Source of the DNA: Phycisphaeraceae bacterium | GTDB lineage: Bacteria; Planctomycetota; Phycisphaerae; Phycisphaerales; UBA1924 | Direction of reading: 5' to 3' | DNA: 64,000 nt | Assembly: GCA_019454185.1 (NCBI GenBank) | Contig: CP075368.1 | Span: 2,955,649 to 3,019,648 of the forward strand | Shown: positions 1 to 64,000 of the stretch, piece by piece | Numbering within the stretch: position 1 is the first letter of the stretch | How the letters are laid out: the number at the start of each line of letters is the position of its first letter | Translations under genes and position numbers: made by a program | Notes under the pieces: model-generated | Seen by the model: the letters and a program-made list of their open reading frames with translations, nothing else | Database searches by the model: none | What the model was told of the DNA's origin: nothing

Positions 1-2436
1 ATACCGCGAACACCCCAGGAACGGCCCGAACCGCCCCACACGCTTCGTCATCGCCGCGCCGCACTTGATGCACGCGATCGGCACCGTCTGCGCCGCCGGA
101 CGCGGCACGCCCTCCCGATCCACCGGGCTCGCATAGTTGCACGCCGGATACGTCGAGCACGACAGGAACCGCCCGTTCTTCCCGAACCGATACACCGTCG
201 GCGCGCCGCACGTCGGACACCGATACTCGTCCGGCGCAGGCACCAACTCCGCCTTTGCGTGCCCCATCGTCTCGTGCGCGTGCTCCAGCGCGTCCGTGAA
301 CGGACCATAGAACCGGTTGAGCATCTCGACCCAGTCCAGATGCTCCTCCTCCACCTTGTCCAGTTCCTGCTCCATCTCGCGCGTGTACCCGACATCCATG
401 ATCTTCGGGAACGCCTCCACCAGCTTGTCCGTCACCACCTCGCCCAGGTCCGTCGCATAGAAACGACGCTCCTGCTGCTCGACATAGTTCCGATCCTGGA
501 TCACGCTGATGATCGACGCATACGTCGAAGGACGCCCGATCCCCTCCGACTCAAGCATCTTGATCAGCGACGCCTCCGTGTACCGGGGAGGCGGGCTCGT
601 GAACTTCTGCACCGGCTCAACGCTGAACGGCGCGAGCCGCTGCCTCTCCGAAACCGAGGGCAGGATCTGCTCGTCCGCCGCCTTCGGCACGCCCGAAACC
701 CTGTAGAACCCGTCGAACACCAGCGTCCGCCCCGTCGCCCGGAACGTCACCGGACGCTTCGGATCCTTCCCGCCGCGGATCGTCACGGCCGTTGAATCCC
801 ATTGCGCCGGCGTCATCTGGCACGAAACAAACCGCTCCCAGATCAGCGTGTACAGCCGGAACTGATCCTCCGACAACGCCCGCTTCACCTTCGACGGCGG
901 ATACTCCAGCGATGTCGGACGGATCGCCTCGTGCGCCTCCTGCGCGCCCTTGTTCGACGATGAATAAAAGTTCGGCTTCTCCGGCAGATACTTCGCCCCG
1001 AACGACCGCTCGATGTACGAGCGCACCATCTCCAGCGCATCCCGCGAGATGTTCGTCGAATCCGTGCGCATGTACGTGATCAGGCCGACCGGCCCCTCAC
1101 CCGGAATATCGATGCCCTCGTACAACTGCTGCGCCGTCTTCATCGTCCGCTGCGCCCCGAAGCCCAGGCGGTTCGCCGCCGCCTGCTGCAGCGTGCTCGT
1201 GATGTACGGCGCGCCGGGGCGCGACGATGTCCGCTTGGTCTCGATCCCCGAGATCTCGTAGGGCGTCGCGGGATCGATCTCCCCCGTCATCGTCCTGATC
1301 TGCTGCGCCGGCCCGCGCCCCTTCGGATCACGCCTCACGTCGATCCGCACATTGCGAAGCCCCGCCAGCTCCGCGACCTCGCGCGCCCGCGCCGCCAGCC
1401 GCTCCCCATCCTCGCCCTCACGCGCCTCCAGCCCGACCTTCTCTCCCCCGACCTCCACCAGCTCCGCGCCGATCCCCCCGTGCTCACCCAGCCACGCGTT
1501 CTGCATCTTCACCGTCGGCGGGTTCCCCTTGTCGTCACGCCGCGCCATGAACGCCGACCAGTCGCGCACCAGCCCCGATGCCCCCGCAACATCCGCCGTG
1601 AACTGGCCGGAGATCGACCACAACTCGTCCGGCACGAACGCCCGGATCTCACGCTCACGCTCCACCACCAGACGCACCGCCACCGACTGCACACGCCCCG
1701 CCGACAACCCCCGCGCCACCTTCTTCCACAAGAGCGGCGACACCTGATACCCCACGATGCGATCCAGGATCCGCCGCGCCTGCTGCGCATTCACCCGATC
1801 CTCATCGATCGGATGCGGATTCCCGAACGCCTTCTCGATCTCGCTCTTCGTGATCGCCGCGAACACCACCCGCTTCGCGCTCTTGGAATCAACACCCAGC
1901 TCCTGCGCCAGATGCCACGCGATCGCCTCGCCCTCGCGATCCAAGTCCGTCGCGAACCAGATCTCGCGCCCCGAAGCAAGGCACTCCTTCGCCGCCCGCT
2001 TCAACTCCGCGATCACCTTGTCCTTCCCCGACAGCACCTCATACGTCGGACGGAACCCGCGCTCAAGATCCACACCCGGCACCGGGCTCTTCACGCCCTT
2101 CGGGTTCTTGCTCGGCAGATCACGAACATGCCCGATCGACGCCACCACCAAATACTGAGGCCCCAGATACTTGTTGATCGTCTTCGCCTTCGATGGCGAC
2201 TCCACAATCACGAGATGCCGGTTCTTCCCATCACCCGGCTTCAGACCCAACCCGCGCGATGGACCGAATCTCCCCCCCCCACGTCCACCTCTACCACGTC
2301 CCCCACCACCGCCCCCGCCCTTCGCCCCAGCTCCCGCGGCGTCCCCCTCCGCCGCAGCGCCCGCAACCGGCGCACCCTCACCCTTTGGCTTCGCCGCACG
2401 CTTCGTCCCGCCCGCTTTCGAGGCCCGCTTGGCCAT
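1..2436 (-). CDS. topA: DNA topoisomerase I, 3' end outside window
   Basis: Type IA topoisomerase that relaxes negatively supercoiled DNA through a 5'-phosphotyrosine intermediate. About 812 residues lie in the window and the C-terminus is cut by base 1. After a low-complexity Lys/Gly-rich head of about 70 residues comes the TOPRIM domain (LVIVESPSKAK, then DLDREGEAIAW near residue 165). The catalytic tyrosine is in GLITYMRTDS at about residue 455. Cys4 zinc fingers begin near residue 735 (CPTCGAP...CSTYPAC) and a second set (CIKCGAAM...) runs off the edge. The start is the ATG at 2434-2436. Identification is secure; the number of C-terminal zinc fingers cannot be seen. Confidence 0.97.
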   Translation of the reverse strand, partial: MAKRASKAGGTKRAAKPKGEGAPVAGAAAEGDAAGAGAKGGGGGGGRGRGGRGGGRFGPSRGLGLKPGDGKNRHLVIVESPSKAKTINKYLGPQYLVVASIGHVRDLPSKNPKGVKSPVPGVDLERGFRPTYEVLSGKDKVIAELKRAAKECLASGREIWFATDLDREGEAIAWHLAQELGVDSKSAKRVVFAAITKSEIEKAFGNPHPIDEDRVNAQQARRILDRIVGYQVSPLLWKKVARGLSAGRVQSVAVRLVVEREREIRAFVPDELWSISGQFTADVAGASGLVRDWSAFMARRDDKGNPPTVKMQNAWLGEHGGIGAELVEVGGEKVGLEAREGEDGERLAARAREVAELAGLRNVRIDVRRDPKGRGPAQQIRTMTGEIDPATPYEISGIETKRTSSRPGAPYITSTLQQAAANRLGFGAQRTMKTAQQLYEGIDIPGEGPVGLITYMRTDSTNISRDALEMVRSYIERSFGAKYLPEKPNFYSSSNKGAQEAHEAIRPTSLEYPPSKVKRALSEDQFRLYTLIWERFVSCQMTPAQWDSTAVTIRGGKDPKRPVTFRATGRTLVFDGFYRVSGVPKAADEQILPSVSERQRLAPFSVEPVQKFTSPPPRYTEASLIKMLESEGIGRPSTYASIISVIQDRNYVEQQERRFYATDLGEVVTDKLVEAFPKIMDVGYTREMEQELDKVEEEHLDWVEMLNRFYGPFTDALEHAHETMGHAKAELVPAPDEYRCPTCGAPTVYRFGKNGRFLSCSTYPACNYASPVDREGVPRPAAQTVPIACIKCGAAMTKRVGRFGPFLGCSRY

Positions 2437-2664
2437 ATCACCCCTGCCGATCACACCGAGTGTTCCAAACCACAACCAAACAACAGACCCGCCATCCCGG
2501 CCATACCTTCCGATCCCGCACGGGTCGCTTTGGACACAGTGGAGAGAGAAGCCCCAGGAAACGCCCGAGTCAAGCCGCCTCTCAGCGGCCCAACCTACCA
2601 CTATGCATGAAAGTGTGCGCAAACCCCACGGATGTTCGGGATTTGATACCAACAACGACACGGG

Positions 2665-3078
2665 CTACAGCGTTTGGATCCCCAGTTCGCGCGCCCTCTG
2701 CTTCAACTGATCATCCAGTGTCGCCAGCGGCACGCCGCACCGCATCGCCAATTCAAGATACGCCGCGTCATATGTACTCAACTCCAACCGATGCGCCAGC
2801 GGCACAATCGTCGTCCAATCCCGCTCGATCGAGGGTGGATCAAAGCGGATCGGAAACGAAAGAATGATCTGCTGCAGACGCGTCTGCGTGTCCAGCGTGA
2901 TCCGCCCCGTTCGCACCGCCTTGCGCACCGCGTTGCACACCTCAAGCGACCAGTTCGGCGGCACCAACGCATCCTCATCCCGGAATCGATCCGCTATCGC
3001 CCGCGCCACGGCCGCCTGCTCCTCGGCCAATAGCCACCCCACCGCGACAGACGCGTCCAGCACAAACTGGGCCCGCAT
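2665..3078 (-). CDS. VapC-like PIN-domain ribonuclease toxin
   Basis: A 137-residue PIN-domain protein, expected to be an Mg2+-dependent endoribonuclease toxin. The acidic residues expected in the active site are visible: D8 in FVLDAS, E46 in SLEVCNAV, D104 in STYDAAYLE and D122 in LATLDDQ. Its ATG shares one base with the stop of the upstream Phd-type antitoxin (TGATG), so the two are translationally coupled in the usual antitoxin-first order. The family assignment is from motifs; the RNA target is unknown. Confidence 0.88.
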   Translation of the reverse strand: MRAQFVLDASVAVGWLLAEEQAAVARAIADRFRDEDALVPPNWSLEVCNAVRKAVRTGRITLDTQTRLQQIILSFPIRFDPPSIERDWTTIVPLAHRLELSTYDAAYLELAMRCGVPLATLDDQLKQRARELGIQTL

Positions 3079-3326
3079 CAGAACCGCCTCCCGTCCTCGA
3101 TCAGTCCCCGGATCTCCGAACGATCCAGCGGCCTGATCGGACGGATCGCGCGAAGCCCCCGCAACGCATCCTCCAGCGACATCGGCGGCCGACGATCCTC
3201 CGGCGGCACAAGCCGCGCAACCACCCGCCCGTTCTGAGTGATCGCGAAACTCTCCCCCTCCCGAACGTGATCGAGCAACTCGCCAAACGCCCGACGGGCC
3301 TCAGTGCTCGGAATGTTCTGCACCAT
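3078..3326 (-). CDS. Phd/YefM-type antitoxin
   Basis: An 82-residue protein starting NIPSTEARRAF, followed by the 'FAITQNGRVVARLVP' strand typical of the Phd/YefM fold, which binds operator DNA through its N-terminus and the toxin through its C-terminus. The Pro/Arg-rich tail (about residues 50-82) would be the toxin-binding part. An upstream in-frame start at 3350 would add eight residues, but the ATG at 3326 begins directly at the conserved domain. It probably represses its own operon through the palindrome at 3371-3390. The partner is the overlapping PIN toxin. Confidence 0.87.
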   Translation of the reverse strand: MVQNIPSTEARRAFGELLDHVREGESFAITQNGRVVARLVPPEDRRPPMSLEDALRGLRAIRPIRPLDRSEIRGLIEDGRRF

Positions 3327-3370
3327 GTGATGTCCCCCTTCAATACACAACAGACATCATTCTAGCACAA

Positions 3371-3390
3371 TGTGCGCAATATTGCACACT
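3371..3390. promoter_or_regulatory. Palindromic operator candidate of the Phd/VapC pair
   Basis: TGTGCGCAATATTGCACACT has a perfect 10-bp core (GCAATATTGC) and nearly symmetric flanks. It is the most AT-rich point of the gap, 45 bp upstream of the antitoxin start on the minus strand. Its position fits autoregulation by a Phd-type antitoxin. The function is inferred from position and symmetry only. Confidence 0.5.
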
Positions 3391-3486
3391 TTGCACAACT
3401 ATCGCCTCAATATAACGGGTTATCGGACGACATATACCCCGCATCGCCGAGACGCTAACCACCATCGGCACCCGGACCACGCGACG

Positions 3487-3526
3487 CCTCCCGTTACAAC
3501 GCCGGCGGCTCGACCCTCGCCCCACG
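3487..3526. repeat. 40-bp direct repeat, left copy (duplicated gene 3' end)
   Basis: Matches 4089-4128 at 38 of 40 positions. The right copy is the last ten codons plus stop of the zinc-ribbon gene ending at 4096. The left copy read in the same minus frame also encodes RGARVEPPAL-stop, and its two differences are a synonymous Leu codon and a TAA/TAG exchange. The repeats bracket the DUF433/DUF5615 gene pair, as expected for a cassette that integrated at a gene end and regenerated it. Confidence 0.8.
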
Positions 3527-3539
3527 GTATAGTGATGCC

Positions 3540-3758
3540 GTGGACGAGATCATCTCCAACCCCAACATACTCGGTGGCACGCCGTGCTTTGCGGGCACAC
3601 GCGTCCCCGTTGACGCCTTCTTCGACCACCTCCGCCGCGGCTACACCATCGACTACTTCATCGCTCAGTTCCCCACCGTCACCCGCGCCCAGGCAGAGGC
3701 CGTCCTCGACAATGCCCGTCGTCACATCCCCCTCGATGCGCGACGGGTCGCGGGATGA
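3540..3758 (+). CDS. DUF433-family antitoxin
   Basis: A 72-residue protein with the DUF433 signature: I-x-x-NPNILGGTPCFAGTRVPV, then a helix-turn-helix-like 'GYTIDYFIAQFPTVTRAQAEAVL'. DUF433 proteins are usually the antitoxin partners of PIN-like DUF5615 proteins, which is exactly the gene that follows (4-bp ATGA overlap). It starts at GTG; no upstream in-frame ATG exists. The start lies 13 bp past the left 40-bp direct repeat, so its promoter must be in or before that repeat. Confidence 0.88.
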   Translation: MDEIISNPNILGGTPCFAGTRVPVDAFFDHLRRGYTIDYFIAQFPTVTRAQAEAVLDNARRHIPLDARRVAG

Positions 3759-4078
3759 AACTCCTGCTCGATGAGAACCTGCCACACGATCTCCGCCACT
3801 TCATGGCAGGGCACGAGTGCTTCACCGTCGCCTTCATGGGGTGGCGCGGCGTTGAGAATGGTCACCTGCTCGCGAAGGCCGCTGAGAACGGCTTCGATGT
3901 CGTCCTGACCAAAGACACAGGCGTCGCATATCAGCAGAACATCAAAGATCTCCCGGTTGCGCTCCTGATTATCAAGGCCAAGAGCAACGCACTCGACGAC
4001 ATCCGGCCACTCGTGCCCGCGATCCTCGACGCGCTCGCTTCGCTCTCACCCAACACGCTCACCACCGTCGGCACCTGA
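3755..4078 (+). CDS. DUF5615 PIN-like toxin
   Basis: A 107-residue protein of the PIN-like DUF5615 family. It opens with KLLLDENLP (Asp6, Glu7) and has the second acidic cluster in VVLTKDTGV (Asp54), as in PIN-type nucleases. Its ATG overlaps the DUF433 stop (ATGA), so the two are co-translated. Together they form a second toxin-antitoxin unit, divergent from Phd/VapC, and the only genes between the two 40-bp direct repeats. Toxicity is inferred from family and context. Confidence 0.85.
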   Translation: MKLLLDENLPHDLRHFMAGHECFTVAFMGWRGVENGHLLAKAAENGFDVVLTKDTGVAYQQNIKDLPVALLIIKAKSNALDDIRPLVPAILDALASLSPNTLTTVGT

Positions 4079-4088
4079 CCCCACAACA

Positions 4089-4128
4089 CCTCCCGCTATA
4101 ACGCCGGCGGCTCGACCCTCGCCCCACG
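4089..4128. repeat. 40-bp direct repeat, right copy (3' end of zinc-ribbon gene)
   Basis: Right partner of the repeat at 3487-3526. It overlaps the last codons and the stop of the membrane zinc-ribbon gene on the minus strand, so the present 3' end of that gene may have been supplied by the inserted toxin-antitoxin cassette. Confidence 0.8.
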
Positions 4129-5253
4129 CTCCCACCTCGTCCGCAGCGACTCCCCGTCGTACCCCACCCCGCACTCCGGGCACGTCCCCTCCGCCGCCGA
4201 CTCCCGCAGGTCGTACCCGCACTCCGGGCAGAAGCGGTACCCGTGCGCACGCAGCCGGATCATCCGCGTGTAGTGGTACCCGCTCCGCTTCACCATTATC
4301 CCCGTGAAGACCAGCACGCCAACGACCATCGCCGCCGCCATCGCGATCATCGCCGCGGGCGGCAGGGACGTAAACCCAACAAATGGATTCAACATCGCGA
4401 TGACGGCGACGCACAGCAGAGCCGCCACACCGAACCCGATCGCCAGTCGGCGCGACCCAAGGTCCATTCCCTGGCGCGCGTTCCACGCCGGCTTTCCATC
4501 CTTCCCCACTCCGAAGCCGAGAACGTGCGCATAACTCCCCGTCCACGTCTGGACCAGCCACGGCATCGAGTACTGCTGGCCGCACCCGCCGCAACACGCC
4601 TCGCCCCGCTCCGCATCGCTCGGTGGTGCCAGCGTCGCCACGCACTCCGGGCACGTCATGAATCCCGCTCTCTCAATCGCCTCAAAGTCGCGCCGGTCGC
4701 GCTTCGCAACCCACGAGCCGAGCAACCCAGTCGTCGGCCCCACCGCGATGAACACCAGCATCGCGAACTGCGGCGGCAGCACCCCGAGCTTCACCAGCAC
4801 AAACGCCGCCACCAACCCAACCAGCATCGGCGCAACGCCCATGATGAGCGCCGGAGAGATCACCGCCCGCGCGCTCAACGGCCTCCACCGCTTCGCCGCC
4901 GCAGACTTGGCGTCCGTCCCCTCCCAGTGCTTCAGCAGCGACTCGGGCGTGTACGCTTGGCCGCACCCCGGACACCCGCCCTCGGGTTCGCACAGCCGCA
5001 GATCGCCGCGGCACTTCGGGCAGAGCCGATACCAGTGCGCGCGAGCCCTCGCCCGCCTCATCCGATACATCGCCACCATCGACGCGATCGGAGCGCCCAG
5101 CGCGAGTGCGCCCAGACTCACCGCGCCCCCGATCCGCCACCCCATGCCCGGAATCATCACCACCACCAGCCCCGCGCCGTACACCACAATCGAGAGCATC
5201 ACCACCCACGGCGGAACCCACGCGCGCAGCCACATGCCCCGCGGCATCTCCAT
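4096..5253 (-). CDS. Membrane protein with three TM-pair/zinc-ribbon repeats
   Basis: A 385-residue protein of unknown function built from three repeats, each a pair of transmembrane helices followed by a cytosolic-type zinc ribbon. The ribbons read CPKCRGDL...CPGCGQAY, then CPECVATL...CGGCGQQY, then CPECGYDL...CPECGVGY, each ending in a short 'ESLxxxW' helix. The start at 5253 is set by a strong AGGAG eight bases upstream; the longer frame to 5367 runs back into the next gene. It lies 48 bp downstream of a shorter paralogue and is probably co-transcribed with it. Its last ten codons are duplicated beyond the adjacent toxin-antitoxin cassette. Confidence 0.8.
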   Translation of the reverse strand: MEMPRGMWLRAWVPPWVVMLSIVVYGAGLVVVMIPGMGWRIGGAVSLGALALGAPIASMVAMYRMRRARARAHWYRLCPKCRGDLRLCEPEGGCPGCGQAYTPESLLKHWEGTDAKSAAAKRWRPLSARAVISPALIMGVAPMLVGLVAAFVLVKLGVLPPQFAMLVFIAVGPTTGLLGSWVAKRDRRDFEAIERAGFMTCPECVATLAPPSDAERGEACCGGCGQQYSMPWLVQTWTGSYAHVLGFGVGKDGKPAWNARQGMDLGSRRLAIGFGVAALLCVAVIAMLNPFVGFTSLPPAAMIAMAAAMVVGVLVFTGIMVKRSGYHYTRMIRLRAHGYRFCPECGYDLRESAAEGTCPECGVGYDGESLRTRWERGARVEPPAL

Positions 5254-5300
5254 CGGACTCCTTTCTTGTGTGCGCGTTCTCAAGAGGTTGCTCGCTCGGG

Positions 5301-6161
5301 TCATTCCACCCTCCCCCACCAGTCCGCCAGAGACTCCTTGGAAAACGCCTCGCCGCATTCCGGGCACGCACCTTCATCCCCGATCCCGCGCAGGTCATGC
5401 AGACAATCCGGACACAGCCGCCCGCGCGCCTCACGCAGCGGCCCCCGCACCCGCCGCACCCGGGCCGCATCGAGCGTGAGCGAAGCGACCGCATCCGCCA
5501 GAAACACCAAGGGAACTCCAAGCATGCAGACACCAAAGACCGGCAGGAGCGGCATGGCCGCGTGAAGATTGACCATAGTCATGGCGTGGTGAACCGTTCC
5601 GAGCGTGATCATCACCGCGGCCATAACAAATCCCGCCCCCCAAAGAAGCGCCCGCCTCCTGCCGATTCTTCGTCGTGACGCCCGATCAAACTTCCACACA
5701 CCCCTCTGTGCGGTTTTCCCGTATACACGTCGCCACGTCTGACGAAGTTCATCCGCGCCATAGTGCTTCGCGCAGTCGGGGCAGGCGATCTCGTCATTCC
5801 ATGCGGCGGCCGACGCGGGAATCTGAGCGAGGCATGCGGGGCATCGCATGAATCCGGCTCGTTCAATCTCCGTGTACTCGCGCCGCATCTTTCGAAGAGT
5901 CAAGAACACTGAACCGACGAGCGAACCCAAGGCGATCGCAAGACCATCATCCCGCAACCAATCCACACGGCTGGCGTCAACGACGAATGCCGCCAACATG
6001 GCAGTGAAACCCAAGCCCGCGGCTCCCGCACACACCAGCACCGTCCACGGCAAACGCCCCCACCTCATGCAGACCGGCAGCACCCGCCGCTCGCGCACGC
6101 GATCGCCGCGCCGATCCCTCGGCCCCGCGCCCTCGGCTTCGCTCACATCCCTTTCCGCCAT
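5301..6161 (-). CDS. Membrane protein with two TM-pair/zinc-ribbon repeats
   Basis: A 286-residue paralogue of its downstream neighbour. A charged N-terminus of about 30 residues is followed by a TM pair, a ribbon (CPACLAQI...CPDCAKHY...LRQTW), a second TM pair, and a final ribbon (CPDCLHDLRG...CPECGEAF...SLADWW). The start at 6161 has AGGTG about eight bases upstream. The open frame upstream to 6467 is an interspersed repeat reading through and is not part of the gene. The function is unknown; zinc binding and membrane location are inferred from the motifs. Confidence 0.78.
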   Translation of the reverse strand: MAERDVSEAEGAGPRDRRGDRVRERRVLPVCMRWGRLPWTVLVCAGAAGLGFTAMLAAFVVDASRVDWLRDDGLAIALGSLVGSVFLTLRKMRREYTEIERAGFMRCPACLAQIPASAAAWNDEIACPDCAKHYGADELRQTWRRVYGKTAQRGVWKFDRASRRRIGRRRALLWGAGFVMAAVMITLGTVHHAMTMVNLHAAMPLLPVFGVCMLGVPLVFLADAVASLTLDAARVRRVRGPLREARGRLCPDCLHDLRGIGDEGACPECGEAFSKESLADWWGRVE

Positions 6162-6239
6162 GCACCACACCTCACGCGCCGTCCGCGCATCGCCCACAAG
6201 CAGCATATCGAACTCTCTCTCCCGACAACCCGCTCTCCG

Positions 6240-6797
6240 TGCCATCGAAATCGCCACTCGTCGCGACTTCGATGCTGACATCCCTGCCTCACCAAACAAG
6301 TTCTCCGCCCGAACGACACATCCTTCGAACCACGTGTCACTCACCGAACGCGATGCCCCCGAGGCACACAGCGCCGACAGAATCCAGCCCAGCCCGTGAG
6401 GGCTGGGTTCAAGATCCCCCGCGCAGCGCATCCTCAGTGGAGCGGGGCGAACGCCCCCGACTCTCATCTACATCCATACTCCCACCCCCTCTTCTCCGGA
6501 CACTCTCTTCTCCAGGCACCCTCTTCTCTAGGCACCCCCTTCTCAGGACGCTGTCTTCTCCAGGCACTCTCTTCTCCAGACACCCTCTTCTCTAGGCACC
6601 CCCTTCTCAGGACGCTCTCTTCTCCAGGCACCCTCTTCTCAGGACGCTCTCTTCTCCAAGCACTCACTCCTCCGGGCGGCCCGGAGGGCCGCGGGTGTGT
6701 AGCCGCGGGTGAAGGTCGCGCTTCGCGACCGGAACCCGTGGAAAGCAACACCCAAGCCAACCCGCCCCGGAGGGGCGGAGGACGATACACGCGATCC
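6240..6797. repeat. Long dispersed repeat, copy 1, with internal minisatellite
   Basis: Closely matches 28905-29386 over its length. It contains, in order, a ~200-bp unit ending in the CGCGCAGCGCATCC motif, a minisatellite of 16-18-bp units resembling CTCTTCTCCAGGCACC (about 6484-6668), and a GC-rich hairpin-prone tail (GGGCGGCCCGGAGGGCC). Copy 1 has more minisatellite units than copy 2. Open frames across it are repeat read-through. It fills the upstream region of the 6161 gene. Shorter related mosaic sequence continues to the insertion sequence at 6915. Confidence 0.8.
6484..6668. repeat. Minisatellite of 16-18-bp CTCTTCTCCAGG units
   Basis: A run of imperfect tandem units alternating between CTCTTCTCCAGGCACY and CCTTCTCAGGACGC. 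A shorter array of the same units is at about 29140-29262, so the copy number differs between the two dispersed repeats. Confidence 0.8.
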
Positions 6798-6908
6798 CCG
6801 TACAACCGCACCTACACAGAGACTTCACGCATCTCAATCACATTCGCCCGATCGCGCTCTTCAGCACGAAGTTCTGCTGGCCACCGACACCCCAAAGGGA
6901 GCCCCGGG

Positions 6909-7890
6909 CGCGAGAGCTTTTTGCGTCATCGCTTCATTGCCTGTGTGTGTCGATCAAGGATGATGATGGCTTGGATCCATCGACGGACCCGCTCGATGCC
7001 GCGCACGTGCGGCGGGATAAGCCCCACATGGTGGGTCATTTCCAGGCGTGCAAACACACGCTCGATCACGCGCCGGAGTGACAGCAGGCCCCTGCCGAAG
7101 CCCGTCATGCTCTGCTCCAGCATGTCGATGGCTCGACGGCGGTCCGGATGCGTTCCGGACCGCCGCACGCCGCGACCCACGCGGCAGTCCTTCCGCGGAA
7201 CCACCAGTTGTCCGCCCTTGCACGCGCAGAGTTCATAGAGCTTCACGCTGTCGTAGTTCGAGTCGGCCAGCACATACCCGTTCAACTCCATGTCTCGCAT
7301 CATCCGCTTGGCCATCACTGCTTCATGGCAGTGCATGGGCGTGAGACGCCAGGAGACGATCGAGCCCGCGAGATCGCAGATCGCATGGAGCTTGTAGCCG
7401 CGCAGTCCCCATGCGCCGAAGGTCGCGGTCCGGTCTCCGGAGTGCGAGGCGACGCGCAGGGCCTTGCCGTCAAGAGCCAGCACCAACGCTCCCGATGCAG
7501 AGACCAGATTCTCCGCCTCCGCCGCGGCAAGTAACGCCTGGACGCTGGTGGTTCTCAGCCGCCGGCTCATCCTGCTTGGCGAGGGCAATCGACCACGCCG
7601 CCACAACGGCCATGCATCGCGTCGGCACGCCCAGGAGGTGGGTCGTCGGTGCAAGACGGCCCAGAGAAAGGTCAGCACGATGTCCGCATCGGTGAAGGTG
7701 AAGCGACCGCCACGCGGGCTCCGATCCAGCTTCCGCACGCTCGCCGCCAACACCCTCCAACTCGCGTTGTCCATGCTCGGTCTCCTGTCTGGCAGCTCCA
7801 CCAGTGGGACCGAGCATGGCATGAGCCATCAGATCGCGCAAGTCTCCACAATGGAAACCCTTGGAACACATGGCGCAAAATGCTCGCGAG
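6909..7890 (-). mobile_element. 970-bp insertion sequence, copy 1, with 6-bp target duplication
   Basis: The element proper is 6915-7884. Its ends are imperfect inverted repeats, AGCTTTTTGCGTCAT and (from the other side) AGCATTTTGCGCCAT. It is flanked by CGCGAG direct repeats at 6909-6914 and 7885-7890. Removing the element and one CGCGAG leaves CCCCGGGC-GCGA-GCCCGGGG, a perfect stem-loop. The copy at 25084-26053 has the same length, the same encoded transposase and the same flanks, but the opposite orientation relative to the flanks. The family (IS4/IS5/IS982-like DDE) is not settled. Confidence 0.88.
6926..7774 (-). CDS. DDE transposase of the 970-bp insertion sequence (copy 1)
   Basis: A 282-residue DDE-type transposase. 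The likely catalytic acids are in VLALDGKALR, in VLADSNYDS and in the C-terminal RRVIERVFARLEM, the spacing of the IS4/IS5-like DDE_Tnp_1 fold. The start at 7774 is chosen by an AGGAG about ten bases upstream; an in-frame extension to 7822 runs towards the inverted repeat. It encodes the same protein, residue for residue, as the second copy, so both look recent and intact. The transposase spans nearly the whole element. Confidence 0.88.
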   Translation of the reverse strand: MDNASWRVLAASVRKLDRSPRGGRFTFTDADIVLTFLWAVLHRRPTSWACRRDAWPLWRRGRLPSPSRMSRRLRTTSVQALLAAAEAENLVSASGALVLALDGKALRVASHSGDRTATFGAWGLRGYKLHAICDLAGSIVSWRLTPMHCHEAVMAKRMMRDMELNGYVLADSNYDSVKLYELCACKGGQLVVPRKDCRVGRGVRRSGTHPDRRRAIDMLEQSMTGFGRGLLSLRRVIERVFARLEMTHHVGLIPPHVRGIERVRRWIQAIIILDRHTQAMKR

Positions 7891-8160
7891 CCCGGGGTGT
7901 TGCGTCTCCGCATCACCGCTACCTCACCCAATCTCACTCACATTCACCCGATCGCTAATCGCTCTTCCGCGCGAAGTGCCGCTGACGACCGATGCTCTCG
8001 CTTCCGACGCTGCGGAGCAGCGAGCGATGGTTGCCAGACGCGAGGCGCGGCCCGAAGGGCCCGCCGCTGCGTCTGGTACAAAGCCCCCGCGCAGCGCATC
8101 CTTAGAACGCCTTCGAGTCGCCGGAGGCGACTGAACTCTCCCCGGGGGGGTGCGGAGGGG
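7891..8160. repeat. Mosaic interspersed repeats
   Basis: Right flank of the insertion sequence. It holds a copy of the unit with TCCGACGCTGCGGAGCAGCG (hairpin CGCTGC/GCAGCG, around 8000) and a copy of the CGCGCAGCGCATCC unit (around 8085), followed by a GTCGCCGGAGGCGAC hairpin. The same units recur at 9845-10280, 26085-26230, 29390-29645 and 29810-29960. No gene is seen between here and 8265. Confidence 0.75.
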
Positions 8161-8264
8161 CAAGTGGGGGGCCGTGCCACACATCCTGCATCCACGTCCC
8201 ACCTCATACACCTCGACACTCATCGCGACGCCTCACCCACGCCGCGTGGTAGCATGTTCCTCGA

Positions 8265-9056
8265 ATGACCGATCAGCAGCCCCTCCCACCCACACCTCAC
8301 GATGCCACCGCGTCCCCATCGCTGGCGCGCCGCCTGCTCTCGCCCGAGAATGTCGCGGGCGCCATCTCTCTCTGCGCCGCTCTCGGCGCATTCTGGTACA
8401 TCCGCGCAGTGCACCCGTGGATCACTCCCCTCCTCGCCCCGCTCTTGATCGGTGCATACATCGTGCTCCATTTGATCCAGCGCCGCGCAACTCGGCGCCT
8501 CTACCGCGAAGCAGCGTCCACGGGCTTCCGCCGCTGCACAAGCTGCCTCCATGATCTCTCAGGCCTCGCCGACGAAGGCATTTGTCCGGAATGCGGCGCC
8601 GCATACGAACTCGCGTCGCTCGAGCACGCCTGGAAGCTCGCGGCACACGTCCCCACACGCATCGAGGGCGAGGTCTACCGCCCACTCTCAAGATTCCGCA
8701 GCGCCCGCCGCATCCCTTTCACCGCGACCCTGACATCTCTTGTCATTCTCATCGCCGGTGTCGCTTCGCTCATCCTCCGCTCCCGGAACGGTCTCGTCGA
8801 GCATCGCGATCTTGTGATCCTGCTGTTCGCCCTCATCCCGCTCGCGCCCGCGGCTCTCTTGTCTTTCGTGCGGAACGACCTCGCATACCTTCTTCGCCTG
8901 CGATTCCGCGTCTGCCCCCGTTGCCACATGCCGCTCCCGAAGCGAAGCTCCTCGGGTGCGTGCGCCAACTGCCGCCTTCCATGGGACGCCAAGTGGCTTG
9001 AAGAGACCTGGCGCAAGGTGTACGCAAAGCCCGGGCAAGAAGGCGATGCGCCATGA
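8265..9056 (+). CDS. Membrane protein with two TM-pair/zinc-ribbon repeats
   Basis: A 263-residue protein of the same family as the genes at 4096-6161. A TM pair is followed by a ribbon (CTSCLHDLSG...CPECGAAY...LEHAW), a second TM pair and a final ribbon (CPRCHMPL...CANCRLPW...LEETW). It overlaps the next gene by four bases (ATGA), so the two are an operon. It is divergent from the other two family members across the insertion sequence and repeats. The function is unknown. Confidence 0.78.
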   Translation: MTDQQPLPPTPHDATASPSLARRLLSPENVAGAISLCAALGAFWYIRAVHPWITPLLAPLLIGAYIVLHLIQRRATRRLYREAASTGFRRCTSCLHDLSGLADEGICPECGAAYELASLEHAWKLAAHVPTRIEGEVYRPLSRFRSARRIPFTATLTSLVILIAGVASLILRSRNGLVEHRDLVILLFALIPLAPAALLSFVRNDLAYLLRLRFRVCPRCHMPLPKRSSSGACANCRLPWDAKWLEETWRKVYAKPGQEGDAP

Positions 9057-9817
9057 CCGACTCGCAGTCCATCCGCGACGCCTATTGGACCGACACGCTC
9101 TGGAAGCGTCGATCACTCAGCGCACGCGTCACCAAGGTGGGCGCATGGTTCTTTGCACTCCCGCTTGTCCTCTCGTGGATCATCCTTCCAATCGTGCGTG
9201 GCGGCTGGATTGGCGTCGCGGTCTCGCTCCTTCTCATTGCCGCGGTGCTTGGCGTGGGGCATCTGATGGAACGCCCCAAACGCTGTGCCGCCCAGCGACT
9301 GGTCCACGCACGAACTAACCAGTACCGCATCTGCCCCTGCGGCTACGACCTCGCCGGTTCGTCGATCGAAGGGCTCTGCCCCGAATGCGGCAAGCAGTAC
9401 AACCCGCAATCACTGAAGGAGCACTGGGAGGGCGGCACCTACGAACAAGTCATCGCCAAGACCTGGCCACCCATCGGCGAACGCCGCATGTGGCGTGCGC
9501 TCAAGTGGTGGCAACTCGCAACCATCCTCGCCGTGCCAGGCTCATTCTTCCTGATCCCATCGACCCTGCCGCGCGGGGGCACGATCCTAGCGATCGCCTT
9601 TCTCGCCGCCGCCGTCTCTCTCCTCCTCTACATCCTCCGCGGCCACGTCTTCGAGTGGCGAGCCCTCGCGCGTCAGCGCTTCCGTCGCTGTCCCTGCTGC
9701 CTCCGCTCACTCCGTACCGCACCAGACACGGGCGCCTGCCCCAACTGCCGCATCGAGTACACTCCCGATTGGCTCGAACGCACGTGGGCACTCATCTACC
9801 GAAAGCCCGGCGCGTGA
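9053..9817 (+). CDS. Membrane protein with two TM-pair/zinc-ribbon repeats (odd first ribbon)
   Basis: A 254-residue paralogue coupled to the preceding gene. The layout is TM pair, ribbon, TM pair, ribbon (CPCCLRSL...CPNCRIEY...LERTW). The first ribbon reads ICPCGYDLAG...CPECGKQY. Its first knuckle has CxC instead of CxxC, apparently through loss of one residue, so zinc binding there may be altered. The family resemblance is otherwise clear. The substrate or partner is unknown. Confidence 0.78.
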   Translation: MTDSQSIRDAYWTDTLWKRRSLSARVTKVGAWFFALPLVLSWIILPIVRGGWIGVAVSLLLIAAVLGVGHLMERPKRCAAQRLVHARTNQYRICPCGYDLAGSSIEGLCPECGKQYNPQSLKEHWEGGTYEQVIAKTWPPIGERRMWRALKWWQLATILAVPGSFFLIPSTLPRGGTILAIAFLAAAVSLLLYILRGHVFEWRALARQRFRRCPCCLRSLRTAPDTGACPNCRIEYTPDWLERTWALIYRKPGA

Positions 9818-9844
9818 TCAGCAAGTGCGAGCAGCAACAGGCGA

Positions 9845-10280
9845 TGCGACATCCCCGCGCAGCGGCATCCATAAAACGCCTTCCCTCTTTGGTGGCACCG
9901 CTCTCCAGAGCGGTGTGCCTCGAAACGCCTTTCCGTCGCTGAAGGCGACGCGGCCTCGCGCCTTCAAGGCTCAAGGGGCCGCCAAGAGCCGAAGCCCAGG
10001 GCAAGTGAGTGCCGAAGGCACGAAGTGCCGCTGACCACCGACGCTCTCACTTCCGACGCTGCGGAGCAGCGAGCGTTCCTTGCCAGACCCAAGGCGCACC
10101 GCGCCCCCCACACGGCGTCGCCGCAGGGTCTTGTACAGTCCCCCGCGCAGCGCATCCTTATAACGCCTTCCCTCTTCGGTGGCACCGCTCTCCAGAGCGG
10201 TGTGCCTCGAAACGCCTTTCCGTCGCCGGAGGCGACTGAACTCTCCTCGCGGAGATGCGGCGTGGCAAGTGGGGGGCCGC
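9845..10280. repeat. Mosaic interspersed repeats with two hairpin elements
   Basis: Between two convergent genes. It holds two CGCGCAGCGCATCC units (about 9855 and 10140), each followed by the hairpin ACCGCTCTCCAGAGCGGT (9897-9914 and 10184-10201), and one TCCGACGCTGCGGAGCAGCG unit (about 10050). It also holds GTCGCC/GGCGAC-type hairpins. The two halves resemble each other, which suggests partial tandem duplication. No gene is seen. Confidence 0.8.
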
Positions 10281-10326
10281 GCAGCACTCTTTCTTATCCG
10301 CCCGTGCACCCAAACCCCGCGCGCCC

Positions 10327-11631
10327 TCAAATCTCCTTCGGCACCCCCGCCGTCAGGTTCACCGGCTCACCCTCCGTCACCAGAATGTTGTCCTCGATCC
10401 GCACGCCGCCGATCCCATACAACTTCTCGACCTTCTCCCACGCCACATGATCCCTGTGCTTCTCGCGCCGCGCCGGATCATCCAACAACGCCGGAATGAT
10501 GTAGAGCCCCGGCTCGATCGTCAGCACATACCCGGGCATCAAGGGCAGGTCGCACCGCAGCGTCGACACACGTTTGTCCGTGTGCACCGGCCGCCCCGGC
10601 AATCTGCCGCTCGCATCGCGCACGCCCAACCCTACAAAGTGCCCGACACCGTGCGGGAAGAAGAGCAGATGCGCCCCCTGCTCCACCAGCGAATCCGCAT
10701 CACCCTTCATCAACCCCATCTCCACCAGCGAGCGCGTCATGTCGAGCGCGGCACCCAGATGCACATCGCGATACTCCACGCCCGCGCGGCACGCATCGCA
10801 CGCCCGCTTCTCCGCGTTCAACACCGCCAGATACAAATCCCGCTTCACACCCTCCCACGCCCCCACACAATACGTCCGCGTGATGTCGCACCCGTACCGC
10901 GCCCGCTCCGCGCCGGCATCAACAAGCACCAGGTCGCCCGCGTTCGCCGCCTTCTCCCCCGGCGTGAAGTGGAACACCGCGGCATTCGACCCGACACCCA
11001 CGATCGATCCGTAACACGTCCGGTCCGCGCCGCTGCGAAAGAACTCCGCCTCCAGCTCGATCTTCATCCGCCGCTCGCTCACGCCCGGCTTCAGGAACTG
11101 CTGAAGGACCTTGTATCCCGCCTCGCTCGCATTCACCGCCGCGCGAATCCGCTCGATCTCCACCGCCGACTTCGGCCGGCGCGCGTGCGTGAACTGCTCG
11201 CGCACCCCCTCCGCCCGCGCCGCATCATGCCTCACTCCCGCGATCGCCGCGCCCAGATTCACAACCGCCCTCCCCCGCCGCGCCGCCAGCCAACCCGCAA
11301 GCCCCGACAGCGAATCCCCCACCATCTCCCGCGGCCCCTCCCACACACGCTCCTTCTCCGTCACGTCCGGCTCAAAGTCGCGCCACCCATCCTTCGGGCC
11401 ATCCTTCGGATCAAACGCGATCACACCCCCGATGCACTCGCGATCCGCCAGATAGAAGTACTCCGCGTGCGACAGAAACGGATACGTCTGATCCATGCCC
11501 CCCGGAATACCCAGCGGCTCGCCCGCCCCCACAAGCAGGATCTCATCCTTCAGATCGAGCGCCCTCGCGATCCGCTCGCGCCGAGAAATGACTTCCGCCT
11601 TGTCCATGCCGCCTGATGCCGCGCTCGCCAT
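10327..11631 (-). CDS. M24 metallopeptidase, Xaa-Pro aminopeptidase type
   Basis: A 434-residue cytosolic enzyme expected to remove an N-terminal residue before proline. It has an AMP_N-like N-terminal domain and a C-terminal pita-bread domain. The five metal ligands are visible in order: VDAGAE (Asp), CDITRTY (Asp), PHGVGHFVGL (His), LTIEPGLYI (Glu) and RIEDNILV (Glu). The start at 11631 (MASAASGG) is favoured by AGGGAG just upstream; a start eight residues later at 11607 is possible. A microsatellite of GGCACGAA-type units lies directly upstream. Confidence 0.92.
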   Translation of the reverse strand: MASAASGGMDKAEVISRRERIARALDLKDEILLVGAGEPLGIPGGMDQTYPFLSHAEYFYLADRECIGGVIAFDPKDGPKDGWRDFEPDVTEKERVWEGPREMVGDSLSGLAGWLAARRGRAVVNLGAAIAGVRHDAARAEGVREQFTHARRPKSAVEIERIRAAVNASEAGYKVLQQFLKPGVSERRMKIELEAEFFRSGADRTCYGSIVGVGSNAAVFHFTPGEKAANAGDLVLVDAGAERARYGCDITRTYCVGAWEGVKRDLYLAVLNAEKRACDACRAGVEYRDVHLGAALDMTRSLVEMGLMKGDADSLVEQGAHLLFFPHGVGHFVGLGVRDASGRLPGRPVHTDKRVSTLRCDLPLMPGYVLTIEPGLYIIPALLDDPARREKHRDHVAWEKVEKLYGIGGVRIEDNILVTEGEPVNLTAGVPKEI

Positions 11632-11639
11632 GCCTGACT

Positions 11640-11735
11640 CCCTGCCTCGCTGCCTTGCTGCCTTCCTGACTTCGTGCCTTGTGCCTTGTGCCTTCGTGCC
11701 TTCGTGCCTTCGTGCCTTCGTGCCTTTGCCCCTTC
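11640..11735. repeat. Octamer microsatellite upstream of the aminopeptidase gene
   Basis: About ten imperfect tandem copies of TGCCTTCG-like units on the + strand, between the stop of the sulfotransferase gene and the aminopeptidase start. The same motif recurs at about 17148-17170 before the ABC ATPase gene. Confidence 0.7.
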
Positions 11736-11737
11736 CC

Positions 11738-12553
11738 CTACACCGGATGCCCATACCCCAGCCGCTTGATCACCACCTGATAATCCGCGTTCTTCGCAAA
11801 CTTCGCGATCAGCGAAGGAACCACCTCGCGACGACCCATCGGGCGGATCGTCCTCCCCTCCAGCCCGCGGCTTGAAACCACATCCCCCGTGATCGTCGCG
11901 TAATCAGCCCACCGCTCCTTGTACGTCGCATCAAACTCCACACCCAATGCCGCGCACATCCGCGCCATCTCCACATCCGGGTTCCTCGTGAAATCCTCGT
12001 ACCGGATCACGACCTCCGGGAGGCACTTCTCGACAAACTCCCGATACCCGCGCAGGTAGTGCTCAAGATTCAGACACCCCTTCATGATCGGAAGCGCCGA
12101 AAGACTCATCCACTGATCGATCGGATGCCGCACCGTCGCGACCCGCACCAGCTCCGCCACCGGCGCAAGATGCTCGACGTTCATCGCGCGCATCGGCGCC
12201 CGCGCCAGAAACGGCGGCCCGTAGAAGTCGATGTGCTCCCACGACCGGATCACGAGCGTCAGCCCCTTCCGCTCCGCACGCTCGCGGATCAGCAGCATCA
12301 GCTCCGCGTACCCCATCGTCGACTCGCCCAGCCGCGCCACATCCTCCGGCGAGAAGAGCCCGAACCACTCGTTCGCCTGCCCGAACGGATTGATGTACCG
12401 CGCCCCCAGCGGATGGATCTCGGACAAGAGACACACACCCCGCATGCACCCGAGACACCGACCGATCATCGTCGATCCCGACCTCGCCAGGTTGTGCCAC
12501 AGCCGCAGCGTCGGACGCGCCCCCGGACCAGATTCATCCCGATGCTCACTCAT
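11738..12553 (-). CDS. Sulfotransferase-family protein
   Basis: A 271-residue protein with features of PAPS-dependent sulfotransferases. The 5'-phosphosulfate-binding loop is LARSGSTMIGRCL near residue 24 and the 3'-phosphate-binding motif is VRHPIDQWMSLSAL. It ends in a helical region. It would move sulfate from PAPS to a sugar, peptide or lipid acceptor that cannot be predicted. The ATG at 12553 is chosen because the domain begins just after it; there is no clear Shine-Dalgarno. It is divergent from the SEFIR-KAP gene and upstream of the aminopeptidase gene. Confidence 0.72.
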   Translation of the reverse strand: MSEHRDESGPGARPTLRLWHNLARSGSTMIGRCLGCMRGVCLLSEIHPLGARYINPFGQANEWFGLFSPEDVARLGESTMGYAELMLLIRERAERKGLTLVIRSWEHIDFYGPPFLARAPMRAMNVEHLAPVAELVRVATVRHPIDQWMSLSALPIMKGCLNLEHYLRGYREFVEKCLPEVVIRYEDFTRNPDVEMARMCAALGVEFDATYKERWADYATITGDVVSSRGLEGRTIRPMGRREVVPSLIAKFAKNADYQVVIKRLGYGHPV

Positions 12554-12706
12554 CACGCCAACGGTAGCAACCGGCACACACGCGGGAATCCACCGCCGAT
12601 CCACTCGCCCGCTAGACCCCCTTCTTCGCACGCCCCGCGCTGGTAGACTCCACAGCGGGATGCCGACACGCGGCTCCCGCCATGCTGCACCGTGGAGGAA
12701 CATCCG

Positions 12707-15700
12707 ATGAATCCTGATTCGCCCGATTCGCGCAAGGCGTCTCGACGCACGAAGCAGACCGAGAGCAGCCAGTCGCGCGAACCAGACGCCGACGCCCCGC
12801 CCGAGCTGAGACAGACCCCCGACGCCGCGCCCAGCCGATCAACGCCCGATGCCCCGCCCGAGGGTGTCAGCCGCCGTCGCATCGTTCCTATCCCGGCAGA
12901 AGGCCCGATCGTCTACGTGAGTTACGCATACGCCGACGCGCCACGCGTCGAACAGTTCGTGAACACGCTCCGCGAGAGCGGCATCCGTGCCCAGTGCGAC
13001 TCACTGGGATTCATCGACGACGAAGGCGGCCCGACGTCGGATCGTTACGACAAAGCGATCAACCGGAGTGACTACTTCATCTCGTTCGTCACCGGCACCT
13101 ATTCAATCCGAGCCCAGTCCGACCAGTTGACCGGTGTTGTCAGAGATCTCGCAATGCTGGCCCGACGCGTACTCGAGAATCCCCACGTTCACCAAACGAT
13201 CCTTCTTGTCTTCGACGGTGAAGACCAGTGGTCGGGTGAGATGCCTGTTGTATTCCTGGGCGCAACACGCAAAGCCGTTTCCTTTCGCTATCGCGAGATG
13301 GATGTCAGCGCAGGCAGGATCGCGGCATTCCTCGCCTCTCGTCCCAAACCCGAGGCGACCGACACATCTGGCTTCCATGTTGCCCGCACCGCGATCGTCG
13401 ACAATCTCCTCGACATCGCGGCATTCGATCCGCGCGACCCACTCAACACAGCCATCACACCAACCTCGCTGATCAATGCTTTCCTGGAGATCGCCGCACT
13501 CGCGCCCGATGCCCGAAACTCCGCAACATGGTTCTGGAACAACCTATCCGCCAAAAGGCAGCGTCAACTCTCGCGAGCGACGAACAGATCTCCCGCAGTC
13601 AGATCCAGAGACAAGAATCGATCATCGGCAGACAGTCCCTACCACCTCGCATCGGCAGACGCCGCGTCCCTGCTCGCCTGGGCCGCGTTGTATTCACAAG
13701 AAGACCAAGATGCTGAATCGATCTGGGGCACACACATGCTCGCCGCCGTGCTCCACGCCGACGCGCCGTGGACAAGCGAAGTCGAAAGCGCACTCATCGA
13801 TCACGATCTTGATCCCAAGACGATCCGAGAAGCGTTCGCGTCCGCACTCCCGAACTGGGGCACACATATCAACCCTGAGAGTCTGATGCTCTGGAAGGGA
13901 GAGTCGCCCACACGCTCACAGCCGAGCCGAGCACGCGGCACACCATCCTCTACCACCTGGTCCACCGCCGAGGGCACCGCACGCCTCAGCGCCGATGATC
14001 CCTCGGCAGCATCCAACTTGGATCCGGAGAACGATCATCTCGGCGTCGACCCGGACGTCGTCGCCTTCGCGCGCGTCGCCGCATCCTGGGACCTCACCCC
14101 GCCCCTCGCCATCGGCCTCTTCGGTGACTGGGGCTCCGGCAAGACCTTCTTCATGAAACGCATGAAGAGCCACATCGAGAAGAACTCGAAGAAGGCCCGC
14201 GACGACACTCGCCCCCAGCGAGACCTCGAATACTGCAAGTACGTCGTGCAGATCGAGTTCAACGCCTGGCACTACTCCGAGGGCGACCTCTGGGCCTGTC
14301 TCGTCGATCACATCTTCACCAACCTCCGCCTTTCCGACAACGAGGCCGACTCCGAAGTGGCCCGCCGCGTCAAGACCATGCTCACCGAGATGCAGTCGCT
14401 TAACAACGATGGCGTTGCAGCAAAGGCGCGGGATCAAGCAATGGATCTCGCGGTCAAGCAAGCAAGTGAAGAACTGAATGCCGCGAAGCAGCATCTTGCC
14501 GACGCGCAGGGTGAATATACGGCTGCGTCCGTCCGCGATATCTGGGAATCTGTCTGGACCAGAGAAGTCATCAAGGGCCAGGTGACTGATCTGCTCAAGG
14601 ATGCCGGAATAGACACGGAGAGCATTGAGACGGCAGAAGATCTCAAGAAAGTTGCCGAGGAAGCACGCTCACTCGCCGCCAAGGCCGGAAATGTGCTGAG
14701 GTATGTTCGCTCACAGTGGAAGAACCCGTACGCTTACATCGCCATCGCTTTGGCGGTCGTACTTCCCGCCCTCATCATCACACTGACCGAGGCGCTCTCA
14801 GACCCGGCCCATGCTGTCGTGGAGATCGTTGTCGCATCACTCTCGGCCTTGTCGGGCGGTGCTGTGATCTGCCGCGCGATACTCCGCAGGATCTCAGAAG
14901 TCGTGGAGCTCGTCGACAAGCCCCGTCGTGTCGCGGAAGAGGCGCGAAGGCTTGAGCTTCAAGCCGCTGAACGGAAGATCAAGGACCTTACCGAGCGTCG
15001 GATCGAGGCAGAACGCCACTCGATAGATATCAAGTTCCAGAAACAAGAGCTCCAGAAACGCATCGACGCCGTCAACGCCACTCGCCTCCTCACCGAGTTC
15101 CTCCAAGACCGTGCCGGCACCGACGACTACCGCAAGCGGCTCGGCACCCTCGCCCTCATTCGCCGCGATTTCGAGCGCCTCTCAAACCTGATGAGTGAGC
15201 AGCGCCGCGAGGCGATGAAGGAGCCAGAAGCAAAGCACGGGACGCCGAGCGCTCCGCAACCCGACGACAAGTACCAGGTCAACCGCATCGTCCTCTACAT
15301 CGACGACCTCGACCGCTGCGCGCCCGCCAAGGTCGTCGAGGTCCTCCAGGCCATCCACCTCCTCCTCGCCTTCCCCCTCTTCGTCGTTGTCGTCGGCGTC
15401 GATGCGCGCTGGGTCCAGCGCAGCATCAAGCATCGCTACGGCGAGCTCCTCCGCAACAAGAAACAAGAGAACGGAGAAGGACCTCAGGACGAGTTCCACA
15501 TCGACCCACGTAACTACCTCGAAAAGATCTTCCAGGTCCCCTTCTGGCTCCCGCCCCTCCATATCAACCACTGCTACAACCTCATGGATGGCATCCTCAA
15601 GGCCGATGTGGCCGCCGCTGCCGACCCCTCTCCAAAGCAACCCGCCTCGCAACCCGACACCCAGTCTGGATCAAACGCGAACGACGCGGCGACCGGCACC

Positions 15701-16429
15701 AACTCCGGCGAACCTGCCCACACCGCGACAAAGGGTTCCGCAGCCGGAGGCCCTTCGCCCGCCACAGATCCCTCCTCCGGCAGCGGCACGCCGATTCAGC
15801 CCCAGGAAACGCCCGCGCAGACAGGCAACGCCCATACGCAGACAAACACGGAGAAAGGTCGCGACAAAGACACCACCCCCGTCGTCGCCGCTCGCTCCGT
15901 TGCCATCACGAGCGGCGAAGCCCAACTGATGAAGCGCTTCGCCCCCATCGTCGGCACCTCGCCCCGCTCCGTGAAACGATTCATCAACTGCTACCGGCTC
16001 TTCAAAGCCGTCGTCCCCGGCGGGCACACCGACAAGCCCTCCGATATCGAAACCAACCTCTCCATGTTCTTCCTCGCCGTCGTCGTCGGCGCGCCCGACC
16101 TCTTCGGCATCATCCATCGGACCATCGCTTCATTCGATAACGCGACGCCCACCATCGACCAAGTCCGAGACAGGATCGGCGAGCAGATCAGGTCCGCCGA
16201 TCCGCGCATAGATGGCCCCGCCATCGCCCAATGGGAACGAGTCAAACCCGTCCTCGAAGTGCTCAAGAAAGAGGAAGCCGAAACGAAACTCCACAACATC
16301 GCATGGATCATCGATCGCGCCCGACGCTTCGGCTACGACACATCCATGAGCCCCACACCACCGACACCCACGCCGGGTCACGAAGACCCCATGGATGCCC
16401 GCGCTCGCGCCGCTCCGCCACCCGCGTGA
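12707..16429 (+). CDS. SEFIR/TIR-like plus KAP-family P-loop NTPase, candidate defence protein
   Basis: A 1240-residue multidomain protein. A charged head (1-65) precedes a SEFIR/TIR-like domain (about 67-205: IVYVSYAYADAPRV, then YDKAINRSDYFISF). A segment resembling the ClpA/B N-terminal fold follows (about 311-385, WGTHMLAAVLHAD). The KAP NTPase has Walker A GDWGSGKT at 473-480 and the family motif IEFNAWHYSEGDLWACL. Two transmembrane helices are inserted at about 674-728, then a coiled coil, and Walker B VLYIDDLDRC at about 863. A low-complexity Pro/Thr/Gly stretch precedes the distal KAP motif SPRSVKRFINCYRLF. The start at 12707 has GGAGGA upstream. SEFIR/TIR fused to NTPases is common in prokaryotic immunity; the defence role is inference. 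Confidence 0.85.
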   Translation: MNPDSPDSRKASRRTKQTESSQSREPDADAPPELRQTPDAAPSRSTPDAPPEGVSRRRIVPIPAEGPIVYVSYAYADAPRVEQFVNTLRESGIRAQCDSLGFIDDEGGPTSDRYDKAINRSDYFISFVTGTYSIRAQSDQLTGVVRDLAMLARRVLENPHVHQTILLVFDGEDQWSGEMPVVFLGATRKAVSFRYREMDVSAGRIAAFLASRPKPEATDTSGFHVARTAIVDNLLDIAAFDPRDPLNTAITPTSLINAFLEIAALAPDARNSATWFWNNLSAKRQRQLSRATNRSPAVRSRDKNRSSADSPYHLASADAASLLAWAALYSQEDQDAESIWGTHMLAAVLHADAPWTSEVESALIDHDLDPKTIREAFASALPNWGTHINPESLMLWKGESPTRSQPSRARGTPSSTTWSTAEGTARLSADDPSAASNLDPENDHLGVDPDVVAFARVAASWDLTPPLAIGLFGDWGSGKTFFMKRMKSHIEKNSKKARDDTRPQRDLEYCKYVVQIEFNAWHYSEGDLWACLVDHIFTNLRLSDNEADSEVARRVKTMLTEMQSLNNDGVAAKARDQAMDLAVKQASEELNAAKQHLADAQGEYTAASVRDIWESVWTREVIKGQVTDLLKDAGIDTESIETAEDLKKVAEEARSLAAKAGNVLRYVRSQWKNPYAYIAIALAVVLPALIITLTEALSDPAHAVVEIVVASLSALSGGAVICRAILRRISEVVELVDKPRRVAEEARRLELQAAERKIKDLTERRIEAERHSIDIKFQKQELQKRIDAVNATRLLTEFLQDRAGTDDYRKRLGTLALIRRDFERLSNLMSEQRREAMKEPEAKHGTPSAPQPDDKYQVNRIVLYIDDLDRCAPAKVVEVLQAIHLLLAFPLFVVVVGVDARWVQRSIKHRYGELLRNKKQENGEGPQDEFHIDPRNYLEKIFQVPFWLPPLHINHCYNLMDGILKADVAAAADPSPKQPASQPDTQSGSNANDAATGTNSGEPAHTATKGSAAGGPSPATDPSSGSGTPIQPQETPAQTGNAHTQTNTEKGRDKDTTPVVAARSVAITSGEAQLMKRFAPIVGTSPRSVKRFINCYRLFKAVVPGGHTDKPSDIETNLSMFFLAVVVGAPDLFGIIHRTIASFDNATPTIDQVRDRIGEQIRSADPRIDGPAIAQWERVKPVLEVLKKEEAETKLHNIAWIIDRARRFGYDTSMSPTPPTPTPGHEDPMDARARAAPPPA

Positions 16430-16439
16430 TCACCATCTC

Positions 16440-16510
16440 GCACCCACCACCCACCACATCACTTCATCTGCCATCTGGCTATTTGCCATTTGCTATCTGC
16501 GATCTGCCTC
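16440..16510. repeat. CTTCATCTGCCATCTGG repeat, partly coding
   Basis: A cluster of ATCTGCCATTTGC-like units between convergent genes, running into the 3' end of the DciA-like gene. The same units recur, in the same orientation, at 29720-29770 and 30030-30140, and in reverse orientation at 33649-33840. Confidence 0.65.
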
Positions 16511-17047
16511 CCCCACCACCTCGATCTTCACCCGCGACACCTGCTGCTTCGTCGCCGCTCGCAACTCCTGCTCACCGCCACCGCGCAGCCACATCGACAA
16601 CTGATACATCGCCGACGCGTCCTCCGTCGCCACCGTCAGCACGCGGCGAGACACACCACGCGCCCAGCAACGCTCCCGTAACTCCCGCGGCACAACCCGC
16701 TCCCACTCCTCATCCAGACCCCCCAACGCCGCCTTCGCACTCTTCAATCGCACCACCTCAGGCGCGATCGCCTCGCCCACCTCACGCCGCGGCTCCGGCC
16801 TCGCACGCAACCGCCTCAGGTTCTCCAACGCCCGCACCGTCGGATCCAACGCAAGCGGACCCGGCATCGGATCCGATTCCCTCTTCGCGGCTCGCGCCGC
16901 GCGCCCCGTCGCCCCGGCCCCCACCGAGCCGCCACCCTTCCCCTTCTGCCCCGACCGACCCAGAGATGAGCCCCCCGAAGACGAACCACCCGGGGCCTCC
17001 CCCGGCTTCTCGCCCGCCTTCTTCTTCGTAACCTTCTTCGCCACCAT
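16493..17047 (-). CDS. DUF721/DciA-like protein
   Basis: A 184-residue protein with a basic, Gly/Ser-rich N-terminal half and a C-terminal DUF721-like domain: LDEEWERVVPREL, then GVSRRVLTVATEDASAMYQLSMW, then a VSRVKIEV end. DciA proteins of this family assist loading of the replicative helicase DnaB at the origin, which would suit the proposed origin-proximal position. The start at 17047 has AAGGGG upstream. The domain match is judged by pattern only, so the DciA role is tentative. Confidence 0.6.
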   Translation of the reverse strand: MVAKKVTKKKAGEKPGEAPGGSSSGGSSLGRSGQKGKGGGSVGAGATGRAARAAKRESDPMPGPLALDPTVRALENLRRLRARPEPRREVGEAIAPEVVRLKSAKAALGGLDEEWERVVPRELRERCWARGVSRRVLTVATEDASAMYQLSMWLRGGGEQELRAATKQQVSRVKIEVVGEADRR

Positions 17048-17192
17048 CTCGCCCCTTGCGGACTTCACACCCCGCCAACCCCACACGCCGCGTCCGATCG
17101 TCTATTCTTCGCGTCCTGCCGCCTCCGCTCTTCCCTCTTCCCCGCTCGTGCCTTCGTGCCTCCGTGCCTTCTCCCTCAGCCCCTTCCCCCCC

Positions 17193-18317
17193 ATGCCCAC
17201 CGCCATCTCCATCCGAAACCTCCACAAGACCTTCGGCAGCGGCAAAGCCGCCACCGCCGCCGTCAACGGCATCAACCTCGAAATCCAACCCGGTGAACTC
17301 TTCTTCCTCCTCGGACCCTCCGGCTGCGGCAAAACCACACTCCTCCGCATGATCGCCGGCTTCATCGACCCCACCGGCGGCACCATCCTCTTCAACGACA
17401 AAAACGTCACCCACGCCCCGCCCAACACCCGCAACACCGGCATGGTCTTCCAGTCCTACGCCCTCTGGCCGCACATGTCCGTCGAACAGAACGTGGGCTT
17501 CGGCCTCGGCGTCCGCAAAGTCCCGAGACCCGAACGCAGGCAACGCGCCCAGGAGGCCCTCGACGCCGTCCAGATGGGCCAATACGCCAAGCGCAAGCCC
17601 AACCAGCTCTCCGGCGGCCAGCAGCAACGCGTCGCACTCGCTCGCGCCCTCGTCATCCGCCCCGATGTCCTCCTCCTCGACGAACCCCTCTCAAACCTCG
17701 ACGCCAAACTCCGAAACGACCTCCGCACCGAGATCCGCAGAACCTGCAAGACCTACGGTTCATCCGAAGGCCAGCCCGGCGGCATCACCACCATCTACGT
17801 CACCCACGACCAGAAAGAAGCCCTCTCCATGGCCGACCGCATCGCCGTGATGCGCTCCGGCCAGATCGTCCAGATGGGCACACCCACCGACCTCTACCGC
17901 CGCCCGCGCACACGCTTCGTCGCAGAGTTCCTCGGACAAACCAACATCATCCCCGCCACCGTCGCGGGGCGCGAGGGGGACCATCTCTCCGTCACCGCCG
18001 CGTCCGGCCCCATCCGCGCAGAGATGCCCCCCGAAACCACCATGCCCGAGCCCGCCGCAGGAACCAAAGTCCTCCTCTCCATCAGGCCCGAATCCCTCCG
18101 GCCCGCCCCGCCCAACACCCCCGCACCCATCCGCGGCACACTCGTCGAAACCACCTACCTCGGCGAGATCCTCCACCGCACCATCGAACTCCCAGACAAG
18201 ACCCGCGTCACCATCGCCGAACTCAACCCCTCCCCCGCCGCACTCGCACAACCACTCGGCTCCAGCGTCGCCCTCATCGCCGACCCCGCCGATGTCGTCG
18301 TGATTCCAGTCGAGTGA
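17193..18317 (+). CDS. ABC transporter ATP-binding protein, PotA/FbpC type
   Basis: A 374-residue ATPase with an N-terminal ABC domain and a C-terminal TOBE-like domain (about 250-374), the layout of the importer ATPases for polyamines, iron(III), sugars or sulfate. Walker A GPSGCGKTT is at 41-49, the Q-loop VFQSYALWPH near 85, the signature LSGGQQQR at 139 and Walker B VLLLDEP at 159, followed by the H-loop YVTHDQKEAL. The start is the ATG directly before ISIRNLHKTF. No permease or binding-protein gene is next to it, so the substrate is open. Confidence 0.9.
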   Translation: MPTAISIRNLHKTFGSGKAATAAVNGINLEIQPGELFFLLGPSGCGKTTLLRMIAGFIDPTGGTILFNDKNVTHAPPNTRNTGMVFQSYALWPHMSVEQNVGFGLGVRKVPRPERRQRAQEALDAVQMGQYAKRKPNQLSGGQQQRVALARALVIRPDVLLLDEPLSNLDAKLRNDLRTEIRRTCKTYGSSEGQPGGITTIYVTHDQKEALSMADRIAVMRSGQIVQMGTPTDLYRRPRTRFVAEFLGQTNIIPATVAGREGDHLSVTAASGPIRAEMPPETTMPEPAAGTKVLLSIRPESLRPAPPNTPAPIRGTLVETTYLGEILHRTIELPDKTRVTIAELNPSPAALAQPLGSSVALIADPADVVVIPVE

Positions 18318-18606
18318 TCGTCCACAAATATCTTCCTTACAAAGACTTATGCATTGTTCCCGCAGGCGGAACTCTCGCCCACGCGGGGCATGGACCCCGG
18401 TTTCAAGGTGTGCGACGCGTTTCATCATCAGCCGGCAACCTTCCCACGGGTTCTCCCGAATAGCACCCGCCGCACGCGTCACAGATGCCATCGGCATTGA
18501 CCGGAGCATCGGTGTTCGCTACAACCTTCGTCCCGGTCCGGCCTTGTCACGGCCCGCCCGGTCGTCGCATACGATCCACTCGACACGGTTCGTCAAGGAG
18601 TTGTCG

Positions 18607-18891
18607 ATGTCCCCCTACGCCCGTAACGCTTCCCGCCTCCTCATTGCCGCCGCACTCATCACCGGCCTCGCGGCGACTTCCGGCTGCTCGTCCTCGAAGG
18701 ACAAGCGAGTCGGCAAACTCCGCAACAACCCGACCCCCGGCATGTCCACGCTCTACCAGCGCCAGGACGATGTCGACAACACCCTCGCCGTCTACTTCAA
18801 CGAGATGGATCGCATGTTCTGGCAGGACCTCGGCCGCGCGTTCTACACCGACCGCCCCTCGCGGCTCACCCCGGAACCCCAGCCCCGCTGA
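18607..18891 (+). CDS. Small lipoprotein
   Basis: A 94-residue protein that begins after AAGGAG. The N-terminus has basic residues, a hydrophobic stretch (LLIAAALITGLAAT) and the lipobox SGC followed by SSS, so it should be lipid-anchored after signal peptidase II. The mature part is short, charged and has no recognisable domain (QDDVDNTLAVYFNEMDR). The frame stays open upstream to 18349, but only this start gives a signal sequence and a ribosome-binding site. A strong hairpin 40 bp downstream fits a single-gene transcript. Confidence 0.75.
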   Translation: MSPYARNASRLLIAAALITGLAATSGCSSSKDKRVGKLRNNPTPGMSTLYQRQDDVDNTLAVYFNEMDRMFWQDLGRAFYTDRPSRLTPEPQPR

Positions 18892-18931
18892 TCTCAACCA
18901 CAACTCGCGCAGACATCATCAAGTCTCTTGC

Positions 18932-18957
18932 AACACGGGTGAGCCATCACCCGTGTT
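18932..18957 (+). terminator. Hairpin terminator after the small lipoprotein gene
   Basis: A perfect 11-bp stem (AACACGGGTGA / TCACCCGTGTT) with a 4-base loop, 40 bp past the stop codon. It has only a weak T-rich tail (GTCGTT), so intrinsic termination may be partial. Confidence 0.6.
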
Positions 18958-19028
18958 GTCGTTCATACGCGCCAACATCCGCCCGGGCGCGGCGTCTCGA
19001 CGCACCGCCACACACACGACAAAGGGAA

Positions 19029-19054
19029 CGGGCGTGCCCATCCGGACACGCCCG
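19029..19054. terminator. Hairpin between convergent genes
   Basis: CGGGCGTG / CACGCCCG stem with a 10-base loop, preceded by AAAGG and followed by CTTT, so it could work on both strands. It lies downstream of the HTH gene on the minus strand and of the lipoprotein gene on the plus strand. Confidence 0.5.
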
Positions 19055-19177
19055 CGCTTTCAGTCTCAGAATGTCTTGTGGGAGAACAGAAGTCCCGTTC
19101 TCCCGAGCCCGGCGGGTCATCCGCTGGGCGTCCTCCTCGTTTTACCCCTCGCGGTCCGCGCTCGGCGGGACGCGAAC

Positions 19178-19612
19178 TTACGCCGAGTACTGCCCCCGAG
19201 CGATCTTCTTGAAGATCTTCGGGTGCTTGATCAGCGTCTGGTTGACAATCGTCCGGAAGTTCTCGGCCGACGTCTTGTACCCATTCTTCTGAACCGCCGC
19301 CGTCACCTCGGTCACGCCCATGGTCTTCCCCTTGAGCGTCTTCTGAAGCGCCTCAACCAGATTCATGTCGTTCTTCGGACGCTTCCGGCCCAGGTTCACG
19401 CCCGGCCCGCCGAAACGCAGACGACGAGAGCCGCCGATCCCGCCGCCGTTCGCGATGATCTCGCGCTCGATCGCCTCAACCTTCTGCATCGCCTTGGCGT
19501 GCTGCTTCTTCAGTTTCGTCAGCGTACGCCCACGCCGAGCAATCTCGGCCTGAAGGTCGTCAACACTCAAACGTGAAAGACCGCGTGTTCCAGTCGAAGC
19601 GCGCCTCGCCAT
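19178..19612 (-). CDS. HARE-like winged-helix protein with coiled-coil head
   Basis: A 144-residue basic protein. Residues about 15-55 form a charged coiled-coil-like helix (DDLQAEIARRGRTLTKLKKQ). The C-terminal half (MNLVEALQKTL...TVTEVTAAV-type ...NFRTIVNQTLIKHPKIFKKIARGQY) has the pattern of the HARE/HB1-type winged helix that recognises DNA or serves as a transcription-associated module. Small proteins of this layout are frequent in planctomycetes. The start at 19612 is the second methionine of the open frame, next to MARRAS. Its targets are unknown. Confidence 0.6.
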   Translation of the reverse strand: MARRASTGTRGLSRLSVDDLQAEIARRGRTLTKLKKQHAKAMQKVEAIEREIIANGGGIGGSRRLRFGGPGVNLGRKRPKNDMNLVEALQKTLKGKTMGVTEVTAAVQKNGYKTSAENFRTIVNQTLIKHPKIFKKIARGQYSA

Positions 19613-19761
19613 ATGTGTGAACCTCACTTATCTTGACCCCGGCCGATACACTTTCGGCTCTCGCGCACAAAGCAGCTTTCGGCGCTGGGACCAAAACTTA
19701 CACACGCCGGACCTTCGATTCCACACCCGAACCAAGATTCACGCCCGACCGCCCATCCACC

Positions 19762-21138
19762 TCAGCCGCCCGGCGGCGTCACAACCTCGCCCCCGAGCTC
19801 ACGCTCGACCATCGCCGAAACCTGCTCGATCGTCTCGCCGGCAACATACTTCTCAAACTTCCCGAGCAGCTCCCCGCCCCGACCGATCACCACAAAGGTC
19901 GGATACGTCCGAACGTCATACGACGACGCCACGCCATCCGCACCCAGCAGCAGCGTGTACCCGAGACCACGATCCTTGAAGAACGCGATCGGGCGATCAT
20001 CCGAGCGTTCACGCACAGACATCCCCAGCACACGCACGCCCCGATCCTTGAAACGCTCGTGCAACGCCTGCACCTCCGGCGCAGACTGGCGGCACTGGAT
20101 GCTCCACGATCCCATGAAGTCCAGCACTACCACGCTCCCGCGCAATGAATCCAGCGACACTATCTCCCCCTCCGCGCTCCGCAGAGAGAACCCCGTCGCC
20201 ATCGGACGAATCTCACGCGCCGGCTGACGCCGCTGCTCGACCCGCTCCGCGCCCTCCTCCCCGCCGTCGCCGCCCAGCCGCGCCAAAGTAGCCGCACGCA
20301 CCGGCTGATCCACCGGATCCGTCGTGATCACAAATCGTTCACGCACGCCACCCTCGGGACCCTCGATCTCAACATCCTCCATCGTCAACGAAGGATTCAA
20401 CTCAACATTCCGGAAGTCCGTGATGAACGACGCGCTGAACTGCATCGCCTCGTTCCCGCCACCCACATACTGCGCAAACCGCCGAGGCAACTTGTCCTCC
20501 TTACCGATCCACATCCGCGCCTGCCTCTGGTTCGCGCGATACGTAATGTCAACCACCGTGCACACAACCCCGTCCAGCGTCTCCTCACCGGAGATCACCG
20601 AGTCCGCCTTCTCCATCTCGTCACGCCACGGATTCGTCCCGATCATCTCCTTCACACGAACCGTCTCCGCAAGACGCACGCCCGCGTCCATCACGCGGCC
20701 CTTCCGAACCACCACGCCGCCCGCCGCGCTGTCCACAAACTGCGTCTGATCGATGAACCACGCCACGTCGAACGGCACAAGAGGATCGCCCCCACGCATG
20801 TTCCCCGTACCCTTCGCACGCATGATCCAGTGATACTTCGTGCTCTCCGGCTTCAGCATCGTCACACGCGCAGACGCCCCGCCCAGCGGCACAGGAAGAT
20901 TCCCCTCCTTCCGATGCGAAATGTCCCAGCGGATGCTCCGCGCCCGATTGATCGCCGCGGCACACTCCAGAATCGCCGCACGACCCGACGACGCACGCTG
21001 CCCCTCACCGCGCTCCACACCCTCCGGCGCAACCTGCGCCTCAACCTGCTCCACACGCTCCTGCGCCGACGCGCTCACGCACACCAACGCACACGCCGCC
21101 ACAACGCTCGCAACCCGAACCAGTTCATTCTTCTTCAT
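19762..21138 (-). CDS. Secreted TlpA/ResA-like thioredoxin-fold protein lacking the first Cys
   Basis: A 458-residue exported protein. A signal peptide (VASVVAACALVCVSASA) precedes a ~270-residue domain resembling LolA-like/DUF2092 outer-membrane-lipoprotein carrier folds (WIDQTQFVDS-type strands, MWIGKEDKLPRRF), then a TlpA/AhpC-type thioredoxin domain from about residue 315. The redox motif reads WSIQC at 345-349, so the usual CxxC is SxxC and only one cysteine remains. The cis-proline region (VRTYPTFVVIG) is kept. It starts at ATG 21138 with GGAG upstream. It may act as a monothiol enzyme or a non-redox binding module. Confidence 0.75.
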   Translation of the reverse strand: MKKNELVRVASVVAACALVCVSASAQERVEQVEAQVAPEGVERGEGQRASSGRAAILECAAAINRARSIRWDISHRKEGNLPVPLGGASARVTMLKPESTKYHWIMRAKGTGNMRGGDPLVPFDVAWFIDQTQFVDSAAGGVVVRKGRVMDAGVRLAETVRVKEMIGTNPWRDEMEKADSVISGEETLDGVVCTVVDITYRANQRQARMWIGKEDKLPRRFAQYVGGGNEAMQFSASFITDFRNVELNPSLTMEDVEIEGPEGGVRERFVITTDPVDQPVRAATLARLGGDGGEEGAERVEQRRQPAREIRPMATGFSLRSAEGEIVSLDSLRGSVVVLDFMGSWSIQCRQSAPEVQALHERFKDRGVRVLGMSVRERSDDRPIAFFKDRGLGYTLLLGADGVASSYDVRTYPTFVVIGRGGELLGKFEKYVAGETIEQVSAMVERELGGEVVTPPGG

Positions 21139-21286
21139 CGCTCGCTCCACAGTTCACCCCACGCACAAGCAACATCCAACCTACCCGCGTCCCCGCCACA
21201 CGCTTCACATCCAATCACCAAATGCCCACAACCAACGTCACGACATCGTCACATCCCACACCCCGCTCCACCCCCGCCCGCCCCAC

Positions 21287-22123
21287 TCACTCCACCTCCA
21301 CCCGAAGCAACTCACGCAACGCCGCACCAGGATCCTCCTGGCGCATCAGGTGCTCACCCACAAGCACAATCCGAACACCACTCATCCGAAGCCGCTTCAG
21401 ATCCTCCGCAGACCGGATCCCGCTCTCCGAAACCAGCGTCCGAGGATCCTCCACCATGTCCACCATCCGCAGCGTGTGACCCAGATCAACCCGCATCGTC
21501 CTCAGGTCCCGGTTGTTGATCCCCAGCAACGCATACGACGAGTGCGGGAACCCCACGTGCGGCCTCACACGCAGAAGATTCTCCATATCGTGAACCTCAA
21601 GCAGCACCGTCATCTGCAACTGCTGCGAAAGAATCATCAGATCAAGCATCTCGCTCGTCGTCAGACACTCCGCAATCAACAACACCGCGTCCGCGCCCGC
21701 CGCACGGCTCTCCCACAACTGCCACGGATCAAGAATGAAGTCCTTCCGAAGCACCGGCAAAGGCACCGCATCCTTGATCCGCTGAATGAACTCCAGACGA
21801 CCGCCAAAGAACTTCTCGTCCGTCAGACACGAAATCGCCGATGCGCCGTTCTCGAAATATCCAAGCGCAACCGCCTCAGGCCGAAACCCCTCACCCGCGT
21901 ACTCCGCTCGGATCAGGCCGGCAGAAGGACTCCTCCGCTTGACCTCCGCAATCACAGAAGTCTGGAAACCGTTCGGGTGCCGCGTCACCGATGCAAAGAA
22001 GTTCCGCGGCGGCTCCTGCTGCGCCACCATCGCCTCTAACTCACCAAACGAAACCCGCTCCTTCCCGAGCGCGATCTCGCGGCGTTTCTCTTCCATGATG
22101 TCCAGAAGTGTTTGCGAAAGCAT
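21287..22123 (-). CDS. trpC: Indole-3-glycerol-phosphate synthase
   Basis: A 278-residue TIM-barrel enzyme that closes the indole ring in tryptophan biosynthesis (CdRP to indole-3-glycerol phosphate). Key motifs are present: VIAEVKRRSPSAG (catalytic Lys), VLRKDFILDPWQ, LLIAECL, LLGINNRDLRT, and the phosphate-binding VSESGIRSAEDL and VLVGEHLM. The length is normal. No other trp gene is adjacent. Its ATG overlaps the ATG of the divergent CPBP gene (CATG), so the two 5' regions lie within each other's coding sequence. Confidence 0.95.
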   Translation of the reverse strand: MLSQTLLDIMEEKRREIALGKERVSFGELEAMVAQQEPPRNFFASVTRHPNGFQTSVIAEVKRRSPSAGLIRAEYAGEGFRPEAVALGYFENGASAISCLTDEKFFGGRLEFIQRIKDAVPLPVLRKDFILDPWQLWESRAAGADAVLLIAECLTTSEMLDLMILSQQLQMTVLLEVHDMENLLRVRPHVGFPHSSYALLGINNRDLRTMRVDLGHTLRMVDMVEDPRTLVSESGIRSAEDLKRLRMSGVRIVLVGEHLMRQEDPGAALRELLRVEVE

Positions 22124-23297
22124 GGGCTCGATTCTTGACCCCCTCCGTCACCTCGTCACACCCCTCCGACACCTCATCGGCACATTCCAACCCTCCCTCC
22201 GCCAATCCTCACTCCTCCTTGCCCTCCTCTTCATCACCCTCACCCCCTCTCCCGCCTCCGCTCAGGATCTCCCCCCCGCTCCCCCTCCACCCGCCGAGCA
22301 GGCCCCACGCGCCGAAACCCCGCCACCCCCACGCGAACAACCCCGCGAACAACCCCAACCCCGACCCACGCAACAACCCCGAGAGCAGTCCTCGCCCTCC
22401 GGCGACTCCGATTCATTCAAACTCCCCGATGTCACCGGCTGGACCGTCTCCGACGCCGTCGAATACGCCGAGAACAACCGCGTCGTTGTCGTCGCCATCG
22501 TCGCCGCGACCGTCTTCGTCTTCCTCTGGATCGGCAACATCGTCGGACCCGGCTCCACACCCAAGCTCGCCGGCCGCGATGTCAAACCCCTCCCCGCACC
22601 CATCTGGCTCTTCGGCGCGATCCTCGTCTTCATCGCCGCGCCCCTCGCCGCTCAGTTCCTCAAAGAACTCCCCCAGGTCAACTCCGGCTCCGACCTCCGC
22701 GAACGCGCGCTCACACAAGCCGGAGGCGTCGCCGCAGGCATCATCGCCGGCATGGCTCTCCTCTTCGTCATGTCGCGCACCGCGCCAAAGGCCGGACTCA
22801 AGATCAAGTTCTCAGACATCCCCTTCGGCATCGGCGCGTTCCTCCTCGCCCTCCCCTTCGTCATCCTCGCAGGCGATGCCGCCGTCGCCCTCTACCGCGA
22901 GCTCTACAAAGAATCACCCTCACCCATCGCACACCCCACACTCGAACTCATCCTCGCAAACAAGTCCAGCCAGTGGGCCATCCTCCTCGCCATCACCGCC
23001 GTCATCGGATCGCCACTCCTCGAAGAGATCCTCTACCGCGGCTTCCTCCAGTCCGCGCTCCTCCGCTTCCTCAACGGACAAGTCTGGCTCGCCATCATCG
23101 GCTCCGCCGCACTCTTCACCCTCGTCCACCGGCTCGGACAACCACCCGTCCCCTGGCACGCACTCCTCCCCATCTTCGTCCTCGGACTCTCCATGGGCAT
23201 CGCCTACGAACGCACCAAACGACTCGGCGTCCCCATCGCCATGCACATCTGCTTCAACGCGATGAACGTCGCCCTCGCCTGGTCTGGCAACACATAA
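22122..23297 (+). CDS. CPBP-family intramembrane protease
   Basis: A 391-residue polytopic membrane protein. An apparent signal sequence (LLLALLFITLTPSPASA) is followed by a Pro/Gln/Glu-rich linker (about 45-95) and six or more hydrophobic segments. The CPBP (Abi, CAAX-protease-like) motifs are present: EEILYRGFLQ, FTLVHRL, and the third motif MHICFNAMN. The family includes bacteriocin-immunity and prenyl-protease-like enzymes; the substrate here is unknown. ATG 22122 is the only methionine before the signal sequence, and it shares three bases with the divergent trpC start. Confidence 0.85.
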   Translation: MGSILDPLRHLVTPLRHLIGTFQPSLRQSSLLLALLFITLTPSPASAQDLPPAPPPPAEQAPRAETPPPPREQPREQPQPRPTQQPREQSSPSGDSDSFKLPDVTGWTVSDAVEYAENNRVVVVAIVAATVFVFLWIGNIVGPGSTPKLAGRDVKPLPAPIWLFGAILVFIAAPLAAQFLKELPQVNSGSDLRERALTQAGGVAAGIIAGMALLFVMSRTAPKAGLKIKFSDIPFGIGAFLLALPFVILAGDAAVALYRELYKESPSPIAHPTLELILANKSSQWAILLAITAVIGSPLLEEILYRGFLQSALLRFLNGQVWLAIIGSAALFTLVHRLGQPPVPWHALLPIFVLGLSMGIAYERTKRLGVPIAMHICFNAMNVALAWSGNT

Positions 23298-23400
23298 GCC
23301 ACACTCCGGTTACGGATGGCGCTCGGCTCCATGAGGATTCGCTCTCGCCATACCTGGCACTATCCTGGACAAGGTTATTTGAAACTTGATGAAGAGGTGC

Positions 23401-24681
23401 ATGATGGGTGCCAGCAACAAAGATCTGTGTACCATCACGTCCGGTCAGAGCGTCCATCGCCGTGCATGCTGGATACCGATCTGCTTGCTTTCTTCGCTCC
23501 TCTTGCAGCCATCTTGCGACGGCAGCCACAATGGCGGCCACATGGAAGATCTCGGCACACTTGGAGGGCGCGATTCCTGTGCGAGAGCAGTATCCGCCGA
23601 CGGCAGCGTCGTAGTAGGAGAGGCGCAGACCCACCTCAACGATCCTCACGCGTTCCGCTGGACGGCCAGCGGCGGCATGACGGACCTTGGAACACTTGGA
23701 GGCCGGTTCTCAAAAGCGACCGCCGTCTCGGCCGATGGCACTGTAATTGTTGGAGAAGCTCGTACGAGCGAAGGGCGGTTACGGGCCTTCCGCTGGACTT
23801 CCAGCATCGGCATGTCAGAACTGACGGTTGCGAGTGAGTTCAGTGGATCAGCTGCGACTGCGGTATCTGCCGATGGTTCGGCCGTCTTGGTGCACACCTA
23901 TGACGATCAATCAATACCGACGATCCGCGCTTACCTCTGGACCACGGGAAACGGAATGCGGGACCTTGGGACGCTTGGAGGGGTAGCTGCCCATGCGCGC
24001 GCGATGTCCGCAGATGCATCGGTCATTGTCGGTGAATCCATAGATGCGGACGGAGTATTGCACGCCTTCATTTGGACGCCAACGGATGGAATGAGCAAGC
24101 TGGGCGACATGGATGGGCACTCCGCGGCATACGCGGTCTCCGCCGATGGAGCAGTCGTAGTAGGCAATCAGGTGGCTCGGGATCTGCTCGCCCAACAACG
24201 CGGATGGTTTCGGTGGACTCGCAATGAAGAGTTGCAGACAGGACTTGGGATCCTAAGTGGGAATACCGCAACACTTACTGTTTCTGCGGATGGTTCCGTC
24301 GTGGCCGGCCCATGGCGGAATGCGTCCGGCGAGTATCGCTACTTCCGCTGGTCTACGAAGGATGGAACTCGAGACATCGGTCCCGTCGGCCACAACTTGG
24401 CATCGATACCGATCTCCGCTGATGGATCGGTGATAATCGGGCATGCGCCTGGAAACCGCACCTTTCGTTGGACCGAAGCCAAGGGCGCACAGGATCTCGG
24501 AACCTGGGAGACAAACGCCAACACCGCGCCCGGAAGTTCCAAAGACGGTTCAGCGACAGTCGGACATGCGGCAAACCGAAACGTGTGCATCGCGCACGCA
24601 GTTTCTGCGAACGGCTCGGTGGTAGTCGGTCAGGCTACGAGCGCGGCCGGCCAGCTTCGGGCCTTTCGTTGGAGCCAGTGA
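23401..24681 (+). CDS. Secreted HAF-repeat protein
   Basis: A 426-residue protein with an N-terminal hydrophobic signal (WIPICLLSSLLLQPSC, possibly a weak lipobox), then about eight copies of a ~45-residue HAF-type repeat: 'HAFRWT...GMxDLGTLGG...A.AVSADGSVVVGE'. HAF proteins are probably extracellular beta-propeller-like structures of unknown function. The start at 23401 has AGAGG upstream; an in-frame ATG is also at 23389. The gene looks less GC-rich than its neighbours, which may point to transfer. Confidence 0.8.
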   Translation: MMGASNKDLCTITSGQSVHRRACWIPICLLSSLLLQPSCDGSHNGGHMEDLGTLGGRDSCARAVSADGSVVVGEAQTHLNDPHAFRWTASGGMTDLGTLGGRFSKATAVSADGTVIVGEARTSEGRLRAFRWTSSIGMSELTVASEFSGSAATAVSADGSAVLVHTYDDQSIPTIRAYLWTTGNGMRDLGTLGGVAAHARAMSADASVIVGESIDADGVLHAFIWTPTDGMSKLGDMDGHSAAYAVSADGAVVVGNQVARDLLAQQRGWFRWTRNEELQTGLGILSGNTATLTVSADGSVVAGPWRNASGEYRYFRWSTKDGTRDIGPVGHNLASIPISADGSVIIGHAPGNRTFRWTEAKGAQDLGTWETNANTAPGSSKDGSATVGHAANRNVCIAHAVSANGSVVVGQATSAAGQLRAFRWSQ

Positions 24682-24899
24682 GTCACCACTCCCGCCAGCC
24701 CCCATGAAACCGTCACGCGATACTCACGAACCCTGAAGAGTCGCCCGCACTCGCTCCGCTCGTCTGCTCGTTGCTCCGGTTCGACACGCTCGCAACGCCT
24801 CACGCGCACCGCGATCCTGCTCCGCCGCGTTCCCAACACCCGCACCCCGCAGGGGTGCTCGTCAAAACACAACCCCATCACCACTCTCTACACACCCTC

Positions 24900-25077
24900 G
24901 TCGCCCTCGAAGTCGCCGCCCGTCGCGACTTCGACGCTGACATCCCTGCCCCACCAAACAACTTCTCCGCCCGAAGGGCGCACCATCGTTGCCGCCCGCG
25001 CCGGCATCTGGTCAACGCGCCGCGATGCCGCCCCGAGAACGCCAACCAACAACCGACACCCCAAAGGGAGCCCCGGG
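24900..25077. repeat. Partial mosaic repeats left of the second insertion sequence
   Basis: Contains about 85 bp matching the beginning of the long dispersed repeats at 6240 and 28905, then the ACACCCCAAAGGGAGCCCC sequence also found directly left of the first insertion sequence. Nothing gene-like is seen between 24682 and the insertion sequence. Confidence 0.65.
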
Positions 25078-26059
25078 CGCGAGAGCATTTTGCGCCATGT
25101 GTTCCAAGGGTTTCCATTGTGGAGACTTGCGCGATCTGATGGCTCATGCCATGCTCGGTCCCACTGGTGGAGCTGCCAGACAGGAGACCGAGCATGGACA
25201 ACGCGAGTTGGAGGGTGTTGGCGGCGAGCGTGCGGAAGCTGGATCGGAGCCCGCGTGGCGGTCGCTTCACCTTCACCGATGCGGACATCGTGCTGACCTT
25301 TCTCTGGGCCGTCTTGCACCGACGACCCACCTCCTGGGCGTGCCGACGCGATGCATGGCCGTTGTGGCGGCGTGGTCGATTGCCCTCGCCAAGCAGGATG
25401 AGCCGGCGGCTGAGAACCACCAGCGTCCAGGCGTTACTTGCCGCGGCGGAGGCGGAGAATCTGGTCTCTGCATCGGGAGCGTTGGTGCTGGCTCTTGACG
25501 GCAAGGCCCTGCGCGTCGCCTCGCACTCCGGAGACCGGACCGCGACCTTCGGCGCATGGGGACTGCGCGGCTACAAGCTCCATGCGATCTGCGATCTCGC
25601 GGGCTCGATCGTCTCCTGGCGTCTCACGCCCATGCACTGCCATGAAGCAGTGATGGCCAAGCGGATGATGCGAGACATGGAGTTGAACGGGTATGTGCTG
25701 GCCGACTCGAACTACGACAGCGTGAAGCTCTATGAACTCTGCGCGTGCAAGGGCGGACAACTGGTGGTTCCGCGGAAGGACTGCCGCGTGGGTCGCGGCG
25801 TGCGGCGGTCCGGAACGCATCCGGACCGCCGTCGAGCCATCGACATGCTGGAGCAGAGCATGACGGGCTTCGGCAGGGGCCTGCTGTCACTCCGGCGCGT
25901 GATCGAGCGTGTGTTTGCACGCCTGGAAATGACCCACCATGTGGGGCTTATCCCGCCGCACGTGCGCGGCATCGAGCGGGTCCGTCGATGGATCCAAGCC
26001 ATCATCATCCTTGATCGACACACACAGGCAATGAAGCGATGACGCAAAAAGCTCGCGAG
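25078..26059 (+). mobile_element. 970-bp insertion sequence, copy 2, with 6-bp target duplication
   Basis: The element proper is 25084-26053, flanked by CGCGAG at 25078-25083 and 26054-26059. Terminal inverted repeats are as in copy 1. The outer flanks (AGGGAGCCCCGGG on the left, CCCGGGGTG on the right) match those of copy 1 on the same strand, while the element itself is reversed. The two copies are therefore separate insertions into equivalent palindromic sites, or one has inverted within its site. Confidence 0.88.
25194..26042 (+). CDS. DDE transposase of the 970-bp insertion sequence (copy 2)
   Basis: The predicted protein is the same, residue for residue, as that of copy 1 (282 residues from the AGGAG-supported ATG). 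It contains the same DDE motifs (ALDGKALR, LADSNYDS, RVIERVFARLE). Identity of both copies indicates recent movement and probable activity. Confidence 0.88.
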   Translation: MDNASWRVLAASVRKLDRSPRGGRFTFTDADIVLTFLWAVLHRRPTSWACRRDAWPLWRRGRLPSPSRMSRRLRTTSVQALLAAAEAENLVSASGALVLALDGKALRVASHSGDRTATFGAWGLRGYKLHAICDLAGSIVSWRLTPMHCHEAVMAKRMMRDMELNGYVLADSNYDSVKLYELCACKGGQLVVPRKDCRVGRGVRRSGTHPDRRRAIDMLEQSMTGFGRGLLSLRRVIERVFARLEMTHHVGLIPPHVRGIERVRRWIQAIIILDRHTQAMKR

Positions 26060-26084
26060 CCCGGGGTGCTGCGTCTCCGCACCG

Positions 26085-26230
26085 CCGCGACTTCACGCAT
26101 CTCAATCACATTCGATCAATCGCTGAAGCACTCTTCCGCACGAGGCGCCGCTGACCACCGACACCCTCACCTCCGACGCTGCGGAGCAGCGACCAATTGT
26201 TGCCATGCACGCCGACGTCTGGTCAACTCA
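26085..26230. repeat. Mosaic interspersed repeats right of the second insertion sequence
   Basis: Holds the CTTCACGCATCTCAATCACA unit and one TCCGACGCTGCGGAGCAGCG unit in the same order as beside the first insertion sequence. This shows that both elements sit in the same repeat context. It reaches the stop of the propeller/dockerin gene. Confidence 0.7.
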
Positions 26231-26231
26231 C

Positions 26232-28658
26232 TCAACCGCATCCGAGTCCATACTCGTTCATAAAGTCCAGCAGATCCAGTATGTCGATGATGCCATCACC
26301 ATTGAGATCCATCTCGATACCGTACGGCGCACACGGCGAATCCCGCCCCACGCACTCTCCGAACGACTCGATAAACTCCAGAACATCGAGAATGTCGATT
26401 GTGCCATCGCAGTTGTGATCCGAGGCGCACACCGCGAGCAACACTCGATCTGACCACACAACCCCGCACTCGTTCGCAACCCTGCACTCGTACTCGCCGG
26501 CCATCGCAAACCCAGCGTTCGCGATCGTCAGCGTCGGCGTGCGAGAGCCGGTCACAACCGAGCCACCCGGACCCGCGCCGTCTTCGAGCGGCTCTCCGTC
26601 CTTATGCCACACAAGCTCGATACTTCCGTATCCGGAAGACGGAAGGGCCGTGAAGGTCGCATCAACTCGTGCGCAGTACCCCGCGACATCCTCGGGCTGA
26701 ACCACGAACCCCGCCACACCGCTGGGCGACCACCGCGCGAGATGACGGCTGCCCGTCGGACCAAAGCTCTGGAAACCGCCCACAATCACGGTCTCATCTC
26801 TGTACGGAAAGGCACCCCGCACGTCCGTACGTGTGCCGATGCCGGGCGCGACCTCACGCCAACCATCCGCGAACCGCTCGAGAAGTGATGTGAACACCGT
26901 CGGCCCGCTCCGAATCGAACTCATCGCAATGAGGCGTCCGCCGCTCTCTGTCAACCACCCGAAACTGCTGTAGTCTTGCCGCCACTGGTCACCGTCCCAA
27001 CGCATGATCACGCCGACAGGTATACCGAGATACGCCGTTTGCACCGCTGCATACAGCTCCCCGTTGTGCGTTGCCACATCAAGCACCTTTCCGACAAGTC
27101 CCTCTTCAAGAGTCAGCCACCCATCCCCGTCCCAAGCCGCGACACCGCGCACGGTCTGCCCTCCGGCCTGAACGAAACTGCCCGAAACCACCAGCAAACC
27201 GTTCCACTCGGTGACAGCCGTTCCCGACGTAACCGAACCAAGCCCGGGAATCACAGCCCAGCCCGTCGGTGTCCGCTTCGCGGCCGCGGAGAATCCGCTC
27301 CCTGACGAGAAGCTCCCCGCACCGTACACCTCGCCGCGGAACTCCGTCATCCCGGCAAGCGAAGAGTCCGCGGACGATACAGTCGTCCATCGCTCCCCAT
27401 CCCACGACACGATGTTGGAAGCAAACACAGCCCCGGTCTCATGCCGCACGCTGCCACCAACGTACAAGACCCCGCCGCCCTCTGTGATCGTCGCGATCGT
27501 GCCCAGCAGTCCGTTCCCCAAGGGCTCGAAGCGGTGCCCATCGAATCTCGCGATACCAACCGTCGGCCCATCCGGAGTCAGGCGGAAACTCCCTCCCACG
27601 ATCAGGTCGCCGCGATACACGCCGACCGCAGTGATCTCACCATCGAACGCACGCCGCTCATGCAACCACGACCCATCCCGCAGCGTCGCGACACCTCCGG
27701 CAAAACTCCCACCGATCCACAGACCCTCCTCGGTCACGAGCGCGGCCGCAATCGAGATGGGTTCGCCGATCGCGCCATCCTCCCAAGAATCTCCGTTCCA
27801 GATCTGGATCGATCGAGACTCAAGCCCCGAGGAACTGCCGGCGATCGCGACTCTCTCGTTCCAGCCGAAGATCGCCCGCGGGATCATCTCCAGACCCGCC
27901 ACCATCGGCACCCACGAGGATCCCTCAAGACGCATCACATAACGCCCGACCGCCGAGTTCACGCCGCACGCGTACAGACTCCCCCCGATCGATTCCAACG
28001 CAGTGACGCCAAGCGGAAGCCCGTTGCCGACAGCAGACCACACGCTGCCGTCCCACGAGGCAGCGCCAAGCGCGGGAACCGATCCGACCAGCGAGAAATC
28101 ACCCGCAACAACAAGCTGCCCATCGTGAATCGTCGCGACTCGAGGCACATTGTTCAGCCCGCCGCCGATCGCGACCCACCCCGAACCGCTCCAACGCGAC
28201 ACAAAGCCGCCAATCACTCCGATCGCATGCAGTTGGTCATTGAATACGACCAATCTCAGCACTTCGCCGCTGAAGCCCGAGCCGAGCGGCTGCCAAGACG
28301 ATCCGTTCCAACGCGCAATACGCGCAAGCGGCGTCGCGCCCGACGCCGTGAAGCTCCCGCCCACCACTATCTCCCCGTTGAACACCGCCGCCGTGCTCAC
28401 GGTCCCGTTCAGACCCTGCCCCAGCGAGTGCCAAGTCCCGTCACGTCGCACCCCAACCCCGTTGAACACCTGACCGTTGTACTCGCGAAACTCACCGACC
28501 ACGACGATCGACTCGCCGAGGGCAGTTTGCCACGTCGTCAACGCCCTCACGGAGCCAAACCCCGCACGCTCACCAAGATCGAGCCAGCCCGGACACTGTG
28601 AGAACACTGACCAGGCCAGCGCAACACACACACCAAATGCGGCAGAAACGCGTCGCAT
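26232..28658 (-). CDS. Secreted propeller-like protein with Ig and dockerin-like C-terminus
   Basis: An 808-residue exported protein. The signal peptide (AAFGVCVALAWSVFS) is followed by about twelve repeats of roughly 45 residues of the form 'DGxxW..LG.GL.G.V.....NGELVVGGSF', probably a beta-propeller. An Ig-like segment follows (ELVWHKDGEPLEDG...GEYECRVANECG). The protein ends with two dockerin-like calcium loops (DHNCDGTIDILDVLEF and DLNGDGIIDILDLLDF) and a terminal GLGCG. Such tails are typical for planctomycete secreted proteins and may mediate attachment or sorting. The start at 28658 has AGGGAG upstream. A paralogue is at 40459. Confidence 0.78.
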   Translation of the reverse strand: MRRVSAAFGVCVALAWSVFSQCPGWLDLGERAGFGSVRALTTWQTALGESIVVVGEFREYNGQVFNGVGVRRDGTWHSLGQGLNGTVSTAAVFNGEIVVGGSFTASGATPLARIARWNGSSWQPLGSGFSGEVLRLVVFNDQLHAIGVIGGFVSRWSGSGWVAIGGGLNNVPRVATIHDGQLVVAGDFSLVGSVPALGAASWDGSVWSAVGNGLPLGVTALESIGGSLYACGVNSAVGRYVMRLEGSSWVPMVAGLEMIPRAIFGWNERVAIAGSSSGLESRSIQIWNGDSWEDGAIGEPISIAAALVTEEGLWIGGSFAGGVATLRDGSWLHERRAFDGEITAVGVYRGDLIVGGSFRLTPDGPTVGIARFDGHRFEPLGNGLLGTIATITEGGGVLYVGGSVRHETGAVFASNIVSWDGERWTTVSSADSSLAGMTEFRGEVYGAGSFSSGSGFSAAAKRTPTGWAVIPGLGSVTSGTAVTEWNGLLVVSGSFVQAGGQTVRGVAAWDGDGWLTLEEGLVGKVLDVATHNGELYAAVQTAYLGIPVGVIMRWDGDQWRQDYSSFGWLTESGGRLIAMSSIRSGPTVFTSLLERFADGWREVAPGIGTRTDVRGAFPYRDETVIVGGFQSFGPTGSRHLARWSPSGVAGFVVQPEDVAGYCARVDATFTALPSSGYGSIELVWHKDGEPLEDGAGPGGSVVTGSRTPTLTIANAGFAMAGEYECRVANECGVVWSDRVLLAVCASDHNCDGTIDILDVLEFIESFGECVGRDSPCAPYGIEMDLNGDGIIDILDLLDFMNEYGLGCG

Positions 28659-28904
28659 CAAACACACTCCCTCGTCATCAGAGCCCTTTCACACCACAAC
28701 CCGCGACAACACCCCCATCTCCTCGCTCCTCATCCCATATACGACAGACACACTCGTATTCAGCACACGAGTCGCCCTGCTGTAACCCCGGAATCAAAAA
28801 AAGATAACTGCGGTTAGCACTCTGGCCGGGAGCCATTGCCCCGGGCTCGTCGCCGACCTCATGCCTCCGCCCTGCCGCCAAACGCGGCACGCCCCGTGCC
28901 ACCA

Positions 28905-29386
28905 AAGTCGCCACTCGTCGCGGCTCGCTGCCGACATCTCTGCCTCACCAAACAACTTCTCCGCCCGAACGACACATCCTTCGAACCACGTGTCACTCAC
29001 CGAACGCGACGCCCCAAAGGCACGCAGTGCCGACAGAGTCCAGCCCAGCCCGTGAGGGCTGGGTTCAAGATCCCCCGCGCAGCGCATCCTCAGTGGAGCG
29101 GGAAGGAGGCCCCCGACTCTCATCTACATCCATACTCCTACCCCCTCTTCTCCGAACACTCTCTTCTCCAGGCACTCTCTTCTCTAGGCACTCCCTTCTC
29201 AGGACACTCTCTTCTCCAGGCACTCCCTTCTCAGGACGCTCTCTTCTCCAGGCACTCACTCCTCCGGGCGGCCCGGAGGGCCGCGGGTGTGTAGCCGCGG
29301 GTGAAGGTCGCGCTTCGCGACCGGAACCCGTGGAAAGCAACACCCAAGCGAACCCGCCCCGGAGGGGCGGAGGTCGATACATGCGC
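28905..29386. repeat. Long dispersed repeat, copy 2, with shorter minisatellite
   Basis: Second copy of the repeat at 6240-6797, with the same order of units and nearly the same sequence. The minisatellite (about 29140-29262) has fewer units. It is part of a 1.47-kb gene-free stretch (28659-30133). Confidence 0.8.
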
Positions 29387-30133
29387 CTCCGCATCACCGC
29401 GGCCTCACCCACTCTCACTCACATTCGATCAAGCGCTGAAGCGCTCTTCATCACATAGTCCCGCACCAACACCCTCACCTCCGACGCTGCGGAGCAGCGA
29501 GCGACGGTTGCCACACCCAAGGCGCACGCCGCCCCCCACGCGGCGGTCGCCGCAGGGTCTGGTACAAACCCCCGCGCAGCGCATCCTTTGAACGCCTCTG
29601 AGTCGCGCACGAGCCCGCAGGGCGAGGAGCGACTGAACTCTCTTCCGCCCTCCCGATCCGCGGCAGCCCCACTCTTCATCCACCCCCGCGCCTTCTACCC
29701 CCTCCGCCCCTCTGCCCCTCTCCCCACTTCATCTGCCATCTGGCCATTTGCTATCTGGCCATCTGCCTCCACGCCTTCCCCCTTCGCCCCCACTCTTCAA
29801 CACGATGCTCAACAGGCCACCGACACGCTCACTTCCGACGCTGCGAAGCAGCTACGACCGTTGCCGGTGGCGCAGCGAGGTCGCCCCTGCGACCGAGCCA
29901 GCCACCGGTAAAGCCATCCGCGCAGCGCATCCTTGGTGGAGCGGGGCGGAGGCCCCCGACTCAAAATCCTCCCTCTGCCCCTCTGCCCCTCTGCCCCTCT
30001 GTCCCTCTGTCCCCCTGCCCCTCTCCCCACTTCATCTGCCATCTGGCCATTTGCCATTTGCTATCTGGCCATCCCCCTCCGCCCCTATGCCGCCCTCCCC
30101 CACTTCATCTGCCATGTCGCTATTTGCTATGTG
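29387..30133. repeat. Mosaic interspersed repeats, gene-free
   Basis: Contains two TCCGACGCTGCGNAGCAGC units (about 29475 and 29830), two CGCGCAGCGCATCC units (about 29570 and 29915), CCTCTGCCCCTCTG tandem units, and three clusters of CTTCATCTGCCATCTGG (29725-29770, 30030-30080, 30100-30140). No coding signature was found in either strand; long open frames here are repeat read-through. Confidence 0.75.
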
Positions 30134-31339
30134 CTATTTGCTCTCCCCCAGCCGCAACCACACCCTCACCGCCGTTCCCACACCCGCCCGCGACTCGATC
30201 TCCATCCAACCCCCCGCCCGCTCCACCAGCCGGCGGCTCACTTCCAGCCCCAATCCCACACCCCCCACTCCCCCACACACACCTCGCGCGCCACCACCCA
30301 CCACGCGATACCCGCGCCGACGCAACCCACCCAACACACCCTCCTCAACCCCCCCACCACGATCCATGACCTCAACCACACACCACTGATTATCGGACTT
30401 ACAATCGCCCCCGCGCCCTCCGTCAAAGCCACCCGAACACGCCGACCGATCCGTAACATCCTGCCAACGCAAGAGTTCCGGCATCGACCTATCAATATCC
30501 GAATCTTGCGACATCTCCACTGGAACCCGCCGGGCCCCGCCGCGTATACATATACTATCATAAGCCGTACTAGAGCCATTCCCCGCCGCCGCGGCGTTCG
30601 CCCGCCTCGCATTCAACAACAGGTTCAACAACACCTGAAGCAACTCACTCTCATCCATCGCCCCCTTCAGCCCCGGCTCGATCTCCAGCCGCACGCGCCC
30701 TTCCCACCCACCCGCACCCTCCCCACTCTCACATCCGAAGGCATCATCCGCGGCTCGTCTCGCACACTTAGCGATGTCCGCCAACGGCGTACGCACCACT
30801 GACCCTGTTTCACGTGAAACACCCCCCCGCTCCGCAGAGACCCGCTCACTCGCCGCGGCGTCCGATCCGTCCTGCTTCGCAAGTTCCATGATCGAACCGG
30901 CGATCCCCGTCGCTCGCTTCACGCCCGCCACGACCCGCTCCAGAGCAATCGCCATCCGCTCCGCATCACGCGGCTGCCGCAGCGCGACCTGAGCATGGGC
31001 CAGCAGGGGGGTCAGGATGTTGTTGAACTCGTGGGCCACGAACCCGGAGATCTCCCCGAGCATCGCCAGCCGCTCCACCCGAGGCACCGCACCCCCATTC
31101 CCCCCACCCCCCCCAACACTCCCACCCTCACCACCAACACCCGACTCCCTGGCCAGCTCGCCGAGCCGGGCCTGAATCAGGTCAATCTCACCGATCAGCC
31201 GCTCCCCGGCCCGTTCCGCAGGCCGCTCCCCCTCGCGGCTGTTCCACGTGGAACGCCCCGCAGGCCCGCGCGACGGCGCGGGGCCATCACCCCGCGAATG
31301 CGGGCCGGTGGGCTCGGAGTGGCGGCCATGCGATGCCAT
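30134..31339 (-). CDS. Soluble histidine kinase with AT-rich insert, next to parB
   Basis: A 401-residue protein without transmembrane segments or a recognisable sensor domain. A disordered, Gly/Arg-rich head (1-85) is followed by the phospho-acceptor helix FVAHEFNNILTPLL (His103). The ATPase domain has the N-box LLQVLLNLLLNARRAN (near 240), G1 EVMDRGGGV (near 325) and G2 GVGLGLEVSRRL (near 362). Between N-box and G1, residues about 252-317 are an unusual insert encoded in part by AT-rich DNA. The start at 31339 has AGGAG. No response regulator is adjacent. Two parS sites lie inside the gene. Confidence 0.82.
   Translation of the reverse strand: MASHGRHSEPTGPHSRGDGPAPSRGPAGRSTWNSREGERPAERAGERLIGEIDLIQARLGELARESGVGGEGGSVGGGGGNGGAVPRVERLAMLGEISGFVAHEFNNILTPLLAHAQVALRQPRDAERMAIALERVVAGVKRATGIAGSIMELAKQDGSDAAASERVSAERGGVSRETGSVVRTPLADIAKCARRAADDAFGCESGEGAGGWEGRVRLEIEPGLKGAMDESELLQVLLNLLLNARRANAAAAGNGSSTAYDSICIRGGARRVPVEMSQDSDIDRSMPELLRWQDVTDRSACSGGFDGGRGGDCKSDNQWCVVEVMDRGGGVEEGVLGGLRRRGYRVVGGGARGVCGGVGGVGLGLEVSRRLVERAGGWMEIESRAGVGTAVRVWLRLGESK
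30806..30821. promoter_or_regulatory. parS: parS site 1 (inside the kinase gene)
   Basis: TGTTTCACGTGAAACA, a perfect 16-bp palindrome identical to the bacterial ParB-binding consensus. Confidence 0.93.
31240..31255. promoter_or_regulatory. parS: parS site 2, variant
   Basis: TGTTCCACGTGGAACG, a known type of parS variant (TTCCACGTGGAA core), 100 bp inside the kinase start and at the GC-skew switch. Confidence 0.8.
31260..31320. other. GC-skew switch, probable origin-proximal point
   Basis: To the left, + strand text is C-rich (for example 31081-31260); from about 31320 it becomes G-rich and stays so to the end of the window. The polarity (C-rich to G-rich) is that of a replication origin. 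I could see no perfect DnaA box (TTATCCACA) within 2 kb, so the exact origin is not located. Confidence 0.7.
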
Positions 31340-31510
31340 GTCGCTCCTGGAAAGGGGCGGGAAGGGGGTGCAGGCGATCCGGCGATGGGATCGGCACGAT
31401 CCAGAGGCGACTTTGGCAGAGTCCGGGAACACGCGGCAAGCGGCCCGATCAGGGCGGCTGGGGGCGTGGGGCGGGCAGGGGCGCGTGGGCGTGTGCGGGT
31501 GGGTGGGGGG

Positions 31511-32017
31511 CTACTGGTCGATGTCGGCGACCGACTCGAAGGGGGGGAGCAGGCCCGCCGCGAGAGCCGCGGCGTGGGCGGTCAGCCAGGCGCCGGCACG
31601 GGCGGGCCGGAGGTCGATGGAGCCGACGCGGTCGAGCGGGATCCAATCGAAGGCGATGTGTGGCTCAGCGGATGGGACTGGATCGGGGAACGGGGCAGCG
31701 CCGGGGCCGAGGTGTTTCACGTGAAACAGGAGGTTGACCTCGTGGCGCTGGACCTTGCCATCGTGGAAGGCGCACTCGTGGACCTGGAGCAGGGGGCCGA
31801 CCTGGCAGGAGAGCCCGGTCTCTTCGAGGATCTCGCGGGCGAGGGCCTGTGCGGCGGTCTCGCCGAACTCGACATGGCCGCCCGGGAGGTAGGAGTAGCC
31901 GCGTTTGCGGCTGCGGCAGAGGAGGACGCGGGGGGAGCCGGTGCGGTGGTCGATGGCGACGCCGCGGGCGATGAACTCGATGTGGCCGGGCTCGTCCTCG
32001 GGGTAGGTCTTGGGCAT
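31511..32017 (-). CDS. Nudix hydrolase
   Basis: A 168-residue enzyme of the Nudix superfamily, which hydrolyses nucleoside diphosphates linked to another group. The complete Nudix box is visible as GHVEFGETAAQALAREILEE followed by TGL, preceded by the expected strand RVLLCRSRKRGYSYLPG. The start at 32017 is the only methionine before the domain. Codons for 'LFHVKHL' are part of parS site 3. It lies between the kinase and parB genes, divergent from parB. The substrate is unknown. Confidence 0.9.
   Translation of the reverse strand: MPKTYPEDEPGHIEFIARGVAIDHRTGSPRVLLCRSRKRGYSYLPGGHVEFGETAAQALAREILEETGLSCQVGPLLQVHECAFHDGKVQRHEVNLLFHVKHLGPGAAPFPDPVPSAEPHIAFDWIPLDRVGSIDLRPARAGAWLTAHAAALAAGLLPPFESVADIDQ
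31713..31728. promoter_or_regulatory. parS: parS site 3 (inside the Nudix gene)
   Basis: Perfect TGTTTCACGTGAAACA palindrome. Confidence 0.93.
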
Positions 32018-32062
32018 GGGCGCAGGATAGCAGAGGGAGGTGGGGGGTGGGGAGTGGGGGGG

Positions 32063-32078
32063 TGTTTCACGTGAAACA
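32063..32078. promoter_or_regulatory. parS: parS site 4 (Nudix-parB intergenic region)
   Basis: Perfect TGTTTCACGTGAAACA palindrome, 139 bp upstream of the parB start; it may also allow ParB to repress both divergent genes. Confidence 0.93.
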
Positions 32079-32216
32079 GGGGTCGGGGGTGGTGGGGCGG
32101 CAGGGGTGTGACAGTGGCGAAAGGGGTTGGATGTGGTCACAATGGGGGAGCACAGTTGGAAGTGGCAGGATGGTGAAGATCGTCGAAGGGCGCAAAGCCA
32201 GGAAAGGCGGCCAGGG

Positions 32217-33548
32217 ATGAGCCAGAAGGGATCGGATGCGGGCAAGCAGGGTGGTGCGCGGCGGCTGGGTCGGGGGCTGTCGAGCTTGATCGGGCCTGCG
32301 CCGGTGCGGGTCGATGTGCCGCCCGGGACGCCGATATTAGATTCTGAACGTCAGTATGGCGATATTACATATTCTCATATAGATATCAGTGACGGGAGCA
32401 AGAGGGGCGATGCGCGGGAGGGCGAAGGGGGCCATGGGCAACCCTCGACGGCGATGGGCGATGGGGGGGCGGAGGGCAATAGGCAATGGGCATCGGGCAA
32501 TGGCGGGGAGGGTGTGGGGGGTGTGGTGGGGGGTGTGGATTCGGAGCGGGTGTTGATGGTGTCGGTGGGTGAGATTGTGCCGAGCCGGTTCCAGCCGCGG
32601 CAGGTGTTTGATGAGGTGAAGCTGCGCGAGCTGGCGGAGTCGATCCGTTCGATCGGGTTGATGCAGCCGGTGATCGTGAGAAGAACGGAAGGGGCAGAGG
32701 GGCAAAGGGGCAAAGGGACAGAGGGAGAGGACACGAAGAGTGAGAACACCAAGAGCGAGGACACCGCTCTGGAGAGCGGTGCCACCAGGAGCGAGGACAC
32801 GAAGAGCGAAGACACCGCTCTGGAGAGCGGTGCCACCAGGAGCGGTGCCACCAAGAGCGAGGACACCCGGAGCGGGTACGAGTTGGTGGCGGGTGAGCGT
32901 CGGTGGCGAGCGGCGGCGATGGCGGGTCTTGAGCGTGTGCCGGTGATTGTGCGTGAGTTGGATGACGAGGCGTGCGCGACGTGGGGTCTGGTTGAGAATC
33001 TTCAGCGTGAGGATCTGGATCCGATCGAGAAGGGTGAGGCGTGCCGCGTGATGATCGAGCGGTTCGGGATGTCGCCTCAGGGTTTGTCGGAGCGTCTTGG
33101 TGTTGATCGCTCGACGATCGTGAACATGGTGAGGTTGACGGAGTTGGAGCCGTCGATCCAGCGTCTGGTGCGTGCGGGTGATCTGACGATGGGGCACGCG
33201 CGTTCGCTGCTGTCGGTGCCGCGTGAGAGCGGGGCGCGGCTGGCGCTGGCGACGCTTGTGAGCGTCGAGGGGTGGAGCGTTCGCAAGTTGGAGCAGGAGG
33301 TGAAGAAGGTCGCGAAGGGGAAGCCGGTGGCGGCCGGGCGCGGCGCGGCGGGAGTGGGGGGGGGAGTGGTTGGGGCGGAGCGTTCGGCGTCGATCGCGGA
33401 TCTTGAGAAGCGATTGGGCGAGCACCTGGGCACGCGGGTGAAGATCAAGACGGATAAGTCGGGGAAGCGCGGGCGGATCGAGATGGCGTTCTTCGATCTC
33501 GATCACTTCGATGGGTTGATGCAGCGCGTGGGGTTTGGGGGGAAGTGA
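32217..33548 (+). CDS. parB: Chromosome-partitioning protein ParB with repeat-encoded insertion
   Basis: A 443-residue ParB/Spo0J homologue, a CTP-dependent DNA clamp that loads at parS. After RRLGRGLSSLIG comes a long spacer with an AT-rich patch (residues about 39-59), then the N-terminal domain (VGEIVPSRFQPRQVF). The CTP-binding core is interrupted after PVIVRR by ~65 residues (155-219) of repeat origin (two TALESGATR units), and resumes with YELVAGERRWRA. ENLQREDLDPIEKG, the helix-turn-helix LSERLGVDRSTIVNMVRL and the C-terminal dimer segment follow. The start at 32217 is the ATG before MSQKGS. No parA is in the window. Confidence 0.95.
   Translation: MSQKGSDAGKQGGARRLGRGLSSLIGPAPVRVDVPPGTPILDSERQYGDITYSHIDISDGSKRGDAREGEGGHGQPSTAMGDGGAEGNRQWASGNGGEGVGGVVGGVDSERVLMVSVGEIVPSRFQPRQVFDEVKLRELAESIRSIGLMQPVIVRRTEGAEGQRGKGTEGEDTKSENTKSEDTALESGATRSEDTKSEDTALESGATRSGATKSEDTRSGYELVAGERRWRAAAMAGLERVPVIVRELDDEACATWGLVENLQREDLDPIEKGEACRVMIERFGMSPQGLSERLGVDRSTIVNMVRLTELEPSIQRLVRAGDLTMGHARSLLSVPRESGARLALATLVSVEGWSVRKLEQEVKKVAKGKPVAAGRGAAGVGGGVVGAERSASIADLEKRLGEHLGTRVKIKTDKSGKRGRIEMAFFDLDHFDGLMQRVGFGGK
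32332..32392. other. AT-rich patch inside parB
   Basis: About 60 bp of strikingly AT-rich sequence in the spacer part of parB, using codons (ATA, TTA, TAT) that are rare in neighbouring genes. It holds two similar 14-16-bp units, CGATATTAGATTCT and CGATATTACATATTCT, 28 bp apart. It could be a protein-binding or unwinding element near the origin, or foreign sequence. Confidence 0.55.
32755..32850 (+). repeat. Two hairpin elements inside parB
   Basis: ACCGCTCTGGAGAGCGGT at 32763-32780 and 32814-32831, each followed by GCCACCAGGAGCG. This is the same element as at 9897, 10184, 47610 and 49034. Both keep the parB reading frame open and encode TALESGATR. Confidence 0.9.
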
Positions 33549-33554
33549 GGGAGG

Positions 33555-33840
33555 GGGCGGAGTGACGGAGTGACGAAGTGACGCAGTGACGGAGTGACGG
33601 AGTGACGAAGTGACGGAGAGAACGCGGAGGATGCGAGGGGCGGAGGGGGATGGCCAGATAGCACATGGCAAATGGCCAGATGGCAGATGAAGTGGGGAAA
33701 GGGGCAGAGGGGGATGGCCAGATGGCACATGGCAGATAGCCAGATGGCAGATGAAGTGGGGAGAGGGGCAGAGGGGGATGGCCAGATGGCACATGGCAGA
33801 TAGCCAGATGGCAGATGAAGTGGGGAGAGGGGCAGAGGGG
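33555..33840. repeat. Tandem repeats between parB and the Type III operon
   Basis: 33555-33615 holds about seven GTGACGRA octamers. 33649-33840 holds three 64-bp tandem copies of a unit containing GCCAGATGGCAGATGAAG and GGGGCAGAGGG. The unit is the reverse complement of the CTTCATCTGCCATCTGG clusters left of the skew switch. Units are contiguous without spacers, so this is not CRISPR. No gene lies in 33549-33925. Confidence 0.85.
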
Positions 33841-33925
33841 AAAGGGGCAGAGGGGTGCGGAGAGGGATATCGTGGAACGCGAAGGTCGCTCAGAAGGGCT
33901 TTGCCACGGAGGGTGCTGAGGACAC

Positions 33926-35659
33926 ATGGCGACATTGAACTGGATCGGCAAGGAGGCGGTTGTCAATCACCATCGGAAGGTGCCGTATCGGCTGCTGAAG
34001 GCCGATCCGTCGCTCTCGGTGGGTGAGGATGGCGGGCTGGCATCGGGGAATCTGCTTGTGCAGGGGGACAATCTGGAGGCGCTCAAGGCGCTCTTGCCCT
34101 ACTACGGCGGCAAGGTGAAGTGCATCTACATCGATCCGCCGTACAACACGGGGAACGAGGAGTGGGTGTACAACGACAACGTGAACAGCCCGCAGATCAG
34201 GGCGTGGCTTGAAGGCACGCTTGAAAGCCGCAAGGTCGATGCAGACGACCTGAGCCGTCACGACAAGTGGCTGTGCATGATGTATCCGCGGCTAATGCTA
34301 CTACGAGATTTCTTGTGCGAGGATGGCGCGTTATTTGTGTCGATTGACGATAACGAGGTTGCTTTCCTTCGCCTGTTGCTCGACGAGGTGTTGGGCAGTA
34401 GTAATTTTGTTGCCGAAATGATCTGGGAGGGCGCATTCAAGAATGATGCGAGACAGATAGGTGTCAATCACGAGTATGTTCTCGTTTACGCCAAGAACAG
34501 GGCCTTGCTGCCTCGTGAGTGGGCAGTTCCCAAAGAGGGTGTTGAGCCCGTCTTGCGTGAAGTCGATCGCTTGAGAGCGATTCACGGAGAAGACTACGAC
34601 TCGGCTTCGGCGGATCTGGCCGGTTGGTTTCGGGCCATGAAAGCCACGCCTTCTTTCGGACTACGCCGGTTTCGATTCATTGACGCCAGGGGTGCGTACA
34701 AGGAAGATGATCCCACAGCACCTGGCGGACGGCGATTTCAGTTGATCAATCCGCATACGGGCACGGTGATTCCCTTGCGTCCCAATCGTGGCTGGGCGTT
34801 TGATCAGAATGAGTTTGAGGAACGAGTGAAGCAAGGCCGCATTTCGTTTGTCAACGATAAGAGCATTATGCTTCGAACATATCTCCACGAGACCGACAAG
34901 GTGACCCCTCAAAGCGTCTTCTACCAGCCCACACGATCGGCCTCGGAACGTCTCGGACGAATACTTGACAGCGGAGAGTTTGAGTATCCCAAGGACGAGG
35001 TCATTCTCCAGCGATTCATTGATATGGCGACAGACCCCGGCGCGATCGTGATGGATTCCTTTGCTGGATCTGGCACGACTGGTCACGCCGTGCTCGCGAT
35101 GAACAAGGCGGATGGCGGGAACCGAAAGTTCATCTGTATCGAGATGGATGAAACGATCTGCAAGACGATCACGCGTGAGCGGATCACGCGGGTGATCGAG
35201 GGGTATCACCCCGGCGGCGACAGGAAAAAGGAGCGGGTGGAGGGTCTTGGCGGCGGCTTCCGCTATGTGACACTCGGTCCGACGCTGTTTGACGAGCACG
35301 GCCGGTTTCGGTCGGGGGAGGACAAGGTCACGTTCGGGCAGTTGGCAGCGCACATCTTCTTCACGCAGACGGGGGAGCCGCTGCCGAAGCAGGTGAACGG
35401 GAAGCGGTCGCCATTGATCGGAACGTTTCGAGGCACGGCGTACTACCTGCTCTACAACGGGATTCTGGGGGACCGGAGTGTGAGCGGCGGGAACGTCCTG
35501 ACGCGCGAGACGCTGGCGATGTTGCCCAAGCACACGCTGGCAGATGGGTCGCCGGGGCCACGGGTGGTGTTCGGCGAGGCGTGCCGCCTGAGTGATGCGA
35601 CGCTGCGGCGAGAGGGGATTGAGTTCAGGCAGATTCCGTACCAAGTTGAAGTGGGGTAA
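33926..35659 (+). CDS. mod: Type III restriction-modification DNA methyltransferase (Mod)
   Basis: A 577-residue adenine-N6 methyltransferase of the beta class. The catalytic motif DPPYNTGNEEW is near residue 69, before the SAM-binding motif FAGSGTTGHAV near 378, with the target-recognition region between them. The sequence is less GC-rich around 34270-34560, as is common for exchanged recognition domains. It begins with GAGG upstream of ATG 33926. Downstream, dinD follows after 3 bp and res after that. It methylates one strand of a short asymmetric site that cannot be predicted. Confidence 0.93.
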   Translation: MATLNWIGKEAVVNHHRKVPYRLLKADPSLSVGEDGGLASGNLLVQGDNLEALKALLPYYGGKVKCIYIDPPYNTGNEEWVYNDNVNSPQIRAWLEGTLESRKVDADDLSRHDKWLCMMYPRLMLLRDFLCEDGALFVSIDDNEVAFLRLLLDEVLGSSNFVAEMIWEGAFKNDARQIGVNHEYVLVYAKNRALLPREWAVPKEGVEPVLREVDRLRAIHGEDYDSASADLAGWFRAMKATPSFGLRRFRFIDARGAYKEDDPTAPGGRRFQLINPHTGTVIPLRPNRGWAFDQNEFEERVKQGRISFVNDKSIMLRTYLHETDKVTPQSVFYQPTRSASERLGRILDSGEFEYPKDEVILQRFIDMATDPGAIVMDSFAGSGTTGHAVLAMNKADGGNRKFICIEMDETICKTITRERITRVIEGYHPGGDRKKERVEGLGGGFRYVTLGPTLFDEHGRFRSGEDKVTFGQLAAHIFFTQTGEPLPKQVNGKRSPLIGTFRGTAYYLLYNGILGDRSVSGGNVLTRETLAMLPKHTLADGSPGPRVVFGEACRLSDATLRREGIEFRQIPYQVEVG

Positions 35660-35662
35660 GCC

Positions 35663-36532
35663 ATGAAAAGAGAACTGGTTCAGCAGTACTGCGGCGTCTT
35701 TCAAGGGATCACTCGGGAGCGAGAAGGGGTGGAGTACTGGCACGGACGGGAACTACAGGACGTTCTCGGGTACACGAAGTGGGACAACTTTGTCCAGGTC
35801 GTCGAGCGGGCCAAGACCGCTTGCGCGAACAGCGGACAGGATCCGAACGACCATTTTGCCGACGTCGGCACAATGGTCGATCTCGGCTCGGGGGCGAAGC
35901 GGGAGGTCCCAGACTTCGTGCTGACGCGCTATGCGTGCTATCTCATTGCCCAGAATGGAGATCCGCGCAAGACACAGGTGGCCTTTGCACAGACGTACTT
36001 CGCCCTGCAGACTCGAAAGCAGGAGTTGGTTGAACAGCGGCTGGAAGAGGTCGAACGGCTCGCGGCGCGGGAGAAGCTGACGGGCACGGAGAAGGCGTTG
36101 TCCGGCATCATCTATGAGCGCGTCGGGAACGAGAAGAGCTTTGGGATGATCCGTAGCAAGGGCGACGCGGCGCTGTTCGGGGGGCGGACGACGGAGGACA
36201 TGAAGAAGAAGCTGGGGGTGCCAAAGGGGCGCGCGCTGGCGGACTTCTTGCCCACGATCACGATCAAAGCCAAGGACTTCGCGAGCGAGATCACGAACTT
36301 CAATATCAAGGACAAGGACCTGCGCACAGAGGCGGCCATCACGAGTGAGCACGTCCAGAACAACAAGGACGTGCGCAAGTTGCTCGGAGAGCGTGGCATA
36401 CAGCCCGAGGCGTTGCCGCCCGCGGAGGATATCAAGAAGCTCGAACGCCGAGTGGAGAGTGAGAAGCGATCCATCACAAAGGGGGCCAAGCCGCTGCCGC
36501 CGAGTGACGACGCACAAGGATGCGAAGCGTGA
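35663..36532 (+). CDS. dinD: DinD-like DNA-damage-inducible protein, in Type III operon
   Basis: A 289-residue homologue of E. coli DinD. Family segments include EYWHGRELQDVLGYTKWDNF (Bro-N/DNA-binding-like start), HFADVGTMVDLGSGAKREVPDF, LTRYACYLIAQNGDPRK, VAFAQTYFA and the later TEKALSGIIYERVG. E. coli DinD is SOS-induced and inhibits RecA strand exchange in vitro. Here it sits between mod (3-bp gap) and res (13-bp overlap), so it is a built-in part of the operon. I saw no obvious LexA box. It may couple restriction damage to repair. Confidence 0.88.
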   Translation: MKRELVQQYCGVFQGITREREGVEYWHGRELQDVLGYTKWDNFVQVVERAKTACANSGQDPNDHFADVGTMVDLGSGAKREVPDFVLTRYACYLIAQNGDPRKTQVAFAQTYFALQTRKQELVEQRLEEVERLAAREKLTGTEKALSGIIYERVGNEKSFGMIRSKGDAALFGGRTTEDMKKKLGVPKGRALADFLPTITIKAKDFASEITNFNIKDKDLRTEAAITSEHVQNNKDVRKLLGERGIQPEALPPAEDIKKLERRVESEKRSITKGAKPLPPSDDAQGCEA

Positions 36533-39186
36533 CCACCGGGCTGAAGATCTATCAGGAGGAGGCGCTTCAGGAGCTCTCGGAGTTCCTGCGGGCAGCGCAG
36601 GCGACGGACGCGGCGCGTGCGTTCAACGCCAAGCGGAGGCCGAGCGGCGAGTACCAACCCATTCCCGAGTGGAAAGAGAGCGAGGCCTTTCCCTATGTGT
36701 GCGTGCGGATTCCGACGGGGGGCGGGAAGACGTTGCTGGCGGCGCACGCGGTGGGGAGGGTGTGCCATGACTATGTGCTGGCGGAACGGCAGGTGGTGTT
36801 GTGGCTTGCGCCGTCGGATGCGATTGTGCAACAGACGCTTGGGGTGTTGAGGGACAGAGGCAGCCGCGCGAGGAAGGCGCTGGCGGGGGCGTTTGGCGGT
36901 CAGGTGACGATTTTGGATGTGGAGGAGGCGTTGTCGGTGACGCCCGCGGTGCTGAGCGGATCGTGCTCGGTGATCGTGTCAACGGTGCAGTCGTGGCGGG
37001 TGGACAGCACGGACGGGCGGCGCGTGTACCAGCCGGCCAACGGTGACCTGATGGGGCACTTTGACGGTGCGAGCGAGAAGGCGCTTGCGGTCGTGGAGCG
37101 GGGACCGTCGGGCCAGCCGGTGTACTCGCTGGGGAACGTGCTGCGGCTGCGCAAGCCGATCGTGATCATCGATGAGGGGCACAAGTTCCGGACGAAGCGG
37201 ACGTTCGAGACGCTGAAGCGGTTCTCGCCGCGTGCGGTGGTGGAGTTCACGGCAACGCCCCATGTGAAGGGAAAGGACAGGGTTCCGAGCAATGTGGTGG
37301 TGGAGAAGTCGGCGCGGGATCTGAAGATCGAGAACATGATCAAGGCGCCGATTGTGCTGCGGGAGTCCAAGCAGTGGACGGATGCGGTGCGGCTGGCGGT
37401 GGCCAAACGAAAGGAGCTGGCGCGGGCTGCGGAGGAGGAGGGGAGAAAGACGGGGGAGTACATCCGGCCGATCGTGCTGTTCAAGGCGGAGGACAACGTC
37501 ACGGGGAGCAACAACGTGACGGTGGATGTGCTGCGGGAGCACTTGATCAAGGAGGGATACGCGACTGAGGAGGAGGTCGTGATTCATGTGGGTGGACGGA
37601 AGGACCTTCCCGCGAACATCCTCAGTCCGGAGTGTCCCGTGAACTATGTGATCACGGTGGATGCGTTGGGCGAGGGGTGGGACTGTCCGTTCGCGTATGT
37701 GCTGTGCACGATCGCGACGCTTTCGAGCTCGATCGCGGTGGAGCAGATCCTGGGGCGGGTGCTGCGGATGCCGAATGTCACGCTGAAGCATGATGAGTCG
37801 CTGAACAGGGCGTACTGCTTCACTTCGAGCGGGGCGTTCGGGGATGCGGCGACGAATCTGAAGGATGCGCTGGTGGACGCGGGATTCAGCCGCGATGAGG
37901 CGGAGGGGGCGGTCATTGAGGATCGCGGCGCGGAGCGGCGGGATGACGAGCCGGCGCCTCTGTTCCGGAACCGTGAGATCCCGGTGTTCGTTGATGCGGT
38001 GTTGAGTGAGGAGCAGAAGACGGCGATCGCGTCGGCGGTGCCTGGGGATGTGAGATTCGAGCCCGCACCGCTGGCGGGGACAACGACGATCCTGTATCGC
38101 GGCGACATGCTGGATGAGCGGGCGGCGGCGCGGGTGGAGAGTGTGCTGGAGGGGGGGCGGGACAAGATTGCCGCGAAGCGGTTCAAGCGTGCGCTTGCGG
38201 GGGAGGGGACGAGCGCGTCTGAGCTTGGGGAGCTATTCAGGATTCCGGCGTTGGCGATTCAAGACCCGCACGCGGAGGGCGGGCTCTCACTGTTTGAGGC
38301 CCAGCATCGGGAGACGGCGTGGACCTTGGATGAATGTTCGCACGAGTTGGGGCATTTCGACGCTTCGCCGGGGACGGTGCGTGAGTTTGAGGTCGCACCG
38401 GATGAAGACGGGGCGTGGGTGGACCAATACAAGGGCGAGGTTGCGGCGGCGGTGTCATGGATGGATCAGGGCGGACCACGGACACTCGAGGAGTTGTCGG
38501 CGTGGCTCGATCGCTCGATCGAGGATCGAACAGTTACGCAGGATGCGAAGCGGGCGTACATCGATCGAGTGCTGTTGTGGTTGACGCGGGCGCAGAACCT
38601 GTCGGTTGAGCGGCTGTCTCCCGTGCGATGGAGGCTTGCGCGGGCGATCGCGGCGCGCGTGGAGGAGCATCGATCGCAGATTGAGCGGCACGTGTTTCAG
38701 TCGCTACTCGGGCGGCTGGTTGTTTCGGTGACTCCACCTCACCCGTCGCTCATCTTTGCACTCGACTCCGCGCGATCGGACTATCCGGGAGACTTGCGAG
38801 CGACGACGGACCGGAAGTCATTTCCGCGGCACTTCTTCCCGTTTATCGGTGACATGAACAACGATGAGCGGTTGTGTGCGCAGTTGATCGATGCGCATCC
38901 CAATACGAAGCACTGGATCAGGAATATCGAGAGACATCCGAAGTCGTTCTGGATGCCGGGGCTGCGGCAGAAGTTCTATCCGGATTTCATCGCCGTTCTG
39001 CATGATGGCAGGTACGCGGCAATTGAGTACAAGGGGAAGCGCGGCGAGCAGATTCCTGATGAGCAGGCGAAGCGGGAGATGGGGATGCTTTGGGCTGCGC
39101 GAAGCGAGGGAAAGTGTGTGTTCGTGTGGGTAACGAAGGAGGACATGGAAGCGTCGGTATCGGCGGGACTCGCGAGCCCGTCTTGA
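36520..39186 (+). CDS. res: Type III restriction enzyme, helicase-nuclease subunit (Res)
   Basis: An 888-residue superfamily-2 helicase with a C-terminal nuclease. Walker A is RIPTGGGKTLLAA (near 68), Walker B is VIIDEGHKFR (DEGH), motif III is FTATPH and motif VI is QILGRVLRMP. The C-terminal PD-(D/E)xK nuclease reads YPDFIAVL-x-AAIEYKGKR near residue 830-850. It needs Mod and two head-to-head sites for cleavage, as known for Type III enzymes. The start at 36520 overlaps dinD by 13 bp. The operon appears complete. Confidence 0.93.
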   Translation: MRSVTTGLKIYQEEALQELSEFLRAAQATDAARAFNAKRRPSGEYQPIPEWKESEAFPYVCVRIPTGGGKTLLAAHAVGRVCHDYVLAERQVVLWLAPSDAIVQQTLGVLRDRGSRARKALAGAFGGQVTILDVEEALSVTPAVLSGSCSVIVSTVQSWRVDSTDGRRVYQPANGDLMGHFDGASEKALAVVERGPSGQPVYSLGNVLRLRKPIVIIDEGHKFRTKRTFETLKRFSPRAVVEFTATPHVKGKDRVPSNVVVEKSARDLKIENMIKAPIVLRESKQWTDAVRLAVAKRKELARAAEEEGRKTGEYIRPIVLFKAEDNVTGSNNVTVDVLREHLIKEGYATEEEVVIHVGGRKDLPANILSPECPVNYVITVDALGEGWDCPFAYVLCTIATLSSSIAVEQILGRVLRMPNVTLKHDESLNRAYCFTSSGAFGDAATNLKDALVDAGFSRDEAEGAVIEDRGAERRDDEPAPLFRNREIPVFVDAVLSEEQKTAIASAVPGDVRFEPAPLAGTTTILYRGDMLDERAAARVESVLEGGRDKIAAKRFKRALAGEGTSASELGELFRIPALAIQDPHAEGGLSLFEAQHRETAWTLDECSHELGHFDASPGTVREFEVAPDEDGAWVDQYKGEVAAAVSWMDQGGPRTLEELSAWLDRSIEDRTVTQDAKRAYIDRVLLWLTRAQNLSVERLSPVRWRLARAIAARVEEHRSQIERHVFQSLLGRLVVSVTPPHPSLIFALDSARSDYPGDLRATTDRKSFPRHFFPFIGDMNNDERLCAQLIDAHPNTKHWIRNIERHPKSFWMPGLRQKFYPDFIAVLHDGRYAAIEYKGKRGEQIPDEQAKREMGMLWAARSEGKCVFVWVTKEDMEASVSAGLASPS

Positions 39187-39305
39187 GAAAGGGTGGTCAG
39201 CGAGCGGATTCGGCTTGTGTGAGGGGACAGATGGGTCGGGGGTGGGGGGGTGTCGGGTCGCGAGTTGGGATGTGGAATGGGCTGCAGGCCTACGCTTCCG
39301 CCCCT

Positions 39306-40193
39306 ATGGGTAAGTCACGCGAGATCAAGAAGCGTATGAAGGCCGTCGGCAACATCCGGCGGATCACGAAGACGATGCAGATGATCGCGACGAGCAAGTT
39401 TGCTCGGGCGCAGCAGCGCGCGGTCGCGAGCAAGCCGTACACGGCGGCGTTGTTCGATCTGGTGGGGAAGATGGCGAGTGCCGCGGGGGATGTGAGCCAT
39501 CCGCTGATCGACGCGAAGCCGGGTGCGGACGCGAAGATGCTGACGCTGGTGATCACGAGCGATCGCGGGTTGTGCGGGCCTTACAACGGCGCGATTCTGC
39601 GTCGGACGATGGAGCACTTCCGGAACACGCCGGGCGCCCGTGAGGGCGAGATCGAGCTGGTGGGGAAGAAGGGTCTGGCGACGCTGAAGTTCAACAAGAT
39701 CAACGTGGCGACGCACCACACGCACTTCGGGGACACGCCGACGTATGCGAGCGTCGAGGCGTTGGCGCAGACGTACATCGATCGCTTCATCCGCGGGGAG
39801 ATCTCCGGGGTGAGGGTTGTGTATATGCGGTTCATCTCGGCGGGGAAGCAGGCGGCGGAGATCAAGCAGTTGCTGCCGTTTGAGCCGGATGCGGGGGAGC
39901 AGAAGGATGCGGCGGCCGGTGCGGGTGCGGGGGGGATGGCGTTTGAGTTCAGCCCATCGCCGAAGGAGTTGATGGATTCGCTGCTGCCGGCGGCGTTGAA
40001 GGCGGCGTTGTTCCAGTGCTTCAACGATGCGATCGTGTCGGAGCACGTGGCGCGGATGGTGGCGATGAAGGCGGCGACGGACAACGCGGGGAAGATGGGG
40101 AAGCGTTTGAGCCGCGCGTACAACAGGGCGCGTCAGGCGCAGATCACGACGGAGTTGACGGAGATTATTTCGGGTGCCGCGGCGCTCGGGTGA
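39306..40193 (+). CDS. atpG: ATP synthase F1 subunit gamma
   Basis: A 295-residue gamma subunit, the rotor shaft of F1. The conserved N-terminal helix (REIKKRMKAVGNIRRITKTM) and the C-terminal helix (MKAATDNAGKMGKRLSRAYN, then RARQAQITTELTEIISGAAA) are both clear, as is ITSDRGLCGPYN. The start is the ATG 39306, directly before the N-terminal helix. No other atp gene is adjacent: Type III res precedes it and a secreted protein follows. An intrinsic terminator lies 68 bp downstream. Confidence 0.96.
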   Translation: MGKSREIKKRMKAVGNIRRITKTMQMIATSKFARAQQRAVASKPYTAALFDLVGKMASAAGDVSHPLIDAKPGADAKMLTLVITSDRGLCGPYNGAILRRTMEHFRNTPGAREGEIELVGKKGLATLKFNKINVATHHTHFGDTPTYASVEALAQTYIDRFIRGEISGVRVVYMRFISAGKQAAEIKQLLPFEPDAGEQKDAAAGAGAGGMAFEFSPSPKELMDSLLPAALKAALFQCFNDAIVSEHVARMVAMKAATDNAGKMGKRLSRAYNRARQAQITTELTEIISGAAALG

Positions 40194-40199
40194 TGGGGA

Positions 40200-40240
40200 A
40201 GGCATTGGGCATTAGGCATTAGGCATTAGGCATTGGGCAT
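40200..40240. repeat. Heptamer microsatellite GGCATTA
   Basis: Five to six tandem GGCATTA/GGCATTG units directly after the atpG stop codon. Confidence 0.8.
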
Positions 40241-40251
40241 TTGGGATACAG

Positions 40252-40317
40252 GCACGAAGGGCCGGCACGTCCACGGGGGCGTGCCGGCTTTGTTTTTGGG
40301 GCGGGTTGAGGGTGGGG
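40252..40317 (+). terminator. Intrinsic terminator of atpG in a duplicated 65-bp block
   Basis: Stem GCCGGCACG / CGTGCCGGC (40261-40288) followed by TTTGTTTTT. The whole block from 40252 to 40317 recurs almost unchanged at 42895-42959, on the other side of the propeller-like gene. Confidence 0.88.
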
Positions 40318-40458
40318 TGGGGTGAGGGTGGGGGTCGAGTACATTTTTGCGTTGCTGCTAAGTCGGGGATGGCACTGCGTAGTAAGGGTGAGTGGAGGGT
40401 GGTTTTTGGTAGAGATCGGCAGCGGGGGATCAGCCGCGTAACCGAGAGGATGTGCGTG

Positions 40459-42843
40459 ATGAGTGATTGGCGTGCGAGCGTGGATGTGTTGCGATTGGTG
40501 GCGGCGATGGGTATTGGCCTGTTGCTCAGTGAGTTGGGACACGGTGTGGGCGGCGCGCTGGGAGCGGGTGTTGGCATCGGGAGCGTGTCGGCGCAATGTC
40601 TCGTTCCTGCGGAGACGCTGGTGGAGTTCAATCGGGGAGCGCGTCGATCGACATTGCGCGGGATCGTGCGGGCGTCCGTGGGCTGGGACCCTGACGGTGA
40701 TGGGCCAGAACCCGAGTGGCTGGTGATTGCGGGAAACTTCGATAGGGTCAATGGCGTACCCGCGGAGAACGTCGCGGCGTGGGACGGGACGAGGTGGCGA
40801 TCATTCGGCGTGGACTTTGTGTTGTCTTCGGACGTCCATGCGCTCGCTGTGCACCAGGGGAGACTCATTCTGGGCGGCGACTTTGACTTTGTGAGATCGG
40901 TCGGCGAGAGCGAGATTATCGGTGCGCGTGGACTGATCGAGTTGACACCAGATGGTTGGAGACTCTTTGAGAACCGTCCCGGTCCCGGGTTGGGGCCGTT
41001 TCGGTATGTCCAGGCGCTTCTCTCGGACGGAGAGTCGCTCTTCATCGCCAGCGAGAGGCTCTCGGCTGACGACGATACGACGTCTTCGTCGCCGATCGTG
41101 AGATGGGACGGCGAGATGTACCGCACCGCCAAGTTGCCCGCTCCGACCACAGGGGGCATATGGGCTATGGCGTTCCACGCCGGGGAGTTGCATGTGGCGG
41201 GGTCATTCGTGAGCGGGAGCGGCGGACTGATCTCGCGTGTCGCCCGATACGACGGGGTTTCATGGCACGCGCTCGGTTCGGGGCTCGCCTTTGAAGGCAA
41301 GTCGATCGTGAGCGCCGGGGGCGCGTTGCATGTGGGTGTTGTTCCGACATCGTCAAGCGGCCCAAGCGTGTACAGATGGAATGGGGCTGAGTGGTCGGGC
41401 GCGGGCTCGGGGTTGGGCGGCGCGACGGCGTTGTCGCTTGCGGCGCTCGATGGAGATGTGGTCGTGGGCACGGGGCTCGGCACTCCTTACATCAACGTGC
41501 CGATGGATGTGTTTCGCCTGTCCGACGGCGTGTGGAAGGCACTGGAGGGGCACCTTTCACCCGTTCTCAGACATGCCACCTACTCGCTCTCGTTTCATAG
41601 GGGGGATCTCATCGCGGCCGGTGAGCAGATGATGGCAACAACGACGCGCGCTGTGGGCGGTGTGGCGAGATGGACCGGGCGCATGTGGACGTCGGCTGAC
41701 GACGGGTTGAACGGAACTGTGCGGTCGCTCTTGCCCGACGGGGACGGCATCATCGCGTGCGGTTCATTCACGTCTATCGGCGGCGTCTCTTCTCCGGGGA
41801 TCGCGAGGATCACGGCGAGCGGCGTCGAAGCGATCCCGTGCCCGATTGTGTTCGCCGACAACAACCGAGAGACTGTGCGGCGGATGACCATGCTGGGCGA
41901 TCGCCTGGTGATCACAGGCGCGTTCATGATGCAGAATGAGTCGAGAGACGGGATCGCGATTCGCGAAGCGTCGGGAGAGTGGGTCGTGCCTCGGTACGAT
42001 TCGGCGTGGCTGAAGGGTTTGCGTCTCGGGACGGTGGACAACGTGCTCTATGTGCTCGGGCAGAATGAGAATGGAGTGTCGCTGCATCGTCTTGATGAAG
42101 ATGTGCTGACGCGTGTCACGGGCATCACATCCGTTACAGGATCGTATGAGCTGTGCGAGCACGACGGAGAACTCATACTCACCGGGGCTTCCACCACGGG
42201 TGATTCTGATCCGGTGGCGTTGATCAGCGCGTTCGATGGATCGGTGTGGCGCGAGCTGGGCGCGGGGCTTTCGGGTGGCGTCGGGAGCGCGGTTTCTTAT
42301 CGTGGTCAACTGATCGCGGCGGGCAACTTCACTATCAACGAGACCGGCGAGGGGGCGACGCTCGCCCGTTGGGACGGATCGAACTGGACCCGGATGGAGC
42401 CGCCCTTCACGGGCTATCTGCGAATTCGCGGGGGCGACGAAACCGGCATCGCGGTCTTTCTATCGAATCAGCGTGCCGCGGTACTCCACGGAGGAAGGTG
42501 GGTGGAGGTGACGGGGTTGTTTTCGCAGCGAGATGATAGCGTTGAAGATTACTCGTTCGCGCGATTGGGTAGCCGATGCGTGATGCTGGGAACCGTTGAT
42601 ATCGGTGAGGCCGCGCGCGTGTTCGGCCTTCCCATGACCTTTGATCTGCCGTGCGAGGCGGACTTGAACTGTGACGGCGATGCGGACATCGTGGATCTGC
42701 TCGATTACTTTCAGGCATACGCGGACTGCCACTCGGGCGAGGCGGGATGTGATGCCATCCGCGCTGACTTCGATCAGAACGGCGTATTCGACATCATGGA
42801 TGTGCTTGCGTTCCTTGATGCGCTTGGCGCAGGGTGTGAATGA
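40459..42843 (+). CDS. Secreted propeller-like protein with dockerin-like C-terminus
   Basis: A 794-residue exported protein, paralogue of the gene at 26232. After a hydrophobic N-terminus (LRLVAAMGIGLLLSELG...VSAQ) come many ~45-residue repeats such as 'AAWDGTRWRSFG' and 'GELHVAGSFVSG', probably a beta-propeller. It ends with two dockerin-like loops (DLNCDGDADIVDLLDYF and DFDQNGVFDIMDVLAF) and GAGCE. It lacks the Ig-like segment of its paralogue. The start at 40459 has AGAGG nine bases upstream. Near-identical 65-bp terminator blocks flank it. The function is unknown, perhaps surface-associated. Confidence 0.78.
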   Translation: MSDWRASVDVLRLVAAMGIGLLLSELGHGVGGALGAGVGIGSVSAQCLVPAETLVEFNRGARRSTLRGIVRASVGWDPDGDGPEPEWLVIAGNFDRVNGVPAENVAAWDGTRWRSFGVDFVLSSDVHALAVHQGRLILGGDFDFVRSVGESEIIGARGLIELTPDGWRLFENRPGPGLGPFRYVQALLSDGESLFIASERLSADDDTTSSSPIVRWDGEMYRTAKLPAPTTGGIWAMAFHAGELHVAGSFVSGSGGLISRVARYDGVSWHALGSGLAFEGKSIVSAGGALHVGVVPTSSSGPSVYRWNGAEWSGAGSGLGGATALSLAALDGDVVVGTGLGTPYINVPMDVFRLSDGVWKALEGHLSPVLRHATYSLSFHRGDLIAAGEQMMATTTRAVGGVARWTGRMWTSADDGLNGTVRSLLPDGDGIIACGSFTSIGGVSSPGIARITASGVEAIPCPIVFADNNRETVRRMTMLGDRLVITGAFMMQNESRDGIAIREASGEWVVPRYDSAWLKGLRLGTVDNVLYVLGQNENGVSLHRLDEDVLTRVTGITSVTGSYELCEHDGELILTGASTTGDSDPVALISAFDGSVWRELGAGLSGGVGSAVSYRGQLIAAGNFTINETGEGATLARWDGSNWTRMEPPFTGYLRIRGGDETGIAVFLSNQRAAVLHGGRWVEVTGLFSQRDDSVEDYSFARLGSRCVMLGTVDIGEAARVFGLPMTFDLPCEADLNCDGDADIVDLLDYFQAYADCHSGEAGCDAIRADFDQNGVFDIMDVLAFLDALGAGCE

Positions 42844-42894
42844 GGGGGTGCTGTTCAATTCGGGACACGGCTCGGAGAGCCGATCTAGCCAGAA

Positions 42895-42959
42895 GCACGT
42901 AGGGCCGGCACGTCCACGGGGGCGTGCCGGCTTTGTTTTTGGGTGGGTTGAGGGTGGGG
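42895..42959 (+). terminator. Intrinsic terminator, second copy of the 65-bp block
   Basis: The stem at 42904-42931 plus TTTGTTTTT is identical to the atpG terminator. The surrounding bases also match, with about two differences and one indel over 65 bp. Confidence 0.88.
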
Positions 42960-43074
42960 GGGGGAAAGGTCTTGTGGTGTGTGGGGGTGATGTGGTAAGG
43001 TGGGGGGTCGGCCGACTCGTGGCCGCGTGAAGGCGATTGGCTGGTTGGATCGCTTCGTGAAAAGGGGTGTTGCG

Positions 43075-44898
43075 ATGGTTTCGAACGGAACGTCGGGGAA
43101 CGGTGCGCCCATTGGGAATGGGGTTGGGGGGAGCGGTGTTGGTGGGGGGGTTGGTGGTGGTGGTGGGGCGGACTATGACGTGGCGATCATCGGGGGGGGG
43201 CCGGGCGGCTCGACGTGTTCGACGCTGCTGAAGAAGTACATGCCGGAGCTGCGTGTGCTGGTGATCGAGCGGGAGGTCTTTCCGCGCGAGCACATCGGTG
43301 AGAGCCAGTTGCCGTTGATCGGTGCGATTCTGAAGGAGATGGGGTGCTGGGAGAAGGTGGAGGCGGAGCAGTTTCCGATCAAGCTGGGTGGGACGTATCG
43401 GTGGGGGGCGACGAAGGACCTGTGGGACTTTGAGTTCATTCCGTTCGGTCAGTACCGGGACGATCCGCGGCCCGCGCCGTACGCGGGGCAGCGGATGTTC
43501 ACGGCGTTGCAGGTCGAGCGGTCGGCGTATGACAAGATCCTGCTGGATCATGCGGCGGAGACGGGGGCGGAGGTGCGGCAGGGGACTTCGGTGCGGGAGA
43601 TCCTGCGGACGGGCGATCGGGTGGATGGGCTGCGTCTCTCGGATGGGAGCGTGGTGACGGCGAAGCATTATGTGGATGCATCGGGAGATGCGGGGATTCT
43701 GCGGCGCGGGATGGGTGTTGAGTGTGATTATCCGGGGAACATCAAGAACGTGGCGTTCTGGGATTACTGGGACGATGCGGAGTGGGCGGTGACGATCGGG
43801 AAGGGTGCGACGCGGATCTTCATCATGTCGATCGGGATCGGGTGGATGTGGTTCATCCCGGTGCGAGCGACGCGGGTGTCGGTGGGGCTGGTGTGTCCGG
43901 CGGAGTATTACAAGTCGTGCGGGAAGTCGCCGGAGGAGCTGTACGCGTGGGCGATGCAGCAGGACCCGTTGATCGTGAAGCACACGAAGAACGCGCGGCG
44001 GGGCGGGAAGGTGACATCGACGAAGGACTGGTCGTTCATCGCGCAGCGGATGGTGGGCGAGAACTGGTACCTGGTGGGCGAGGCGTCGGGGTTTGCGGAT
44101 CCGATTCTGTCCGCGGGGATGATGCTGACGCACGCGGGGGCGCGGGAGCTGGCGTACGCGATCATGGCGATGGAGCGCGGGGAGCACGATCGCGCGTGGT
44201 TGTGCGAGCATTATGAGTCGCTGCAGCGGCGGCGGATCAACCAGCACATCCGGTTCGCGGACTTCTGGTACGCGGGGAATGGGTGCTTCACGGACCTGGA
44301 GGACATGACGACGCGGATCGCGAAGGACGCGGGGATCGAGTTGTCGCCGAAGGAGGCGTTCCGGTGGATCTCGAACGGCGGGTTCATGGAGGACATCCCG
44401 GGTCGGGCGGGGATCGGCGGGCTTGATGTGGCGGGGGCGAAGGAGGTCGCGGGGAGGTTCCTCGGTGCGGAGGATGCGCAGGAGGCGGTGGGGTGGCAGG
44501 TGAACGACTTCAACGTCTTCCGGCCGAATCTTGAGGGGGCTGAGCGGGCGGAGTATCCGGTGTATCGGGCGGGGAAGATCGTGCGGGTGCCGTGCTACAA
44601 GCGGAAGCAGTTCACGATGCCGCTGATGGGTGCGTACGCGATGTGGCTGAAGGTGATGGAGCGGACGTCGGACATTACGGAGATGTGCCGCATGGTGATC
44701 GCGTCGTATCAGCGTGAGCGCGGGATGTCTCCTGCGCGTGCGAACTTTGAGTTGCAGCAGGCGATCCAGGCGCTGGAGGTGATGGTGCTCGAGGGTTGGG
44801 TTGTGGGTGAGAAGGATCCGTCGCGTCCGCTGCTGGGGATTCGCTCGAAGAAGGGTGACAACATGATCCACGAGACGCGGGACGTGCAGGTGGGGTAG
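43075..44898 (+). CDS. Flavin-dependent halogenase-like oxidoreductase
   Basis: A 607-residue flavoprotein. A Gly/Asn-rich leader (1-32) precedes the FAD-binding Rossmann motif IIGGGPGGSTCSTLL. The halogenase signature WxWxIP is present as WMWFIP (257-262), and a lysine in FPIKLGG (Lys103) is where the family's catalytic lysine would be. LVGEASGFADPILSAG is the second FAD motif. The C-terminal ~200 residues are rich in aromatic residues and longer than in tryptophan halogenases. It would chlorinate or brominate an unknown aromatic substrate. No biosynthetic cluster is next to it, so a reductase-like role remains possible. AGGGG precedes ATG 43075. Confidence 0.75.
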   Translation: MVSNGTSGNGAPIGNGVGGSGVGGGVGGGGGADYDVAIIGGGPGGSTCSTLLKKYMPELRVLVIEREVFPREHIGESQLPLIGAILKEMGCWEKVEAEQFPIKLGGTYRWGATKDLWDFEFIPFGQYRDDPRPAPYAGQRMFTALQVERSAYDKILLDHAAETGAEVRQGTSVREILRTGDRVDGLRLSDGSVVTAKHYVDASGDAGILRRGMGVECDYPGNIKNVAFWDYWDDAEWAVTIGKGATRIFIMSIGIGWMWFIPVRATRVSVGLVCPAEYYKSCGKSPEELYAWAMQQDPLIVKHTKNARRGGKVTSTKDWSFIAQRMVGENWYLVGEASGFADPILSAGMMLTHAGARELAYAIMAMERGEHDRAWLCEHYESLQRRRINQHIRFADFWYAGNGCFTDLEDMTTRIAKDAGIELSPKEAFRWISNGGFMEDIPGRAGIGGLDVAGAKEVAGRFLGAEDAQEAVGWQVNDFNVFRPNLEGAERAEYPVYRAGKIVRVPCYKRKQFTMPLMGAYAMWLKVMERTSDITEMCRMVIASYQRERGMSPARANFELQQAIQALEVMVLEGWVVGEKDPSRPLLGIRSKKGDNMIHETRDVQVG

Positions 44899-44927
44899 CG
44901 CGCTGGGCGCGCAGGTTGGTGCGGGAG

Positions 44928-46349
44928 TCAGTTGTGCGCGGGTGTGCGTTCGATGGTGATGCGCACGGTGTTGGCGGGTGACCAGCTGGCGCGGAGGGCG
45001 GTTGTGACCTGGTCCGGGGTGATGGTGCGGTATTCCTCGAAAGCTCGGGCGAGGGATGCGGGTGAGAGTCCGTCGTAGGTGAGGGTCGCGAGTTTGGAGG
45101 CCCACGCTTCGGCGGAGAGGTCTTGGCGCGCGAGGATGGAGGCGATGCGGTTGCGTGCGTCATTGAGTTCGGATTCTGAGGGCTCTTGAGCGGCGAGCCG
45201 CGCGAGGTGCTGCGCGAGGATGTCGGCTTGGCCGGCGGGATCGGCATCGGGTGCATCGGAGGCGATCATGGCGGCGATGACGGAGCGCGGGGATCGTCCG
45301 GCGGGGTTGGTGGGGAAGACGCGGACATCGCCGGAGAGGTTCGGGTCGGCTTCGAGGCGTTCGTCGAGGATGAAGGCGGCGAGCGCGAGGGCGCGGCGCT
45401 CGGAGAGTTCGGCGCGGCGCGGGCCGACAACGGCGACGATGGCGCGGGAGGCGTGGGGCTGGTTGCAGCGTTCTCTGACCGTGATGGTGCGGAGGTCTGG
45501 CGGGGGCGCGTCGCGGAGTTCGCCGAGGGTGGTGGGGCTGATGCGCGAGCGGCCGGGGAGGGGGCCGAGTGAATCGGCGGCCAGGGCGAGGGTGTCGGGC
45601 GCGGGGCGGCGGCTTGCGATGGCGGCTTCGATCGAGCCCTGCATGGTTGCGGCGGCGAGCCATTCGGCGGCGGCGGCGGGATCGATGGCGGAGAGATCGG
45701 AGGCGAGGAGGGGGCGTGCCGCGGACATGGTGGAGGGGAGGGTTGCGGCGCGGAGTGCGTCGACGGCGGCGCGGTCGGGGTCGCTGGAAGCGATGAGGTC
45801 TTTGAAGGCCTGGAGGCGGGCGTTCATCGCGTCGGCGTCGATGTCTGGTTGTTCGATGAGGAGCGCGGCGATGTCGAGTCCGATGGGTAGGTCGGTCTCG
45901 GGACCTGTGATCCAGAGCTGGAGGGCGTCGGTGTGGGCGACTGCGCTGAAGCGGATCTGCGAGTCGAGGTAGCGGCGGATGGTTTCTGCCTGTGCGGGGG
46001 TTGGGGACTTGGGGAGGGACCATCCGGCGGCGGCGGCGGCGGCGAGTCCGCGTTTGCCGGGTGGTTCGAGACATTCGCCGCCGGAGATGGTGAGGGCGAT
46101 GGCGAAGGTTCCGTCGGCGTTCTCTGGGAGTGTCTTGGCGTGGAGGCGTGTGCCGTTCGAGAGCCAGCAGGACCAGACGGCGATGGAGGGCGTTTGTGAG
46201 ATTTCGGCGATGTGTGAGCTTCGGGGCTGGGCGAGGGCGGATGCTGGGGTGAGGGCGGAAGCGAGGATGAGTGCGGCGAGCGCGGGCGCGGCAAGTGATC
46301 GCGCGGCGATGCGGGAGAGGAGGGGGTTCTTCAGGCGGAAGGGGGGCAC
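44928..46349 (-). CDS. Secreted M16 (insulinase)-like protein without HxxEH
   Basis: A 473-residue exported protein. The proposed start is GTG 46349, because it alone places a signal peptide (LAAPALAALILASALTPASALA) at the N-terminus; no ATG is suitably placed. The fold pattern is that of M16 peptidases: 'NGTRLHAKTLPENADGTFAIALTISGGECLEPPGKRGLA', and a second half ending in a typical 'ITPDQVTTALRASWSPANTVRITIERT'. Where an active enzyme has HxxEH, this protein has none, so it is likely non-catalytic, like the partner subunits of M16 heterodimers. Confidence 0.65.
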   Translation of the reverse strand: MPPFRLKNPLLSRIAARSLAAPALAALILASALTPASALAQPRSSHIAEISQTPSIAVWSCWLSNGTRLHAKTLPENADGTFAIALTISGGECLEPPGKRGLAAAAAAGWSLPKSPTPAQAETIRRYLDSQIRFSAVAHTDALQLWITGPETDLPIGLDIAALLIEQPDIDADAMNARLQAFKDLIASSDPDRAAVDALRAATLPSTMSAARPLLASDLSAIDPAAAAEWLAAATMQGSIEAAIASRRPAPDTLALAADSLGPLPGRSRISPTTLGELRDAPPPDLRTITVRERCNQPHASRAIVAVVGPRRAELSERRALALAAFILDERLEADPNLSGDVRVFPTNPAGRSPRSVIAAMIASDAPDADPAGQADILAQHLARLAAQEPSESELNDARNRIASILARQDLSAEAWASKLATLTYDGLSPASLARAFEEYRTITPDQVTTALRASWSPANTVRITIERTPAHN

Positions 46350-46477
46350 GCCTGAGGGTACCGGGTGGGGGGCGTGCGTGTTGCGTGGGGGGGGTGGGAT
46401 CAGGAGAAGGGGATTCACCACGGAGGCCAGAGAGGAACACGGAGGGGGAATAGGGTGGCGAGCACGGGGGGCCGCGG

Positions 46478-47539
46478 CTATTCGGCGGCATGCGAAGGGG
46501 GCGAGCGTGTTGCCACGACGGTGAACTTGACAGGAACTGACACGAGCCGTTCGACAGACACGGGCTCTACGAGGTCCCAAGTTGCCTTGTCGAATCCCTC
46601 GCCGAAGCGCACGCGAATGACAAGCGTGCCGCGTTGCTCTGATGGCGGGAGATGCGGAATCGCAACATCGACCGGCAAGCGCACCATCAGCCCCATGTGC
46701 GGGGCGATAGGAAACGGAGTGCTTCGCGCAACGAGGCGATCGCCGTTCTCGAGAATGAGGACCTGCGGCTCAACAATGGCGGTGAGGCCGCGGGTCTCGT
46801 GCTCGCCTTTCTGTGTCAGCACCCCGCTTCCGGCACGAAAGATGGCCGAGACCATCCAGCGAAGCGGTTCGCCGGGTTCCACGGGGTCGTGAGGCATCGG
46901 GACCAGGGCGACAGAGTTTGACGCGTATGTTGCCCATGCGTCATCGCCGACCTGACCTGCGGCGCGGGCACCTTCGATGATGTCCCCCATGTGCTCGGTC
47001 CACATGGCGTCTGGATCAGCGTTGACATGGAGCAGTGCCTGCACTGCGCGATGGTGTGACCCACTCGCGAACCTGCGCAACCGAATGCGATGAAGGATCT
47101 CCTGAGCGACTAGCTTGCTACGTGCCGCGTTCGGCGAATCCACCATCTCCGCCAGCACCCAGTCGGGCATCCAGGTGGTCCACGGGAACTTGGCGAGGGG
47201 TTTGTAGGAGAGCCAGAAGCCGGTGGTGAGGCCGGAGAGGAGGAGGGCGAGGCCGAGGGCGAGGACGGGCCAGCGTTTGCGCCGTTCGCCGTTGATGACG
47301 GCGCGGCGTGCGCGGCGGGTGTTTCCGGTCAGTTCTGTGCCGCACTCGGGGCAGCGGTCGGGGTGCGAGGTGGCATCTGCGTTTGATCCTGCCAGCCCAA
47401 CCAGATCGAAGCGGCACCTGCGGCAGATGGGGTGGTCGTTGACGCGTCGGCCTCGGAGTCCGGCGCGGATGAGGAGGATGCCGCCGATGACGAGGGGGAT
47501 CCAGACGATGATGTGTTGGAGGATGGCGAGCGGGGTCAT
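46478..47539 (-). CDS. Membrane zinc-ribbon protein, tandem paralogue 1
   Basis: A 353-residue protein. An N-terminal helix (ILQHIIVWIPLVIGGILLI) is followed by a zinc ribbon (CRRCRFDLVG...CPECGTEL), a second helix (LALGLALLLSGLTTGFWLS) and a large extracytoplasmic region with no recognised domain. The start at 47539 has GGGGAGG upstream. Its first ~135 residues and its upstream DNA are nearly identical to the next gene, but the rest has diverged. It resembles the ribbons of the 4096-9817 cluster in the CxxC...CPECG pattern. The function is unknown. Confidence 0.75.
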   Translation of the reverse strand: MTPLAILQHIIVWIPLVIGGILLIRAGLRGRRVNDHPICRRCRFDLVGLAGSNADATSHPDRCPECGTELTGNTRRARRAVINGERRKRWPVLALGLALLLSGLTTGFWLSYKPLAKFPWTTWMPDWVLAEMVDSPNAARSKLVAQEILHRIRLRRFASGSHHRAVQALLHVNADPDAMWTEHMGDIIEGARAAGQVGDDAWATYASNSVALVPMPHDPVEPGEPLRWMVSAIFRAGSGVLTQKGEHETRGLTAIVEPQVLILENGDRLVARSTPFPIAPHMGLMVRLPVDVAIPHLPPSEQRGTLVIRVRFGEGFDKATWDLVEPVSVERLVSVPVKFTVVATRSPPSHAAE

Positions 47540-47609
47540 GGCGTGGCCTCCCCGGAGCGGCGCTCCGTCAGCAGGTACGCATGATACTGAGAAGGGATGT
47601 GAGGGGAAC

Positions 47610-47627
47610 ACCGCTCTGGAGAGGGGT
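47610..47627 (+). repeat. Hairpin element between the two zinc-ribbon paralogues
   Basis: ACCGCTCTGGAGAGGGGT, one mismatch from the element seen in parB, followed by GCCACCAGGAGCGGTGCC. Confidence 0.85.
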
Positions 47628-47668
47628 GCCACCAGGAGCGGTGCCGCCAAGGCCTCGGTTGGACCAAG

Positions 47669-49228
47669 CTACTCGTTCTCGTCGGGAATCTCGTCTTCGT
47701 CGGCGCGGGGGGTGTCGGAAGGTTTGATGATGGTGATGGGGACATCTTTGATCGTGATCGAGTCTCCCCATATTTCCGCGATGTCGACGCGATGCTTGGC
47801 CAGGTCGGGATTGGGCGTGAGGATGATGGTCGCGAGCGGGGGAAGGGGCTCGTGGATCGGGCTCATGAGCGGATCGGCGTCGAAAAGGCCGTGGATGATG
47901 TGGCCCTTCATGGCATCGCCGACCATGCGGCCCATAGGGATGGCTCGTTCGCCGAGGCGCATCGTGACCTCGAAGGCGTAGGGGAGCGGAGGGGATCGGG
48001 CATCGATGTGGAGGCGGATGCGTTCGTCGATTCCTTCCTGGTTGCCGCGAGCGGCTTCGGGCGGGTCGGGCTTGATCTCGAGGAGCGAGACGACGAACGC
48101 TCGTTCGACCGCTTCGCGTTGGGACTCGTCGACGGAGCCCGCGATCTGCGTTGAATCGACGACCTCGAAGGCGATGGGGATCTCGACATCCTGCACGTAG
48201 ATCGCAGCGGGCGGGCTGTTCGTCAGGTGCGTGTCCATGTTCTCGTGGCCGGAGAGGCGGACGAGGAACGTGATCTCGTGGCGGCCGGGCGGAAGACCGT
48301 GCTCGAATGCGCCTGTGTTCGACGTGGATGAGTTTGACACGAAACGGGACCAGCTGCCCCCGTCGGACAGCTCGCGGTACGAGCCGCCCGGCATCACGAG
48401 GGCGTGCTTCGAGGACTTCAGGTTCAACACGAACTCCGGCTTTCCGGCGCGGGCGTGGCCGAGCCCGTTGCCCGTGCGTCCGAACATGACCACTGTCTCC
48501 CATGCCAGACGCTCGTCTTTCCCGACGCGCGGGCGAACCCGGGCCGTGGCGGTAAAGGAACGCTGGATGTATGCGCTCATCGCATCGTCGCTCACCACAC
48601 CGTTCGCGCGGGCCCGTTCGACGATGTCGCCCATCACGGGGGACCAAAGGACGTTCGGATCTGCCTGCGCGGCGAGGATCGAGCTGATTGTGCGGTCGGT
48701 CGAGGATGCGCTGAAGCGGTTGTTCTGGAGTCGGAGCATGATCTCTCGTCCGACTGTGGCTCCGCGGGTGGAGTGTGGCGAGTCGATCATCGCGGCCAGC
48801 ACCCAGTCGGGCATCCAGGTGGTCCACGGGAACTTGGCGAGGGGTTTGTAGGAAAGCCAGAAGCCGGTGGTCAGGCCGGAGAGGAGGAGCACGAGACCGA
48901 GGGCGAAGAGGCGCCAGCGTTTGCGCCGTTCGCCGTTGATGACGGCGCGGCGTGCGCGGCGGGTGTTTCCGGTCAGTTCTGTGCCGCACTCGGGGCAGCG
49001 GTCGGGGTGGCTGGTGGGCTGGTATTTGGTGGCACCGCTCTCCAGAGCGGTGTCTGGCGTGTCGGCGACAGATGCCGCGCCGAGTCCGACGAGATCGAAG
49101 CGGCACCTGCGGCAGATGGGGTGGTCGTTGACGCGTCGGCCTCGGAGTCCGGCGCGGATGAGGAGGATGCCGCCGATGACGAGGGGAAGCCAGACGATGA
49201 TGTGTTGGAGGATGGCGAGCGGGGTCAT
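47669..49228 (-). CDS. Membrane zinc-ribbon protein, tandem paralogue 2, with hairpin-element insertion
   Basis: A 519-residue paralogue of the gene just downstream. The order is TM helix, zinc ribbon, TM helix, then a long extracytoplasmic part (repeated beta-strand-like segments, for example GRHEITFLVRLSGHENMD). Inside the ribbon, between CRRCRFDLVGL and SHPDRCPECG, it has extra residues including DTALESGATK that the paralogue lacks; these are encoded by the interspersed hairpin element. The start at 49228 has GGGGAGG. The function is unknown. Confidence 0.75.
   Translation of the reverse strand: MTPLAILQHIIVWLPLVIGGILLIRAGLRGRRVNDHPICRRCRFDLVGLGAASVADTPDTALESGATKYQPTSHPDRCPECGTELTGNTRRARRAVINGERRKRWRLFALGLVLLLSGLTTGFWLSYKPLAKFPWTTWMPDWVLAAMIDSPHSTRGATVGREIMLRLQNNRFSASSTDRTISSILAAQADPNVLWSPVMGDIVERARANGVVSDDAMSAYIQRSFTATARVRPRVGKDERLAWETVVMFGRTGNGLGHARAGKPEFVLNLKSSKHALVMPGGSYRELSDGGSWSRFVSNSSTSNTGAFEHGLPPGRHEITFLVRLSGHENMDTHLTNSPPAAIYVQDVEIPIAFEVVDSTQIAGSVDESQREAVERAFVVSLLEIKPDPPEAARGNQEGIDERIRLHIDARSPPLPYAFEVTMRLGERAIPMGRMVGDAMKGHIIHGLFDADPLMSPIHEPLPPLATIILTPNPDLAKHRVDIAEIWGDSITIKDVPITIIKPSDTPRADEDEIPDENE
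49034..49051 (-). repeat. Hairpin element inside the zinc-ribbon paralogue 2 gene
   Basis: ACCGCTCTCCAGAGCGGT on the + strand. It keeps the minus-strand frame and encodes TALESGAT. Confidence 0.9.
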
Positions 49229-49429
49229 GGCGTGGCCTCCCCGGAGGGGCGCTCCGTCAGCATGTACGCATGATACTGAGAAGGGGTGCGGGGCCTCGGG
49301 CGAAGACGGACTCACCACAGAGGCGCGGAGAACACAGAGGAAGGAGGAGCAGGCGAGACAGTGGGGCCCGAATGGACCTACGAATAGTGGCGCCGAGAAG
49401 AGGCGTATGGATGGCGACGAGCCGGGCAC

Positions 49430-49450
49430 ACCGCTCCTGAGAGCAATGCC
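49430..49450. repeat. Degenerate hairpin element just upstream of lysS
   Basis: ACCGCTCCTGAGAGCAATGCC, an eroded copy of the hairpin element, 20 bp before the lysS start. Confidence 0.55.
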
Positions 49451-49469
49451 ACCCCAGAGGAAGACGCAT

Positions 49470-51092
49470 ATGAGCGAGAACCAGCCCGGCCATCCGAACG
49501 ATCCCGCGGTTGTCCATCCGGACCAGACGATGCATCCGCTGGAGGCGCAGCGTCGCGCAAATCGCGAGGTGGCGTCGGGGCTGGGTGTGAATCCGTACGG
49601 GGAGCGGGTGGATGGGTTGCTGTCGCTCGCGGAGGCGGCGGCGCGGTATGACGAGCAGGCGGATACGGAGCAGAAGGCCGGGGGGAAGGAGCCGGGGTTT
49701 GTCGATCGGCGTCCGGTGGTGAGGGTTGCGGGTCGGGTGATGCTGCTGCGGGACAACGGGAAGTTGCTGTGGGTCAACCTGCGGGATGCGTCGGGGGACC
49801 TGCAGGTTGCGATCAGCCAGAGGGACTGCGGGGAGCGGGGGTTTGCGCTGGCGAAGGCGATGGATCTGGGGGACATCGTGGTGGCGGAGGGGCCGCTGAC
49901 GAAGACGAGGACGGGGGAGGTGACGGTGTGGGCGTCGAGCGTGATGCCGGGGGCGAAGTGTCTGTTGCCGCCACCGGAGAAGCACGCGGGGCTCTCTGAT
50001 CCGGAATTGCGGTATCGGATGCGGTATGTGGATATGTGGGCGAACCCGGAGACGACGAAGGTCTTCCAGTTGCGCTCGCGGATCGTGTCGCTGGTGCGGC
50101 GTGTGCTCGACGGGATGGGGTACATGGAGGTCGAGACGCCGATGCTGCAGACATTGGCGGGGGGCGCTGCAGCGCGGCCGTTCAAGACGCACATGAACGC
50201 GCTGGATATCTCGCTGTTCATGCGGATCGCGCCGGAGCTGTATCTGAAGAGGTTGCTGGTGGGGGGATTGCCTCGCGTGTACGAGATCAACCGGAACTTC
50301 AGGAACGAGGGGCTGGATGCGCGGCACAATCCTGAGTTCACGATGCTGGAGCTGTATCACGCGTTCGGGGACATGGAGACGGTGATGGGGGTGACGGAGT
50401 GGTTGGTGCGCGAAGCGGCGAAGGCCGCGGCGCGCGAGCAGGGGGTGGCGGCGGAGGAGGGTGCGGGTGGGGGTGTTGCGTTGCCGTTTGGTGAGATGGT
50501 GATTGATTATGGATCGCCGTTTGCGCGGGTGAGGTATGGAGAGTTGTTCAAGAGGGCTCTGGGTGTGGAGATGGGTGATCGGGGCGCGGTGGCGCGGCTC
50601 GCGGCGGAGAAGCGTGTGAAGGCGAAGGACGAGAAGGGAGTCGCGCTCGATCACTGGCTGATCGTGAACAATCTCTTCGAGGAGTTCGCGGAGCCGACGC
50701 TGGATCACGCGAGGCCGACGTTCATCACGCATTATCCGAGCGCGATCTCGCCATTGACGAGGCCGAATCGCGAGGATCCGACGGTGGCGGATCGTGCGGA
50801 CCTGTTTATTGGCGGGATGGAGATTGCGCCGCACTACACGGAGTTGAACGATCCGGATGTGCAGGCGGCGAAGTTCAGGGAGCAGTTGGCGGGGCTGGAT
50901 GATGAGGAGTCGACGTTCAGGACGTTCGACGAGGACTTTGTCAATGCGCTGAAGGTGGGGATGCCGCCCGCGGGCGGGATGGGGCTGGGGATTGATCGGC
51001 TGGTGATGCTGCTGACGAATCAGCGGACGATCCGTGATGTGGTGCTGTTCCCGCTGATGCGGCCCTTGGATGCGGGTGCGTCGAGGGAGTGA
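49470..51092 (+). CDS. lysS: Lysyl-tRNA synthetase, class II
   Basis: A 540-residue enzyme that charges tRNA-Lys. An N-terminal OB-fold anticodon-binding domain (VRVAGRVMLLRDNGKLLWVNL) precedes the class II core. Motif 1 is MGYMEVETPMLQ, motif 2 is YEINRNFRNEGLDARHNPEF and motif 3 is GGMGLGIDRLVMLLT. The start at 49470 is supported by AGAGGAAG upstream. An extra charged, Ala/Gly-rich stretch (AAREQGVAAEEGAGGG) is inserted in the core, an unusual but probably harmless extension. It is convergent with the next gene. Confidence 0.97.
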   Translation: MSENQPGHPNDPAVVHPDQTMHPLEAQRRANREVASGLGVNPYGERVDGLLSLAEAAARYDEQADTEQKAGGKEPGFVDRRPVVRVAGRVMLLRDNGKLLWVNLRDASGDLQVAISQRDCGERGFALAKAMDLGDIVVAEGPLTKTRTGEVTVWASSVMPGAKCLLPPPEKHAGLSDPELRYRMRYVDMWANPETTKVFQLRSRIVSLVRRVLDGMGYMEVETPMLQTLAGGAAARPFKTHMNALDISLFMRIAPELYLKRLLVGGLPRVYEINRNFRNEGLDARHNPEFTMLELYHAFGDMETVMGVTEWLVREAAKAAAREQGVAAEEGAGGGVALPFGEMVIDYGSPFARVRYGELFKRALGVEMGDRGAVARLAAEKRVKAKDEKGVALDHWLIVNNLFEEFAEPTLDHARPTFITHYPSAISPLTRPNREDPTVADRADLFIGGMEIAPHYTELNDPDVQAAKFREQLAGLDDEESTFRTFDEDFVNALKVGMPPAGGMGLGIDRLVMLLTNQRTIRDVVLFPLMRPLDAGASRE

Positions 51093-51146
51093 TGGTTTTG
51101 TGTGTCGGGGGGTGTGCAGGTGTGTGTGGGGGGTGTGCAAAGAGAA

Positions 51147-51175
51147 ACGGGCCGTGCCCTTGGGGGCCGGCCCGT
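51147..51175. terminator. Hairpin between lysS and the convergent secreted-protein gene
   Basis: ACGGGCC / GGCCCGT stem with a 15-base loop, preceded by AGAGAA. Possible bidirectional terminator without a strong U tract. Confidence 0.45.
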
Positions 51176-51204
51176 GTCGATGGTGCTAGCTGGAGAAGAT
51201 CTGT

Positions 51205-52512
51205 TTACTTAGGTCCGGCGGCCTGTTCGGCTTTCTGCTTGGCTTCTTCGGCTTCGATCTTTTCGGCGAGTTTGCGGGCGCGGACTTCTTCGACGGCTCT
51301 GCGGATTGCGCCGCGGTTGCGTTCTTCACGGTTTGCCGCACGCTCTCTGGCGAGGGCGAGTTCTTCGGGCGTGGCCTCTCGGTTGGTGCCGTCGGGGTTT
51401 CTGAAGTACATCTTGTTGTCGGGTCCTGCGATAGCGGCTCGGCCGGCGGCGATCTCTTCGTCGATCTCTGCCTGGATCTCGGCCTGCTTGGCGCGCATGG
51501 CGGCGATCTCGTCGGGATCGCTGGTCATGACGACGCGGGGATCTTCGAAGGGGGGGATCTCGGGGAGAACGGCGGGGGGACGGAGTTCGCGTGCGAGTGT
51601 GAGGGCGGCGCGTGCGTTGTCGAGCGAGAGGTCGGCGACGAGGGCCTTGGCGCGGTCGCGCTTGGCGATGGGGTCGGCGGCGGCGTCGATCTCTTTGGCG
51701 GCGATGGTGAAGGCGGTCTGGTCGTCGCTGTTCAGGTTGAGTTTGGCGCGGACATCGGCGAGGTTGGCGACGAGGGCGTCGCAGAGGTTGTCGTAGGCGT
51801 AGAGGGACTCGCCGATGCTGAGGCGCATGATGGTGTCCATCACGAGCCCGGTTGAGTCGGGATTATCGGGGGACATGGCGGCGCGGGCCTCGCGCGTGAC
51901 GGCCATCTCGTACTCGCGTGCGATTTTGGCGTTGAACTGTCCCTGGATGCGGGTCATGATCTGGCGGGCCTGGGCCTCTTTGACGAAGGGGGAGGCGGGG
52001 GCGAGGGGGCGGATGCGCTGGGTGACCTGGGCGTAGTTGGCTCGGTCGGACCAGTCGATTTCGAGGAAGAAGCCGCCCTCGATCTCGAGAACGAGGTCGA
52101 GGTTCTCGATGACGATCTCCTCGAATTGCATCTGGCGCTCGTGCATGAAGTGCGCGAGTTCGGCGGTGGCGATGGGCCCTGTGGTGACGGGGTTGACCGC
52201 GACAGCGGCGTACTCGGTGGGCTTGGTGAGACGGATGATCTTTCCGTTGTCACCGATCTTGACGAGACTCTCGTGGGGGATGTCGGGGAGCGGGGTGTTG
52301 GGCCCGAGTGCTCCGGTGGGCTGAGCCGCGGGGCGCGCGGGTTGGCGCTGGGCGGGGCGCGGAGCGGGCTGCACGCTGGGAGCGGGGGGGACGTACTCGG
52401 GGGTCTTCTCTGGGGCTGTCGGGGGCGGGGGCGCGACCTGCGCGAGAGCGGATCCGAAGAGGGGTGATGTGGTGAGTGCCGCCATGAGGAGGGTGTGCCG
52501 CGTGAGTTTCAT
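51205..52512 (-). CDS. Secreted protein of unknown function, helical
   Basis: A 435-residue exported protein. The signal peptide (LLMAALTTSPLFGSALA) is followed by a Pro/Ala/Gln-rich linker (about 25-70), then a mostly helical region with high Ala/Glu/Arg content and a C-terminal charged helix (REERNRGAIRRAVEEVRARK). No conserved domain is recognised. The start at 52512 has GAGG upstream. It is divergent from pyrE. Confidence 0.65.
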   Translation of the reverse strand: MKLTRHTLLMAALTTSPLFGSALAQVAPPPPTAPEKTPEYVPPAPSVQPAPRPAQRQPARPAAQPTGALGPNTPLPDIPHESLVKIGDNGKIIRLTKPTEYAAVAVNPVTTGPIATAELAHFMHERQMQFEEIVIENLDLVLEIEGGFFLEIDWSDRANYAQVTQRIRPLAPASPFVKEAQARQIMTRIQGQFNAKIAREYEMAVTREARAAMSPDNPDSTGLVMDTIMRLSIGESLYAYDNLCDALVANLADVRAKLNLNSDDQTAFTIAAKEIDAAADPIAKRDRAKALVADLSLDNARAALTLARELRPPAVLPEIPPFEDPRVVMTSDPDEIAAMRAKQAEIQAEIDEEIAAGRAAIAGPDNKMYFRNPDGTNREATPEELALARERAANREERNRGAIRRAVEEVRARKLAEKIEAEEAKQKAEQAAGPK

Positions 52513-52633
52513 GTGTGAGACCTCGGAGTGAAACGGGGTGCTCGGGCGGGGTGGGGTGGTACTGCTTCGGCCCCCCCGAACATCGGGTGAAACGCTGGAA
52601 CGATAGGTAACCCACCCCATCGGAAGGATCTAT

Positions 52634-52650
52634 GTCCGCCTTTGGCGGAC
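52634..52650. promoter_or_regulatory. Hairpin in the pyrE upstream region
   Basis: GTCCGCC-TTT-GGCGGAC, a perfect 7-bp stem in the 378-bp gap between divergent genes. It could be a leader hairpin or operator for either gene; the role is unproven. Nothing else recognisable was found in this gap. Confidence 0.35.
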
Positions 52651-52890
52651 GGATGCATGAACCCTCTGGAAAGGGGTCAAAGTGAGGGTCACGGGTGTGT
52701 CACAAGTGTGTGGAGGGGGCTGGGTGGCGGGATTTGGTGGGGTGGATGCGGTGGTGGGCGCAATCTTCGCGGGTGCGACGGGAGAGGAGGGACGGGATCG
52801 GGCGAGGGAGGTACGCTGGTCGTGATGTGCCGCATCGATCGAGTGCGGGAGCGGTATGGGGCAGAGCCGTACGCGGCCCAGGAGCGATTC

Positions 52891-53427
52891 ATGACGAGGG
52901 AACAGCTTGCACGGGCGATCGCGGAGTGCGCCCTTCTGCGGGGGACATTCACGCTTCGCTCGGGTCGGACGTCGTCGTATTACCTGGACAAGTACTTGTT
53001 CTCGACGCGTCCGGAGATTCTGGTGCATCTGGGGGTGTTGTTTTCTGAGCGGGTGGCTTCGTATCCCGGCGAGCCGGTGGTGCGGCTTGCGGGGGCGGAG
53101 TTGGGAGGGATTCCTCTTGTGACGGCGGCTTCGTTGCGGAGCGGGCTGCCGTGTCTGTTCGTGCGGAACGCGAAGAAGGGGTACGGCACGGCGAAGCAAC
53201 TGGAGGGGAGGGTCGAGCGCGGGGATCGGGTGGTGCTGCTGGAGGATGTGGCGACGACGGGGGGGCAGGCGTTGGAGGCGGTGGGCGTGTTGAGGGAGGC
53301 GGGCGCGGAGGTTGTGGGGATCATCGCGACGATCGACCGGCAGGAGGGCGCGAGAGAGAATGTTGAAGCCGCGGGGATTCGGTTCGATGCGCTGTTCACG
53401 AAGGCGGATCTGGGGATTGAGGAGTGA
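52891..53427 (+). CDS. pyrE: Orotate phosphoribosyltransferase
   Basis: A 178-residue enzyme that makes OMP from orotate and PRPP in pyrimidine synthesis. Visible motifs are GTFTLRSGRTSSYYLDKYLF at the N-terminus, RNAKKGYGTAKQLEG in the flexible loop, and the PRPP-binding VVLLEDVATTGGQALEAV. Two starts are possible: ATG 52891 with AGGAG eight bases upstream (chosen) and ATG 52825, which adds 22 residues. The next gene begins four bases after the stop. Confidence 0.92.
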   Translation: MTREQLARAIAECALLRGTFTLRSGRTSSYYLDKYLFSTRPEILVHLGVLFSERVASYPGEPVVRLAGAELGGIPLVTAASLRSGLPCLFVRNAKKGYGTAKQLEGRVERGDRVVLLEDVATTGGQALEAVGVLREAGAEVVGIIATIDRQEGARENVEAAGIRFDALFTKADLGIEE

Positions 53428-53430
53428 GCA

Positions 53431-54330
53431 ATGGGTGAGTCAAGAGCGGGTGAGTCGGCAGCGTGTCGGCCGGGGAGCGGGATGGGTTGGAGGGGTGTGA
53501 TGGGTGTGGGCGGGCGTGTTGGTAGACGGGGACGGATGTGTGTTGTGGGTTTGGTGTGCGCGATCGCGCTGGGGATGGGGGTGGGCGGCTGCGCCGGGAA
53601 GAAGCGAGAGCCAGACGAGTTGAAGGCGGCGGAGCTGGCGGACAGCGACGTGTGGCGGACGATCGGTTTTTCGGTGAGCGGGCGTTCGATCGAGGCGATC
53701 ACGGTGGGGGATGGGCCGCGGCGGGTGCTGGTGGTGGGCGGGATCCACGGGGATGAGCGTGAGGCGTTGCCGAGCATCGGGCGCCTGACCGAGCAGTTGT
53801 CGCGTGAGCCGGCGGCGGGCGCGGCGACGTGGCGTGTGATCCGCGATCTGAATCCGGATGGTTCTGCGCTGGAGCGTCGGGGGAACTCTCGGAACGTGGA
53901 TCTGAATCGGAACTTTCCGGCACGGAATTTCGAGAAGCGCGACCGTCACGGGGACAAGCCGTTCTCGGAGCCGGAGGCGGAGTTGCTCGCGAGTGTGGTG
54001 CGGTTCGATCAGCCGGATCTGATCGTGATCTTTCATTCGACCTCATACGGTCCGTTCGTGAACTTTGATGGTCCTGCGCTGGGGTTTGCGCGGGCGTTCG
54101 CGGATGGTGCGGCGGCGACCGACCCGCGGTGGCGGATCGTTCCTGAGATGTCGTACGCGACGCCGGGTTCGCTGGGGAGTTACTTCGGGCAGGACCAGGG
54201 GATTCCGGTTCTGACGATCGAGTTCAAGCGTCATCAGGATGTGGTGGAGGTGTGGCGTGCGATCGAGAGCGGATTCGCGTCCTTGGCGCGTCACCTTGTG
54301 TCGGTGCGGATCGAGGAGGGGCTAAGGTGA
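53431..54330 (+). CDS. M14-like zinc carboxypeptidase/amidase lipoprotein
   Basis: A 299-residue protein related to the murein-peptide amidase MpaA branch of M14. The zinc ligands are visible: GGIHGDERE (His, Glu) and IFHSTSYG (His). The substrate-binding RNVDLNRNFP and the likely catalytic glutamate in LTIEFKRH are also present. The N-terminus has a lipobox (GMGVGGCAG after a hydrophobic stretch), so it is probably lipid-anchored and works on cell-wall or external peptides. It follows pyrE with a 3-bp gap and may be co-transcribed. Confidence 0.82.
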   Translation: MGESRAGESAACRPGSGMGWRGVMGVGGRVGRRGRMCVVGLVCAIALGMGVGGCAGKKREPDELKAAELADSDVWRTIGFSVSGRSIEAITVGDGPRRVLVVGGIHGDEREALPSIGRLTEQLSREPAAGAATWRVIRDLNPDGSALERRGNSRNVDLNRNFPARNFEKRDRHGDKPFSEPEAELLASVVRFDQPDLIVIFHSTSYGPFVNFDGPALGFARAFADGAAATDPRWRIVPEMSYATPGSLGSYFGQDQGIPVLTIEFKRHQDVVEVWRAIESGFASLARHLVSVRIEEGLR

Positions 54331-54406
54331 GTGGGCGTGGGCGTAGACGTTCAGGGTGAAGAACCCGGGGAGGCCTTCGGCGTGGAAGTCGCGTGGCACG
54401 CGACGA

Positions 54407-54739
54407 TCAGAAAAGGCGCAACAGAACGGGAAGGACGGCTGGGGCGACCATGGCGGCGAGGACGAGCCCGAGGGCGAGGATCACCCACCACGGCATGGAA
54501 CGGCTCTTGCCGGACGCGATATCCTCGCCGCAGCGCGGGCATGAGTCCAGGTCGTCGTAGAGGAGCGTCTTGCAGCGGCGGCAGCGTACGGAGTCGTCGT
54601 TGAAGCGGATCACGTCGGCATCGCTTGGTTCTTCATCGAGAGAAGGCCGTCGGCGCGGCTCGGAGGTGTCTCCGACGTCGTCGGGCGTGAGCGGTCCTTC
54701 GGTGACGCGCGAGGGCCTGACTGTGCGGCGCTTGGCCAT
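54407..54739 (-). CDS. Small zinc-ribbon protein with C-terminal TM helix
   Basis: A 110-residue protein. A charged head precedes a double-CxxC ribbon (CRRCKTLL...CPRCGEDI) and a terminal hydrophobic helix (WWVILALGLVLAAMVAPAVL). It is probably tail-anchored, with the ribbon in the cytosol. The function is unknown. It is the downstream gene of the glycosyltransferase-sulfotransferase pair. Confidence 0.7.
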   Translation of the reverse strand: MAKRRTVRPSRVTEGPLTPDDVGDTSEPRRRPSLDEEPSDADVIRFNDDSVRCRRCKTLLYDDLDSCPRCGEDIASGKSRSMPWWVILALGLVLAAMVAPAVLPVLLRLF

Positions 54740-54799
54740 GCGGGGATGGTACTCGGGAGAGATCGCGGAGGACCGGGGTGCCGCGGCACTCGCCTCGGG

Positions 54800-56170
54800 T
54801 CATGCGTTCTTCGTGGCGGTTTCCGCGCGGTGCTTGTTGCGCCGGGGCTTGGCGGGATCGGCGAGGCGGAAGACGTCGGCGTACTTCTGGCCGGCGGTCT
54901 GGCGCGTGTAGTCGCGTTCGAAGAGCTCGCGGGCTCTTCGTCCCATGGCGAGCGCGGCACCGGGATCGGCGATGAGCGAGCGGATGCCATTGGCCAGCCC
55001 TTCGGCGTCGCCGAGTTCGAACCAGAGCCCGACGCCGTTCTTCTCGACGACATCGCGGAGTTCGGAGTCGGGCTCGGAGAGGGCGAGGATGGGCTTGCCG
55101 ACGGCGAGTGAGGAGTAGAGCTTGGATGGGAAGCTGATTCCCTCGATGCCTTTGGCGATGGTGACGAAGTTCGCGTCGCAGGCGTTGAGTGAGTCGTTGA
55201 GTGTCTCGAAGGGCTGGTAGGGGAGCATGATCGAGTTGGTGAGTCTGCGGCTCTTGATCTGGTCGGCGATCCAGGGCTTTCTGCCGCCGGATCCGATGAA
55301 GACCATGCGGAACTGCTCGGGGAGGAGTTTCTCTGCGGCGGCGAGCATGGTTTCGAATTCGTAGTAGAGTCCGAGGTTTCCGGAGTAGAGGGCGGTGAAG
55401 GGCTCGACGAGACCGTTGGCCGCGGCGAACTTTGTTTGGCGCTTGGGGACTGGGTGTATTTTGTTGCGATCGGCCCAGTTGGGGATGACGTGGACGCGTT
55501 CTGGATCGATGTTGTAAGTGTCGCAGACGAGTTTTTTGGCGGCGTGGCAGAGGACGATGGTCTGGTCGGCGCGTCGATAGGCGAGGCGGTTGGCGCTGTG
55601 CCAGACCTTCTCGATCAAGCCGCCCTTCTTGATGGTGCCGACCCATACGGCGACCTGGGGGTATGAGTCGTGGAGGAGCATGACGTAGGTGTGTCTTCGG
55701 AAGAGGGAGACGAAGCCGCCGATGGTGCCGAGGAAGGGGGGGTTGGTGGTGTAGAGGTAGACCTTTTTCGGGCTCGATCCGACGAGGACTCGGAGGGCGA
55801 GTTGGCCTGTGAAGGTGACGTAGTTGAGGACGCGTCCGAGGATGCGGTCTTTGCTGAAGCGTGTGGTCCACATGCGTTTGATGTGGACGCGATCGATCTC
55901 TTCGCGGTAGGGGCAGGGCTGCCAGGTCTCCGGCGGTCCGTAGGAGGGTCGAGCGGTGAGGACGGAGACGTCGACGCCCTCGCGTGCGAGGGTGACGGCG
56001 AGTTCGTGGAGGAGGTGTCCTGTGGAGGCGACGTCTGGGACGTAGTACTGGTTGAGGATGACGAGGTTGGGTCGCGAGAGGTCCGCGGCGCGTTCCTGCT
56101 CGGTGTGCGCGTCGTGCCTGGGTGTCGCGTGGCGGGTTGCGGATTCGACTTGCCGGGAGGTGGGTGTCAC
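54800..56170 (-). CDS. Glycosyltransferase family 4 (WbuB-like)
   Basis: A 456-residue GT-B retaining glycosyltransferase. It has the N-terminal acceptor domain (LVILNQYYVPDVASTGHLLHEL) and the C-terminal nucleotide-sugar domain (ALYSGNLGLYYEFETML, then KGIEGISFPSKLYSSLAVGKPILAL with the glutamate that binds the sugar nucleotide). Proteins of this type build O-antigens and capsules. The start is GTG 56170, which overlaps the stop of the upstream sulfotransferase (GTGA), with AAGGA before it. The pair is clearly co-translated. Confidence 0.88.
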   Translation of the reverse strand: MTPTSRQVESATRHATPRHDAHTEQERAADLSRPNLVILNQYYVPDVASTGHLLHELAVTLAREGVDVSVLTARPSYGPPETWQPCPYREEIDRVHIKRMWTTRFSKDRILGRVLNYVTFTGQLALRVLVGSSPKKVYLYTTNPPFLGTIGGFVSLFRRHTYVMLLHDSYPQVAVWVGTIKKGGLIEKVWHSANRLAYRRADQTIVLCHAAKKLVCDTYNIDPERVHVIPNWADRNKIHPVPKRQTKFAAANGLVEPFTALYSGNLGLYYEFETMLAAAEKLLPEQFRMVFIGSGGRKPWIADQIKSRRLTNSIMLPYQPFETLNDSLNACDANFVTIAKGIEGISFPSKLYSSLAVGKPILALSEPDSELRDVVEKNGVGLWFELGDAEGLANGIRSLIADPGAALAMGRRARELFERDYTRQTAGQKYADVFRLADPAKPRRNKHRAETATKNA

Positions 56171-57072
56171 CAATTCAGATCCTTCTCGTAGCCGAACTCG
56201 ATGAAGAAGTCACCGGCGCGTTGCTTGAAGGCGTCGCGGACGCGGGGCGTGAAGTGGTTGACCCAGTCTCCTGCGACACCCTTTCGGACGAACTGGGTCG
56301 CGCTCTGCTCGCCTCTGTCGCGTCCGCCGGACATGTTCTTGAAACTGAAGCGATCGACGAGTGACTGGATGGTCTGTTCGTCGCGCGGGAGGTCGAAGAG
56401 GTCGGCGACCTGCCGGACGGAGCTGCGCGGATCGGCGAGCATCTGCTCGTATCGGAGGATGACCGAGGCGTTCGGGTCGCGGTTCTTGTTCCAGGAGCGG
56501 ACCCAATGGGCGTATGGTGCGAGCGTGCGTTCGGCGAAGACGAGGAGGCCGTCCTCGACGCTCTTTCCGGCGTAGTGGGGGTGGTCGCCGTGCCATGGGG
56601 TGTTGCGCACGTAGAAGTAGTTGGAGACGGCGACGTCGCGGAGATCGCGGAAGAGGATGGCGTAGCGGACGCCGGCGCGCCTGAGGACATCGGCGTTGTG
56701 GGGCGAGCCGTGGACGTGCATCTTGGTGAGGACGAGCATGTCCTTGAAGCGCTCGAACATGTTGTCGGGGAGTTCGTAGTCGTGTGAGCCGCCGGTGGCG
56801 AGCTCGTGTGCCGCGACCTCGGGGATGAGGAGCTCATGGAAGCCGGGATAGGAGGAGATCATTTTTTCGAGCCAGGTTGTGCCGCTCTTGGGCAACCCGG
56901 CGACGAAGAGGACGGGCTGTGTGTACTTCTGTCCGTGGAGTCTGAAGCCCTCGCGGCATGCCTTTGCCTGTGCGCGGTATCTGGGCCAGACGGCGAATCG
57001 CTTCGCCAGGCGCGCGCCGGAGGGGGGAAGGTATTTCCGCGCAAGATTCTCGAGCGTGGTCGTCGTGCTCAT
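56167..57072 (-). CDS. PAPS-dependent sulfotransferase
   Basis: A 301-residue sulfotransferase with all classical motifs: the 5'-phosphosulfate loop GLPKSGTTWLEKM, the 3'-phosphate motif RDLRDVAVSNYF, and the C-terminal RKGVAGDWVNHF. A histidine in VLTKMHVHG region fits the catalytic position. It should transfer sulfate onto the glycan made by the neighbouring glycosyltransferases. The ATG at 57072 is taken; the open frame begins two codons earlier at a TTG. It is divergent from the acyltransferase genes. Confidence 0.9.
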   Translation of the reverse strand: MSTTTTLENLARKYLPPSGARLAKRFAVWPRYRAQAKACREGFRLHGQKYTQPVLFVAGLPKSGTTWLEKMISSYPGFHELLIPEVAAHELATGGSHDYELPDNMFERFKDMLVLTKMHVHGSPHNADVLRRAGVRYAILFRDLRDVAVSNYFYVRNTPWHGDHPHYAGKSVEDGLLVFAERTLAPYAHWVRSWNKNRDPNASVILRYEQMLADPRSSVRQVADLFDLPRDEQTIQSLVDRFSFKNMSGGRDRGEQSATQFVRKGVAGDWVNHFTPRVRDAFKQRAGDFFIEFGYEKDLNW

Positions 57073-57187
57073 CTTCAAAGCCGATCAAGAGGGTCGCCGA
57101 TCCAATGTGCGTGTATACGTCGGCCGGATCGGGCCGTTACCATAGGACCGTTCAGAATCCTGCCTTTGTTATCGGGCTGTCTTACGC

Positions 57188-57850
57188 ATGATGAAGACTT
57201 CACCCCCAGTTTCTGAGGCGAGCACGACGGGCGCTGGCACCGAGGGCGCGGCGGGTGCGTCGGGGGATGGGGCGGGTGGGAGTGTGGGAGGGTCGGTGGG
57301 GGTGCAGGTGGGGGGGGTGCATCCGCCGCCTGCGCGTCGGTCGGTGTGGACAACGCGTGAGAAGGTGATTCGGATCGTGTGGGCGACGCTGGGTCGTGTG
57401 GTGTGGGTTGTCTGTTCCGGGGCGCGTCCGTGGCTGATCCGTCGATTCGGCGGGCGGGCGGGGAGAGGGTGCGTGATCGCGCGCTCGGTGGACATTCTGA
57501 TTCCGTGGAATGTGCGTCTGGGGGACAACGTGCGTGTGGGTGAGCGTGTGATTCTGTACGGGCTTGGTCCGATCGAGATCGGGAGCGGGACGGTGATCGA
57601 TTTCCGAGCGCACTTGTGCGCTGGGACGCACGACATGACGGACTCGCGATTCCCGCTGATCAAGCCGCCCATCACGGTGGGGGCGGGGTGCTTCATCGGT
57701 CTGGATGCGTACATCGGTCCTGAGGTTGTGCTGGGCGATGGGTGTGTGGTGTGGCCTCGGGCGAGCGTGTATCGCTCGTTCCCGGCGGGTTCGGAGTTGA
57801 AGGGGAATCCGGCGAAGGACGTGTCGGCGCGGCCCGGGACGGGGGTGTGA
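57188..57850 (+). CDS. Left-handed beta-helix acyltransferase (WcaF-like) 1
   Basis: A 220-residue protein. A Gly/Ala-rich head (1-45) is followed by a hydrophobic segment (VIRIVWATLGRVVWVVC) and hexapeptide repeats (IEIGSGTVIDFRAHL, ITVGAGCFIGLDAYIGPEV) typical of sugar O-acetyltransferases. The histidine in AGTHDM is in the catalytic position for this family. It is the first gene of a plus-strand run of six. It probably acetylates a surface polysaccharide. Confidence 0.85.
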   Translation: MMKTSPPVSEASTTGAGTEGAAGASGDGAGGSVGGSVGVQVGGVHPPPARRSVWTTREKVIRIVWATLGRVVWVVCSGARPWLIRRFGGRAGRGCVIARSVDILIPWNVRLGDNVRVGERVILYGLGPIEIGSGTVIDFRAHLCAGTHDMTDSRFPLIKPPITVGAGCFIGLDAYIGPEVVLGDGCVVWPRASVYRSFPAGSELKGNPAKDVSARPGTGV

Positions 57851-57853
57851 GCG

Positions 57854-58417
57854 ATGGCGCACGCGGGCGCGATGAATGAACCGGGCGAGGGAGGCGAGCG
57901 GATCGGTCGCGCGCTGGCGTGGCGGCTGATCGGGCGGCATCTCTTCCGGGCGACGCCCCACGTGGCGCACGGCGTGCGGCGTCGGATTCTTCGGATGTTC
58001 GGCGCGCGGCTGCGGGGGAACGTGAAGATCCGGCGGAGCGTTCGGATCGATCGTCCGTGGAACCTGAGCGCGGGGCACCTGACGATTTTCGGTGATCATG
58101 CGACGCTGCGTCTGACGCGCGGGCTGTCGATCGGTGAGCGGTGCGTGATCAGCCAGTTGGCGATTGTGACGACGACGATGCTGGATCCGCGTGACCCGTC
58201 GCGGACGATCGAGGGGGCGATCACGATCGAGGATGACTGCTGGATCGCGGCGGATTCGCTGGTGCTTCCCGGGGCTGTGGTGCGCGCGGGGACGGTGGTC
58301 GGGGCGCGGGCGTTGGTTGAGGGAGAGGTGCCGGGGTGGTCGATCGCGGTGGGGCAGCCGGCGCGGGCGATCAAGCCGCGCGCGTTCGTGCCTGTTGCAA
58401 CAGGAGCGGGCGCATGA
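57854..58417 (+). CDS. Left-handed beta-helix acyltransferase 2
   Basis: A 187-residue hexapeptide-repeat protein (LSIGERCVISQ, ITIEDDCWIAADSLVLPGAVVRAG). The usual catalytic 'GTHD' is replaced here by an ATTTMLDPRDPS region, so activity is less certain than for its neighbours. It starts 3 bp after the preceding gene and overlaps the next by four bases. Confidence 0.8.
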   Translation: MAHAGAMNEPGEGGERIGRALAWRLIGRHLFRATPHVAHGVRRRILRMFGARLRGNVKIRRSVRIDRPWNLSAGHLTIFGDHATLRLTRGLSIGERCVISQLAIVTTTMLDPRDPSRTIEGAITIEDDCWIAADSLVLPGAVVRAGTVVGARALVEGEVPGWSIAVGQPARAIKPRAFVPVATGAGA

Positions 58418-59013
58418 GCGGCGTGGATATCTCACGCGCGCCGAGCCCTCACTCGCTCTCGAACCGGGCGGGGCGTGTGCTGTGGGGCCTGGTGCAGGGG
58501 ACGCTGTTTCGGTTCTCGCCTCGCCCGTGCCATCGGTGGCGGGTGATGCTGCTGCGGATGTTCGGGGGTCGCGTGTCGTGGCGGGCGCGGCCGTATCCGG
58601 GGTGCCGCGTGTGGGCTCCTTGGAATCTTGAGATGGCGGACTACGCGACGCTGGCGGACGGCGTGGATTGTTACTGCGTGGAGCGGATCACGATCGGCGC
58701 GCACACGACGGTGAGCCAGTACAGTTACCTGTGCGGGGCGACGCATGATTTCGAGCGGTCGAGGCGGCCGCTGGTGCCGCTGCCGATCAGGATCGGCGGG
58801 CAGTGCTGGATCGCGGCGGATGTGTTCGTGGGCCCGGGTGTGTCGATCGGCGAGGGGACGGTGGTGGGGGCGCGATCGAGCGTGTTCGGCGATCTGCCCG
58901 AGTGGACGGTGTGTGTGGGGAGTCCGGCGAAGCCGATTCGTGCGCGTGTGATCCGCGAGGAGGGTGGGGGAGCGGGTGGCGTGAGCGATGAAGCGGGGGA
59001 TAAGGGCGCATGA
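58414..59013 (+). CDS. Left-handed beta-helix acyltransferase (WcaF-like) 3
   Basis: A 199-residue protein with hexapeptide repeats (ITIGAHTTVSQYSYLCGATHDF, then WIAADVFVGPGVSIGEGTVVGA), including the catalytic GATHDF. It is the third acyltransferase in a row, coupled to both neighbours by 4-bp overlaps. The start is the ATG 58414 (MSGVD); the frame is open further upstream, but only through the coding sequence of the previous gene. Confidence 0.85.
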   Translation: MSGVDISRAPSPHSLSNRAGRVLWGLVQGTLFRFSPRPCHRWRVMLLRMFGGRVSWRARPYPGCRVWAPWNLEMADYATLADGVDCYCVERITIGAHTTVSQYSYLCGATHDFERSRRPLVPLPIRIGGQCWIAADVFVGPGVSIGEGTVVGARSSVFGDLPEWTVCVGSPAKPIRARVIREEGGGAGGVSDEAGDKGA

Positions 59014-60377
59014 GCGTGCCGCTGCGTGTGATCTCGCCGGCGAAGAACCCCGACGCGCTGGGTGACTGGCGGACGTTCCGTTCGCGCGGGGCGCGGTGCT
59101 CGTGGAGCGAGGACGGCGCGCTCGTGCTGGCGCATCGCGCCTCGACGCTGGAGCACGAGCCGGACGAGATCGAGCCGTGCGAGGTGGGGTTGCTGGATGT
59201 CGAGAGCGGCGCGTTCGCCTGCTTCGGGACGACGACAGCGTGGAGCCACGCGGACGGCGCGAGGTTGCAGTGGATCGGGGCGGAGCGTGCGATCTTCAAC
59301 ACGCGCGACGATGATGATCGGTTGCATGCGCAGATCGTGTCGCTCGGGCGCGGGGGTCGGTTGCTGCGGACAGAGGCGATCGGGCACGCGGTCCACACGG
59401 TGTCGCCGGACGGGGCCTTCGCGCTGGCGATCCCGTTCGAGCGATTGGGGGATCTTCGGCACGCGCTCGCGATTCCCGCGCTGGTCGATCCGCACGTGGC
59501 CAATCCCGCGCCGCGGCACAGCGGCGTGCATGTGGTCGATCTGGCGCGGGGGACGAGCGAGCTGCTGCTCTCGCTGGCGGAGATCGCCGAGTTCCGGCGC
59601 TCGGCGTTGGGTGAGGGGCGCGTGCACGTTGTGGATGATGTCTCGTATGCGCCTGGGGGGAGGCGCGTCGCCGTGCTGCACAGTTTCGAGCGCGCGGATG
59701 GGATCGTTCACACGCGGCTTCTGACGACGGACGCGAGGGGCGCGGGCGGGTTGCGGCTTGTGTGCGAGGGGCGGATCACGCGGCACGCGTGGATGGATGA
59801 CGCGACGCTGCTGGTTCAGACCGGGGCGGGCGCGATCGAGATCGTGCGCGACGACGAGGAGGCGGGAGTGATGGCGGGGGGTGTGCTTTCGTTGACGCCT
59901 CTGCATCCGGAGGGGTCGTTCGACGCGGCGGTGTATGAGGGCGGGGATCGGGTGATCGCGATGCAGTGCCGCCGGATTGCTGATGATTCTGCGGCTCTTG
60001 GTCTTTGGGTGGAGCGGGGCGGGGGCGCGCGAGAGTTGGTTGTTGATCTGGGGCGGCTCTCGGCGCACGCGCCGGAGCAGGGCGCGATCGATCCGGGCGC
60101 GATCGACGAGCGCGACACGAAGCCCGCGCTGGATCCGTTCGGGACGCGGGTGTGTGTGGATGCGCGCGTGGAGGGGCGCGACGTGATCGGTGTGGCGGAG
60201 ATCGCGGCGCACACGGGGCGTGCGCGGCCGGAGCCCACGGCACGGACAGAGCGCGCGGCGCGAGGGGCGGAGGTTGAGTCGCGCGAGACGGACCTGGGGT
60301 TGTTGGAGGAGGCGCGGGCTGCGGTGTGGTCTGCGGTGATGGGGTGGGGCGTGCGGCGTGTCGGGGGGAACGCATGA
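59010..60377 (+). CDS. Beta-propeller-like protein in the glycan locus
   Basis: A 455-residue protein without a signal peptide or transmembrane helices. Regular strand-rich repeats (HTVSPDGAFALAIPFERL, DDVSYAPGGRRVAVLHSFERADG, ITRHAWMDDATLLVQT) resemble WD40-like/TolB-type blades, as in oligogalacturonate-lyase-like proteins. No enzyme motif is certain. It is coupled to both neighbouring genes by 4-bp overlaps, so it takes part in the same pathway, perhaps as a sugar-binding or modifying enzyme. Confidence 0.6.
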   Translation: MSVPLRVISPAKNPDALGDWRTFRSRGARCSWSEDGALVLAHRASTLEHEPDEIEPCEVGLLDVESGAFACFGTTTAWSHADGARLQWIGAERAIFNTRDDDDRLHAQIVSLGRGGRLLRTEAIGHAVHTVSPDGAFALAIPFERLGDLRHALAIPALVDPHVANPAPRHSGVHVVDLARGTSELLLSLAEIAEFRRSALGEGRVHVVDDVSYAPGGRRVAVLHSFERADGIVHTRLLTTDARGAGGLRLVCEGRITRHAWMDDATLLVQTGAGAIEIVRDDEEAGVMAGGVLSLTPLHPEGSFDAAVYEGGDRVIAMQCRRIADDSAALGLWVERGGGARELVVDLGRLSAHAPEQGAIDPGAIDERDTKPALDPFGTRVCVDARVEGRDVIGVAEIAAHTGRARPEPTARTERAARGAEVESRETDLGLLEEARAAVWSAVMGWGVRRVGGNA

Positions 60378-61216
60378 GCGGACCGGCGATCACGATTTTC
60401 ATACAGACGCTGAACGAGGAGAAGAATCTTCCCTCGTGCCTGGAGTCGGTGCGCGGGTTTGATGACATCGTGGTGCTTGATTCGCTCTCGACCGACGGGA
60501 CGGAGCAGATCGCGCGTGAGTTCGGGTGTCGGTGGTACGCGCGGAAGTTCGACGGACGCGGGCCGCACCAGAACTGGGCGATGGAGAACATTCCGTGGCC
60601 GAACACGTGGGTGTTCTATCTGGATGCGGACGAGCAGATGACGCCGGAGTTGCGTGCGGAGATCGAGGCGATCGCGTCGGACGAGAGCGAGCGGCGGGTG
60701 GCGTTCTACTGCGGGAGGCGGAACTATTTCATGGGGAGGTGGCTGCGTCACGCGATGCCTCCCGGGAACATCATGCGGTTCTTTCGGCCTTCGAAGATCC
60801 GCTTCGAGCGGCTTGCGAACCCGGTTCCTTTGATCGACGGGGAGCACGGGTATCTGCGGAATCATTTCATCCACTACAACTTCAGCAAGGGGCTGGGGGA
60901 GTGGTTCGAGCGGCACAACCGGTATTCGACGTATGAGGCGCGGGAGACGATGCGTGCGCTCAAGGAGAACCCGGTGTCGCTGGGGCGGCTGTTCTCTCGC
61001 GACCGGAACACGCGCCGTCTGGAGCTGAAGAATCTGTCGTTCCGGATGCCGCTGAGGCCGGTGCTGAAGTTTCTGTACATGTACATCCTGGGGCGTGGGT
61101 TCATGGACGGGCGTGCGGGGCTGACGTACTGCGTGCTGCAGGCGATCTACGAGTATCAGATCTGTCTGAAGGTTCGTGAGTTGAAGCGTGTGGAGCGCGG
61201 CCTGACGCCGAGTTGA
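60374..61216 (+). CDS. Glycosyltransferase family 2
   Basis: A 280-residue GT-A glycosyltransferase of the WaaE/KdtX-like kind. The nucleotide-binding start is TIFIQTLNEEKNLPSCLESV, the first acidic motif is VVLDSLSTDGT, the metal-binding motif is YLDADEQM, and RNHFIHYNFSKGLGEWFERHNRYS is the acceptor region seen in this subgroup. A C-terminal hydrophobic helix may touch the membrane. The start overlaps the preceding stop (ATGA). It probably adds a sugar to a lipid-linked glycan. Confidence 0.88.
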   Translation: MSGPAITIFIQTLNEEKNLPSCLESVRGFDDIVVLDSLSTDGTEQIAREFGCRWYARKFDGRGPHQNWAMENIPWPNTWVFYLDADEQMTPELRAEIEAIASDESERRVAFYCGRRNYFMGRWLRHAMPPGNIMRFFRPSKIRFERLANPVPLIDGEHGYLRNHFIHYNFSKGLGEWFERHNRYSTYEARETMRALKENPVSLGRLFSRDRNTRRLELKNLSFRMPLRPVLKFLYMYILGRGFMDGRAGLTYCVLQAIYEYQICLKVRELKRVERGLTPS

Positions 61217-61242
61217 GCCCAGACGAACGGAGCGGTGCGATC

Positions 61243-62220
61243 ATGTCACTCAAGCAGTCCGCGCCGGTGCAGGCGTTGCTCCCGTATCTGCGGGCGGTGA
61301 AGTATGACGGTCTGCGGCGGCGTGCGCTTCGGCGGGCGCGGACGCCCGTCGAGGGGGAGGGCTCGTCTGACCAGCCGGCGTCGGCGTTCTTCGTGGGGAG
61401 CGGCAGGTCGGGGACGACGATGCTGGGGCGGTTGTTCGAGCGGCATCCGGACGCGCTCTATCTGTTCGAGCCGTATCACGCGTGGGCGGCGATCGACGCG
61501 AGGAGTGACGCAACCAACTTTCACACCACGGCGGAGCCAGCGTTTTTCATGGACGCCTCGTTCGCGACGCCGGAGGCGCGCATCCGATTCGTTCGCACGA
61601 TGCTGTCGGAGGCGACGGCGGCCGGGCGGCGGATGCTGATCGAGAAGACGCCTCACAATGTGTGCCGCATCGGGTTCATTGAGGCGTTGGTGCCGGATGC
61701 TTCGCGCACGCGGTATGTTCACATCGTGCGTGACGGCTTGGACGTGGTGCGTTCGATCGCTCGTCTGGCGACGGTGGGGACATACCGGATCGCGGGGAAG
61801 CGGAACTACAACCAGTGGTGGGGGCGCGAAGGGTGCAAGTGGGCCGCGCTGGCGCGTGACGGGGCGCGGGCGGGTTATTTCGGGGATGAGGTGGGGTTGC
61901 TCTCGACGGATGCGCAGCGGGGCGCGTATGAGTGGCTGTGCAGCATGGGGGAGGCGGAGCGGTGGCGTGAGGGGCTGGGTGATCGGATGCTCGAGATCCG
62001 GTACTCGGAACTGACGGCGAGCCCGCGCGAGGTTGTGGGGCGTGTGTGCGCGCACCTCGGTTTGCCATGCGACGGGGTGTGGCTTGAGAGCGCGATCGCG
62101 CAGGTGCGTCCTGAGCGCAGGAACGCTGGGGATGCGCTGCGTCTGCCGGCGGGGATGCGGGGCGCGTTCAACGCGCACCAGGAGAGGCACGGCTTTGAGG
62201 GGCGCGCGGAGGGGTTGTGA
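61243..62220 (+). CDS. Sulfotransferase-family protein
   Basis: A 325-residue protein with a sulfotransferase P-loop FFVGSGRSGTTMLGRLF near residue 52 and the 3'-phosphate-binding YVHIVRDGLDVVRSIARL. It belongs to a family distinct from that of the 56167 gene. The ATG at 61243 is taken; a TTG at 61213 would add ten residues. It is the last gene of the acyltransferase-glycosyltransferase run and probably sulfates the same glycan. Confidence 0.82.
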   Translation: MSLKQSAPVQALLPYLRAVKYDGLRRRALRRARTPVEGEGSSDQPASAFFVGSGRSGTTMLGRLFERHPDALYLFEPYHAWAAIDARSDATNFHTTAEPAFFMDASFATPEARIRFVRTMLSEATAAGRRMLIEKTPHNVCRIGFIEALVPDASRTRYVHIVRDGLDVVRSIARLATVGTYRIAGKRNYNQWWGREGCKWAALARDGARAGYFGDEVGLLSTDAQRGAYEWLCSMGEAERWREGLGDRMLEIRYSELTASPREVVGRVCAHLGLPCDGVWLESAIAQVRPERRNAGDALRLPAGMRGAFNAHQERHGFEGRAEGL

Positions 62221-62241
62221 GGGCGCGGGGCCGGCGGGCCA

Positions 62242-63615
62242 TCACTCGGGCGTTTCGACGTTGATGGGCATGTCCTGGCCACCGGACTTGCTTCGATCGG
62301 GGTTGTAGCGATTGGTGAAGTCGGCGACGCCGCCGTTGTCGGTGAGGTCTGATCCTGCTGCGTAGAGGACGAAGGGGCGGCCTCCCGGGTGGGGGCCCTT
62401 TGCGGGTCCGATGTAGCCGAAGGGCCGGTCGGTGTAGGGGTCGGGGATCGGGTGGCTGAGGTATTCGGGGACGAGGGCGTTGAGGGTTTCGGGGTGGGTG
62501 TTGGTGGCGAGGCGGTGGCGTTCGAGGGCGAGGAGGATGCGCGTGCCGCGGCGTGTTGCTTCCATCATGTCGGCGGTTTCGGTCAATCGCTCGCAGACGC
62601 GGAACATGGAGCCGAGCATGGCGTTGGCGATGACGGCGTTCCACATCTCGGCCTGTTCGGTGCGTCGCGCGGCCCTTGCGCCGGGCGGGGTGTCGATGAG
62701 TTCGGCCCATTCGGCGAAGGCGCGGCGTGTGAGCGAGACCTGTGCGTCGAGCGAGAGGCCCGTGGGGAGCATGCGCCGGCCGGGCGTGAGGTTGACGGGT
62801 GTGTCGTGATCCTCGTTCGCTTCCTGCGCTGCGAGTTCGGCCATCTCGATCGTGAGGACGAGCGTGGCGAGGGATTCACCCCGCATGGCGACGGCGGGCG
62901 AGATGCACGCGGGCTCGGCGAGGATTGCGTCGAGTTCGCGGAGCGATGCGTCGTCGAGCAGGCGTGACGCGACGGCGGAGCGGACCTGCGCGAGCATGAG
63001 CTGCTCGATCGCGCCGGCGGCGAGCCGATCGATTTGAACGGCGGTGATGGAGACGACTCGCGCGAGTGTGGCGAGGGTGCGCGTGCCCCGGACGAAAGCG
63101 GCGCGGTCTCCGGCTCTGAGGGATTCTGCGTTGTGTGCCGCGAGGAGGAGCGCGGCGCGCCGGGTTGCGCCGGCGGTTCGCGAGGTTTCGCGTGCGGCCC
63201 CGCGATCGCCGATGCTGCCGAGCGGGCGTGTCGGTGGCTGGATGGGTGTTGAGAGCGATGCGAGGCGCTCGAGGATGCCGGAGTCGTGCGCCCAGCGGAT
63301 GGCGGTGCGGGTGGCCTGTTCGGAGCGGAGGCGGACATCGGGTTCGGCATCCTGCCAGACGGTGGAGCCGAAGATGAGGCCCTCGTAGAGGACGCTGGTC
63401 TGGCTCTCTTCGTCTTCGAGTTCGGTCTCGATCGTGCGCATCGCGTCGCGGACCGCGCGGACGGTGGCCTCGGCATCGGTGCCTGCGGCATCGGTGTAGG
63501 GCGCGAGCAGAGCCGCGGCCTCCTGGCGGAGGGATTGCAGGGTGGGCGTCGGGGCGGCGGTCTGTCGATCGGGCGCGAGAAGGATGATCGAGACGCACAG
63601 CGCGGCGTGGTGCAT
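62242..63615 (-). CDS. Secreted protein of unknown function
   Basis: A 457-residue protein. A short N-terminal hydrophobic stretch (MHHAALCVSIILLAP) is followed by an Ala/Arg-rich helical body. The C-terminal region (LALERHRLATNTHPETLNALVPEYL...DPYTDRPFGYIG...LYAAGSDLTDNGG) resembles the C-terminus seen in pilin-like/DUF1559-type or general-secretion-related planctomycete proteins. The start at 63615 has no clear Shine-Dalgarno. The function is unknown. It is divergent from the Ser/Thr kinase gene. Confidence 0.6.
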   Translation of the reverse strand: MHHAALCVSIILLAPDRQTAAPTPTLQSLRQEAAALLAPYTDAAGTDAEATVRAVRDAMRTIETELEDEESQTSVLYEGLIFGSTVWQDAEPDVRLRSEQATRTAIRWAHDSGILERLASLSTPIQPPTRPLGSIGDRGAARETSRTAGATRRAALLLAAHNAESLRAGDRAAFVRGTRTLATLARVVSITAVQIDRLAAGAIEQLMLAQVRSAVASRLLDDASLRELDAILAEPACISPAVAMRGESLATLVLTIEMAELAAQEANEDHDTPVNLTPGRRMLPTGLSLDAQVSLTRRAFAEWAELIDTPPGARAARRTEQAEMWNAVIANAMLGSMFRVCERLTETADMMEATRRGTRILLALERHRLATNTHPETLNALVPEYLSHPIPDPYTDRPFGYIGPAKGPHPGGRPFVLYAAGSDLTDNGGVADFTNRYNPDRSKSGGQDMPINVETPE

Positions 63616-63714
63616 GGGTGTATCTTCGGGGTTTGTCTCGGTGCATTCAAGCGGGAAGCGGGAAGTCGGATGTGATACGCTGAACGAGCGGGAGTGCCAC
63701 AGGGGAGGCGCGTC

Positions 63715-64000
63715 ATGACATCGGGGCACGACACAGGGGTCACGCGGGGTCCGGAGCCGGGCGGGGATGGCGCGGGAAGCGGGGCGCGGGACGGGGCTCG
63801 CTCCGGCGGATCGGGAGAGGATGGGGTGGTGACGAGCGCCGGAGCGATCTCGGGCGAGATGGCGCCATCGGAGCCGGCGGCGTTCGAGCGTCCGGGGGAT
63901 CTTGTCGGTCCGTATCAGTTGATCTCGATGCTGGGTTCTGGCGGATTCGGCACGGTGTGGCTGGCGGAGCGTCGGCACCCGATGGTGCAGCGTGTCGCGC
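63715..64000 (+). CDS. Ser/Thr protein kinase, N-terminal part
   Basis: The first 95 residues of a Hanks-type kinase, cut by the window end. A Gly/Ser-rich head of about 60 residues precedes LVGPYQLISMLGSGGFGTVW, with the glycine-rich ATP loop, and the strand that leads to the VAxK lysine. The start at 63715 has GGGGAGG upstream. Catalytic loop and any sensor domains lie outside the window. Confidence 0.88.
   Translation, partial: MTSGHDTGVTRGPEPGGDGAGSGARDGARSGGSGEDGVVTSAGAISGEMAPSEPAAFERPGDLVGPYQLISMLGSGGFGTVWLAERRHPMVQRVA

Follow-up and report, generated by a model that had tools for sequence, protein, structure and literature searches.

A single gene in the window (the whole 64,000-nucleotide stretch of DNA analyzed here) joins a TIR-like domain, a Clp_N-like helical module and a membrane-inserted KAP NTPase in one chain. 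What might such a protein do, and how did its gene come to lie where it does? Its sequence features suggest, at about an even chance, a receptor that acts in biological conflict, most likely against phages, and is encoded by a lone gene of horizontal origin; it would resemble NLR/STAND proteins with a KAP domain in place of the STAND NTPase. The features of the locus are as follows.

12522..16489, no strand: segment absent from the same-genus genome G001 (blastn of window flanks against L067)
12694..12699, + strand: Shine–Dalgarno sequence GGAGGA, 7 nt ahead of ATG 12707 (sequence)
12707..16429, + strand: TIR-ClpN-KAP(2TM) protein, 1240 aa (ORF call, Pfam domains)
12911..13288, + strand: TIR_2 domain, residues 69–194, with a SEFIR-like pattern around GVVRDLAML (Pfam TIR_2, E 2.3e-6)
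13145..13147, + strand: Asp147, inferred place of the active-site Glu of catalytic TIRs (motif position; model helix 138–156; compare the Glu of L034)
13379..13906, + strand: Clp_N-like tandem helical module, residues ~225–400 (family alignment and HMM, L040 score, model)
14123..14146, + strand: Walker A GDWGSGKT, residues 473–480 (hydropathy scan, family alignment)
14732..14872, + strand: transmembrane hairpin, residues 676–694 and 704–722 (hydropathy, model helices)
15287..15319, + strand: Walker B IVLYIDDLDRC, residues 861–871 (family alignment)
15512..15550, + strand: family signature NYLEKIFQVPFWL, residues 936–948 (invariant E, K, F and Q across the aligned members)
15656..15877, + strand: Pro/Ser/Gly/Thr-rich low-confidence linker, residues ~984–1057 (pLDDT below 50)
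15959..16003, + strand: C-terminal KAP signature SPRSVKRFINCYRLF, residues 1085–1099 (PR invariant in the alignment)

Domain structure of the protein

The gene is a single open frame on the plus strand, with an ATG at 12707 and a stop codon that ends at 16429, exactly where the preliminary description had placed it. The Shine–Dalgarno sequence supports ATG 12707 as the start. The three-part architecture proposed there is also confirmed: one chain runs from a TIR_2 domain through a Clp_N-like module to a complete KAP NTPase, a combination far beyond chance. The genome, a single contig of 3.8 Mb, contains one copy of the gene.

The KAP_NTPase match (Pfam PF07693) has an E-value of 8e-25 and scores 88.1 bits against a cut-off of 20. 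The NTPase motifs are complete, and they are invariant or nearly so among 47–56 aligned family members. The two hairpin helices lie between Walker A and Walker B, inside a long coiled-coil insert, in agreement with the earlier assignment of a KAP NTPase with a two-helix membrane insert. The PR pair of SPRSVKRFINCYRLF is a possible sensor/arginine element. Pfam matches up to an E-value of 1 include no STAND family (NACHT, NB-ARC or nSTAND), and the NTPase is of the KAP type. A Foldseek search with the core returns chains of the RdrA heptamer (probability up to 0.99) and ClpX, at E-values above 0.001. With the KAP profile as query, PDB sequences gave only chance coiled-coil matches.

The Clp_N-like module, located upstream of Walker A, is common to the window protein and about 20 other family members. 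The module HMM, whose seed contains the window protein itself, scores that protein at E 3e-34, and the model reaches a pLDDT of 67–80 in the second repeat. The earlier proposal of a ClpN-like segment is upheld at the family level, as the module aligns across the family and passes the Clp_N cut-off in L040 (21.4 versus 20.7), but Clp_N is sub-threshold in the window protein itself. Three other members (L029, L035 and L041) are sub-threshold near the cut-off. Several Clp_N-like half-repeats stand in apparent tandem before the KAP core of L061 and L062, both from rhizobial plasmids, and of L058 and L077. By their sequence, these tandem half-repeats suggest a sensor array.

The TIR_2 domain scores 28.5 bits in the protein search, against a Pfam cut-off of 28, and 32.9 bits in a six-frame search of the genome, where the product of 12707–16429 is the only match. 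In a low-confidence structure model, strands alternate with helices in this region. The domain had been described as SEFIR/TIR-like, and its TIR half stands. The Pfam SEFIR model has no match in the 1240-residue protein up to E = 1, and the PADLOC bSEFIR match is weak (E 1.4e-3). Thus, SEFIR membership is rejected, and 'TIR-like' is the better supported term. The TIR segment as a lone query has no matches in plasmids or the PDB. The N-terminal structure model (pLDDT 51) is too poor for fold assignment; ClpV N-domains appear in its Foldseek list only at E above 1 and are not counted as evidence.

In the motif GVVRDLAML, Asp147 occupies the place where the active-site glutamate would stand, and the predicted helix formed by residues 138–156 agrees with this position. 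The residue was mapped by motif and secondary structure rather than from a solved homolog, because the MAFFT alignment of the TIR rows misplaced the TIR domain of the window protein. The glutamate on which an enzymatic function would depend thus appears to be replaced by aspartate. Among other members with a TIR domain, L034 retains the glutamate in an alignment to the TIR protein of PDB 3h16, L063 carries it at the equivalent place of the motif, and L002 probably retains it. K, R, S or Q is found at this position in L021, L024, L027, L030 and L047, leaving five of nine TIR members without an acidic residue. NADase activity is therefore uncertain for the window protein and unlikely for these five members.

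A TIR score just above the cut-off, together with D147, would also fit a decayed fusion: a vestigial TIR domain on a protein that serves as a generic membrane ATPase or as a scaffold of chaperone-like type. This is very improbable, as the frame is intact over 1240 codons without a stop and all NTPase motifs are kept.

Insertion site and genomic neighbors

The flanking DNA of the gene is homologous to a sequence of G001 (L067), with 90–91% identity on either side by blastn. The homology stops at 12521 and restarts at 16490. In G001, a sulfotransferase gene and dciA adjoin, separated by 98 unrelated bp. A segment of ~3.97 kb (about 4.0 kb) was thus either gained in the window genome or lost in G001. 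The TIR-ClpN-KAP gene is its sole gene, as expected from the earlier description of a single gene without accessory genes, and its neighbors point away from it or toward it: the sulfotransferase gene upstream is divergent, with its conserved part starting at about 12553, and dciA downstream (16493–17086) is convergent. The GC content of the gene is 0.618, versus 0.646 for the window. No ortholog is present in 20 relatives from genus to order, three of which have distant KAP proteins only. The empty site, the lack of an ortholog in these relatives and the lower GC content together favor horizontal gain of the gene as a solitary gene.

The sulfotransferase ORF (11738–12703, minus strand) runs into the insertion. 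Its first 50 residues are probably untranslated, because the conserved start (MSEHRDESG...) lies at about 12553.

Other parts of the window also contain features of interest. A likely type III restriction-modification system spans 33926–39186 on the plus strand and consists of an N6/N4 DNA methylase gene (33926–35659), a Bro-N domain gene (35663–36532) and a ResIII helicase/restriction subunit gene (36520–39186). The position of the Bro-N gene, flanked by mod and res, seems unusual, and the GC content falls to 0.55 around 34.0–35.0 kb within this putative region. The GC skew flips sharply from negative to positive at ~31000–31500, and its cumulative curve bottoms out near 31.3 kb, a shape also seen at replication origins; the distance from dciA to this switch is about 14 kb. 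At 8265–9817 (plus strand), two apparently related tandem genes each encode zinc-ribbon-like motifs and hydrophobic segments.

A simple ORF call shows the solitary arrangement to be usual in the family: for 31 of 50 chromosomal members, it places no neighbor close by on the same strand. The immediate chromosomal neighbors are mostly metabolic genes. The preliminary description had looked to context statistics near known defense genes, and these give no enrichment beside chromosomal members: PADLOC finds 10 models in 92 adjacent genes versus 10 in 94 distal genes, defined as five or more positions from the family member. In Myxococcus (L003, L007 and L008), the KAP gene is immediately preceded by a gene for a 914-residue lactonase-propeller/di-haem peroxidase-like protein, which is apparently tandem-duplicated in L007 and L008.

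Three plasmid copies adjoin defense-type genes, examples that are anecdotal and carry no statistic. The relative on a plasmid of Rhizobium sp. CC1099 (L062) overlaps with a SIR2 gene and a nucleoside deoxyribosyltransferase gene. The Sinorhizobium RAC02 plasmid relative has DarT, macro-domain and SIR2 genes nearby, and the Agrobacterium T29 plasmid relative has VapBC nearby. At L062:8753-14522, overlaps of a few bases link the KAP, SIR2 and nucleoside 2-deoxyribosyltransferase genes into a candidate three-gene KAP operon.

The metabolic neighbors and the absence of defense enrichment beside chromosomal copies, along with the occurrence of the family in Myxococcota, filamentous actinomycetes and Planctomycetota, could indicate a function other than anti-phage defense, namely an NTPase that complex bacteria would use in regulation or programmed cell death, in connection with stress, development or the envelope. 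We consider this function unlikely. The patchy distribution, the empty site, plasmid carriage beside conflict genes and the exchange of immune-type front ends fit a conflict system better, and the family extends to Pseudomonas and Rhizobium, which are simple, unicellular hosts.

A conserved core with exchanged N termini

When 84,980 species genomes were probed with the Walker A region, 59 relatives emerged. They belong to Acidobacteriota, Myxococcota, Actinomycetota, Pseudomonadota, Bacteroidota, Planctomycetota and other phyla. Five further relatives were added from plasmids and one viral contig. Scans of genome contigs and viral contigs with the whole protein returned no relatives, whereas the Walker A region did find them. 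A core-profile search of viral contigs gave two matches, the clear member L077 and the distant L078. L077 is an IMG/VR contig (28 kb) classed as viral, and its family member has 974 residues. In phage records, the whole protein had no match and the core gave one weak match.

The KAP core with its transmembrane segments is near-invariant across the family, and the hairpin occupies the same place between Walker A and Walker B. The region before Walker A ranges from about 54 to 1077 residues and is shorter than 105 residues in L020, L025, L039 and L057. Its domains include TIR_2 (L002, the L021 group, L034 and L063), caspase C14 (L018 and L036), WD40 (L004, L018 and L051), EVE (L013 and L022), EAD1 (L046), SLOG LDcluster4 (L034) and TPR (L058). 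EVE-KAP fusions receive no mention in a published survey of EVE domains.

When the cores are compared by maximum likelihood, the window protein groups with L002 (Acidobacteriota, with TIR) and L006 (Nitrosovibrio, lacking TIR), at a strong support of 100/88. Only 9 of the 61 rows of this tree have the TIR domain, which is thus not essential to the family. The TIR label requires three changes on the tree and is found in separate places, and phyla are mixed. Together with the swapped N termini, this distribution is what domain shuffling and horizontal transfer would produce.

Known systems and a proposed mechanism

Several known systems share the KAP core or the general layout of the window protein. 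The closest by profile is QatA of QatABCD, which gives the best PADLOC (E 3e-20) and NCBIfam (E 5e-27) matches. The score of 94.9 bits is far below the cut-off of 600 and no qatBCD genes are adjacent, the neighbors being the sulfotransferase gene and dciA, so membership in QatABCD is rejected. RdrA of RADAR has a KAP/AAA-like core and forms rings, and is among the Foldseek matches of the core mentioned above. RADAR membership is rejected as well, with an RdrA score of 9.3 bits versus a cut-off of 600 and no RdrB neighbor seen. PifA, responsible for phage exclusion by the F plasmid, shares the KAP core (PADLOC E 1.4e-7) and differs in its N terminus. Just two short stretches of its 720-position profile match, and membership is rejected.

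Tmn is a single-gene anti-phage KAP NTPase with two transmembrane helices and resembles the window protein in these respects. It is set apart by its description, which in the accessible part of the source reports no TIR or Clp_N N terminus (PMC11846954), and the PADLOC search of the 1240-residue protein gave no Tmn-named match. In EAD-type conflict systems, KAP displaces STAND (PMC8195603; also PMC10907252). These systems likewise combine an N-terminal effector or adaptor with KAP in place of STAND, and family member L046 carries EAD1. The window protein differs from them in bearing the TIR domain directly, together with a Clp_N module, and in having no partner effector gene alongside. TIR-STAND (NLR-like) anti-phage proteins, for example those of P4 satellites (PMC9122126), also unite a TIR effector, an NTPase and a repeat module in one chain encoded by a solo gene. 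In the window protein, by comparison, the NTPase is KAP, the variable modules of the family are all N-terminal, and a membrane hairpin lies within the NTPase.

The design had been called unstudied. Two-TM anti-phage KAP proteins (Tmn, PMC11846954) and KAP-for-STAND exchange in EAD-type systems (PMC8195603) are known, as are QatA, PifA and RdrA; the TIR–ClpN–KAP arrangement with a membrane hairpin appears to be a new variation on them. In the open-access literature searched, a single paper treats KAP NTPases, TIR domains and phages together (PMC10907252), and its relevant passages do not describe this fusion; an earlier mention of TIR-KAP or ClpN-KAP elsewhere is possible.

For the conflict receptor, the following mechanism can be envisaged. 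The hairpin would anchor the KAP domain at the inner membrane. A trigger would be sensed or relayed by the Clp_N-type region, perhaps together with the hairpin. ATP binding may then drive ring-like oligomerization, by analogy with the KAP proteins RdrA and QatA, the latter a hepta- or octamer (PMC13279940). Oligomerization would cluster the N-terminal TIR domains, which could start a response by NAD+ chemistry or by assembly of a signaling scaffold, leading to abortive infection. The preliminary description had the NTPase releasing its TIR-like effector, which is baseless for a covalently fused domain; clustering is the more natural alternative.

The conflict-receptor reading draws on the complete NTPase motifs and hairpin across the family, on the exchange of TIR, caspase, EAD1, WD40, EVE, SLOG-type, TPR and Clp_N front ends over one core, and on a core tree that mixes phyla and places the TIR label separately. 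It also draws on the G001 empty site with the missing ortholog and lower GC content, on the plasmid relatives beside SIR2 and nucleoside deoxyribosyltransferase, DarT and macro domain, and VapBC, and on the RdrA/ClpX matches and the literature on Tmn, EAD-KAP and QatA. Points against it are the probable Asp for Glu, the chromosomal neighbors without PADLOC enrichment and the presence of TIR in 9 of 61 rows. The Foldseek E-values above 0.001 and the N-terminal pLDDT of 51 also count against it. The earlier notion of a candidate immune effector is thus supported by patchy horizontal spread, the empty site, swapped front ends and the plasmid neighbors, and not by the chromosomal neighborhood.

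The output of the defense may also lie in the membrane. A possible, less probable scheme is that the KAP-TM core is the killer that permeabilizes or depolarizes the membrane, an action proposed for PifA- or Tmn-like proteins, and that the N terminus, including TIR, is an input or homotypic adaptor without enzyme activity. The hairpin and KAP core are universal, and N termini seem dispensable in the four members with the shortest ones, although these could be mis-called starts. The catalytic glutamate appears to be replaced in the window protein and is missing from five further members with a TIR domain, and several N termini (WD40 and EVE) serve for binding and bring no enzyme. Tmn is itself a two-TM anti-phage KAP protein (PMC11846954). 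Caspase-type N termini (L018 and L036) and glutamate-keeping TIRs (L034, L063 and probably L002) argue for some enzymatic outputs, and pore formation is conjecture.

The conflict-receptor reading, extended to the whole family, leads to a more tentative proposal: a class of membrane-anchored NLR-like immune receptors, in which one KAP-TM engine carries many shuffled front ends and spreads horizontally as single genes, with TIR serving as an oligomerization scaffold rather than an NADase where the glutamate is lost. If true, KAP NTPases would give bacteria a membrane-bound counterpart to STAND NTPases, a second chassis for NLR-style immunity with the same exchangeable outputs and sensors. The family is a testable set, as one core occurs with a catalytic TIR, a non-catalytic TIR, a caspase or no enzyme, and it lends itself to distinguishing an output through TIR from one through the membrane.

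Follow-up and report, generated by a model that had tools for sequence, protein, structure and literature searches.

The accessible part of Di Nocera et al. (2013, PMC3733652) describes GTAG REPs, a variant GTGG foot in O. terrae, REPs lying within ORFs, including those of tRNA synthetases, and REPtrons. RAYTs have been defined as being flanked by inverted REPs (Nunvar et al. 2010, PMC2817692, in the text available), binding and cleavage of REPs, with a guide role for the foot, were shown in work of which a part is accessible (PMC8266576), and REPs in frame inside tnpA_REP genes of subclass 2.4 are described in the available portion of a further paper (PMC6006769). In-frame solo REPs are already known. 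No report of a RAYT inside a housekeeping protein was found in the parts of these papers considered here or among the titles and abstract openings of the literature matches listed. Inteins and homing elements are examples of parasites that live inside essential genes and must not break their frame. The window, i.e. the whole stretch of 64 kb analysed here, holds a hairpin of the REP kind inside a zinc-ribbon gene, and below we compare this hairpin, its copies and the transposase associated with it with these systems.

The hairpin element and its zinc-ribbon host gene

Read on the plus strand, the hairpin in the zinc-ribbon gene (TGGTGGCACCGCTCTCCAGAGCGGTGTCT, Table 1) has a GTGG foot at 49029-49032 and a palindrome at 49033-49052, the whole being GTGG followed by CACCGCTCT-CC-AGAGCGGTG, a perfect 9-bp stem with a 2-nt loop. 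A GT(A/G)G tetranucleotide 5' of a short palindrome is the arrangement of a REP. Rickettsia palindromic elements are marked by a CGTC tag and the apparent lack of a dedicated transposase, while the foot here is GTGG and a RAYT is associated with it.

The original prediction placed a hairpin element inside the zinc-ribbon gene and noted that the tandem paralogue lacks it, and both statements are borne out: the element is read in frame on the minus strand as DTALESGATK, in the loop between the zinc knuckles, and the corresponding loop of the paralogue is free of it. A Pfam search of the 519-aa protein gave no family above the cut-off. The two paralogues were also taken for a direct before/after pair of an in-frame insertion, which we had to abandon because the loops (24 aa vs 9 aa) differ by 45 nt, more than the repeat of about 29 nt, and because their letters are unlike. 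Orthologues in two other genomes, G003 and G002, have 5-aa loops without the element and are cleaner empty sites than the paralogue. The orthologue in G001 has TPDTAPESGATK at the same place and in addition another hairpin, whose foot is GTAG and whose codon register is the same (judged by eye), so the insertion either predates the split of G001 and the genome of the window (G000) or was shared between them. One in-frame TGA lies within the G001 match, and that gene may therefore be broken. The earlier observation of a hairpin beside an uninterrupted paralogue is in this way partly confirmed, and as a solo REP that keeps the frame of a loop the hairpin of the zinc-ribbon gene is of an ordinary kind. 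As for the claim that the element has no stop codon in the relevant frames, its 27-mer is indeed open in all six, but the same holds for 8398 of 20000 random 27-mers of the G+C-rich window, and the openness of so short an element is therefore not special.

Table 1. Positions in the window of the zinc-ribbon genes, the parB gene and the copies of the hairpin element
Feature	Position	Strand	Basis
Host gene, 519-aa zinc-ribbon protein; element in loop between CRRC and CPEC knuckles	47669..49228	-	
Tandem paralogue, 353 aa, without element; 9-aa loop AGSNADATS	46478..47539	-	
REP in zinc-ribbon gene, peptide DTALESGAT	49027..49055	-	in-frame reading, copy search
One-mismatch copy in gap between the two paralogues	47608..47634	+	copy search
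Degenerate copy upstream of lysS, 83% complementary to the 9884-9919 copy	49425..49460	+	repeat comparison
parB (ParB_N, HTH_ParB, ParB_C), two copies in ParB_N loop	32454..33548	+	Pfam
Exact copy in frame in parB (TALESGAT register)	32761..32787	+	copy search
Second exact parB copy, 51 bp (17 codons) further, tandem duplicate, in frame	32812..32838	+	copy search
Exact copy between convergent genes	9890..9916	-	copy search
One-mismatch copy, same intergenic region as the 9890..9916 copy	10177..10203	-	copy search

Copy number and distribution

Six copies with 0-3 mismatches were found in the window, compared with none in 100 shuffles. G000, a single contig of 3.80 Mb, has 41 exact 20-mers and 58 copies of the 26-mer with at most three mismatches, and a control with the reversed pattern gave 0. 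The exact 20-mer occurs in four of 101 genomes, all of one genus (41 in G000, 11 in G001, 2 in G002 and 31 in G003), and with a 24-mer and up to two mismatches the counts for the last three are 26, 8 and 42. Fifteen of the 58 copies in G000 lie in genes and 43 outside called genes, while called genes make up 81% of the window (binomial value for so few genic copies 3e-19, which takes the coding share of the window for the whole genome and the copies as independent). Because of this strong depletion we regard the solo element as mainly extragenic, and many dispersed, mostly extragenic copies are a further trait of REPs. Genes were called with a strong/weak codon-position model, which misses the zinc-ribbon gene and calls other frames over it; the copy in that gene was counted as genic by hand, from homologues.

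Some copies stand in tandem arrays (the 51-bp unit of parB, arrays in G003), as would be expected if slippage or recombination had produced ordinary repeats unrelated to any RAYT. We hold such an origin to be highly improbable, as it does not account for dispersed exact copies, for a foot and palindrome with lineage-specific stems at the bounds of many RAYTs (see below), or for the finding that in the four genomes copy number follows the RAYT unit, which among these is present in the valS gene of G000 and G003 only.

Several other repeats were observed. In parB, 51-bp (17-codon) tandem repeats at 32721-32873 include the two REP copies, and in G003 copies of the element have similar spacings of 51 bp and 72 bp. 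Repeats of 8 bp of the TTCGTGCC kind and a related one lie at 11656-11739, 17146-17183 and 33550-33629; similar peptides (EGTKARRHEGTK) are in frame in valS and cysS of the genus, so that a second type of repeat may sit in coding loops. Dispersed and tandem repeats of 58-83 nt with the motif CATCTGCCATCTGGCCATTTGC occur in both orientations (16435-16492, 29700-30133, 33635-33845), and a hairpin-like family of 65-80 nt is built around CCGACGCTGCGGAGCAGCGAG (7960-10097, 26129-26217, 29437-29855). A perfect inverted repeat of 996 nt (6902-7897 and 25071-26066), with a 291-aa frame in each arm, looks like two opposite copies of an insertion sequence.

Codon register and position of copies within genes

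The coding copies were surveyed and their frames counted, as the original prediction had proposed. Fourteen of the 15 in-gene copies in G000 share one codon register, with a codon boundary in the foot (GT|GG), the exception being in cysS, and the shared peptides are TALESGAT on one strand and GGTALQSG on the other. These 15 copies stand for fewer events (three are in E2, the parB pair is a tandem duplicate and the two in valS terminate a single unit), the gene call of one host (L023) is weak and lacks support from Pfam, and the copy in serA lies at residue 11 of a gene whose true start is unsure. From G001-G003, 34 distinct copies of 76 were examined in 26 of 30 fetched loci (36 places were counted, two copies falling in two overlapping loci). 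Nine are in credible genes, whose names, where new, were assigned by eye, and all nine have the same register; five more, in another register, fall in a low-scoring 93-aa frame over a tandem array that was not counted as a gene. Across the genomes, copies common by descent enter these counts more than once. Gene disruption was not seen in the copies surveyed, which is a weak sign since broken genes would escape gene calling.

Compared with Pfam domains, copies in genes are mostly at linkers or loops: between the pterin and B12 modules of metH, between the lipoyl, E3-binding and catalytic domains of E2, between the AAA lid and the second AAA domain of clpB and between the domains of sucD, while those of parB and of a carboxyltransferase are within a domain. 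With a GTAG foot, one of the other phases would place TAG in frame. In whole units the register is partly built in, because the RAYT and its ends share one frame; the single register of solo copies calls for either selection on the peptide or descent from units. The suggestion that the element is shaped to be tolerated in proteins is accordingly only partly supported, with the register and the placement in loops and linkers speaking for it, and the depletion from genes (15/58) and the commonness of chance openness against it. It fits much better the parent unit, REP-transposase-REP, whose frame is open over its whole length and which lies inside proteins.

A RAYT in frame inside valyl-tRNA synthetase

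The Y1_Tnp family has eight matches in G000, and the RAYT profile has one at E <= 1e-10, at 1774872-1775279, in an open frame of 1396 aa. Among the TIGR00422 matches listed this is the only G000 frame over the valS cut-off, and on the 1396-aa chain Pfam reports tRNA-synt_1, Anticodon_1, the ValRS C-terminal arm and Y1_Tnp (PF01797, over cut-off). In both G000 and G003 the RAYT of valS is bounded by inverted copies of the REP of the window, and REP, RAYT and REP form one open frame with no stop toward ValRS on either side. The same hairpin bounds the valS RAYT of G307, which belongs to another genus outside the 101 genomes, so an inverted pair bounding a RAYT, the third trait of a REP, is found in all three. 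A free-standing gene with its own start and stop, as RAYTs have, is not what valS of G000 and G003 contains, and by its sequence the insert appears to be a RAYT domain in an unusual setting and not a typical rayt gene. On the structure of Thermus thermophilus ValRS (1gax) the site of the insert lies between chain residues 363 and 377. We take the GTGG hairpin for a non-autonomous REP cognate to the RAYT (TnpA_REP) inside valS, where this RAYT sits in frame in ValRS between inverted REPs, the whole unit being one open frame joined on both sides; our explanation as a whole, set out in the Discussion, we consider quite probable.

That all eight Y1_Tnp matches in G000 are RAYTs was considered and dropped, as five others that were read as protein look IS200/IS605-like by eye. 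L063 and L065, which are on the opposite strand in their loci, were judged from near-identical DNA (L064 and L132) and likewise rejected as RAYTs. L063 and L064 (G000:C1:2314105-2317443 and 3095125-3098463) are duplicated regions around IS200-like genes, with a hairpin that has a GTAG or GGAG foot and the stem CCGCATCGTCC, and with degenerate copies of the GTGG element.

The valS units of G003 and G000 are identical over 212 aa and differ at 1 of 636 nt, while their flanks differ far more, so sharing through recombination or transfer and two separate insertions are equally likely. With one difference in 636 nt, purifying selection could not be argued from this pair and was rejected. G001 and G002 have short loops without insert at the site. 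In a census of valS loops an insert was found in 17 of 68 genomes, each time a whole RAYT in frame and of one of two unlike types (11 and 6). The 68 come from 71 genomes (G011 and G076 are not included and G083 ends before the loop), and the loops of G038, G062, G077 and G088 were judged by eye. The second type (VRSNHVHVVV...FKSYATR) occupies the same loop in L182, L185, L183, L209, L212 and L218 (genomes G067, G005, G040, G068, G071 and G086, respectively). Long loops without a RAYT (104-136 aa gap), some with short peptide repeats, were seen in L189, L187, L194 and L213 (G013, G033, G036 and G073).

Inserts recur at one site in valS and also in rdgB (see below), and this would agree with an intron or intein that is removed after transcription or translation and leaves a normal enzyme; self-removing elements favour such genes. 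However, host, REP sequences and RAYT are all read in a single frame, and no intein domain was reported by Pfam in 30 proteins (E up to 1e-3 or 1e-5), which makes removal of the insert, in our estimate, very unlikely.

Embedding in other hosts, genomes and phyla

In 301 genomes of the order, a RAYT profile made from ten domains of the first valS type gave 58 matches of at least about 95 bits, and for 51 of these a host that shares their frame was identified (valS 27, rdgB 12, leuS 10, kbl 1 and miaA 1; one of these valS and one of these rdgB are cut). Another six are free or unclear, and the flanks of the remaining one (L259) are masked; L263 and L264 are cut by contig ends. L259 carries the label 'leuS?' in the tree, but was counted as unclear since its masked flanks show no host. 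Matches below about 63 bits are mostly in frames of about 170-330 aa, like free genes. In rdgB the insertion point corresponds to a position between residues 133 and 146 of 6wwd.

A search of the phylum (392 genomes) found both free and embedded relatives, and the best 80 named loci in GTDB, some of them from the same genomes as the 301-genome matches, comprise 37 embedded (a few unsure), 39 free and 4 other. Pfam supports as hosts recG, ileS, alaS, purH, HSP70 (dnaK), gcvP, priA, DUF1156 and MmeI proteins, and an oxidoreductase is also a host; by motif, the recG host recurs in Verrucomicrobiota. Host labels rest partly on short motifs, L349 being unsure and L357 having host sequence on one side only, and L333 (archease) may be an end-to-end fusion instead of an embedding. 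Pfam itself gives Y1_Tnp in 8 of 20 proteins (E <= 1e-5), and the RAYT of the remainder comes from our own profile. Locus L334 (3825-7298) encodes a DUF1156 protein which has, besides an embedded RAYT, a GIY-YIG nuclease domain at residues 229-295.

An in-frame ATG within 45 codons upstream is present in 33 of 81 embedded domains as against 36 of 46 free ones, and with GTG and TTG allowed the figures are 67/81 and 44/46, so that embedded RAYTs may have internal start codons.

Fragmented assemblies are numerous among the genomes, and metagenomes are the source of most named records, from which one could suspect an artefact of assembly or binning. G000 is nevertheless one contig of 3.8 Mb, and in many genomes RAYTs that have diverged from each other, with their frames open, occupy the same host sites, so that we regard an artefact as extremely improbable.

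Conservation and descent of the embedded domains

The catalytic H-H-Y set is kept in 79 of 81 embedded domains (both His of the HuH motif in 81/81, Tyr in 79/81) and in all 46 free ones; these counts, made on alignment columns, replace those by regular expression (HuH 72 and Tyr 72 of 81). In the own clade of the G000 unit the HuH motif and the catalytic Tyr of the Y1 family, which are traits of a RAYT, are present in 18 of 18, and the aligned family matches the TnpA_REP structure 4er8 by sequence (E 8e-11). Eight embedded pairs were chosen for dN/dS, and the seven that were measurable gave 0.10-0.32 for the RAYT. The dS of the RAYT compared with that of the host upstream/downstream was 0.42 vs 0.35/0.57, 0.80 vs 0.90/1.27, 1.65 vs 1.59/2.11 and 0.82 vs 0.60/0.70, dS being near saturation in several pairs and values above 1 rough. 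Low dN/dS and a RAYT dS like that of the host indicate that in the pairs examined the unit seems to have descended together with the host gene under constraint at the protein level.

In a tree of 130 domains the host label changes 10 times for valS, 4 for rdgB, 5 for leuS and 4 for recG, of which the starred branches force 4, 3, 3 and 4, respectively; the tree has 142 columns and many unresolved forks, and leaves out domains below 110 bits, below 115 model positions, with X or identical. On this evidence hosts appear to have been switched repeatedly. GTRG hairpins were detected by a strict finder on both sides of 47 of 81 units, with the same codon phase of the foot in 43 of 52 ends on the left and 39 of 49 on the right.

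Plain survivorship would account for part of these results: units and REPs would insert anywhere and only in-frame insertions into loops would last in essential genes, with no adaptation to coding. This is in accordance with the depletion of solo copies from genes (15/58) and the position of the genic ones mostly in linkers or loops, and such tolerance was earlier proposed for intragenic REPs in the accessible part of PMC3733652. Survivorship alone, however, should leave many units intergenic, or out of frame in dispensable genes, whereas in the own clade (18 rows, support 100/92) none is free, 17 being in valS, leuS, kbl or miaA and one masked (L259), and of the 58 across the order 51 have an identified host whose frame they share. 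The persistence of catalytic residues and of a low dN/dS also speaks against it, and as a full explanation we find survivorship doubtful.

Purifying selection and co-inheritance with the hosts in the pairs examined could also mean that the embedded RAYT has been domesticated, i.e. kept for a job in the host enzyme or the cell such as DNA or tRNA handling, the more so as work on nucleic acids or nucleotides is common among the hosts (valS, leuS, ileS, alaS, miaA, recG, priA and rdgB). We think this unlikely: dnaK, gcvP, purH, kbl and an oxidoreductase are hosts too, the insert is missing from valS in 51 of 68 assessed relatives, host switches are many and cognate REPs are still found at many ends.

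An AlphaFold model of an RdgB-RAYT chain (399 aa, from a 33-row alignment with three rows covering RdgB) has a mean pLDDT of 77.6 and a pTM of 0.62, with values below 50 at residues 92-100, 150-171, 312-316, 336-351 and 353-359. In the model the insert springs from between two long strands. Compared by Foldseek and VIA-align, the model superposes on the HAM1 structure 3tqu with Z 18.6 (194 of 197 residues, 2.7 A) and its residues 167-314 on TnpA_REP 4er8 with Z 14.4 (139 residues, 2.7 A). According to the model, the HAM1 and TnpA_REP folds could coexist in one chain, which does not mean that they do, and the fold search speaks only for the families that it lists.

Discussion

The sequences show how the unit is built, that it is embedded in frame, that it recurs in many hosts and is missing from orthologues, and that its catalytic residues are intact and its dN/dS low; from here we infer how the unit may move and function. 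In the explanation that we prefer, a REP-transposase unit carried in frame by a host protein, the RAYT would be made as part of the ValRS chain and fold as a domain of its own. It would act on single-stranded REPs, scattering REPs and occasionally itself, and insertions would survive in intergenic DNA or, where they keep the frame of a gene, within its loops and linkers. The copy in the zinc-ribbon gene would then be a tolerated solo REP, and for the single register of copies in genes the best explanation is either that the mildest peptide has survived or that the copies descend from units in frame whose transposase was lost. An essential host gene would provide expression of the transposase, and mutations that break the frame or truncate the protein would be lethal to the host, so that in our opinion the unit persists in the essential gene.

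A more general proposal, which we put forward with about even confidence, is that this RAYT lineage no longer lives as a free gene and exists as an in-frame, non-splicing domain in loops of essential proteins (ValRS, LeuRS, RdgB and others), where the REP ends would serve both as transposon ends and as protein linkers. The host would express the transposase and essentiality would police its frame, the solo hairpins would be by-products, and similar embedding would have taken place in other phyla, for example in RecG of Verrucomicrobiota. That whole REP-transposase units should sit in frame in essential proteins, repeatedly and across phyla, is very surprising.

If this is true, an essential bacterial enzyme can carry a transposase as a lasting part of its own chain that is not spliced out, and parasites would have, beside inteins and self-splicing introns, a further way of living in an essential gene. 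ValRS, LeuRS, RdgB and RecG would then be natural experiments on large in-frame insertions, with insert-free orthologues for comparison. The findings bear on how REPs and their transposases move, since the host switches offer comparative evidence for movement of whole REPtrons, and annotators should take into account that these housekeeping proteins carry transposase domains.

Among known systems, inteins and homing elements are similar in the one respect that they live in essential genes whose frame they must keep, while here there is so far no sign of splicing and the insert seems to be retained in the protein. Palindromic repeats in frame in many unrelated proteins are a likeness to Rickettsia palindromic elements, which, in the available parts of the respective texts, are about 150 bp long (PMC10969869) and have a CGTC tag and apparently no dedicated transposase (PMC3733652), in contrast to the GTGG foot and RAYT described here. 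The REP insertions reported in the text available of PMC6006769 also preserve the frame inside a protein, but the host there is the transposase, whereas here the transposase is part of what is inserted, and unrelated housekeeping enzymes are the hosts. GTAG REPs, as the accessible part of PMC3733652 presents them, share with our element the foot with a short stem-loop and the dispersed, mostly extragenic distribution with some copies inside coding genes; the copies in genes described there are single, dimeric or grouped REPs and not whole REPtrons, while here the cognate transposase unit lies inside housekeeping genes. A further resemblance is to the REPtron/RAYT arrangement, a HuH-Tyr transposase between two inverted GT(A/G)G REPs, which in the portions seen of PMC2817692 and PMC8266576 is a gene of its own, whereas the RAYT described here lacks a stop codon and runs on at both ends into the protein of its host.
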